Shown: positions 1-44,087 of the stretch, piece after piece
Layout of the letters: each line of letters begins with the position of its first letter
Position numbering within the stretch: position 1 is the first letter of the stretch
Source of the DNA: an uncultured Prevotellaceae bacterium
Lineage (GTDB): Bacteria > Bacteroidota > Bacteroidia > Bacteroidales > Bacteroidaceae
Direction of reading: 5' to 3'
DNA length: 44,087 nucleotides
Assembly (NCBI GenBank): GCA_947174565.1
Contig: CAMWJL010000008.1
Span: 1 to 44,087, forward strand
Translations under genes and position numbers: made by a program
Notes under the pieces: model-generated
The model's database searches: none
Seen by the model: the letters and a program-made list of their open reading frames with translations, nothing else
What the model was told of the DNA's origin: nothing

Positions 1-84
1 ATTTGCCAGCATCGCTGTTCGAGATGGCTTGGACGGCAAATCGTTCATAAGTTATTAATAATTGTTCATTAGTTTGGAATCATC

Positions 85-122
85 ATTCATAACTTGTGAA
101 TAATTGTTCGTAAGTTATGAAT
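85..122. repeat. Perfect 11-bp inverted repeat (ATTCATAACTT...AAGTTATGAAT) in an AT-rich region upstream of the activase gene
   Basis: 85-95 is the exact reverse complement of 112-122. It lies within degenerate AT-rich direct repeats (TTCATAA...AATAATTGTTC). Confidence 0.6.
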
Positions 123-187
123 AAGTAAAAGATTCTTGTGCGGTTTACGGAGAAAAGCCGTAACTTTGTGGCAAATTCAATGGCAAA

Positions 188-1093
188 ATGGCACTGATTT
201 TCGACATCAAACGGTTTGCCATCAACGACGGACCTGGCATCAGGACAACCATCTTCATGAAGGGTTGTCCGTTGCGGTGTGTGTGGTGTCACAACCCCGA
301 AGGGCTGGAGGAGAAGCCCGTGAAGATGTACACAAAGAAGAAGTGCATCGGATGTCAAAGCTGTGTGGAGGCGTGTCCCGAGAAGAACCTTGTGCTCACC
401 CCCGATGGCATCAAAGACTTGGGACATTGCGTCGCTTGCGGCAAATGTACCGACGAATGCCCTACCCTCGCCTTGGAGATGGCTGGTAAGGAGTGGACAA
501 TGGATGCGCTGATGCAGGTGGTGGAGAAAGAGCGGCTGGTGATGGAGGAAAGCGGTGGAGGCGTGACCCTGTGTGGAGGAGAGCCGCTGATGCACACGGA
601 TTATCTGTGTGAGGTGCTGGACGAATTGGGCAGGAGAGGCATACACAGAACGGTCGATACGACCCTGCTTGCATCGCCCGAGCATGTGCGGAGAGTGGCT
701 GAAAGGTGCGAGCTGTTTTTGGTCGATTTGAAGCTGATGGACAGCGAGAAACACAGGTTCTACACCCGTGTGGGGAATGAACAGATACTCGCCAACATCC
801 GTATGCTGAGCGAGATGGGCAAGAGGTTTTGGATTCGCATTCCACTGATTGTGGGAGTGAATGCCGACGACAAGAACCTGAACGCCTCGGCAGCATTCTT
901 GGCTTCGCTGCCCACAAAGCCCGAAGTGGTGAACCTGCTGGTGTATCACGATGTGGGCATCGGCAAGCATGCACGACTGGGGACGGCATACAACCCAAAG
1001 GCTCTTCCGATGGAAGCCCCATCGGAGGAGGTGCAGCAGCACGCACTGGACATCATGAGAAGGCATGGATTGAACACAAAAACAGGAGGATAA
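188..1093 (+). CDS. Glycyl-radical enzyme activating protein (radical SAM, with ferredoxin-like insert)
   Basis: Has radical SAM CxxxCxxC (GCPLRCVWCHNPEG), an inserted CxxCxxCxxxC pair (CIGCQSCVEACP, CVACGKCTDECP) and a GGGVTLCGGEPL motif. A TAACTTTG promoter-like box lies at 161-168. Confidence 0.9.
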   Translation: MALIFDIKRFAINDGPGIRTTIFMKGCPLRCVWCHNPEGLEEKPVKMYTKKKCIGCQSCVEACPEKNLVLTPDGIKDLGHCVACGKCTDECPTLALEMAGKEWTMDALMQVVEKERLVMEESGGGVTLCGGEPLMHTDYLCEVLDELGRRGIHRTVDTTLLASPEHVRRVAERCELFLVDLKLMDSEKHRFYTRVGNEQILANIRMLSEMGKRFWIRIPLIVGVNADDKNLNASAAFLASLPTKPEVVNLLVYHDVGIGKHARLGTAYNPKALPMEAPSEEVQQHALDIMRRHGLNTKTGG

Positions 1094-1098
1094 GACAG

Positions 1099-1863
1099 AT
1101 GCGAATGACGATTAAGATTGGCAGCAACGTGCTGACAAGAGCGGACGGGTCGCTGGACGTGACCCGCATGTCGGCGTTGGTTGACCAAATCGCATGCCTG
1201 CGCAACGAGGGACACGAAATCATCCTTGTCTCATCAGGAGCCGTGGCAAGCGGACGCAGCGAACTGAAACACATACAGCACGACCTCGATTCGGTCGATC
1301 AGCGACAGCTCTTCTCGGCGGTGGGTCAGGCAAAGCTGATAAACCGATACTTTGAGCTGTTCAGAGAATACGGCATTCCCGTGGGGCAAGTGCTGACCAC
1401 GAAGGAAAACTTTTCCGACTCCGAACACCGCAAGAACCAAGAGAACTGTATGCGTGTGATGCTGGAAAACGGGGTGCTGCCCATCGTGAACGAGAACGAC
1501 ACGGTGTCGGTGACGGAGCTGATGTTCACCGACAACGATGAGCTGTCAGGCCTCATGGCGCAGATGACGCAATCGCAGATGCTCATCATCCTGAGCAACA
1601 TCGACGGCATTTATACGGGCGACCCAGCCGACCCCGAGTCGCGCCTTGTCAGCATCGTGAAGCCTGGCAAGCGGCTGGACGACTATATCCAGACAAAGAG
1701 GTCGTCGGCAGGACGCGGCGGCATGCAGAGCAAGTCGAGCGTGGCGACACAGACAGCCGCCGCTGGCATCAGCGTCATCATTGCCAACGGCAAGCGCAAC
1801 GATGTGTTGCTCAAGCTGATGCACGACCGAGATAACACACCTTGCACTGAGTTCCTATGTTAG
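1099..1863 (+). CDS. proB: Glutamate 5-kinase (short form without PUA domain)
   Basis: [20 protein letters not shown]..., [31 protein letters not shown]. The longer ORF from 829 overlaps the activase, so the start is taken at 1099. Confidence 0.92.
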
Positions 1864-3104
1864 AAGAGATTTTTCAAGCGTCGAAGGATGCGAGCATCGA
1901 ACTTGCCCTTCTCGACAACGATACCATCAACCAAGTGCTGATGGCAGTGGCTGACAAGGCTATAGAAAAGACCGATACGATTCTGACCGCCAATGCCAAA
2001 GACCTTGCCCGAATGGACAAGGAGAACCCCATGTACGACCGCCTGAAACTGACCAAGGAACGCATTGAGGGCATTGCCGGCGATACACGCAATGTGGCCA
2101 CCCTTCCCTCGCCTCTCGGCAAGGTGCTGAAACACTCGGTGTTGCCCAACGGACTCGACCTAAAGCGTGTGAGTGTACCCTTCGGAGTCATCGGCATCGT
2201 GTATGAGGCACGTCCGAACGTGACCTTCGACGTGTTCTCGCTCTGCCTCAAAGCTGGCAGTGCCTGCATTCTGAAAGGTGGCAAGGATGCTGATGACAGC
2301 AATCGTGCCATCGTCAGCATCATCAAGTCGGTGTTGAACGACTTCCAAATCAACGAGAACACTATCACCCTACTGCCAGCCACCCACGAAGCAACGGGCG
2401 CCTTGCTGCATGCCAACGGATATGTTGACCTTGTGATTCCCCGTGGCAGCAAGAGGCTCATCGACTTTGTGCGGCAAGAGGCTTCTGTACCCGTCATTGA
2501 GACAGGTGCAGGTGTATGTCACGCTTACTTCGACAAGGACGGTGACACGGAGAAAGGGGCGCGCATTATCAACAACGCCAAGACCCGTCGTGTAAGTGTG
2601 TGCAACGCCCTCGACTGTACCCTGATTCATGCAGACCGCCTGACTGACCTCCCTGCTATCTGTAAACCGCTGAAAGCTAACAACGTACTGATTTACGCCG
2701 ACGAACCAGCCCTCGCTGTCCTCAACGGCAACTATCCCGCAGAACTCCTCAAGCCTTCCACCGAAGAAAGCTACGGAACAGAGTTTCAGGCTTATACTAT
2801 GGCTATCAAGACCGTTGCATCAGCCGAAGAAGCCATCCGCCACATCCGCCGCTTCGGGTCAGGACACTCGGAGTGCATCATCACAGAGAACCGCGCCATA
2901 GCCCACCAGTTCATGACCCAAGTGGATGCCGCTTGTGTCTATCACAACGCACCCACCTCATTCACCGATGGCGCGCAGTTCGGTCTCGGTGCCGAGATTG
3001 GCATTTCCACCCAAAAACTCCATGCGCGTGGTCCTATGGCATTGGAAGAAATCTGCACATACAAATGGCTGATTGAAGGGGACGGACAAATAAGGGCTCA
3101 GTAG
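1857..3104 (+). CDS. proA: Glutamate-5-semialdehyde dehydrogenase (gamma-glutamyl phosphate reductase)
   Basis: [38 protein letters not shown] and [12 protein letters not shown]. Overlaps the proB stop (ATGTTAG). Confidence 0.95.
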
Positions 3105-3136
3105 AAAATTATCCCACTAATTTTCTACTGAGCCCT
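3093..3136. terminator. 19-bp perfect hairpin between convergent genes (likely bidirectional terminator)
   Basis: AGGGCTCAGTAGAAAATTA (3093-3111) / TAATTTTCTACTGAGCCCT (3118-3136) with a 6-nt loop. The proA stop codon is inside the stem. Confidence 0.75.
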
Positions 3137-3159
3137 ATAAGACCTAAATAAAGACAACT

Positions 3160-3462
3160 TTACTCTACCTCCTCAAACTCCACATATGTACCCTCGTTTT
3201 GCCCAAACATCTTTCCTGATGCTTGGGCTTTCTTTTTGCCTGACGGATTCTCTTGATAATATGTACGCGAAGAATGCCCCGAAGATGACGATTTGGCAGA
3301 ACTGCGTTGAGAGTCTTGCCCCTTTCCACCAGAGAACACACGGAACAAAGCACACAAGTTGCGAAGACCTCCCACCAAACGACCTATCAGCACAAAGCCC
3401 AATGCGACAAGCCCTAAAATGATGAAAAGGACAAGAAACAGAATAGGTAAGATGAATGACAT
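3160..3462 (-). CDS. DUF4834-like small membrane protein
   Basis: N-terminal TM helix followed by a low-complexity Ser-rich region and an acidic C-terminus (YVEFEEVE). Resembles the short Bacteroidetes family found near pssA. Confidence 0.55.
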   Translation of the reverse strand: MSFILPILFLVLFIILGLVALGFVLIGRLVGGLRNLCALFRVFSGGKGQDSQRSSAKSSSSGHSSRTYYQENPSGKKKAQASGKMFGQNEGTYVEFEEVE

Positions 3463-3503
3463 ATAAATGTTCTGTCGTTAGCTGAAAGGAGTACGTTCCC
3501 CTC

Positions 3504-4256
3504 TCAACCTCTATCTTCGGGCAAAACAAATGCCACGATTGACATACAGACATAAAGTCCGATGCAACAAGCCACACCACGGAACAAGCCCATCCAAACA
3601 CCAAGTGCAGGACACACACTGCCCATCACTGCCCCACCTGCCAAAATCAGTAGCGAGAGACCCAAGAACAGGAACTTAATCTTGTCATGCTTCCACGAAA
3701 GGCTCTTGAAGGCGAACATCGGAATTTCACACACCAACAGCCAGCAGAACAGCAACATAAACAAGAACAAGAACATCGCATTGAAACGAGAACCTGTCAA
3801 CCACGCTTCACTACTCGTCAGCAATGCCCCCCAGAAAATCGCATTAGCAGGCGTAGGCATCCCAATGAATCCCGTATGCTGACGTTCATCGATATTAAAC
3901 TTCGCCAAACGCAAAGCGGAGAAAGCAGCCATAAGGAAAGCCGTGAAAGGCATCACACGAAAAAAGAACTCCGTACCCATCCATACGGGATAAGCCACAT
4001 GGTTGAACAACGTGAAGAGCATCGCTGAAGGAGCCACACCGAAGGTGACACAATCAGCCAGCGAGTCAAGCTCAACACCCAACCTACCGCTTATGCCAAG
4101 AGCACGAGCCGCCATGCCATCGAAGAAATCGAAGAAAGCCCCCAGCAAGATAAACAAGAAAGCAAGTTGATAGCCGTGGTAGAAAGCCGCATAGGTTGCA
4201 ATACATCCACAAATCAGATTGCAACAAGTAATGATATTTGGTATATGCTTTTTCAT
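3504..4256 (-). CDS. pssA: CDP-diacylglycerol--serine O-phosphatidyltransferase
   Basis: CDP-alcohol phosphotransferase signature (FFDFFDGMAARALGISGRLGVELDSLAD) in a multi-TM protein, adjacent to psd. Confidence 0.9.
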   Translation of the reverse strand: MKKHIPNIITCCNLICGCIATYAAFYHGYQLAFLFILLGAFFDFFDGMAARALGISGRLGVELDSLADCVTFGVAPSAMLFTLFNHVAYPVWMGTEFFFRVMPFTAFLMAAFSALRLAKFNIDERQHTGFIGMPTPANAIFWGALLTSSEAWLTGSRFNAMFLFLFMLLFCWLLVCEIPMFAFKSLSWKHDKIKFLFLGLSLLILAGGAVMGSVCPALGVWMGLFRGVACCIGLYVCMSIVAFVLPEDRG

Positions 4257-4352
4257 CTAATAAATAATGTTCTGTATGACATTCATGTTACACATTCTCG
4301 CTCCACCTACCCCTCCGTCATCAAACAACAGACTTCGGCAGAGAACTCTTTT

Positions 4353-5060
4353 TTACTGCAAACGAGCAATCAGCGTCTCATCGCCCACAGTCGCCTGTCC
4401 CATCTTCACCAGCACCTCAGTACCCAGCGGCAGATATACATCCACACGGCTGCCAAACTTGATGAAACCCATGTGGTCATCGATGAAACACTCCTCACCC
4501 TCCTTCGCATAAGTGACAATACGACGCGCCATTGCACCCGCAATCTGACGAGCCATTACCTCCACACCATGCGGTGTCCGAATCACCACCATCGAACGCT
4601 CGTTCTCCGTGCTCGCTTTCGGAAGATACGCCTTCAGGTAATTGCCATCCTGATGCGCCACCTTCACCACCGTGCCCTCACAAGGAATCCAATTGGCATG
4701 CACATTCGTCAAACTCATGAAGATAGACACCATCAAGCGTCGGTCGTGGAAATACTCCGTCTCTTCCACCTCCTCAATCACCACCACATGACCATCCGCA
4801 GGTGCCACCACCGACTTGTTAGTAGGTCCATTGAACATACGAATCGGACAACGGAAGAAGTTCAGCAAGATGCCATATACCACCAACACAATAGCAATGA
4901 CAATATAAGAGCCCCAATAAAGCGTGCTCTTCGACATCCAAGCCAAACTGATGATAACAGCAGCCAATATCCCCGCGTACAGCAACGTGTACTTCCCCTC
5001 ATGATGCAGGCGAATCTTGTTTCTGCGCTTATTATGTATCGAAGTATTCTCTTTTGACAT
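4353..5060 (-). CDS. psd: Phosphatidylserine decarboxylase (short type)
   Basis: [17 protein letters not shown] and [22 protein letters not shown] (GS processing site). Next to pssA. Confidence 0.92.
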
Positions 5061-5101
5061 AACCGTCTTCTTTTATGCCTAAACCACGGCAAGAGTGAAT
5101 G

Positions 5102-5132
5102 CAAAGTTACACATAATCCCCGAACAGACAAA
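5102..5132 (-). promoter_or_regulatory. Bacteroidetes-type promoter for psd-pssA
   Basis: On the minus strand TAACTTTG (complement of CAAAGTTA, 5102-5109) with TTTG (complement of 5129-5132) 19 nt upstream. Confidence 0.6.
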
Positions 5133-5170
5133 CAAAAACAAGACTTTTCCTCATTTTTCCCTCAAAACTT

Positions 5171-5202
5171 TTTGGCGAATCAAAAATAAAGCCATAACTT
5201 TG
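5171..5202 (+). promoter_or_regulatory. Bacteroidetes-type promoter for the tRNA genes
   Basis: TTTG (5171-5174), N20, TAACTTTG (5195-5202), followed by CAGC. Confidence 0.65.
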
Positions 5203-5276
5203 CAGCCGCATTCAGCAAGGGAGGACAACCCTTCCACGAAGGTCGCCACATCCTTGCCGAACGCTTCAATGAGGAT

Positions 5277-5347
5277 TGTGCTATGGTGTAATGGTAACAC
5301 TACAGGTTTTGGTTCTGTCATTCCAGGTTCGAATCCTGGTAGCACAA
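5277..5347 (+). tRNA. tRNA-Gln (anticodon TTG)
   Basis: Cloverleaf: acceptor TGTGCTA/TAGCACA, anticodon loop TTTTGGT, T-arm CCAGGTTCGAATCCTGG. Confidence 0.93.
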
Positions 5348-5405
5348 CTCACCGACAAGTACGGAGCGACACATATACGCTTACCGTGTATGGTATTCCT
5401 CCTTC

Positions 5406-5480
5406 GGACTTGTAGCTCAGTTGGTTAGAGCAACAGACTCATAATCTGGAGGTCCTTGGTTCAAGCCCAAGCTGGTCCAC
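5406..5480 (+). tRNA. tRNA-Met (anticodon CAT)
   Basis: Cloverleaf: GCTCAGTTGGTTAGAGC D-arm, anticodon loop CTCATAA, T-arm CTTGGTTCAAGCCCAAG. Could in principle be the CAT-anticodon Ile2 species. Confidence 0.88.
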
Positions 5481-5490
5481 TAAGAAAATA

Positions 5491-5525
5491 AGCCCCTGCA
5501 TTTTTGTAGGGGCTTTTTCTTTTTG
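5491..5525 (+). terminator. Rho-independent terminator after tRNA-Met
   Basis: AAGCCCCTGC ATTTTT GTAGGGGCTT followed by TTTCTTTTT. Confidence 0.85.
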
Positions 5526-5723
5526 AGACCCATTGAAATCAAGTCCTAATGGACATTGAGTAATAAGTCCCTTATCTTATAATGCGCAGCCTCATATAAG
5601 TAACAAAACGTATAGTCAGGATGCGTTAATCGAAGTAATTCCATATCTATGGGTATATTATATACCGCCGTGCGACGCACACGATGAGTGCCGCATAGTA
5701 TGGGCATCTGTAGCTGCGTGCCA

Positions 5724-5800
5724 GACATACGGACTATTGTGGACAATAGGTGCATAGGGCGAACTATGCACAGAGGTGGTTCGATTCCACCCGTGTGTCC
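5724..5800 (+). ncRNA. tRNA-like structure (no standard anticodon loop)
   Basis: Hand-paired helices: 5724-5731 GACATACG with 5792-5799 CGTGTGTC (8 bp, one G-U); 5734-5739 CTATTG with 5744-5749 CAATAG (loop TGGA); 5750-5757 GTGCATAG with 5764-5771 CTATGCAC (loop GGCGAA); 5775-5779 GGTGG with 5787-5791 CCACC (loop TTCGATT). Confidence 0.75.
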
Positions 5801-5830
5801 TATTATTATTAACAAAAAAACATCATCATC

Positions 5831-6436
5831 ATGAGAACTATGGAATTAAAGGCTATTGCCGCTATCAACGCCAGCTTGGCGAACGCAGTTGAAAACCTGT
5901 CAAAGGGTGAAAAGTACCTGAAAACTATCGATGGTGCATTGGGCATCATCACGAAGTATTGGAACAAAGGGTATGGTGTATCCGTTAAGTCGTTGCCTAT
6001 CAATGCGACACGCCCAAAAGAATTGTCAGCGTATGTACGCTGCATCATGAAAGGGGATGGTTTGCACCCCTCTTTGCTCACAACTGACAAAGAGGGCAAC
6101 ACCGTTGTGGGCGTGTGGTCGTCAAAGACTCTTGAGGATAAGAGTGTAGCAGCGGTTAAGGATGCAAAGGGCCGTGACACCTATCCCTATGTGCTGGACG
6201 AAAAGGGAAAGCCCGTCAAAGTGGATGCTATCAAGCCTATCAACTTGAACAATGTGACACCCAGGACTATCTTTGAACTCATTATACAGAATGAGGCCTT
6301 AAAGGATGGTGCTGTGCCATTCACGGAAGAGTCTTATCATGCCAGTGCCGACCGTGGTGCTATTATGCCAGCACCTCAAGGTCTTGGCAAAGCCACGCCA
6401 AAATCAAAGGGGAAGAAAGCCTCTAAAGCAGCGTAA
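5831..6436 (+). CDS. Hypothetical protein (201 aa) with Lys/Ala-rich basic C-terminal tail
   Basis: Uninterrupted ORF with an A-rich leader, 30 nt after the tRNA-like structure. C-terminus TPKSKGKKASKAA. No family recognised. Confidence 0.75.
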   Translation: MRTMELKAIAAINASLANAVENLSKGEKYLKTIDGALGIITKYWNKGYGVSVKSLPINATRPKELSAYVRCIMKGDGLHPSLLTTDKEGNTVVGVWSSKTLEDKSVAAVKDAKGRDTYPYVLDEKGKPVKVDAIKPINLNNVTPRTIFELIIQNEALKDGAVPFTEESYHASADRGAIMPAPQGLGKATPKSKGKKASKAA

Positions 6437-6469
6437 TCTATTGTATAACAACATAAACAATGTACTATC

Positions 6470-6664
6470 ATGAAGACGTATAAAGAAGTTTCATCAGACA
6501 AAGGGTGTCCTATGCGCTGCTATGCGCGTGACAACAAAGCGACGTACATCATCACAAGTGCCTATGGGCATGACCTCGTGAACGCGTACAAAGAAAAGTA
6601 TTCAAAGCAGCCGTCGGCAAAGTGGTATAACAGGCACTTTGCCTTTAATGAAGCGAATGTGTAA
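6470..6664 (+). CDS. Hypothetical protein (64 aa)
   Basis: Compact ORF in series with its neighbours (33-nt gap). No recognised domain. Confidence 0.6.
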   Translation: MKTYKEVSSDKGCPMRCYARDNKATYIITSAYGHDLVNAYKEKYSKQPSAKWYNRHFAFNEANV

Positions 6665-6684
6665 CCATATAATATATAAGAACT

Positions 6685-6885
6685 ATGACACGAAAGCAAG
6701 CAAGATACCTCGCTGATGGCTTTGTGGTTATCAGCGTCATTATCGGAATCATCGGGATGATTCTCGGTATCATCATTAACTCAAAGATAGGCTTTGTCCT
6801 GTCGGCGTTTGGTGGGTGTGCCTTGGTGCCATCTATCATTGTAGGGCTATTCTATGACGAGCCATTGTATCCTGACGACAAATAA
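6685..6885 (+). CDS. Small membrane protein (66 aa, two predicted TM segments)
   Basis: Hydrophobic stretches FVVISVIIGIIGMILGIIIN and IGFVLSAFGGCALVPSIIVGLF. 20-nt gap from the upstream ORF. Confidence 0.6.
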   Translation: MTRKQARYLADGFVVISVIIGIIGMILGIIINSKIGFVLSAFGGCALVPSIIVGLFYDEPLYPDDK

Positions 6886-7079
6886 AAACAATGCCTCGGA
6901 TATTCCGAGGCAAGGCGGGCGGCCTGAACCGCCCAAGAACCATTTTTCTATGGAAATACAATTTTCTATTAGAGTCGGCAAATTGAAATTGACTGTCACA
7001 TTGGCATTCTAATTTCTTCTGTCGAGGGGCGGATGGTAGCCGCCATTCGCCCCAAATGGTTTTCCACGCTGCAAAGGTA
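6885..7079 (-). ncRNA. Candidate structured ncRNA on the minus strand with promoter box and terminator (box included in interval; TSS approx 7067)
   Basis: Minus-strand TACCTTTGCAGC box (7072-7079), an 11-bp hairpin (7026-7053), a long-range AACCATTT/AAATGGTT pairing (7054-7061 with 6938-6945), a GGGCGG/CCGCCC hairpin (6917-6934) and a 9-bp terminal hairpin (6892-6912), followed on the minus strand by TTGTTTTTATTTG. Confidence 0.5.
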
Positions 7080-7140
7080 TGGAAAATAGTTCACTCTATC
7101 ATAGGGAATTGTATGTTTAACAGCATAAAAAACCGAAAAA

Positions 7141-7353
7141 ATGAAACAATCTATTTATCTTACCATTCTGACAGTGCTGTCATTCCCACTGTTATGTATA
7201 GCACTGTTGCTTGTCTTCTCCAGCTGCGACGGCATGCGTGTGCCTGTCTCCATCCTGCAAACGTCCATGGCGGCATTCCTCTTCTATATGTGTTTCTGGG
7301 GATGCTACCTCATCATCAAGAAGACTCAAAAACGTATCAACTATGGCAACTAA
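7141..7353 (+). CDS. Small membrane protein (70 aa)
   Basis: MKQSIYLTILTVLSFPLLCIALLLVFSSC...FLFYMCFWGCYLIIKK: two hydrophobic helices, A-rich leader. Confidence 0.6.
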   Translation: MKQSIYLTILTVLSFPLLCIALLLVFSSCDGMRVPVSILQTSMAAFLFYMCFWGCYLIIKKTQKRINYGN

Positions 7354-7450
7354 AAGCGTATCTGAACCCGTCAAGGCGGCAATAGAAATCATGGCCGCCA
7401 TCTGTGCCACCGCTGGCTTTGGCGTCATCATGGCTGTCATCGTCGGCTAA
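7343..7450 (+). CDS. Hydrophobic micropeptide (35 aa), overlapping the upstream ORF by 11 nt
   Basis: ATG at 7343 gives MATKSVSEPVKAAIEIMAAICATAGFGVIMAVIVG. The ATGGCAACTAA overlap suggests translational coupling. Confidence 0.5.
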   Translation: MATKSVSEPVKAAIEIMAAICATAGFGVIMAVIVG

Positions 7451-7507
7451 CTATCATTTATCATCATCATCAAAAAACAAAGAACTTATGATATTGTTGA
7501 TAACAAT

Positions 7508-10500
7508 TCATTTTTTGAGAGTTCTATAGTCTTTAGGAAGCACTCCAAACATCTTCTTGAAACTCTTGGTGAAATAACTTGGTGAAGAAAAGCCCGTCTG
7601 CTCAGCAACATGAGATGCACTTAAGGTTGTAGTACGCAGAAGGTTGGCGGCATGCTTGAGACGAATGGTAGTGATGAATTCGCTCGGAGATTGTCCTGTG
7701 ATACCATGAATTTTACGGTAGAGAGTCATGCGGCTGGCGCACATATCACTGCTGAACAAATCTACATTATAGTGCTTGTCAGAAAGATGTTCCTCTACAA
7801 TCTTCTGCGCCCGCTTAATCAGTTCCTCGTCAACAGGTGAGTAAGTCAGTTTGGCAATTTCATGACTTTCCTCATGCTGGAACTGTTGTTTGGCAACAGC
7901 ACGTTGACTCTGCAGATACTGGATGCGGTTTAGCAGGACAGCTGGACTGAAAGGTTTGGTAAGATAGTAATCTGCTCCCATCTTATAGCCTTCGAGCCGT
8001 GTCTCATCACTATGTTTCGCCGTAAGAAGGATAATTGGTGTATTACTCGTATGCTCTGCACTCTTGACATGTCGGCACAAATCAAAACCGTCCATCACGG
8101 GCATCATCACATCGCTGATAATCAAATCTATATTATTTCCTGTAGATAGTCGCTGCCAGGCCTCCTCCCCATTGCTTGCCTCCTCTATGGCATAGCCCTC
8201 TTCACGTAACTGCTCCGCAATTAGTGCACGTAGCTCCATATTATCCTCAACCAGCAAAATGCAGTTCTTGAATTGCACAGTACCAATGTCTGCACTACTG
8301 CCTGAAGTATCCTTTGTTAGGACTGACACCACTTCATGCGTTGTGGACGAAGCTATAGAAGCACTACAATTCAAAGGTATTACAAACCAAAAATCAGAAC
8401 CTACTCCCTGATGACTTTCTACACCCACCTCACCCCCGTGAAGACGTATCAGTTCACGCACCATGTACAACCCTATCCCGCTTCCACCCTGAGAGGTGGC
8501 ATTGGATGACTGGAAATAGCAATCGAAGATATGGGGCAAATCTTTAACGGCTATACCCATGCCATCGTCTATAATATGTACAGTAAGCAGGTCACAATCT
8601 TCGTCATTCAACTTCAACACCACGTTGATGTGCCCTCTTTCATGAGTAAACTTCATCGCATTACCAAGCAGATTCCAAACAACGTGATGCATCTTTTCAT
8701 GATCGAAGATGGCATACACAGGCTTGTCAGGACGCTCATAGTTCAGCAGAATACCCTTGCGTTGTGCCAAAGGCAGGAAAGCGTTCACAGCCGCCAGAAC
8801 GAAGCCGTTCATATCACCATTACGTAGTGACAGCCTTTGCTCCTCAACCTCCATACGACGGAAATCAAGAAGTTGATTGACAAGATGCTGCAATTCCAAT
8901 GTATTACGATGTATGGTCTCCAGCCGCAACCGATCAAGTTCAGGCAACGAGTTCCCAGATGCCAACATCTGCTCCACAGGCACCAATATGAGAGTGAGAG
9001 GAGTACGAAGTTCATGACTGACATTGGTAAAAAAACGAAACTTCATTTCAGTGAGTTGTTCTTCCATCTGTTCCATGCGCTTGCGACGAACAGACCGTGA
9101 ATACATCTTGAATATCAATAGAATTAGTACAAACAGACATAAACAATAGAACATGTAAGCCCACCACGCCTCCCACCAGGCTGGCAAACGATGCAAGGTA
9201 AAAACAACAGTCGGTTCACCCCAGATGCCCTGACCATTGGTCGCACGAACCTCTACGACATAATTTCCCTTGTCGAGAGATGTCAATACAATGGTATTAG
9301 CACCTACAGGCAACTCTATCCAATCTGCAACATGATTTCCGACTATGTCTTTTTTGACAAGCCGATAAGCAAACTGTATCTGAGAAGCTAAATGATGTTG
9401 CAGGGTGGTGAGTTGTAGTTCTACCACATTGGACATGCAGTCAATCTCCATTTCGTTCTTACCAAGGCATACGAAATGCTTTTTCCCATCCACAATGATG
9501 GTTGAAACCTTTGGCTTTTCATCGATTTTAGTCAATGTCTGAAAGTTGGCCGAGGCAATGGCACAGTAGCTCTCTTCTTCGCTCACACATACCGAATCGC
9601 CTGTAGTAGCGGAGAACAGACTGAAATGATCCATTTGTATCATGGGATGGTTGCACATCAGCATACGACACAGACCTGATTGCGAATCCCACTCTTTCAC
9701 ACTTTCCTGTGTAAGCACCCAGACATGCCCCTTACGGTCTTGTTGTACATCCAGTATTCTTTTACCTGACGTATCGCTAAGTTGCCGCACATACAGCGGG
9801 GCTTTGTCTTTACGATAATCATAAGAATATACACGACCCATACTGGTACCAATCCACAATGTGCCATCATCAAGTATTGTCAACGATGAACACGTTTCGT
9901 AATCATGCAGCAAAGGGATGCCCGTTTTTTCTCCCTGGCGTAACATGCACAGCCCCCTTTGCCTCCCTTGATAGAAGATATTTCCATCATGATCCCGCAC
10001 AGCACGTATCACATCTGGTATTTTCCCACGCAACACCTCCAAAAGGGAATCGGTGTCCGTTGATGCCGTATAATGTACAAAATACTTTCGAATGCTATTC
10101 TCGCAGCGTGGCAACATAAACACCTGTCGCGAAGCCCCCGATACCCACAGATTACCATACACGTCTCGAGTGATATTGCGATAATAATATCGCCCCTTTG
10201 GAAGTTGCTGAGTGATGGGACATACCAGAAGATTATTGGTTTCATCAAACTGATAAGCAAACAGGCCAGCAACAGTTGATACCCACAAAATGCCAGCCTC
10301 TTTATCTAATTCAACATCAAGAACTTTCTCTGCTCCTTGAACACCCGTGTCAAGAGTGGCCTGTTGTACCTCACAGAACGCATTGCAACCCACCATATCG
10401 GGAATGTACTTAACAATGCCTTTACCCCATGTACCTATCCAATAGCAGCCATGAGCAACATCTTCAACCATACATTGCGGATTGAAATCCTTATGCCACA

Positions 10501-11134
10501 CATAAGGGACAAAGTCCCCCTTGTGTATGTCGTAGTGCCATATTCCTCCTTCGCTCTGCGTGAGCCACAACCCATGTTGGCTATCCTCCAAAAAAGAAGT
10601 GACGAATTTCTGTCCGCAACTTCGCTTCGTTAAGTCAATCTTTTTTAGCAAATGTTCGTCGGCATCAAAATGAAACAACGTAGTGCCCGTCGATACCCAT
10701 ACCGTACCATCGCTGAGGGCATAGAGCGCCTCAATCGCATGTCGTCCCAATGTGTTCTCCAAAGCTATGCCATGAATACTATAATCACGTTTGTCCAATA
10801 CATACCCCCCCTGTGAAGTTCCGAACCAAATATGTCCTTTGCCATCTTCAACAATATCGAGCACATAGTTTGAACGCATTAACCGAGGAGTGTCTTCATT
10901 CGAACAGAAGACATCTGCTTGATAACCGTTGTCACGATAAAGTCCCCCCTCTGTACTATACCACATGTACCCTTCGCTATCGCGAAAGAACACATACACA
11001 TTACCCCAAGGGATATTCTTAATACAAGAAATATCATATACGGCAAGATTACCGTCCGCCTTCATATTGGGACTTAAAAGACAAGATAGTATTGTCAGCA
11101 GTACCAATCGTCCTCGTATGCAGAAGTAAGACAT
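7508..11134 (-). CDS. Hybrid two-component system sensor/regulator (beta-propeller sensor, histidine kinase, receiver, AraC HTH)
   Basis: Periplasmic propeller repeats (GHIWFGTSQGGYV, GTVWVSTGTTLF), kinase FFTNVSHELRTPLTLILVPVEQM, GGSGIGLYMVRELIRLHGG, receiver DLIISDVMMPVMDGFDLC, C-terminal AraC HTH (VAEQTGFSSPSYFTKSFKKMFGVLPKDYR). Confidence 0.96.
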   Translation of the reverse strand: MSYFCIRGRLVLLTILSCLLSPNMKADGNLAVYDISCIKNIPWGNVYVFFRDSEGYMWYSTEGGLYRDNGYQADVFCSNEDTPRLMRSNYVLDIVEDGKGHIWFGTSQGGYVLDKRDYSIHGIALENTLGRHAIEALYALSDGTVWVSTGTTLFHFDADEHLLKKIDLTKRSCGQKFVTSFLEDSQHGLWLTQSEGGIWHYDIHKGDFVPYVWHKDFNPQCMVEDVAHGCYWIGTWGKGIVKYIPDMVGCNAFCEVQQATLDTGVQGAEKVLDVELDKEAGILWVSTVAGLFAYQFDETNNLLVCPITQQLPKGRYYYRNITRDVYGNLWVSGASRQVFMLPRCENSIRKYFVHYTASTDTDSLLEVLRGKIPDVIRAVRDHDGNIFYQGRQRGLCMLRQGEKTGIPLLHDYETCSSLTILDDGTLWIGTSMGRVYSYDYRKDKAPLYVRQLSDTSGKRILDVQQDRKGHVWVLTQESVKEWDSQSGLCRMLMCNHPMIQMDHFSLFSATTGDSVCVSEEESYCAIASANFQTLTKIDEKPKVSTIIVDGKKHFVCLGKNEMEIDCMSNVVELQLTTLQHHLASQIQFAYRLVKKDIVGNHVADWIELPVGANTIVLTSLDKGNYVVEVRATNGQGIWGEPTVVFTLHRLPAWWEAWWAYMFYCLCLFVLILLIFKMYSRSVRRKRMEQMEEQLTEMKFRFFTNVSHELRTPLTLILVPVEQMLASGNSLPELDRLRLETIHRNTLELQHLVNQLLDFRRMEVEEQRLSLRNGDMNGFVLAAVNAFLPLAQRKGILLNYERPDKPVYAIFDHEKMHHVVWNLLGNAMKFTHERGHINVVLKLNDEDCDLLTVHIIDDGMGIAVKDLPHIFDCYFQSSNATSQGGSGIGLYMVRELIRLHGGEVGVESHQGVGSDFWFVIPLNCSASIASSTTHEVVSVLTKDTSGSSADIGTVQFKNCILLVEDNMELRALIAEQLREEGYAIEEASNGEEAWQRLSTGNNIDLIISDVMMPVMDGFDLCRHVKSAEHTSNTPIILLTAKHSDETRLEGYKMGADYYLTKPFSPAVLLNRIQYLQSQRAVAKQQFQHEESHEIAKLTYSPVDEELIKRAQKIVEEHLSDKHYNVDLFSSDMCASRMTLYRKIHGITGQSPSEFITTIRLKHAANLLRTTTLSASHVAEQTGFSSPSYFTKSFKKMFGVLPKDYRTLKK

Positions 11135-11159
11135 TTGATGCGGTCGAGAGATTATGTGA

Positions 11160-12683
11160 TTATTTCAGTTGCAATATCGTTTCCTCGTAAGGTTTCAGTG
11201 CTGGTACACTTATTGTCACCTCTTTACCCTTCGTATTCTTCACCTTGATGGTTTGTGGTTCGCTGGTAGTGAGACCAAAGTTCTCCACATCCACCCACTG
11301 TGTACCTTCCTTGGTATAGACCGCACTGGCCGAGACGACAGCGGGCTGATAGTTAATGTAGGGCAACCTGGCATAGCCCCACAGCAATTTGCCCGACTTC
11401 GTACGACCAATCATCTTCGGAGCCCACTCATCTTCATCTATACCACAACCCTTGCCATTGAAGATTACAATCAGGTCATTACCCTCCTGACGAGTCTTAA
11501 CCGCTTTGACACCACGACCAAAATTTACCTCCTTGTAACTACCAAATATGAGACTCGACACGTCCACTTCCTTCGCTGGGTCGAAGTCCTGCTCACCACG
11601 AATGCGTAGTTCTATTTTTTTTGTTTTAGCGTTGATTGGCTTGAGGTTCAGCACCTCTAACAACAGTCCTTTGTTCATCTTGATACAAATATTCTTGCTG
11701 CTGTGCGTATCATTGGGTTTATCCTCATTTTTCAACGTGTCAATTACAGCGAAATTCATCTGGATGACACGCCCCTCCTCATCCTGATAGACCTTAGCTC
11801 GTTCGTACTTGAACCAAGACTCGGGCGTTCCGTCCTCGTGACACGAGAAGGCGTAGGTGTAAGCCTCACCAGGTTCGACAATCCAATGCAAACCATCCAG
11901 CGAACGTTCATACCAAGCGATGCGCCCCAACCAGTCATTGACAATAAGATGATACTGCAAAGAGTCGCGCCATACAACAGGATCTTCAAAACGTCCCTCC
12001 ACATTGGGATAGATACGCTCAGAAGTAATCTGTCGCCAAGGTTGCAGACCATCACGGCTAATCCACACACCACCACCACGACACACCATCAAGCGTGAAC
12101 CATCAGACCTGCGGCAGAAAGTAAGATTGCTCAGTCCCTCAATGACACGATGACCACGAGCATCAAACTCAAATTTACCAAACATCCAAGGACCTTCGGG
12201 CTTGTTGGCAATGTAATAGCCATCGATGGTGTAAACCACAATGCGTCCATCCTCTAAAACGTAAGCCTCAGGGTTATGCCCCTTACCGATGCTATTCTGT
12301 ACCTTGTAAGGTCCGCCCATGTTTAGGCTGGTAGCATGAAACACCGTACTATTACTCCAGAACATGTGCCCTTTGGGACTATTCTCAGGCCAGCCACACA
12401 CATAAAGGTGGTACAGCCCATCTTTGCCTTTTAGGATATTGCCACCCCAAAAACTCACACTATCCAATTCTATGCCGTTGTCCACATAGCGGTTACGCAC
12501 AGCCTCTGTACCCCAATTAGCATGTGCCACCCGACTGGAGGCCATAGCCCCAAAACGATCCATGTGTCGTCCGCCCAGTACCAGCTTGTCCCATTCCGCA
12601 GGGCGCTGTCGTTCCTCTACTTGAGCAGTAGCCATAGTGGAAATCATCGCACCAAGTGCGAATAGTAAAATGTAACTTTTCAT
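11160..12683 (-). CDS. Secreted glycoside hydrolase-like protein, five-bladed beta-propeller type (GH43/GH117-like), family uncertain
   Basis: Signal peptide. Propeller-like motifs DGLYHLYVCGWPENSPKG, GHNPEAYVLEDGRIVVYTIDGYYIANKPEGPW, NVEGRFEDPVVWRDSLQYHLIVND. Adjacent to HTCS and GH2 genes. Confidence 0.6.
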   Translation of the reverse strand: MKSYILLFALGAMISTMATAQVEERQRPAEWDKLVLGGRHMDRFGAMASSRVAHANWGTEAVRNRYVDNGIELDSVSFWGGNILKGKDGLYHLYVCGWPENSPKGHMFWSNSTVFHATSLNMGGPYKVQNSIGKGHNPEAYVLEDGRIVVYTIDGYYIANKPEGPWMFGKFEFDARGHRVIEGLSNLTFCRRSDGSRLMVCRGGGVWISRDGLQPWRQITSERIYPNVEGRFEDPVVWRDSLQYHLIVNDWLGRIAWYERSLDGLHWIVEPGEAYTYAFSCHEDGTPESWFKYERAKVYQDEEGRVIQMNFAVIDTLKNEDKPNDTHSSKNICIKMNKGLLLEVLNLKPINAKTKKIELRIRGEQDFDPAKEVDVSSLIFGSYKEVNFGRGVKAVKTRQEGNDLIVIFNGKGCGIDEDEWAPKMIGRTKSGKLLWGYARLPYINYQPAVVSASAVYTKEGTQWVDVENFGLTTSEPQTIKVKNTKGKEVTISVPALKPYEETILQLK

Positions 12684-12948
12684 TGATTTGTTGATTTTTT
12701 ATTTTTGCAAAACTAACAATAATTTACTTTCGTAGCAGTACTTTCTTGCCATTTTTAATCAAAAGACAAGTCATACCATCCTCTTTTGCTTATCTACTAC
12801 TCAAAACGTAGGTTAAAAACAACGTAACTTGGAGCATTGAGCAAATCCCCATGCTCAAAAAGTAATATCTGTTTTCACCATAGTGTCCGCTTTTATAAAC
12901 TTTGCCTAATTATATGGCATGGTATTCATTATACATAGTTACCATTAT

Positions 12949-13052
12949 AAAATCAAGTAAACTACTAATTACTTTGTTATGGGAATATTACCGACAAAGT
13001 TTATTTAGGTAATAATGCGTATAATTACCTAAATTTATTATGACTTGATTTT
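12949..13052. promoter_or_regulatory. Nested inverted repeats in the intergenic region (candidate regulator-binding site)
   Basis: Outer AAAATCAAGT (12949-12958) / ACTTGATTTT (13043-13052). Inner ATTTAGGTAAT (13003-13013) / ATTACCTAAAT (13024-13034), perfect 11 bp. Confidence 0.45.
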
Positions 13053-13216
13053 TTCGATACAAAATTACAAATAAGTGGCGTACACAGCACGACATCTTGG
13101 TATCAAAGAATGGCAACCTTGTAACAAACATAATCTGGACAGGGGAATAAATGAATTGAAGCCACAAAGGAACGCTTTAATCTTTACGTTGTAGCTTCCC
13201 TTAACCCATCAACTTC

Positions 13217-16234
<3,018 letters not shown>

Positions 16235-16378
16235 TTATTTTTCTGCAAAATTATGAAGAAATGTCCCCTCAATGACAAATAGTCGGTATCAAAAAATGGT
16301 AACTTCGTAACAAACAGTTCCTCCACCTAAACGAGACGAGATTCCACAAGGGAAAGAGCCCTCTAATAGGGACTGCCG

Positions 16379-17719
16379 TCACTCTAATTTTCCCAGATAT
16401 TCGAGGATGTTCGGGTGGCTGGGGCGCAGGGCATTGGCATCATACAAACGCCCCTCCTTGTCGTAGATGAGGAAGCGGGGGATGCCCTGTACGTTCAGGG
16501 CATGCGCAAGAGCCTCGTTTTTGTCACGCCATTGGTTGCCGTGCATGTTCAGGGTCTGCATCTTGTTCTTCCAAGCCTTTTCGTCGCTGTCGAGAGAGAT
16601 AGAGACGAACTTCACGTTGTCGTTCTGCAAGTCCTTTTCAAGTTGCTGAAGGAAAGGGACTTCCTTGCAGCAAGGACCACACCAGGAGGCCCACAAATCC
16701 ACATAGACATACGAGCCTTTGAAAGTCGCCATGTCCATTTCCTTACCGTCCGCATCGACCAAGATGACACCTTCGGGGAATGGGGAGCCTTTGACGGAGG
16801 TTCTGCGACGCGTAAATTCCTCGACCAGTTCGGAATCTACGCCATAGGTGCTGACCGCTTCTTTCAGTTCTGCCAAACCAGCCTCGAAGTCGTTGCCATA
16901 ATTGAAGCGGCGCACAAAATTGTCCGCAATGACATTGCCCACTTTCCTTCTCATGTCCTCGTTAGAGATGCGGTCATGCAAGGCAGCCAGCCGCTCGTTC
17001 ATGGTTCCAGCCGGCAGCATTTGGAAAATGATGTAGGACGCAGAGGAGAAACAAGCCGCCAATGGAGTGTCCAATATCCGCAATGGCTCTTCGTACAAAT
17101 CCTTGGACGTGAAAGAGAGCTGATCAAGCGCAATGCCCACAGCTCTCGGGATGGACTCATAGTTGTTCCATGCCGAAGTATAAGCCCACAGACGGAGATA
17201 CTGCTTCACGGATTCGGAGCAAGCATACACCTGCGTGAGTGAATCCACGGCATCCTGATAAGAGCGGAGAAATGGCAAAAGTTCCTCCGCCTTCAACGTC
17301 TTTCCCTGCGTCCAAAAGAAACGGTCGCTGGCCCACAGCTTCTTGTTAAAGGCAGACAACGCCTTGTTGTCATCCCCAGCGTCAGTTATCATGGGGCAAC
17401 CCTGCTCCAGCTGCAACGTGAGGGGATAAGCAGCGTTTGTACCCGAGAGATAAACAGGCATCAATAACTGCACATTTCCGTTGCGTCCATACAGCTGGTA
17501 GAAACCATTTGATGACACAGGCGCATCGCCTTCAAACGTCTTGTCGGCAGCCTTCAACGCCACCCCATCAGCAGACAAAGCACCATCCAACGGGCGGACA
17601 TGCAAAGCCAACTGCTCGGCATTTCCTGCAGGATAACGTCCTTGTATGCGGATTGTCTGTGCATTCAGCACCAAAGCCCCCAACGTGGCGGCTATTGCGA
17701 AATAGACTCTTTTTCTCAT
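16379..17719 (-). CDS. TlpA/AhpC-TSA-type thioredoxin-fold protein
   Basis: Signal peptide (MRKRVYFAIAATLGALVLNAQ) and C-terminal thioredoxin motif VDLWASWCGPCCKEVPFLQQLEKDL. Start trimmed from 17788. Confidence 0.88.
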   Translation of the reverse strand: MRKRVYFAIAATLGALVLNAQTIRIQGRYPAGNAEQLALHVRPLDGALSADGVALKAADKTFEGDAPVSSNGFYQLYGRNGNVQLLMPVYLSGTNAAYPLTLQLEQGCPMITDAGDDNKALSAFNKKLWASDRFFWTQGKTLKAEELLPFLRSYQDAVDSLTQVYACSESVKQYLRLWAYTSAWNNYESIPRAVGIALDQLSFTSKDLYEEPLRILDTPLAACFSSASYIIFQMLPAGTMNERLAALHDRISNEDMRRKVGNVIADNFVRRFNYGNDFEAGLAELKEAVSTYGVDSELVEEFTRRRTSVKGSPFPEGVILVDADGKEMDMATFKGSYVYVDLWASWCGPCCKEVPFLQQLEKDLQNDNVKFVSISLDSDEKAWKNKMQTLNMHGNQWRDKNEALAHALNVQGIPRFLIYDKEGRLYDANALRPSHPNILEYLGKLE

Positions 17720-17978
17720 ATCTGTCTTATTTTTGAATGGGTTATACTTAGCGTAAGTTCTATGAATTGACAATTCGGCAATCAGCAAGAATGCTGCAAC
17801 GTGCAGGTGTTCAGACTTTACGCATCACTGACCACTCTCGCCATGCTTACCGAGGACAAAGTTACAGAATTTATCTGTGTTGCGGATGACTTCTGCCCGT
17901 TTTTTGATGTACAGATGGCAAAATCGGTCTTGGAAAGCATTCCAATTATCCGTACAAAGCATTCACATAGAAATGTTA

Positions 17979-20801
17979 TTATCTCTTCTTCGGCTGCTTG
18001 TTGAACTTATAGGTTACGCTGAATAACAGATAGGATGGGAGCGACATGGCAAGGGTCTCGCGGATGCCACGCTCATTGACTATGTAGGCCACACTCTTGT
18101 ACTGGCGGAGGATGTCGATGGCCTGCAATTTCAAGCCTATACGGTTCTTCAGGATGGATTTTGACAAAGTGGCATTCCATGCACACATCAGTTTATTTAA
18201 TTCATCGTTTGCGTAGCCTTGGCGTCTGACGAGTTCGCAATCAATGGTGAAGTCAAAATAAGCTGGGAGATTGGCATCCAACGAGAAACCGCCAGTATAT
18301 TCCCAGGTATCTCGTTGGCTAACATCCGTTCTACTCCTCATCGTCTTTTTCCAATCGGTAGCCATATAGATTCTTCCAAATATATTCTTGTTGACAGAGA
18401 ACTTCAAGTCGCATGGCAGATATAAATGCAGTTCATCATTGCTTATTTGCTGTGAAATACCAGTGGTTCCTTCCGCCACATAGTTCTTCGTTCTCAAATA
18501 ACTGGCAGCCACGGTGTAGCCGAGGCTGATGTTGCGCTGAACCACTTTTATTTGGTGTTCTCCTTTCGTGCTGAACTCCAGATTCCAATTACCATTCACG
18601 TTGTATGGCTTATTGATGTAAACGCCTGTGTTATAGCGATAAGATTGGATAATTTGATTGAAATAACGTATATACTTCAAATGTTGCCTCAGGTGTGAAT
18701 GATTTTGCTTGATTGGGTATTGCCACAAAACTTCCGTATTCCATACTACTGGCGACTTCAGAAAGGCATTGCCCTCATAGATGTTGATACGATCTGATGT
18801 CAGTGGGAGGGAAATGAGCTGAGTAGCTTCTGGCAAGGAATACTTCAACGAGGTAACTGCCGTGATATCCCATTCTGTATTGTTAAGAATATTTCCCACC
18901 CATTTGTTGCGGGAGATGGTCAACGAAGGTTCAATAAACACGAGAGATTGTGTCAGACAGGTATCAACCGAATAGCGAGTGTAATGGGTGCTACGTTCTA
19001 TGATAGATAGCGGTAAATTAACATAGACTTCTGTACGCAAATTCTTGTTGAGATTCCTGTGGTCATAATGGTATCCGATGCCCATCCGATATCTGTTCTC
19101 CGTCATCTTTTTGTCATAACTGTTCATCGCATCGTCTATGGATGTTATCACATCGGTTATCGTTTCTCTGTCCTTGTCGCGATTGAAGCGGTAGCCCGCG
19201 TAGAAATTCAAGTCGGTATTATACAACAGACGCGAAATCTTGTACGACACATCAGTCTTTGCCTCCACATGGCTATTGGGACGGTCGATTGCTTCCATTA
19301 TGTCTGCCTGTATCTGTCCTTGATGCCATGTGAGATAGCGATTAAAGCGGTCTGAATCATAATTGCTTTTAGCGTAATCCACTCCTGCGCTGAACTCTAT
19401 GATGTCAGTCGAAAGCAAATTCTTGGCTAAGGCGAAATCCTGTGATGCTCCGTACTCCTTATTCTTGCTGTTTATCCAGCGTCTGCGAGCACTGATTATT
19501 GACGGGTCGTTGAGAGTCACCCCCATGTTGAAAAGCGAGTCAAGCACGGCAATACCTTGCTGCCTCGTGTCTGTGTCCGACTCGTAGTAGCGTTCATCGC
19601 TGTCATCCTTCTTGCTGTTGAATCGCAGCTTCGTTGTGCTCTCCATCCAAAAGGGCATCTTCAAGGTGTATTTGTTGGACAACGATGCCCCGAGATTCCT
19701 GTTGACAGAAGTGTTCTTTGAGGTGCTGAATGTGCTGCCTTTGTTGTGGAAAGTCTCCTGAAACTCGTCCGTCTCCCATTCCCGTTTCTTTCGGTTCAGT
19801 TCCACCCTCGTCACATTCTTGCTCTTTTTGTGCTCCGTCAGCAGTTCCGCTGTTATCAAATTACTGACGGTGCGTCCCTCTCTCTCCCCGTCGTCAGAAG
19901 CAAAGCCATTGAACGCATAATCGGTCATGTTCAGGTTGTTCATGCCCCCCACGATGGCAAACCTGGAAACATCGGTGAAACGAAGGCCGAACAGACGGTT
20001 CAAGTAAGCGTCTTCAGTTCCAGTTCCTACCTCCACGTTTGCCATGTAACCCTTGCTATATTCTTTCTTCAGGTTTACGTCCATCACGAAGTCCTTCTTG
20101 GCTTTATCATCGTGCAATGCCATCGCCTTTTCTGTTGTTCGGTCATATACCTTAATATCCTTCACTGTGTAGTATGGAAGGTTCTCCAACATCAGTTTGT
20201 TGTTTCCACGAAAGAAATCTTTTCCGTTGAGTAGCAAATTGTCTATTTTCTTGCCATTGACAAATATCTCACCCTGCTTGGTCAGTTCCGTACCTGGCAT
20301 CTGCTTAATCAGTGCATCAAGCATACTGCCATCGGATACGTTAAAGGCATCAGCGTTATACACCAATGTGTCACCACGATAGAACATCTTTACTTTCGTG
20401 GCTGTCACCATAACTTCGCCAAGTGTCTGCTCTGTAAAAGAGTTCTTCCTTTTCACAAATAATGTAGGAAGGTCAAAAAAAGCATTTTTCCTGACAGACT
20501 TCAACGAGTGAGTACTGTACAGCGTTTGGTAGTCAGGATGAATCACCTTGATGATACATGACCGAAACGACTTATCTCGATTTACCCGGAACGAGAACAT
20601 ATCACGCCCCTTGATTTGAGTGCTGTCTAACGTAACGCTGTCCTTGTTTAAAAGATACACATTCGCTCCTTTAATTCCTGCATCCGTGAAATTATCATGA
20701 ACACGACCTCTCAGCCAATATTGATTATTTTGTGAAGATACCGCCGAACACAAAATAAGGAACGATACCATGATGGCAAGACGAAGAACATAACGGTTCA
20801 T
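17979..20801 (-). CDS. Outer-membrane beta-barrel protein with carboxypeptidase-like N-terminal domain (TonB-receptor-like)
   Basis: Signal peptide, CarboxypepD_reg-like domain (WLRGRVHDNFTDAGIKGANVYLLNK), plug-like region (VNGKKIDNLLLNGKDFFRGN), beta-barrel repeats, terminal aromatic strand (FSVTYKFNKQPKKR). Confidence 0.85.
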   Translation of the reverse strand: MNRYVLRLAIMVSFLILCSAVSSQNNQYWLRGRVHDNFTDAGIKGANVYLLNKDSVTLDSTQIKGRDMFSFRVNRDKSFRSCIIKVIHPDYQTLYSTHSLKSVRKNAFFDLPTLFVKRKNSFTEQTLGEVMVTATKVKMFYRGDTLVYNADAFNVSDGSMLDALIKQMPGTELTKQGEIFVNGKKIDNLLLNGKDFFRGNNKLMLENLPYYTVKDIKVYDRTTEKAMALHDDKAKKDFVMDVNLKKEYSKGYMANVEVGTGTEDAYLNRLFGLRFTDVSRFAIVGGMNNLNMTDYAFNGFASDDGEREGRTVSNLITAELLTEHKKSKNVTRVELNRKKREWETDEFQETFHNKGSTFSTSKNTSVNRNLGASLSNKYTLKMPFWMESTTKLRFNSKKDDSDERYYESDTDTRQQGIAVLDSLFNMGVTLNDPSIISARRRWINSKNKEYGASQDFALAKNLLSTDIIEFSAGVDYAKSNYDSDRFNRYLTWHQGQIQADIMEAIDRPNSHVEAKTDVSYKISRLLYNTDLNFYAGYRFNRDKDRETITDVITSIDDAMNSYDKKMTENRYRMGIGYHYDHRNLNKNLRTEVYVNLPLSIIERSTHYTRYSVDTCLTQSLVFIEPSLTISRNKWVGNILNNTEWDITAVTSLKYSLPEATQLISLPLTSDRINIYEGNAFLKSPVVWNTEVLWQYPIKQNHSHLRQHLKYIRYFNQIIQSYRYNTGVYINKPYNVNGNWNLEFSTKGEHQIKVVQRNISLGYTVAASYLRTKNYVAEGTTGISQQISNDELHLYLPCDLKFSVNKNIFGRIYMATDWKKTMRSRTDVSQRDTWEYTGGFSLDANLPAYFDFTIDCELVRRQGYANDELNKLMCAWNATLSKSILKNRIGLKLQAIDILRQYKSVAYIVNERGIRETLAMSLPSYLLFSVTYKFNKQPKKR

Positions 20802-21251
20802 ATAAATACAATATATCCTACTTCCATACTTGAATTTTCGAGATATCCCATGGTAATATGTCCGTTTGATTTTATCATGCCTTTTTATGCCAATTCTTGT
20901 ACTTGATTATATTTTTGTCTGATTTTTGCCCCAAATGTATTGTATTATTCTGTAAAATAAAAATTTAGGATGATTTATTTGCTTCGATTTACTTTAATCT
21001 GCTTTAATTAGGCTTAATTGTAAAAAAACGGGGATGAAACCGCTACAAATATCTAAACATTAGTATGTTGTGTGTTTTATCCCTAAAAATGAACAACATT
21101 TGCTTTTTACTGCGGTATCCAGTCAGTTGTAAAGAATGGTTTCAAAAATGGATGTCAGAATGATGAATATGCCAGTTCGGGATAATCTTTGGTCTTCGGA
21201 CAGGGTGGACATGAGGCGTCTAACACTTCGGTGCAAGGTACGCTTTCTGAG

Positions 21252-21332
21252 CCTCTAAATCGGAGTCCCCGACGTCGGTCGGTCGGAGTCGGGGACTCCG
21301 ATTGGTCGATGTCGGGGACATCGATTTTCCCC
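21252..21332 (+). repeat. ~80-bp palindromic repeat element, copy A
   Basis: CCTCTAAATCGGAGTCCCCGAC...GTCGGGGACATCGATTTTCCCC. Contains GGAGTC-GGG-GACTCC and GATGTC-GGG-GACATC hairpin units. Same ends as copy B in opposite orientation. Confidence 0.85.
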
Positions 21333-21388
21333 ATCAAAACAGGGGTAAAGTTGATGCAGAGTGACAGGTCTTCATGCCACTGCTTATT

Positions 21389-21434
21389 ATATCAAAAACA
21401 GGCTCCGTTCTGTCATGCAGAACGGAGCCTGTTT
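21389..21434 (-). terminator. Rho-independent terminator of the SusCD/PKD operon
   Basis: AAACAGGCTCCGTTCTG / CAGAACGGAGCCTGTTT (17 bp perfect, 5-nt loop), followed on the minus strand by TTGATATAA. Confidence 0.85.
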
Positions 21435-21503
21435 GTCATCCTTCCTTGGGGCATGCCATCAGGAGGACATGAGAAATGTTCTTATTCAGAACAGAAGCAA
21501 TGC

Positions 21504-23027
21504 TTATTTCTTCTTATAGATGATGCGAGACGGACGATAGCAGACGTTGTCGTATCGACGGAGCAATGCGCCGTCTTCTGTGTTCAACACCCACACATGG
21601 CCGTTCAACCCTTCTTCGTCAGGTTCATAGAACGCCACGAACGTTTCGGTATGGTCCTCGCTCAGTTCCATGGCGGTGATAACGGCGCGGTCGCTGCCCA
21701 CCGTGGCGCATATCTTGACATTATCAAGCATCTGCGATTGGCTGTAAATCCAACGTGCCACCTTGTTACCGTCTCCATACAGCAGATAGTTATACAACTC
21801 CGTAGCCACATACGGTGTCCTCTCTGTCAGTCGGCAGCTGAAACCTGCCAGCACTGGACCTCCGTAGGCACCAAGTTCATTCTGCATGGTCTCCTCGTTG
21901 TAGTACCAAAAGGTGCGGTCCATGATGGTCTTCTGATACATCATGCCTTGCTGAGTGCTGGTGACCACGACGATATTATCACTGAAAGCAGCCGTCTTCC
22001 CCACCGTTCTTGGCAAGAACATGAACACGGGTTCGTAACCCTTGAAATAATTGGAAGCTTGTGCTTCGGTCTCACTAACCACGTCGGGGGTGAACAGGTA
22101 TGTCTTGCTGCAATAGTAAGGTCCGTAGCCGTTGTACATCATGCACACATCGCCAAACTTCTTGTCCCACAGATACACATTGTTGTAAGCAACGGAGCCT
22201 GAGTCGTAAATGAAGCCACACAGGGCATACTCCGACTTAAATTTCACGGGGTTTCCTACTGCCCCCTCTGTAGGAGACAGCTCAAAGACTTTCCCGTTCT
22301 CACACAAGATGGGATAGATTGTTCCAGCCGTTCCGTGAGAAGGCAACAGAATCCGATAAGGGCGGAAATCCTCCAAATCGTTCACGACAAGCATGTTTTC
22401 CACAACCAACGTCTTGTCGTTCAGATAATAGAGGGCAGGAGCCTGCCCAATGGATGGGTCGCCCTGACAGGCGAGTATCAGGCTGCCGTCGCATTGCACA
22501 ACATCCATCACATTGCGGGTGAATGTATATTCAGGGTTGTTCAGCACGAAGCAGTCTCCCTCGGCAAAATGGTCGGCAACACCTTCCACCCGTTGTTTCA
22601 GCATAAACGACAGCATGCTGTTTCCGTCGGCATCGTTGCTAATGACCGTGATGCCCTCCTCATAAGGCGAGTTCACGTTCAGGACAAAAGGGAAGAAGGT
22701 CTTTCCGTCTTCGTTCTCCACTATGAGGCGACAACGGAAGCTACCCAACGCTTTACCGACATACACCAGGTCTCGCTCACGGGAATATACCTTTTGGTCA
22801 ATCTCCCATGTATATGTTACAGGTTTGTCAACATACGACTGACTGATAACAGGGGAGATGGTCAGTGTTTCGTTCTTGTCTATGTCGTATTCTGACTTGA
22901 TGCACCCTTCTTCTATTGTAATCTCGGAGATGAGTCCTACACCTTCTGTCGTTTCATCCTGAAAGCAGGACGAAAGGCACAGCAGAACACATAAAACACT
23001 CAATTTATTAAGCCTTTTCATTTTCAT
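21504..23027 (-). CDS. PKD-like family lipoprotein
   Basis: Lipoprotein signal (LSVLCVLLCLSSCFQ), PKD-like VTYTWEIDQKVYS...FRCRLIVENEDGKTFF. Follows DUF4843 and SusD genes. Confidence 0.75.
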   Translation of the reverse strand: MKMKRLNKLSVLCVLLCLSSCFQDETTEGVGLISEITIEEGCIKSEYDIDKNETLTISPVISQSYVDKPVTYTWEIDQKVYSRERDLVYVGKALGSFRCRLIVENEDGKTFFPFVLNVNSPYEEGITVISNDADGNSMLSFMLKQRVEGVADHFAEGDCFVLNNPEYTFTRNVMDVVQCDGSLILACQGDPSIGQAPALYYLNDKTLVVENMLVVNDLEDFRPYRILLPSHGTAGTIYPILCENGKVFELSPTEGAVGNPVKFKSEYALCGFIYDSGSVAYNNVYLWDKKFGDVCMMYNGYGPYYCSKTYLFTPDVVSETEAQASNYFKGYEPVFMFLPRTVGKTAAFSDNIVVVTSTQQGMMYQKTIMDRTFWYYNEETMQNELGAYGGPVLAGFSCRLTERTPYVATELYNYLLYGDGNKVARWIYSQSQMLDNVKICATVGSDRAVITAMELSEDHTETFVAFYEPDEEGLNGHVWVLNTEDGALLRRYDNVCYRPSRIIYKKK

Positions 23028-23059
23028 CTTTATGTAACAAGTGGTTAAACGCCTTCTTA

Positions 23060-23875
23060 TCAGTATGGATTGGGGAAATCAAACGGGAAATCAGGGTACA
23101 AACTCAGTATTTCCTCCCGATTGGCAGGGTCAGCGAAGTACTCATAGACGGGATACTTGATATACTTGTTCACAATCGTTCGGAACTGGAAAAAGTCACC
23201 ATATTGCACATGTTCCAGATTCTCACCATAGACAGCAACCATCTTGGCGTAAGACTCGGGCAAGACATCCTGCAAGGCATGGAAGCACTCCACCATCTTG
23301 ATGAGCTTCAATGGATGCCAAACGCCAAACTCATACTCGTGCCAGACCTTATCTCCTTTGTAATCCAGCCATTCGGGCTGCTCAACGGCATTATCAAAGA
23401 ACAACACGCAGACCTGATCTTTGTTGTTCAGCGTAGGCACAAAAGTGCTGTTATTGCTCAGACGGATGTCTAACCTGTAACGTACAAAACCGTTTTGGTA
23501 GTCGCCAGCCAACGCATCCCGATAAATGCGCACGGGAATATACCCTCTCACAGAGTCTGCCTGAATCACAGGCTGACCAATGGAGAACTGCACACCTTCT
23601 TCTACCGTCGTCTTTTCTTTGTCAATCTTGTAAGAGAACGTGCGGTCATCAGAGGAGGGTTCGCCCATCAAACAAACGGGTATCATGTATTCCTTTTCAC
23701 GTATATTCGTGGGAGTCACTCCAAACGAATAACGCAATGTGTCGTCGGAGAAATAAATGCCTGAATAATCCGTATCATAGGTCAAATACTCCTCTGAGCA
23801 GGAAGTTGACAACAGGCCTCCAACCATGGAACACAGAAGCCATACCGCTTTAATCCATATATTATGCTTTTCCAT
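23060..23875 (-). CDS. DUF4843-family lipoprotein
   Basis: Lipobox (GGLLSTSCSEE), YDTDYSGIYFSDDTLRYSFGVTP, position directly after SusD. Start trimmed to the MEKHNIW methionine. Confidence 0.75.
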   Translation of the reverse strand: MEKHNIWIKAVWLLCSMVGGLLSTSCSEEYLTYDTDYSGIYFSDDTLRYSFGVTPTNIREKEYMIPVCLMGEPSSDDRTFSYKIDKEKTTVEEGVQFSIGQPVIQADSVRGYIPVRIYRDALAGDYQNGFVRYRLDIRLSNNSTFVPTLNNKDQVCVLFFDNAVEQPEWLDYKGDKVWHEYEFGVWHPLKLIKMVECFHALQDVLPESYAKMVAVYGENLEHVQYGDFFQFRTIVNKYIKYPVYEYFADPANREEILSLYPDFPFDFPNPY

Positions 23876-23888
23876 TTTTCTTGATTGA

Positions 23889-25310
23889 TTAGTTACGATA
23901 GTCATATTCTATTTCAGGAATAGGGATAACATACACGTCTCGGGAAGGGGCAATGCGCTCTCCGTTCTGATTGACAATAGTTTGGTTCAGACGCTTCATG
24001 TGGAAGAACATCTGCCCTTCGCCAATCAGTTCTTTATAGCGTTCCGCATCAATTGCCTCCTGAATCATGTCAGAGGTCATTTGTTCCCAATCAAGCTTCA
24101 CCTCAATGCCGCGGCTCTCACGAACCTTATCCAGCATGGTGGCTACCACGTCAGGATGGTTATCCCTGTTCTGACACTCTGCCACAATGTAATACATCTC
24201 TGGCAAGCGAATCAGGTTGAGACCCTGTATCGTGTTTTCGGGACGCTTAGCCTCGTTACCTTCCAACTTGTACTTATCCAATATCTTCGTGAAACGGATT
24301 GTTCCAGAAGGTTGAATCGTGAAGTAAGCACCTAACCGATAGTCATTGCCCTCGGCTGTTTCATAGAATGTTGCATAATCCTTGCGTGGGTTCAAGGAGT
24401 AGAACGAGGTGGACAGCCAAAGGTCATTATACACGTTGGAATAGAAGTCTGTCGTGGAATAGATGCCGAAGATGGTCTCCTTGTGGGACAAACAGCCAGC
24501 CACGTCACCAGCGATTTCTATCCGCTTCAGCAATGAAAGCCCGCTCTCGTCAATGACCATTCGGGCATATTCTTCCGCCTTCTCATAGTTACCCATGGTC
24601 ATATATACACGAGCCAATGTCGCACGAACGGCATGTATGTTGAAGTGTATCTGACGCATGGTCATAAACGCCCTGTCATTGGCGTATGCGTCTTCATTAG
24701 CCAACAGTTTCTCGGCTTCTAACAAATCCGAAAGAATGTACTCATAGACTTTGGAAGCTTTGGAAAACTGTGGTGTGACAAGCGAGAACGTCGTGGCATA
24801 AGGGATTCCATCTGCTTCAGGATTCAGTGTAATCTGCTCTGTGAACAAACGCAGGAGGTCAAAGTGCATGAAAGCGCGCAAGCCCAAAGCCTCGCCTCGG
24901 TAAATCGTATATGGATAGTCCGTGGCGTTGCTGACCAATTCACATTGCAGGATGGAATTGACGTTAGAGATATTGGCATACATATCCGTCCACAAACCCT
25001 GGAACAGCGTCTCAACAGTGGAGTAGGTGTAGTTATACTTCAACAGATTCTCCACCTTGTAATTGCCGTAAGACTCAAAATACTGCGCCATAACATCCAA
25101 TGCCGAATAGCTCATTTCTCGTCCATACAGGTTCTGACCACGCAACTGGGCGTATGCACCATACATGGCATCTTCTATTCCGCTGGCAGAAGACAGCAGT
25201 TCCTTCCGCTTCACTTGCCCTTCGGGAGTAATATCCAAAAAGCTCTCACAGGCCGACAGCGTCAGCAATGCCGACCATACATATATAATTCTTAGAATCT
25301 TCATCTTCAT
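23889..25310 (-). CDS. RagB/SusD family nutrient-uptake outer-membrane lipoprotein
   Basis: LSACESFLDITPEGQVKRKELLSSASGIEDAMYGAYAQLRG, EALGLRAFMHFDLLRLFTE, YYIVAECQNRD. Confidence 0.95.
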   Translation of the reverse strand: MKMKILRIIYVWSALLTLSACESFLDITPEGQVKRKELLSSASGIEDAMYGAYAQLRGQNLYGREMSYSALDVMAQYFESYGNYKVENLLKYNYTYSTVETLFQGLWTDMYANISNVNSILQCELVSNATDYPYTIYRGEALGLRAFMHFDLLRLFTEQITLNPEADGIPYATTFSLVTPQFSKASKVYEYILSDLLEAEKLLANEDAYANDRAFMTMRQIHFNIHAVRATLARVYMTMGNYEKAEEYARMVIDESGLSLLKRIEIAGDVAGCLSHKETIFGIYSTTDFYSNVYNDLWLSTSFYSLNPRKDYATFYETAEGNDYRLGAYFTIQPSGTIRFTKILDKYKLEGNEAKRPENTIQGLNLIRLPEMYYIVAECQNRDNHPDVVATMLDKVRESRGIEVKLDWEQMTSDMIQEAIDAERYKELIGEGQMFFHMKRLNQTIVNQNGERIAPSRDVYVIPIPEIEYDYRN

Positions 25311-25316
25311 TTTGGA

Positions 25317-28300
25317 TTAAAAAATCGTACTTACAGTAAACTCAAAGCCCTGACTATAAAGATAATCTGTTCCGCGTTCTATCTTGACCGTAGAGAGACG
25401 GAACAAGTCCGTCGCATTGATACCTACACGCAGGTTGCGCAGATGCAGCTTCTGACAGACATTCTGCGAGAACTCATAACTCAGGTTAAGAGCCGTCAGC
25501 GTAAGTGTATTCTCTTTTTCGGCAAAACGGTCGGTCTGCTTTGGAACTGACGTATCCGCTATATCTTTATAGATAGCCACATCACCAGGCTTTTTCCAAC
25601 GGTCGTCGAACACACGCTGGTCAGCATTGTATTTGGGGTCAACACCCTCTACCTTTGAGGCACGCGTAGTGTTATAAATCCATGCACCACAACGCATACC
25701 GAAGAGCGCATAGAGGCTGAAACCTTTATAATACAAAGAAGTAGTGATTGTGCCGATGAAAGCAGGTTCTGTATCGCCTATTAACACCTTGTCGGAAGCA
25801 TCGTAGTCAAACGTATATTCACCATTTCGCTTGATATAGATTTCCCTTCCCGTAGCAGGGTCAATACCAGCTGAACGTACCAGTTTGAGCGCGGTAACGG
25901 ACTCACCTTCCGCATATTGTGGCAACGGAGCAAGAGCATTTGTGGCGTATTGCTCGTTTTTCTTGTTCATCTCCTCCAGAGCGGAGTTAATCTTCGTTAT
26001 CTTATTACGGTTGATATAACCCGTTGTGCCGAGTTTCCAGTTAAAGTCTCTTGTACGGAAGATGTAGCCGTCAAGCTGATATTCAATACCTTTATTCTGT
26101 AACTCGCCCAAGTTCTCCTTGGCACTGGTCACACCCACCGACGGAGCTTTCGCCTTATCCAGCAACAAATCCTTGGTCTGTTTGATGTAAGCGTCCACAA
26201 CGAGATTCAAGCGACGGTCGAACAGACTGACATCCAATCCTATATTATAAGTCATGGTGCGTTCCCAGCACAAATCTATATTCCCGATGGTCAATGGTAC
26301 AGCACCGATGCCCGTTCCGTAAGAGTAATTTCCGCTGTATTTATACATCGTGAGAGCCTGAAAAGGGCTAAAACTTACCTTTCCTGTATATCCCACACTG
26401 CCGCGCAACTTGAACAAATCAACATGGTCACGAATAGACTCCATGAAACTCTCATTCAAGATATTCCATCCAGCACCAGTAGCCCAAAAGTGACCGAAAC
26501 GCTTGTTCTCACCAAACTGAGAAGAACCTGTCGTTCGGTAAGTCAAATCCGCATAATAGCGGTTGCGGAACGAATAAGTGCCATTAGTGAAGAAACCCAC
26601 ATCAGCCGATTCCGACTGCAAGCCATAAGGAGTTTCACTATCAGGATAGGAAGACGCATTGCCAATAAAAGCCAATTTATCAGAATAGAAACCAATGCCT
26701 TTTGTCATAGCCTTCTGACTTTGGGAATGGTTGATTTCCCATCCAGCCGTCAAACTCAGCAATGACTGGTCTTGGAACATCTTGTTATATGCTCCTACAA
26801 TGTTGCCGTTGTAGCTAACCGCCTTGGAAGAAGAAATAGCCATATATCCCTTCTTATCAGGGTCTTGCTCGTTCTTAAACATCCGTGAATCAGGTGACTG
26901 GAAGTCATCTCCCCACCCCGTTTCGGAAGAGATATTAAAGTGTCCAGTGATACGGAACTCACGATTGATGTCCCAGCGACAATCAGTGGAGTTAGACAAA
27001 ACGTGCGTTCCCTCCCGAGAGTAAGAACCCAACGTCGCTTCATAAAGCGGATTGTTCAAATCCCAAGCCAAATCCAAATTCACAGAACCATCGGCATTAT
27101 ACATACGGTCATAGGGATTCATGCGAGTGTACTGCGAGAAACTGCCATAAGGAGAGTCCTGTGAAGACACCTCCGAGTAGTTCGTTCTGTTAGAAATCTG
27201 TATGACGTTATTGATAAAATAATCGAATTTGAATCCCAAACCATAGCGACGGCGATAGTCACCCTTCATCACACCCTTAGTATCTCCGAAACGTCCAGAG
27301 AGTTCATAGCGCAGATTGCCAGCACCGCCATAGATGCGCAGCGAATGGTCGTGGGAGAAAGACGTGCGAGCAGGCTGTGAAAGCCAGTCGGAGTCCTGTC
27401 CGCGACGAATAGCTTGATAACGTTCGTTATACAACTTATCATATTCCCATTGCAACGGGTTTCCTGTCGTCGGATCCAACGCCCCCTTGGCATCGTAAAG
27501 TCCCGCCAACTGCTCATAATGCAACTTGTCAGCAGCATTCAGCACGTTATAATCCCCAAGTACAGGGAATTGTACATTGCCCGTGAAGTTATACGCCACC
27601 CGAAGAGTTGACTCCTTGATAGGCTTACGGGTAATGACAATCACGCCGTTAGCAGCCTTTGAACCATACAGCGCAGTGGCAGCCGCGTCCTTCAAGACGT
27701 TGATGCTCTCCACCTCGTTCATGTCCAAATCATACAGCTCCTGCAAGGAAATCTCCGTACCATCCAAGATGATGGTAGGCTGATTGACAGCTTGTCCCTC
27801 GTTGGAGAACGAACTCATACCGCGTATGATTAGCTCTGGCACATGGTTAGGGTTAGAGCCAGCAGCCGTGTTCTGCACCAGTTCCATACCAGGCGTCAAG
27901 GCAGCGATGGCGGAAATCAGGTTTGTGCCAGACACTTGCTTGATTTCGATGCCCGAGATTTGCTTGACAGCACCCGTAAAGCTCTGTTTGTCTTTGGCAA
28001 AGAATCCGTTCACCACCACCTCACCAAGTTCCTTCGTGTCTTCCTCCATCTCAATCTTCATGCCCGGCTTGCACTTGCTGGCAGGGATGGTCAAGGTCTT
28101 GTAGCCTAACAAAGAGAGACGTAGTTCAAAGTCCCCCGTCGGTCGAGAAAGGTTGAACTGACCGTCCAGATTCGTGGTCGTTCCTCCACTGAGGCTGCCT
28201 TGCTGGAATACAGCCACGGACACGCCAATCAATGTCTCACCAGTTTTTTTGTCAATAATCGAACCGCTTATGAACTTTGAAACGGTCTCATCCTGTTGCG

Positions 28301-28391
28301 GCACGCTCGCAAGTGCCTCCATTGCGTGAACGGAGACTCCGCCACAGGCGAGGGCGGCACACCACATACAGGCAAACATTTGTAATTTCAT
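25317..28391 (-). CDS. SusC/RagA family TonB-linked outer-membrane protein
   Basis: CarboxypepD_reg, TonB plug (PELIIRGMSSFSNEGQAVNQPTIILDGTEISLQELYDLDMNEVESINVLKDAAATALYGSKAANGVIVITRK) and barrel. Confidence 0.97.
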   Translation of the reverse strand: MKLQMFACMWCAALACGGVSVHAMEALASVPQQDETVSKFISGSIIDKKTGETLIGVSVAVFQQGSLSGGTTTNLDGQFNLSRPTGDFELRLSLLGYKTLTIPASKCKPGMKIEMEEDTKELGEVVVNGFFAKDKQSFTGAVKQISGIEIKQVSGTNLISAIAALTPGMELVQNTAAGSNPNHVPELIIRGMSSFSNEGQAVNQPTIILDGTEISLQELYDLDMNEVESINVLKDAAATALYGSKAANGVIVITRKPIKESTLRVAYNFTGNVQFPVLGDYNVLNAADKLHYEQLAGLYDAKGALDPTTGNPLQWEYDKLYNERYQAIRRGQDSDWLSQPARTSFSHDHSLRIYGGAGNLRYELSGRFGDTKGVMKGDYRRRYGLGFKFDYFINNVIQISNRTNYSEVSSQDSPYGSFSQYTRMNPYDRMYNADGSVNLDLAWDLNNPLYEATLGSYSREGTHVLSNSTDCRWDINREFRITGHFNISSETGWGDDFQSPDSRMFKNEQDPDKKGYMAISSSKAVSYNGNIVGAYNKMFQDQSLLSLTAGWEINHSQSQKAMTKGIGFYSDKLAFIGNASSYPDSETPYGLQSESADVGFFTNGTYSFRNRYYADLTYRTTGSSQFGENKRFGHFWATGAGWNILNESFMESIRDHVDLFKLRGSVGYTGKVSFSPFQALTMYKYSGNYSYGTGIGAVPLTIGNIDLCWERTMTYNIGLDVSLFDRRLNLVVDAYIKQTKDLLLDKAKAPSVGVTSAKENLGELQNKGIEYQLDGYIFRTRDFNWKLGTTGYINRNKITKINSALEEMNKKNEQYATNALAPLPQYAEGESVTALKLVRSAGIDPATGREIYIKRNGEYTFDYDASDKVLIGDTEPAFIGTITTSLYYKGFSLYALFGMRCGAWIYNTTRASKVEGVDPKYNADQRVFDDRWKKPGDVAIYKDIADTSVPKQTDRFAEKENTLTLTALNLSYEFSQNVCQKLHLRNLRVGINATDLFRLSTVKIERGTDYLYSQGFEFTVSTIF

Positions 28392-28431
28392 CTATGACTT
28401 TATTTTCGTTTTAATGACTGTTCTTTTCAGA

Positions 28432-30000
28432 TTATGGCACCAACACCTTGCGGCTTGCATTGCCGATGCGTATCACATAGAAGCCCTTAGGCAGGGAGAA
28501 TGTGGTACATAACCCATCCATCAGGCGTGAGGCACGCAACTGTCCGTTAGCCTCAATGACCTCTACCCTCCGAGCAATCGGCTCAGTTTGTATCACGCAG
28601 CATTCCCCTCGGGACACTTCCACCTCAAACGGACCTTCCCGCACCGCGTCCACCTCATCCATACCTGTGAGCAAGCGGTCGAAGTCCAACTCCAACAGGA
28701 AGTCGATGGGCAACGGTTCGCGTATCGTCTTGAAATTCTCCCATATACTTGTGCTCCTGAACGCATCCACACAACCCTCGGGCACAATCAGCGTGCCATC
28801 GCTGGCGTATGTCGTGGCACGAAAGGCACACGGAGGTATGGAGAAGCCACTTAAAGGCTCTGTGCCAGCCTCGATAGGATTCCACTTCACCCGTACCGTC
28901 TTGACAGAAGAGCCGAAAAACGCATTCAAGCCGAACCAGTTCAGTCGTTCTGGCAAGACGATGGAAGCAAGGTTGGTCGTATAGCGGAAAGCATTGTTAT
29001 AGAGTGCCACCGTGTTGGGCGGCAGGTGAATCTCCCGTAGGGTTCGGTTGCTGTCGAAAGCACCTTGGGGAATCACGTCATATTGTGTACGGGATTCTCT
29101 CAAATCCAGTATTTGCAGAGAAGCCATGCGAGTACGGAAGAAAGTGAAATCCTCCTCCAGCAGATAGCCCTTTGCTTTCAGGCCGAGCAGACAATCCGCT
29201 TCCGCCTCCGTCAACACGTCGGCCACACGCACCGTTGACGAGCATTCTATTTCTTTATAAGGATATACCGCCCCTCGCGGATATACCTTGATGTCAACGT
29301 CGCAATCCTGCATTACGCCGCTGAGCATATAAAGGTGGTCTTCCGAGCTGTACCATAACTGCCCGTTGACCCGTGCTACCACAATAGACTCTGGATCGTC
29401 AGGTTCTATATAAAGGTAGAAGTTACGACCCTTGACCGTCTTGTCCGACCATACAGCCTCCTCGTTCGTGCGTATGGTCGCTCCGAGCACATGGCTCGGA
29501 TAAGTGATGTGGCACAAAGGCAATTCGTAGTTTGTCGCAGGGATTCGGTCAATAGCCTCCCCTGGATAGAGAGAACAAACCCAGGTATAGGACTGGTTGT
29601 CCTCGGTGAATAACAGCCGAACTTCATCGCCAGGCTGCACTTCGGTGTCGGCTTTTAGCGCACAAGAAAAATACATAAAGCCGAGTGATGTATTTTCCGA
29701 AATGGTGCGTGAGGACATGACATCCACCACCGTATTGTCCTGACGTACAAGGCCTACAACCAAGCGACCCTTTACGCTCCAGGCACGATTCAGGGAAGAC
29801 ACCGTCAAAGTGAAGTTGTCACCGCCTTTCAGGGTCAAAACATCAGCTGCTGGAGCATAATCAGGCTCCAGCATCATGCCGAGACTTCCTCCAACGGAAG
29901 TTATATATAAGTAGGGGTCAGGTCCTGATACCGTCTGCGCTATTGCCCGACAAGACAGGGACAGAAGCAGCATTATTCTCCATAAACCTTTGTGTATCAT
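28432..30000 (-). CDS. Secreted leucine-rich-repeat (LRR_5/BspA-like) protein with C-terminal sorting-like tail
   Basis: Signal peptide, LRR_5-like IPQGAFDSNRTLREIHLPPNTVALYNNAFRYTTNLASIVLPERL, C-terminal LPKGFYVIRIGNASRKVLVP. Confidence 0.7.
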   Translation of the reverse strand: MIHKGLWRIMLLLSLSCRAIAQTVSGPDPYLYITSVGGSLGMMLEPDYAPAADVLTLKGGDNFTLTVSSLNRAWSVKGRLVVGLVRQDNTVVDVMSSRTISENTSLGFMYFSCALKADTEVQPGDEVRLLFTEDNQSYTWVCSLYPGEAIDRIPATNYELPLCHITYPSHVLGATIRTNEEAVWSDKTVKGRNFYLYIEPDDPESIVVARVNGQLWYSSEDHLYMLSGVMQDCDVDIKVYPRGAVYPYKEIECSSTVRVADVLTEAEADCLLGLKAKGYLLEEDFTFFRTRMASLQILDLRESRTQYDVIPQGAFDSNRTLREIHLPPNTVALYNNAFRYTTNLASIVLPERLNWFGLNAFFGSSVKTVRVKWNPIEAGTEPLSGFSIPPCAFRATTYASDGTLIVPEGCVDAFRSTSIWENFKTIREPLPIDFLLELDFDRLLTGMDEVDAVREGPFEVEVSRGECCVIQTEPIARRVEVIEANGQLRASRLMDGLCTTFSLPKGFYVIRIGNASRKVLVP

Positions 30001-30010
30001 CTTCCCTTAG

Positions 30011-30055
30011 TGAAAAAAAGAAAGAATGAGAGGAGTGGTTGAGACTCCTCTCATT
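30011..30055 (-). terminator. Rho-independent terminator after the 30074-31708 gene
   Basis: AATGAGAGGAGT / ACTCCTCTCATT (12 bp) followed on the minus strand by CTTTCTTTTTTTC. Confidence 0.8.
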
Positions 30056-30073
30056 ATAATTAAAAGATGTGTA

Positions 30074-31708
30074 TTAAAGAACGACTTTCACAGCAGCGGC
30101 ACCCACTTTCACGATGTACATGCCTCTGTTCAGACCTGACACAGCTGATGTAACACCGCTATATACAAGCGCACCAGCAGTGCTGTAAACCTTGACAGGT
30201 GCTGGCTCGCCCAACACATAGATAACGCCGTTTACTACAGAAACCTTAGGAGCGGCATCGGTTGCCTTCACGTCGTCCACGCCTGATGTAACAGACAGGT
30301 CGCCATAGAAAGCAGCACGTGTGAACTCAGAAGTGGAATTCCAACTTGCATCATACGTTCTTGTGTCGCGGAACAGGAAGAAGTCACCCATCGTGCAAGT
30401 GCCGTCCTCGTTCACCGTCAGGTCGATTGTACCTGTTGGCTCACCCAAACCGTTATACAGAACGTGATAAACCATAACGGAATAATCCTCAGCTGTATAA
30501 ACTCTGTCCATCAGCAAGCCTGCGGGAATCTTCAATGTATTGCCTTCGACTGTGCAATCCGTAGCACCATAATTGCTGGCGTAAATGTCTGGACCCATAA
30601 ATTCCTCTATATAATATCCATCCATCATCTCATCATACGCAATGACTACATCGAACTCCTGCGGATAGTCGTAGTTATAGGGGTCAGTGCCACCGCTCAT
30701 GGTAATCATGTTCCAGAAGTTAGCAGGTTTCACATGGTATGAACCAGCGAAATTGGCAGAGGCAGTCGTTGGCTGACCCATCACACCAGCCATGTACCAC
30801 TGTGCGTAGGCATATTTCACCTCTTCTCCATCCTTCTCCGCACGGCTGATGCTCAGACCGCTGGTCAGAGAGAACACTTTACCAGATGCTTCCAAGTGGA
30901 AGGTAAGGCTACCCTCCAACTGATTGGGGGCTTGGAAGTTGCAAAGAGCCAAAGTCTGTGCCTCGTCCAGATAAGCATCCTTGAAAGGAATGTCCAGTCT
31001 TGAACCATCGAACGAAGCACTCAGTTCCAATGACTTGAAGCCAGCACCCCAGTCGAAGACTACAGAATAAGCTCTGTTGGTCTCGTCCGTGGCAGTCAAA
31101 GTAATGTCACATTCTGTTGGGACATCAGAACCGTCCATGACACCCGAAGCCTTGAAGTGGTATTCGCCACTCACGTCATTAGCCTCAATCACGGCAGCCT
31201 CCTTGAAGGTCAGCTTACAGTTGGTGAACTTTGCCAAAATCTTGTCTGTGCTCCACTGCTTATTCACCGTGATGGCTGTGAAATCGGTAACAGTGATGTT
31301 CTTTGTAGCAGGGTCAACTGTATAGACAACAGTCCATTGATTGCCACCCCATGGGCTTTCGCCGTTCTCATTGCCATACAGAACTGGCTCGTCCCACAAG
31401 TAGTAACCGTCTCCGTTGTAGTCAAAGACCTCGATATTGCCACTTTTCGTCAGGTTACAACCCTGAATGTCAGTAGCACCAGCCAGACCGATAATGCTCA
31501 AATCGCGGAAATCATGCTTGTCAATCTTCACCTCGCACTTGCTGGAGAATCTGTCAGCATATTCCTGACCATCAGCCGTGATTTCAATGTCAGCCGTGAA
31601 CTCATACGTACCATACAATTCAGATGGTGACGTAATCTGCGCGCACAGAGACGACGAGGACAACAATGCCAAAATGGCACAACTCAGTTTGGTAATAGTT
31701 TTTCTCAT
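30074..31708 (-). CDS. Secreted calycin-like-domain protein with C-terminal sorting-like tail
   Basis: Signal peptide. Repeated Tyr/Thr-rich beta segments (ELYGTYEFTADIEI..., SGEYHFKASGVMDG...). C-terminal VKVYSTAGALVYSGVTSAVSGLNRGMYIVKVGAAAVKVVL. Confidence 0.6.
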   Translation of the reverse strand: MRKTITKLSCAILALLSSSSLCAQITSPSELYGTYEFTADIEITADGQEYADRFSSKCEVKIDKHDFRDLSIIGLAGATDIQGCNLTKSGNIEVFDYNGDGYYLWDEPVLYGNENGESPWGGNQWTVVYTVDPATKNITVTDFTAITVNKQWSTDKILAKFTNCKLTFKEAAVIEANDVSGEYHFKASGVMDGSDVPTECDITLTATDETNRAYSVVFDWGAGFKSLELSASFDGSRLDIPFKDAYLDEAQTLALCNFQAPNQLEGSLTFHLEASGKVFSLTSGLSISRAEKDGEEVKYAYAQWYMAGVMGQPTTASANFAGSYHVKPANFWNMITMSGGTDPYNYDYPQEFDVVIAYDEMMDGYYIEEFMGPDIYASNYGATDCTVEGNTLKIPAGLLMDRVYTAEDYSVMVYHVLYNGLGEPTGTIDLTVNEDGTCTMGDFFLFRDTRTYDASWNSTSEFTRAAFYGDLSVTSGVDDVKATDAAPKVSVVNGVIYVLGEPAPVKVYSTAGALVYSGVTSAVSGLNRGMYIVKVGAAAVKVVL

Positions 31709-31981
31709 AAGCTTTAATTTTTATATGATTAAACAAAATGAATATATCTAACAAATCCTTTACTCCTCCCTGTTTCTTCCGTGGAGAAGGGGAACTTTCG
31801 GTTTGCAAAGTTAGGAAGAAAATCTCGATTCTGTCACATCTTTGTATCGGTATTTTACAGGAAAGGCATGAAAATAGGCACATCCTGCCTCCGTTTGAGG
31901 CGAGACGGGTCTCTTTTCTTCTCAAGCAGGAAGGTCGAACATGAGCCGTAAAACGCTCCCACGCATCATGCGCTTTCACAG

Positions 31982-32064
31982 CCCCAAAATCGATGTCCCC
32001 GACTCCGATTGGTCGGAGTCGGGGACATCGGTCTGTCGGAGTCGGGGACTCCGATTTAGAGGGG
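31982..32064 (-). repeat. ~80-bp palindromic repeat element, copy B (inverted relative to copy A)
   Basis: Reverse complement CCCCTCTAAATCGGAGTCCCCGAC...GTCGGGGACATCGATTTTGGGG matches copy A at both ends. Confidence 0.85.
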
Positions 32065-32070
32065 TATTTT

Positions 32071-35019
32071 TTACAGGTATGCCAAGTAGAGGTAATTGGT
32101 CTGAGCAGGATACTCTGCCGCCAGCGTGTCAATCTGATTGACCACGGGCACAATGCCAAGTTTCTTGCGCCATTTGCGCACGACAAGACCTGCTTCTTCC
32201 ATCGTCATGGACGATTCCAGCCCTAAGGCACGGGCTATTTGGAAGTCGGAGAATCCGTATTCCTTCGCGTCATGCAGGACTTCGACCAGCCCCGAGGCTT
32301 CAAGCTCTTCCATGAACTCCGATGGCTCCATCAGGTCCATCATGTCAGCCAACTGCCTGAACTCGCGCAACTGCGAATCCACGTCCATCACATGCTTCAG
32401 CTTCTGCAAAAACCAACGGTCAATTTTGGTCAGCCCGTGAATCTGCTCGATGGTGTATCCTAACTGCATCGCCTTGGCAATGACAAAGATGCGAGTGTCT
32501 GTGGCATGCTGCAACGCGTCGTTGATGTCATCCGTCCGCAGCACCTTGCAGCCGATGCGTTCGTCGCCTATCTCGACAGGCACATCGGCATATACGCTGT
32601 GCTCCGTGCTGCTCTCCCTGTTGTCCACAAATCCGTGCATGCCTTGTCCAATCATGCGCAGACCCTTTTGCAGCGACTCCTCGAAGGTGCGCCCAATCGC
32701 CATCACCTCGCCCACGCTCTTCATCGACGAGCCGAGCTGGTGGTTCACGCCGTGGAACTTGGTGAGATCCCAACGGGGGAGTTTGCACACCACATAGTCG
32801 AGGGCTGGCTCGAAGAAGGCAGAAGTTGTCTTGGTCACGGAGTTCTTCAACTCGAAGAGTCCATAGCCAAGGCTGAGCTTTGCCGCCACGAAGGCAAGCG
32901 GATAGCCCGTGGCCTTGGAGGCGAGTGCCGACGAGCGGCTCAGACGGGCGTTCACCTCTATGACACGATAGTCCTCGCTCTGAGGGTCGAGGGCATACTG
33001 CACATTGCATTCGCCCACGATGCCGATGTGGCGGATTATCTTGATTGCCAATGCCCTCAGCTTGTGATACTCAGCGTTGCTCAGTGTCTGGCTGGGTGCC
33101 ACCACGATGCTCTCGCCCGTGTGGATGCCTAATGGGTCGAAGTTCTCCATGTTGCACACCGTGATGCAGTTGTCGTAGCGGTCGCGCACCACTTCGTACT
33201 CAATCTCCTTCCAGCCTTTCAGCGACTTCTCCACCAGCACTTGCGGCGAGAACGAGAACGCCTCTTCGGCCTGTGCCTCTAACTCCTCGTCATTGTCGCA
33301 GAATCCTGAGCCTAAGCCGCCCAAAGCGTAGGCGGCACGGAGAATGACAGGATAGCCCAACCGAGCCGCGGCTTGGCGCACCTCGTCGATGGTGCTGCAT
33401 GCGTGGCTCTTGATGGTCTTCACGTCTATTTCATCCAGCTTCTTGACAAACAGGTCGCGGTCTTCGGTGTCGATGATGGCTTGCACAGGTGTGCCTAACA
33501 CTTTGACACCGTATTTCTGCAGAACGCCTCGCCGATAGAGTTCCACGCCACAGTTGAGTGCCGTCTGTCCGCCAAACGACAGCAGAATGCCGTCGGGACG
33601 CTCTTTCTCGATGACACGCTCCACAAAGTCGGGCTTTACAGGTTGGAAATATACCGTATCTGCCACATCCTTAGAGGTCTGCACTGTCGCGATGTTGGGA
33701 TTGATGAGCACGCTCTTCACACCCTCCTCTTTCAGTGCTTTCAGTGCCTGTGCGCCGCTGTAGTCAAACTCGCCCGCCTGCCCTATCTTGAGTGCGCCCG
33801 AGCCTAACAGCAAGACTTTGGAGATGGGTGACTTGCCTTTCTCTGCGGACTTCTCTTCCACAGCGGAAGGGGCTGGCTGCACGCTGCTTTCAAGCGCAAC
33901 GGGGTCTCCTGCCTCACAAGAAGACTGGGCGAGCATCTTCACAAAATCATCAAACAGAAACTCCGTATCCACAGGACCTGAACATGCCTCAGGATGGAAC
34001 TGAGCCGACATCCAAGGCTTCGTCTTGTGGCGGATGCCCTCGTTTGAGCCGTCGTTCATATTCACAAACAATGACTCCCAATCCTCGGGCAGCGTGGTGT
34101 CATCGACGGCATAGCCATGGTTCTGCGAAGTGATGAAACATCGTGTCGTGCCCACTTGCTGCACGGGCTGGTTGTGCGAGCGATGACCATATTTCAACTT
34201 ATACGTTGTGGCTCCAGCAGCCTTTGCCAACAGTTGGTTGCCAAGGCAGATGCCCATACAGGGGCGCACTACGGGGTCGTTCAGGAACGCCCTGATGTGC
34301 TCCACCGTCTTCTCGCAACGCTCTGGATCACCAGGACCGTTTGCCAAGAACAAGCCATCGAAATCAAGCTGGTTGAAGTCATAGTCCCATGGCACACGCA
34401 CCACCTCGATGCCGCGCCTGATGAGACAGCGGATGATGTTTGCCTTCACGCCACAATCGACCAACACCACACGGTGTTTCTTCTCACCAATGGGCTGATA
34501 GACAATGACATCCTTGCAACTCACCTTCTCCACCCAGTTCACAGAACCATAGTCTTGATTGTCTGAGGTCTCAGGCTTTTCCATACCTTCCAGTTCGATT
34601 CGTCCCTTCATCACGCCATGCTCTCGCAGCAGCATAGTGAGCCTGCGTGTGTCGATGCCCGTAATCCCTGGCACACCCTCACGTTTCAGCCATGCCGCCA
34701 GCGACTCTTTGGCATTCCAGTGCGAGTATTGCTCGCTGTAATCCGCCACGACCAATGCCGTGGGGTGTATGCGCTCGCTCTCCATCAGCACTGGCAAGCC
34801 GTTGTCTTCCAGTGCCACCGTTGGCACACCATAGTTGCCAATCAATGGATAGGTCGTCACCAAGATTTGCCCCGCATAGCTGGGGTCGGTGAGGCTCTCG
34901 GGGTAGCCCGTCATGGCTGTGTTGAACACTACCTCACCCGTCGCGTTCTGCTCGGCTCCGAACGACCATCCGCAGAACACCGTTCCATCATCAAGAATCA
35001 GTTTCGCTTCTCTCCTCAT
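32071..35019 (-). CDS. carA-carB': Carbamoyl-phosphate synthase: CarA (glutaminase) fused to the N-terminal half only of CarB
   Basis: CarA: MRREAKLILDDGTVFCGWSFGAE, CMGICLGNQLLAKAAG. Linker: SSVQPAPSAVEEKSAEKGKSPISK. CarB first ATP-grasp: VLLLGSGALKIGQAGEFDYSGAQALKALKEEG...ENFDPLGIHTGESIVVAPSQTL...IDRWFLQKLK. Ends QIDTLAAEYPAQTNYLYLAYL-stop. Confidence 0.92.
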   Translation of the reverse strand: MRREAKLILDDGTVFCGWSFGAEQNATGEVVFNTAMTGYPESLTDPSYAGQILVTTYPLIGNYGVPTVALEDNGLPVLMESERIHPTALVVADYSEQYSHWNAKESLAAWLKREGVPGITGIDTRRLTMLLREHGVMKGRIELEGMEKPETSDNQDYGSVNWVEKVSCKDVIVYQPIGEKKHRVVLVDCGVKANIIRCLIRRGIEVVRVPWDYDFNQLDFDGLFLANGPGDPERCEKTVEHIRAFLNDPVVRPCMGICLGNQLLAKAAGATTYKLKYGHRSHNQPVQQVGTTRCFITSQNHGYAVDDTTLPEDWESLFVNMNDGSNEGIRHKTKPWMSAQFHPEACSGPVDTEFLFDDFVKMLAQSSCEAGDPVALESSVQPAPSAVEEKSAEKGKSPISKVLLLGSGALKIGQAGEFDYSGAQALKALKEEGVKSVLINPNIATVQTSKDVADTVYFQPVKPDFVERVIEKERPDGILLSFGGQTALNCGVELYRRGVLQKYGVKVLGTPVQAIIDTEDRDLFVKKLDEIDVKTIKSHACSTIDEVRQAAARLGYPVILRAAYALGGLGSGFCDNDEELEAQAEEAFSFSPQVLVEKSLKGWKEIEYEVVRDRYDNCITVCNMENFDPLGIHTGESIVVAPSQTLSNAEYHKLRALAIKIIRHIGIVGECNVQYALDPQSEDYRVIEVNARLSRSSALASKATGYPLAFVAAKLSLGYGLFELKNSVTKTTSAFFEPALDYVVCKLPRWDLTKFHGVNHQLGSSMKSVGEVMAIGRTFEESLQKGLRMIGQGMHGFVDNRESSTEHSVYADVPVEIGDERIGCKVLRTDDINDALQHATDTRIFVIAKAMQLGYTIEQIHGLTKIDRWFLQKLKHVMDVDSQLREFRQLADMMDLMEPSEFMEELEASGLVEVLHDAKEYGFSDFQIARALGLESSMTMEEAGLVVRKWRKKLGIVPVVNQIDTLAAEYPAQTNYLYLAYL

Positions 35020-35063
35020 ATTCTTGTTGTTTCTATTTGCGAACCATCCCACACACGGGCAGG

Positions 35064-36848
35064 TCAATAAGCCTGTTCATGCACACCCTTCACTGCCCTG
35101 CCGCTTGGGTCGTTCATATTCTTGAATGCAGCGTCCCATTCCAGCGCAATGGCTGTGGAGCACGCCACACTGGCCTCCTGATTCACGCTTCGCGCTGCCG
35201 AATCGCTGGGGAAATGCTCCTCGAAGATGCTGCGGTAATAGTATTCCTCCTTATTGAGCGGTGGGTTGACGGGGAATCGCTCAGCGGCATGCGCCATCTG
35301 TTCGTCCGACACAGCAGCAGCCGTTATGGCTTTGAGCGTGTCAATCCACGAGTAGCCAACACCGTCGCTGAACTGCTCTTTCTGTCGCCATGCCACGCTC
35401 TCAGGCAACATATCGGCAAAGCCCTCTCGCACCACACCCTTCTCGATGGCCTTGCCTGGGCACATCTTCAACGCAGGGTCAATGCGCATCGCCACATCCA
35501 GGAACTCCTTGTCGAGGAACGGCACACGCCCTTCGATGCCCCATGCCATCAGCGATTTGTTCGCTCTCAGGCAGTCGTAGAAGTGCAGCTTGCCCAACTT
35601 CCTGACCGTCTCCTCATGGAACGCTTTCGCATCGGGAGCCTTATGGAAGTAGAGATAGCCACCAAAGATTTCATCAGCACCCTCGCCACTGAGCACCATC
35701 TTGATGCCCATTGAGCGAATGACGCGCGCCAGCAGATACATCGGTGTGGAGGCACGAACGGTGGTCACATCATAGGTCTCAATGTAATAAATCACATCGC
35801 GAATGGCATCCAAGCCCTCTTGAATCGTATAGTTCACCTCATGATGCACAGTGCCTATATGTTCCGCCACCTCACGAGCCTTCGCCAAGTCGGGCGCGCC
35901 CTTCAAACCCACTGCGAATGAGTGCAACCGTGGCCACCACGCATCGTTCTTGTCGTCTGTCTCGATACGCTTGGCAGCATATAGTTTAGCTATCGCCGAG
36001 ACCACCGAACTGTCCAAGCCGCCCGAGAGCAACACGCCGTATGGCACGTCGCTCATCAACTGCCGCTTCACCGCTGCCATCAGCCCATCCTTCACCATCT
36101 GCACCGCCTCGTCATGGTTGCTGGTCGCCCACTTCATGCCGTCGTACTGCATCCAGTCGCGTTCATACCAACGCTTGAAGTTGAGGGATGACATGGCAGA
36201 AGAACTGCCGTTCGCCTCTCCCTCCATGTCGCTCGTCAGATAGTGCCCAGGAGGGAATGGCTCGTATTCATCGCACTGCCCTTCCAATGCCTTCATCTCG
36301 CTCGCCACATACACCGTGCCATCCTTGTCGTGCCCTATATATAAAGGTATAACGCCGATGGGATCGCGCGCCACAAGGAAGTCGTCGGTTTCTGTATCGT
36401 AGAGCACAAAGGAGAAGATGCCGCTCAACTGTTCCATCATAGAGGCAAGCAGAGAGGAGTGAGAAGCAAAAGAATGCTCGGTTACAGGCTTCTCTTTCAG
36501 CTCCTTCACCTTACCTTTCACCTCATTGTAGAGTGCCAAGATAACCTCGCAGTCGGAACCTGTCCGAAACTCATACTGCCCGGCATAGCGGCGGCGAATA
36601 TCCTGATGGTTGTATATCTCGCCATTCACTGCCAGCACCACCTTGCCATCAGCCGATATCAAAGGCTGTCCGCCAGAGAACGGATCGACTATCGCCAAAC
36701 GCTCATGCGCCAGCACCACCTTGTCACTGCTATACACCCCGCTCCAGTCGGGACCGCGATGCCGAATCTTCACCGACATCTTCAATGCCTGCTCACGCTT
36801 CTGCTGAGCATCGCCTTTCGTTTTGAGTATTCCAACAAATCCACACAT
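35064..36848 (-). CDS. asnB: Asparagine synthase B (glutamine-hydrolysing)
   Basis: MCGFVGIL N-terminal Cys, RHRGPDWSG, GVLLSGGLDSSVVSAIA, VLSGEGADEIFGGYLYFHKAP. Confidence 0.96.
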   Translation of the reverse strand: MCGFVGILKTKGDAQQKREQALKMSVKIRHRGPDWSGVYSSDKVVLAHERLAIVDPFSGGQPLISADGKVVLAVNGEIYNHQDIRRRYAGQYEFRTGSDCEVILALYNEVKGKVKELKEKPVTEHSFASHSSLLASMMEQLSGIFSFVLYDTETDDFLVARDPIGVIPLYIGHDKDGTVYVASEMKALEGQCDEYEPFPPGHYLTSDMEGEANGSSSAMSSLNFKRWYERDWMQYDGMKWATSNHDEAVQMVKDGLMAAVKRQLMSDVPYGVLLSGGLDSSVVSAIAKLYAAKRIETDDKNDAWWPRLHSFAVGLKGAPDLAKAREVAEHIGTVHHEVNYTIQEGLDAIRDVIYYIETYDVTTVRASTPMYLLARVIRSMGIKMVLSGEGADEIFGGYLYFHKAPDAKAFHEETVRKLGKLHFYDCLRANKSLMAWGIEGRVPFLDKEFLDVAMRIDPALKMCPGKAIEKGVVREGFADMLPESVAWRQKEQFSDGVGYSWIDTLKAITAAAVSDEQMAHAAERFPVNPPLNKEEYYYRSIFEEHFPSDSAARSVNQEASVACSTAIALEWDAAFKNMNDPSGRAVKGVHEQAY

Positions 36849-37017
36849 GTCTTATTGCCTTTGTGTTTATATTACAAGAATCAAATTGTCTCGCTTTTAT
36901 TCATTTCGGTTGCAAAATTACAAAGTTTACACTTAACAGACAAACATTTTGACAATAAAGCAAGATTCCTTCAATCATTTTGTTCCTTTGCCCATCCAGT
37001 CGCCACAAAAGCAGGGG

Positions 37018-38769
37018 CTACAACTGAAATTTCAGCACGTTCTCCACATAGCTGACGAAAGCGGCGTTGCAGAGACGGATACCGCCCGACGTAGGATAAC
37101 GCCCAGTGAAATACCAGTCGCCTGGATGGTCAGGACAAGCGCGATGCAGACCTTCGATGCTCTGATACACCAGTTCAACAGGGGCTTGCATACCCTCGGG
37201 ACGCAACATCTCCACTATCTTTCGGTTGATTTCCTCGACCGTGAAAGGAGCGTAGATGGCACGGACGTGGTTAATGCTGTCGATGGTCGAATCGGCATCC
37301 TTGCACTTTCTATATGTCTCGGCTATCACCTGTTCCATGCCCCGCTCCTTGATAAGAGCGATGGCGGCACGGAAAGCACAAAGCTCTTCAAGATGCGACA
37401 TATCAATGCCATAGTAGTCAGGATAGCGAATCTGCGGAGAGCTGCTCACCATCACAATCTTCTTGGGGTGCAGGCGGTCGAGAATCTTGAAGATGCTCTC
37501 TTTCAGCGTGGTACCACGCACGATGCTGTCATCAATGATGACGAGGTTATCCTCAAAGGGCGTGAGCGAACCGTAACTGACATCATAGACATGGGCGGCG
37601 AGGTCGTTGCGCTCCGTACCCTCCGCAATGAAGGTACGCAGTTTGATGTCCTTCCACACCACCTTCTCAATCCGCACGTCGTGGTCAAGGCGTCTCACCC
37701 CGTCGGTCATGCCGTAGAAAGCCACCTCGGCAGTATTGGGGATATAGGAAAAGACCGTGTGCGCCACGTCGTGGTCGATGGCTTGCATGATGGCAGGTGT
37801 CAGTTGCTCGCCCAACCGCTTGCGTTCCTGATAGATGTTGCGGTCAGAGCCTCGGCTGAAGTAGATGCGCTCGAACGAACACGCACTCAGCTCCTTGGCT
37901 GGCAGAATCTGCTCCAAATGGCTCGTGCCACTCTTGTTGACGATGAGCGACTGCCCTGGCTTTAACTCATGGATGTCCTCGGCATGGAGGTCGAAAGTCG
38001 TCTGAATGACAGGTCGTTCACTCGCCAGCACCACCACCTCGTCGTCCTGATACCAAAAAGCAGGACGGATGCCCCAAGGGTCACGCACAGCGAACATCTC
38101 GCCAGAGCCTGTCAATCCGCACATGACATAGCCACCGTCATAGTGGCTCATGGTCGTCTTCAGTACATTCGCCATCTCCACATGGCTATCTATATAAGCC
38201 GTGATGTCCGTCCCCTCCAAGCCCTGTTGTTGCGCCTCAACAAAGAGGCGTTCCACCTCGCGGTCAAGCCGATGCCCCATCAGTTCGAGCGTGATGTACG
38301 CATCGCCATAGATGCGCGGAGATTGCCCCTGCTGCGTCAGATATTGAAACACCTCGTCGATGTTGGTCATGTTAAAGTTGCCGCACAAACACAAGTTCTT
38401 GGCGCGCCAGTTGTTGCGCCGCAAGAAAGGATGCACATATTGCAACCCGCTCTTTCCCGTGGTAGAATAACGCAGATGCCCCATGTAGAGCTGCCCCGCG
38501 AAGGAGTCATCAATGCGCTTGAAAATCTCCGTGATGGCATCCTTTCCCAATGCCTTCTCACGAAACATATACTCCTCACCCACAGGCGCATCCATATTGA
38601 CGCATGCCACACCAGCCCCCTCCTGTCCGCGGTTGTGCTGCTTCTCCATCAGGAGGTAGAGCTTGTTCAGCCCGTAACGCCATGTGCCATACTTCCGTTC
38701 ATAGTAACTCAGTGGCTTCAAGAGGCGAATCATCGCCACGCCACACTCATGCTTCAGCTGTTCCATCAA
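37018..38769 (-). CDS. purF: Amidophosphoribosyltransferase (PurF-like)
   Basis: Class II amidotransferase N-terminus (MMEQLKHECGVAMIR), HNRGQEGAGVA, GHLRYSTTG, PRPP motif LVIIDDSIVRGTTLKE. The paralog group is not certain. Confidence 0.85.
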   Translation of the reverse strand: MMEQLKHECGVAMIRLLKPLSYYERKYGTWRYGLNKLYLLMEKQHNRGQEGAGVACVNMDAPVGEEYMFREKALGKDAITEIFKRIDDSFAGQLYMGHLRYSTTGKSGLQYVHPFLRRNNWRAKNLCLCGNFNMTNIDEVFQYLTQQGQSPRIYGDAYITLELMGHRLDREVERLFVEAQQQGLEGTDITAYIDSHVEMANVLKTTMSHYDGGYVMCGLTGSGEMFAVRDPWGIRPAFWYQDDEVVVLASERPVIQTTFDLHAEDIHELKPGQSLIVNKSGTSHLEQILPAKELSACSFERIYFSRGSDRNIYQERKRLGEQLTPAIMQAIDHDVAHTVFSYIPNTAEVAFYGMTDGVRRLDHDVRIEKVVWKDIKLRTFIAEGTERNDLAAHVYDVSYGSLTPFEDNLVIIDDSIVRGTTLKESIFKILDRLHPKKIVMVSSSPQIRYPDYYGIDMSHLEELCAFRAAIALIKERGMEQVIAETYRKCKDADSTIDSINHVRAIYAPFTVEEINRKIVEMLRPEGMQAPVELVYQSIEGLHRACPDHPGDWYFTGRYPTSGGIRLCNAAFVSYVENVLKFQL

Positions 38770-40360
38770 TGCAAGATTTTATAAAGCCCATAAACAACGG
38801 GTGCGGATGCAACACGGTTGACGAATACTCAGGGTGGAACTGCGCACCGATATACCATCTGAGCGCAGGAATCTCCACAATCTCCACCAAATCGGCAACA
38901 GGGTTGACACCCACACACTTCATGCCAGCCGCCTCGTATTCCTCCTTATAAGTATTGTTGAACTCGTAGCGATGACGATGCCTTTCGCTGATGCGCGTCT
39001 CCTTGCCATAAGCCTCATAGGCGCGGCTGCCCTCAACGAGCTGGCACTCATACGCCCCAAGCCTCATCGTGCCGCCCATCTGCGTGATGCTCTTCTGCTC
39101 CTCCATCATGTCGATGACATTATGCGGTGTATTGCCGTCCATCTCGCTGCTGTTGGCATCCTGATAACCCAACACGTTGCGTGCAAACTCGATGACCATC
39201 ATCTGCATGCCCAGACAGATGCCGAAGGTTGGGATGTCGTGGGTGCGAGTGTATTCCGCAGCGATAATCTTGCCCTCGATGCCACGCTGACCGAAGCCGG
39301 GACAGATGATGACCCCAGCCATGCCGTCAAGCTTCGACGCCACGTTATCGGCAGTGACCTCCTCGCTGTTGACAAAGTGGAGCTTGGTCTTCACATCGTT
39401 GTAGATACCAGCCAGATTGAGGCTCTCGCGGATGCTCTTGTAAGCGTCCTGCAAGTCGTACTTGCCGACCAGACCGATGTGTACCTCACGGGTGGCGCAG
39501 CGTTGCTTCTCCAAGAAGTCGTGCCACGGCTTCATGGCAGGTGTCTCTCCCACGGGAATGCCTATCTTCCTCAAGATGGCGGAATCCAGCCCCTGCCGCT
39601 GCATGCTCACGGGCACTTCGTAGATGGAAGGCATGTCTTCGCTCTGTACCACACACTCAAGGTCCACATTGCAGAACGAAGCCACCTTCAGACGCATGGA
39701 ATCGTCGAGGTGGCGTTCTGTGCGCAGCACGAGAATGTCGGGCTGGATGCCCATGCCTTGCAGCTCCTTCACCGAGTGCTGCGTGGGTTTCGTTTTCAGC
39801 TCGTCAGCCGCTTTCAGATAGGGTACATAAGTGAGGTGTACACAGACGGCATCGCGCCCCAACTGCCAGCGCAGCTGTCGGATAGCCTCCATGAACGGCG
39901 CGCTCTCGATGTCGCCAATGGTGCCACCCACTTCGGTGATGATGAAGTCGAGCTGTTCATCCGTCCCGTCCTCCCTCAGCATGCGCCGTTTAATCTCGTC
40001 TGTGATGTGCGGCACCACTTGGATGGTCTTGCCCAGATAGTCACCGTGGCGTTCGCGGTCGATGACCGTCTTGTAGATGCGCCCCGTGGTGATGGAGTTG
40101 TGGCGTGTCGTGTGGATGCCCGTGAAGCGTTCATAATGCCCCAAGTCCAAGTCTGTCTCCATGCCGTCGGCAGTCACATAGCATTCGCCATGCTCGTAGG
40201 GGTTCAGCGTGCCTGGGTCGATGTTGATGTAGGGGTCGAACTTCTGAATGGTGACTTTATAGCCACGCGCTTGCAGCAGTTTACCGATGCTGGCAGAGAT
40301 GATGCCCTTGCCCAGCGAGGACACCACGCCACCAGTGACGAAGATGTACTTTGCGTTCAT
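38747..40360 (-). CDS. pyrG: CTP synthase
   Basis: MNAKYIFVTGGVVSSLGKGIISASIGKLLQARGYKVT, TFGICLGMQMMVIEFARN, QFHPEYSS. Confidence 0.98.
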   Translation of the reverse strand: MNAKYIFVTGGVVSSLGKGIISASIGKLLQARGYKVTIQKFDPYINIDPGTLNPYEHGECYVTADGMETDLDLGHYERFTGIHTTRHNSITTGRIYKTVIDRERHGDYLGKTIQVVPHITDEIKRRMLREDGTDEQLDFIITEVGGTIGDIESAPFMEAIRQLRWQLGRDAVCVHLTYVPYLKAADELKTKPTQHSVKELQGMGIQPDILVLRTERHLDDSMRLKVASFCNVDLECVVQSEDMPSIYEVPVSMQRQGLDSAILRKIGIPVGETPAMKPWHDFLEKQRCATREVHIGLVGKYDLQDAYKSIRESLNLAGIYNDVKTKLHFVNSEEVTADNVASKLDGMAGVIICPGFGQRGIEGKIIAAEYTRTHDIPTFGICLGMQMMVIEFARNVLGYQDANSSEMDGNTPHNVIDMMEEQKSITQMGGTMRLGAYECQLVEGSRAYEAYGKETRISERHRHRYEFNNTYKEEYEAAGMKCVGVNPVADLVEIVEIPALRWYIGAQFHPEYSSTVLHPHPLFMGFIKSCIDGTAEA

Positions 40361-40421
40361 TTGTCTTATATTATATCTAATGTTGTGTCAAAACGATGCT
40401 GCGCCACATAGGCTTTCAACA

Positions 40422-40502
40422 CCTCAAAAGGGGTCTGAGTCACACCCCTTTTAGGGTCTGAGTCACACCCTTTTTGGGGTCTGACTCAGACCTCTTTTGA
40501 GG
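40422..40502. repeat. Intergenic tandem/inverted repeat cluster (GGGTCTGAGTCACACCC units) between the porin and pyrG genes
   Basis: Three ~25-bp units. CCTCAAAAGGGGTCTGAGTC (40422-40441) vs GACTCAGACCTCTTTTGAGG (40483-40502) form a 20-bp inverted repeat with one mismatch. Confidence 0.75.
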
Positions 40503-40523
40503 CACAAAAACAGTGCCTTTTCC

Positions 40524-41252
40524 TTATGGCTGTAACGTGAAGCCGAAAATCAGATAGGCCTTTTGGCTGCAAGGATTAGCAGTCACAGCTCCGAAGATGG
40601 GCAGTGAGAAGGAATCGGTCACCTTGATTGCCTTGGTGGCTCGCAGCGAGAGATTAACAATCGCGAAGCCATTCGTGCCGTAGGAGCTTGTGGCGCAGGG
40701 AACTGCACCAGCTGTGGCTGTCCAGTCGCAGGCGGCGAGTTTGAACGGAGCTGCCACCTCGAAGTAGGAGCTATAAGCGCGGTCGCCATCCTTGTTCACA
40801 CCATCGTTGCCCGAGAAGTTCGTGTACCACTGTATCGAAGCCACACCGAAATCGTAGCCGACATTTGCCTCGAAGACATGGTTGGTGCCGTGGGCATCGT
40901 ACTTGAAGTAGCGGTTCTGAGGGTCAAGACCCGTGCTGAACCAGTAATCCGTAATGCCGACATGGAAGCCTCCTGTGGTGTAGCCGAGCGTGAGGTCAAA
41001 CTCCTTCGTGTCGGCAGGGTCGGTAAGCCCCACACTGCCCCATGCGGAGAGCGACAAGCCTTTGTAGCCGATGCCCAATGTGGGTTGGAACGCCACGTTT
41101 CCTAATTCCTGACCACGCCAGATGTACTGGTTCACCACGTCGGCCTCGACGGTGGTTTCCACCTGCTCCTGTGCCTCAGCGGCTACCGCTCCGAAGAGCA
41201 ATGTAGCCGTGAGGGAAAACAATCTGATTATCTTTTTCATACTTGTGTCCAT
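40524..41252 (-). CDS. TorF-family putative porin
   Basis: Signal peptide (MKKIIRLFSLTATLLFGAVAAEAQ), VVNQYIWRGQELGNVAFQPTLGIGYKGLSLSAWGSVGLTD, terminal YLIFGFTLQP. Start trimmed from 41531. Confidence 0.7.
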   Translation of the reverse strand: MDTSMKKIIRLFSLTATLLFGAVAAEAQEQVETTVEADVVNQYIWRGQELGNVAFQPTLGIGYKGLSLSAWGSVGLTDPADTKEFDLTLGYTTGGFHVGITDYWFSTGLDPQNRYFKYDAHGTNHVFEANVGYDFGVASIQWYTNFSGNDGVNKDGDRAYSSYFEVAAPFKLAACDWTATAGAVPCATSSYGTNGFAIVNLSLRATKAIKVTDSFSLPIFGAVTANPCSQKAYLIFGFTLQP

Positions 41253-41287
41253 GTTGTTTTGTGTTTGTGTCGTGACTATTTGTGTGT

Positions 41288-42544
41288 TTAGTTGTAGCAA
41301 CTCTCTCCGTGCTCGTAGATGTCGAGTCCTTCTTCCTCTATGCGAGCAGGAACACGGAGTCCATGCAGCTTCTTGATGCCGTAGAAGAGGATGATGCCAC
41401 ACGCTGCCGCCCAAAGGTCGATGACGAGAATGCCGAAGCACTCCGCACCAAAGAAGCCCCAGCCGTGACCGTAGAAAGCACCGTTGCTGGTAGAGAACAG
41501 ACCTGTCATGAGTGTACCGAGGATGCCGCACACACCATGTACAGAAGAAGCACCCACAGGGTCGTCGATGTGCAGCTTGTGGTCAATGAACTCGATGGCG
41601 AATACCAGCACCGTGCCACAGACGAGACCGATGATGATGGCTCCAACGGGCGAAACCACGTCGCAACCTGCCGTAACGCCTACGAGACCTGCCAAGATGC
41701 CGTTGAGCGTAAGCGAGAGAGAGGGCTTGCCATACTTCATCCATGTGATGAACATGGTGGCTATACCACCTGCCACAGCAGAGAGGTTGGTGGTCAGGAA
41801 CACATGGGAGATAGCCAAGCGATTCACCTCGCCACTGGCTGCCAACTGGCTGCCAGGGTTGAATCCGAACCAACCCATCCAAAGAATGAACACGCCAAGG
41901 GCTGCTAACGTGAGGTTATGACCGGGGATTGCTCGGCTCTTGCCATCTTTGCTGTACTTGCCCAAGCGAGGACCGAGTGCAATGGCACCAATGAACGCCA
42001 ACACGCCGCCCACACTGTGTACGATGGCAGAACCAGCGAAGTCGTGGAACACATCGCCGAAGGTCGTCATCATGAAGGAGTCGGCAGCGTCGTTGCACAA
42101 CCAGCCACCACCCCACGTCCAGTGACCTTCCACAGGGTAGATAATCAGCGAGATGAAGGCACTGTAAACCAAGTACATCGAGAACTTCGTGCGTTCAGCC
42201 ATCGCGCCACTCACAATGGTGGCAGAGGTGGCGCAGAAGACCGTCTCGAATATCAGGAAGCCCTCCACGGGAAGGTCGCCCTTGTAGAAAGAAAGGTCGC
42301 CCCAGTTAGGCATACCAACGAATCCGCCAAGGAGGTCGCTACCAAACATCAGGCCGAAACCTATGAAGAAGAACAACAGGGAGCCGAACATGAAATCGAC
42401 AAAGTTCTTCATCAAGATGTTTGCGGCATTCTTACTGCGTGTGAATCCTGCCTCACATAAGGCAAATCCTGGTTGCATCCAAAAGACAAGTATGGCAGCC
42501 AACAGCATCCATACGGTGTCGAGTGATAATCCTATTTCGTTCAT
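41288..42544 (-). CDS. amt: Ammonium transporter
   Basis: MNEIGLSLDTVWMLLAAILVFWMQPGFALCEAGFTRSKNAANILMKNF, DFAGSAIVHSVGGVLAFIGA, VHGVCGILGTL. Start is either 42544 or upstream to 42619. Confidence 0.96.
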   Translation of the reverse strand: MNEIGLSLDTVWMLLAAILVFWMQPGFALCEAGFTRSKNAANILMKNFVDFMFGSLLFFFIGFGLMFGSDLLGGFVGMPNWGDLSFYKGDLPVEGFLIFETVFCATSATIVSGAMAERTKFSMYLVYSAFISLIIYPVEGHWTWGGGWLCNDAADSFMMTTFGDVFHDFAGSAIVHSVGGVLAFIGAIALGPRLGKYSKDGKSRAIPGHNLTLAALGVFILWMGWFGFNPGSQLAASGEVNRLAISHVFLTTNLSAVAGGIATMFITWMKYGKPSLSLTLNGILAGLVGVTAGCDVVSPVGAIIIGLVCGTVLVFAIEFIDHKLHIDDPVGASSVHGVCGILGTLMTGLFSTSNGAFYGHGWGFFGAECFGILVIDLWAAACGIILFYGIKKLHGLRVPARIEEEGLDIYEHGESCYN

Positions 42545-42670
42545 AATTGTGTTTTGTGTTTGCATGATTTGTTTCCGTGCGGCCACAGGAACAAGTTCCA
42601 AGGCTTCGCCCGGTTGCAATGTTTGTGTTGTAACTAATTTTCTTAGGACCTTTAGCAGAACCTATAAGCC

Positions 42671-43018
42671 TTATTTTTTGTCTCTGAGCACCGTGTCGCC
42701 GTGCTCACCCGTGCGGATGCTCCATGTATCAATCATGTCGCTCACAAAGATGCGCCCGTCACCGATTTCGCCCGTATGAGCCACCTGCAAAATGACCTGC
42801 ACCGTTGGCTCCACGAGGTGGTCGCGACATACGATGGTCACAGCCATGCGCTCTATCATATCGGTCGAATACTGCACGCCACGATAGATTCTTTCTTCGC
42901 GGCTCTGCCCGATGCCGTGAACGCTGTGGTACTCAAACCAGTCAATGTCCGAATTGAGCAAGGCTTCTTTCACCTCCTCAAACTTGGTCTTTCGGATGAT
43001 TGCTTCAATCTTTTTCAT
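42671..43018 (-). CDS. glnK: P-II family nitrogen regulatory protein
   Basis: MKKIEAIIRKTKFEEVKEALL, ERIYRGVQYSTDMIERMAVTIVC, HTGEIGDGRIFVSDMIDTWSIRTGEHGD. Adjacent to amt. Confidence 0.94.
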   Translation of the reverse strand: MKKIEAIIRKTKFEEVKEALLNSDIDWFEYHSVHGIGQSREERIYRGVQYSTDMIERMAVTIVCRDHLVEPTVQVILQVAHTGEIGDGRIFVSDMIDTWSIRTGEHGDTVLRDKK

Positions 43019-43196
43019 ACCTTAAATGTGTTTTAATTTGTGTTTTTAACTTCGTTTTATCACTCATTGCAATGAATCTGGCGACAAAGGTACAGCATTT
43101 GCGCTTAATATGCAACATTTTGAAAGCAAAATAATTTATTTTACGACAAATATCAATAAAAAACACACCGTTTAATATAAAAAAGGTTATTATTTC

Positions 43197-43227
43197 TTTG
43201 TTTGTATTTCAAAACGTCGTATCTTTG
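43197..43227 (+). promoter_or_regulatory. Bacteroidetes-type promoter of dapF
   Basis: TTTG (43197-43200), N19, TATCTTTG (43220-43227), followed by CAGC. Confidence 0.7.
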
Positions 43228-43276
43228 CAGCGTAATTCAAGAACATAATAATCACGACACAAATATCATACACCAA

Positions 43277-44068
43277 ATGGCACGCAGGATACACTTCACC
43301 AAGATGCACGGAGCAGGCAACGATTACATCTATGTTGACACATTATTATATAATATAGAAGACCCGTCGGATGCGGCACGCGCATGGAGCGACCGCCACA
43401 AAGGTATTGGAGGTGACGGCTTGGTGCTGATTGGACGTCCTGACGAGAAAAACGAAGCTGAAGCAGACTTCACGATGCGCATCTTCAACGCTGACGGCTC
43501 AGAGGCGATGATGTGCGGCAATGCCAGCAGATGTGTCGGCAAGTATCTCTACGACAAAAAAGTCACAACACAAACACAAATTCGTCTGCTCACCCTCTCG
43601 GGAGTCAAGGTGCTGGACTTGCACCTTGCTCCAGAGGGCGTGGTGGATTTCGTTACGGTTGACATGAATGCGCCGATATTGGAGAACGAGAAGCAGTTCA
43701 CCCCCAATATCGGCATACAGCCCGAGGGAACTTTTGTTTCGATGGGCAATCCTCATTATGTAATCTTCGTGGACAACATCGAGACGGTGGATGTCACCGC
43801 TGAAGGTTCGCGGTTAGAATACCACCCTGCGTTTCCCGAACGCTGCAACATCGAGTTTGCCGAAGTGCGTCCAGACGGCATCCGAGTGCGCGTTTGGGAA
43901 CGTGGAAGTGGCATTACGATGGCTTGTGGAACAGGGGCTTGCGCCACTGCTGTGGCGGCGGCACTGACGGGACGTTGCGGACGCAAGAGCCACATCATCA
44001 TGGATGGTGGCACGCTTGACATCGAATGGCGAGAAACGGATAACCATGTATATATGACCTGTCTCTGA
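43277..44068 (+). CDS. dapF: Diaminopimelate epimerase
   Basis: [57 protein letters not shown]. Start trimmed from 43202. Confidence 0.97.
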
Positions 44069-44087
44069 GACACATCTCCGAGCCCAC

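Follow-up and report, generated by a model that had tools for sequence, protein, structure and literature searches.

What role could a tRNA-like fold without an anticodon loop play when it lies between a pair of host tRNA genes and a small open reading frame (ORF)? The question is raised by positions 5724 to 5799 of the window, that is, the whole 44,087-nucleotide stretch of DNA analyzed, which is contig 8 of a draft genome of 2.8 Mb (98% complete). The structure and its parts are as follows.

5724 to 5799, + strand: tRNA-like structure, from ViennaRNA folding, Rfam and a descriptor scan
5724 to 5731 with 5792 to 5799, + strand: acceptor stem, 8 bp
between the 5' strand of the acceptor and the D-arm, + strand: 2-nt linker
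5734 to 5749, + strand: D-arm, 6 bp, loop TGGA
5750 to 5771, + strand: middle hairpin, 8 bp, hexaloop GGCGAA
5772 to 5774, + strand: variable region, 3 nt, AGA
5775 to 5791, + strand: T-arm, 5 bp, loop TTCGATT

The initial annotation had described four helices and 27 pairs in tRNA order at 5724 to 5800. Folding recovered them all (27/27 pairs formed), with one adjustment to the boundary: C5800 is unpaired and the structured element ends at 5799. The minimum free energy (MFE)/centroid structure reached -35.2 kcal/mol compared with -19.9 ± 3.3 for shuffled sequences (z = -4.67), and none of 200 shuffles folded as well. Two registers of equal energy were seen, 9/4 in the MFE structure (G9 with C68) and 8/5 in the centroid; the acceptor and T stems together form a 13-bp helix in both. 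We consider the plus strand to be the RNA-like one because a U.G pair turns into A.C on the minus strand, which folds more poorly (-26.9). Scanning the whole window on both strands with a perfect-cloverleaf descriptor returned only tRNA-Gln (22 pairs) and the tRNA-like element (26 counted pairs), and the same descriptor found six hits in total, with a maximum of 23 pairs, among 20 first-order Markov windows. The four-helix tRNA-like fold is solid and well supported.

It is also well supported that the element is non-decoding, as had been proposed from the sequence. Where a decoding tRNA has a 5-bp stem and a 7-nt anticodon loop with U33, the element has a hairpin of 8 bp capped by the hexaloop GGCGAA, and U33 is missing. 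ARAGORN made no call on the element, and RF00005 did not match it at E ≤ 0.1. Under permissive settings its only meaningful Rfam match was RF01852 (tRNA-Sec), the best family in cmscan, at 34.3 bits (E = 3.2e-5 over 401 nt, or 5.3e-5 over the whole 2.8-Mb genome) against a gathering threshold of 47 bits. This match denotes tRNA likeness rather than Sec identity because several ordinary host tRNAs score near 34.3 bits against the same model. tRNA-Sec identity was ruled out by the subthreshold score, the lack of UCA and of a long variable arm, and a position 73 that is not G; no tRNA-Sec scored above the cut-off anywhere in the genome. The tRNA-Sec-like proportions noted initially do hold, with a 13-bp acceptor/T helix, a 6-bp D-stem and a 4-nt loop, in comparison with published tRNA-Sec proportions (PMC7609411). 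The absence of an encoded CCA, likewise noted at the outset, is real. It carries no weight: of 38 distinct tRNAs that ARAGORN found in the host, 27, both neighbors included, are also without one.

The surroundings of the element comprise the following features.

5277 to 5348: tRNA-Gln, left border of the locus, paired with tRNA-Met
5406 to 5480, + strand: host tRNA-Met (CAT), found by ARAGORN and Rfam, which with tRNA-Gln forms the conserved left border
5490 to 5515, + strand: intrinsic terminator of the tRNA operon, which keeps the operon transcript apart from the tRNA-like element
5556 to 5583, + strand: weak sigma-70-like promoter candidate, TTGAGT-16-TATAAT, 10/12 matches
5831 to 6436, + strand: ORF1, 201 aa from the ATG at 5831 or 198 aa from the ATG at 5840, with a basic C-terminus
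6470 to 6664, + strand: ORF2, 64 aa, weakly similar to a Microvirus hypothetical protein
6685 to 6885, + strand: ORF3, 66 aa, by inspection a probable two-helix membrane protein

The tRNA-Gln/tRNA-Met region was matched in 34 of 45 genomes of the genus, and conservation across the genus genomes was absent in the DNA beyond the tRNA-Met terminator. The stretch 3' of the tRNA pair is an insertion hotspot of variable DNA. We also observed that window positions 5480 to 7500 differ in nearly every genus genome and hold no remaining integrase. A search around 5200 to 7700 for an integration footprint yielded no informative long direct repeat. Past the operon's terminator, the tRNA-like element and ORF1 have a putative transcription start of their own, and no terminator was found between the fold and ORF1. 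Promoters in Bacteroidota are mostly unlike the sigma-70 consensus, and the TTGAGT-16-TATAAT candidate is weak; the region contained five sigma-70-like candidates compared with 3.3 ± 1.8 in shuffles, which is no excess.

ORF1, which starts 31 to 40 nt downstream of the fold, matched nothing in Pfam, NCBIfam or PADLOC. One distant relative of its central region (31% identity over about 85 residues) was identified in G096, a genome from another genus of the family, so that the initial description of an orphan ORF stands with respect to database families and fails by this single protein. In the G096 relative, the ORF1-like region follows an N-terminal domain that occurs elsewhere with other C-termini; neither the G096 locus nor the loci sharing this N-terminal domain carried a convincing tRNA-like element. 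No relatives were found in the viral contigs, genome contigs, phages and plasmids searched. A phage match (H2, MT836208) was dropped, as it lay inside a larger unrelated ORF with E = 0.09. ORF1 is a rare accessory gene, and a mobile character of the region was supported. Five loci (L012, positions 1782 to 2474, and L059, L060, L061 and L062) shared the N-terminal domain MSRLxDLYKAMETLR...DYxPGxPIxxxLSRK joined to differing C-terminal domains, in G096 to the ORF1-like region, and by inspection had SIR2-like, AAA and nuclease-like neighbor genes, which suggests mix-and-match accessory loci.

Of the remaining ORFs, ORF2 showed weak similarity (29% identity, E = 3e-3) to a hypothetical protein encoded by a small ssDNA phage of marmot feces, Microvirus mar59, and ORF3 had no significant family match. 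An antisense ORF at 5546 to 5815 was rejected as a genuine gene; its 'HTGGIEPP' is the customary product of translating a tRNA T-arm antisense. Further downstream, at 7343 to 7450 on the plus strand, lies a possible gene for a 35-aa hydrophobic peptide, MATKSVSEPVKAAIEIMAAICATAGFGVIMAVIVG, which overlaps the end of a 70-aa ORF.

All searches left the tRNA-like element as a single known sequence. No homologue was recovered from about 1,000 Bacteroidota genomes (45 of the same genus, 399 of the family, 295 of the order and 307 of the phylum, by BLASTN or covariance model, with stricter filters for sets of more than 40 genomes) or from the viral scans run. BLASTN gave no homologue in the 399 family genomes, and a covariance model (R1) applied to the genus, family, order and phylum samples gave other hits at 23 to 29 bits that were ordinary tRNA-Leu, tRNA-Cys and tRNA-Phe. 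Exact fragments of the element were not found in viral contigs, scanning viral and genome contigs for the loop signature retrieved only chance matches and ordinary phage tRNAs, and the island was not found in plasmids. Two side observations concern tRNA genes on minus strands. A host tRNA-Gln (CTG)-like gene (L104, 2001 to 2072), at 31.1 bits against Rfam tRNA and passed over by ARAGORN, looks degenerate or unusual, and two viral-contig tRNAs (L117, 10208 to 10287; L119, 8369 to 8448) have the anticodon arm CTGAC-TGGCGAAAG-GTCAG with an apparent 9-nt loop.

How might such an element be connected with the gene behind it? Two further segments bear on this.

5636 to 5645, + strand: anti-start element TAATTCCATA, complementary to the ORF1 start region at all 10 nt
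5839 to 5848, + strand: ORF1 start-codon region TATGGAATTA, which holds the ATG at 5840 and is the anti-start target

Each of the two sequences is single-copy in the window; the string AGAACTATG is common to the ORF1 start region and the start of ORF3 at 6685. The ORF1 start codon itself (5831 or 5840) is inferred. A complement of at least 10 nt to the start region occurred in 0.1% of dinucleotide-shuffled leaders, in a post hoc test run once the pairing had been noticed. The mean probability of pairing between 5839 to 5848 and the leader was 0.957, a value reached by none of 300 shuffled leaders, and across 5801 to 6090 the start codon was the most leader-paired segment. The pairing persisted for every tested 5' end up to 5636 and was gone for those at 5646 or later. 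The tRNA-like pairs stayed at 0.976 while the anti-start was paired with the start, and the tRNA-like element sits in a loop because the anti-start/start helix closes around it. When the transcript began at 5801, the start region was unpaired with a probability of 0.34 to 0.95 versus 0.00 to 0.17. The leader minus its tRNA-like part was ordinary in structure (z = +0.53), as was the plain leader/start duplex in energy (36% of shuffles equally good). The anti-start pairing is predicted, from these folding models, to hide the ORF1 start codon.

What the computation shows is a fold whose middle arm cannot decode, an exact complementarity, and a start codon predicted to close and open. The initial idea of a leader that matures the downstream mRNA is plausible, and we tentatively favor a reading in which the tRNA mimic sits ahead of a small horizontally acquired gene, ORF1, in its 5' leader, and acts there as a processing switch. 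In the uncut transcript, the anti-start at 5636 to 5645 would pair with 5839 to 5848 and block ORF1 translation, the tRNA-like fold lying in the loop between anti-start and start codon. Host RNase P would see the D/T-loop elbow and the 13-bp acceptor/T helix and cut on the 5' side at about 5723/5724, and RNase Z might cut on the 3' side at about 5799/5800. One cut, whether 5' or 3', would be enough to part the anti-start from the start codon, leaving an mRNA for ORF1 whose leader is short and A-rich and whose translation would be permitted. The cleavage rate may follow some signal, for example free RNase P or tRNA load. Transcription, cleavage, the effect on translation and the signal that sets the cleavage rate are what we infer here, the mechanism being derived from one sequence; as regards the function of the tRNA-like element, our confidence is limited. 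Against the processing switch stand the G096 relative of ORF1, which has no tRNA-like element, the single sequence from which the element is known, and the ordinary leader structure (z = +0.53) and duplex energy. More doubtful again is the wider proposition that a non-decoding mimic in an mRNA leader serves as a switch by which mobile-gene expression reports the state of RNase P and tRNA processing.

One rival reading makes the element a relic without present function: a tRNA gene, integrated behind tRNA-Met, that belonged to a mobile element since lost or degraded and had its anticodon and variable arms replaced. The variable hotspot 3' of tRNA-Met in the genus, the lack of any homologue of the element, the rarity of ORF1 as an accessory gene and the comparable RF01852 scores of ordinary genome tRNAs are all consistent with such an origin. 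However, 27 intact pairs and canonical D- and T-loop signatures are unlike a decaying pseudogene, none of the host tRNAs could be recognized as its parent, and the general Rfam tRNA model is silent at E ≤ 0.1. We regard the relic as unlikely.

Another unlikely account, slightly less credible to us, is that RNase P and RNase Z release a free tRNA-mimic sRNA of 76 to 77 nt that acts in trans, for example as a decoy, tailed with CCA, for tRNA-binding enzymes, or as a HisRS substrate, with the downstream ORFs merely on the same transcript. Here the end of the acceptor matters. The 13-bp helix ends in a G:C pair (G5724:C5799); if this pair is taken as G-1:C73, the signature of tRNA-His, an acceptor of the usual 7 bp is left. 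Like the anti-start element, this reading was absent from the initial annotation. Of the host tRNAs, tRNA-His alone has C73, and it too carries a G ahead of position 1. HisRS is able to charge G-1:C73-bearing minihelices of 13 bp and microhelices of 8 bp (PMC9976931), and histidylation through this pair is by analogy a possibility, not a result. The GTG anticodon of tRNA-His is lacking, as the element has no anticodon loop. The His reading could equally be a by-product of a Sec-type 8-bp acceptor, the 6-bp D-stem and 4-nt loop are unlike tRNA-His, and mascRNA, the nearest analogue, is not aminoacylated (PMC11693755). A trans-acting sRNA would, moreover, reduce the start-codon complementarity to coincidence.

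Alternatively, the structure could remain uncut and work in cis, as a tRNA-like leader that boosts translation or senses a ligand, refolding so as to expose or hide the start codon in the manner of yjdF. In vitro, translation rises 2- to 6.3-fold when a tRNA or tRNA-like structure stands ahead of a Shine-Dalgarno site (PMC9142559), and the present fold lies 31 to 40 nt ahead of the ORF1 start. Yet yjdF and other known riboswitches were rejected, with no Rfam match to any of them, and the fold is predicted to be very stable (about 0.97) with or without the anti-start pairing, which gives no sign of a switch inside it. An uncut leader seems to us rather improbable.

A chance fold is suggested by the single known sequence, but is very hard to reconcile with cloverleaf descriptor scans that peaked at 22 pairs in the rest of the window and at 23 in random sequence versus 26 here, with a genome-wide tRNA-Sec E value of 5.3e-5, and with the exact T-loop and D-loop motifs. 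The GGCGAA loop resembles the bacterial Ro-binding consensus. A YrlA-like Y RNA partner of Ro60, the reading to which that resemblance and the tRNA-like domain of YrlA RNAs (PMC7790460) would point, was nonetheless rejected as next to impossible, since TROVE/Ro60 protein, usually encoded next to such RNAs, is absent from the genome (98% complete) and there is no Rfam YrlA match.

If the processing switch is real, it would represent a new coupling of mobile-gene expression to tRNA maturation, with anti-start and start flanking the mimic, and the tRNA-like element would offer a compact substrate for the minimal-tRNA needs of RNase P, RNase Z, the CCA-adding enzyme and HisRS.

Several known RNAs share part of this architecture. 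The bacterial Y RNA YrlA also has a non-decoding tRNA-like domain, whereas here there is no Ro60, no Rfam match and no separate Ro-binding stem. yjdF is a bacterial tRNA-like mRNA leader that controls translation, and authentic tRNAs placed in a leader raise it (PMC9142559). The riboswitch resembles the present locus in having a tRNA-like fold in a bacterial 5' leader near the start codon, but belongs to other bacteria, and the element neither matched yjdF in Rfam nor showed its T-loop paired to a ribosome-binding site. Allo-tRNAs and other non-canonical tRNAs (PMC7609411) have altered acceptor/T proportions as well; unlike the element, they decode and have an anticodon loop. With tRNA-His it has in common the G-1:C73-type terminal pair, giving an 8-bp acceptor, and it differs in D-arm proportions and in the absence of the GTG anticodon. 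Bacterial tRNA-Sec has the same 13-bp acceptor/T helix, 6-bp D-stem with 4-nt loop and 2-nt linker, and likewise has zero nucleotides separating the D-stem from the next stem; in contrast, the element has no anticodon loop or UCA, a single hairpin replacing two arms, and a C after the acceptor.

Non-decoding tRNA mimics cut by RNase P and RNase Z are best known from the mammalian MALAT1 and NEAT1 RNAs. The 3' elements of these RNAs, mascRNA and menRNA, are by analogy of structure the closest known systems. They have a longer stem with a compact loop as the equivalent of the anticodon arm, and their elbow recruits RNase P and RNase Z (PMC11693755). In sequence and secondary structure, the element has the D-loop GG, a T-loop fitting TTCRANT, the coaxial helix and the longer stem that mark a mascRNA-like RNA. 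Both are non-decoding and combine a tRNA-like acceptor and T-arm, contact between D-loop GG and T-loop, a longer stem and compact loop for the anticodon arm, and few junction linkers. mascRNA and menRNA differ in being mammalian, in lying at the 3' end of long non-coding RNAs and in having a small D-arm. Their cleavage has been demonstrated, whereas that of the element at 5724 to 5799 is proposed here.
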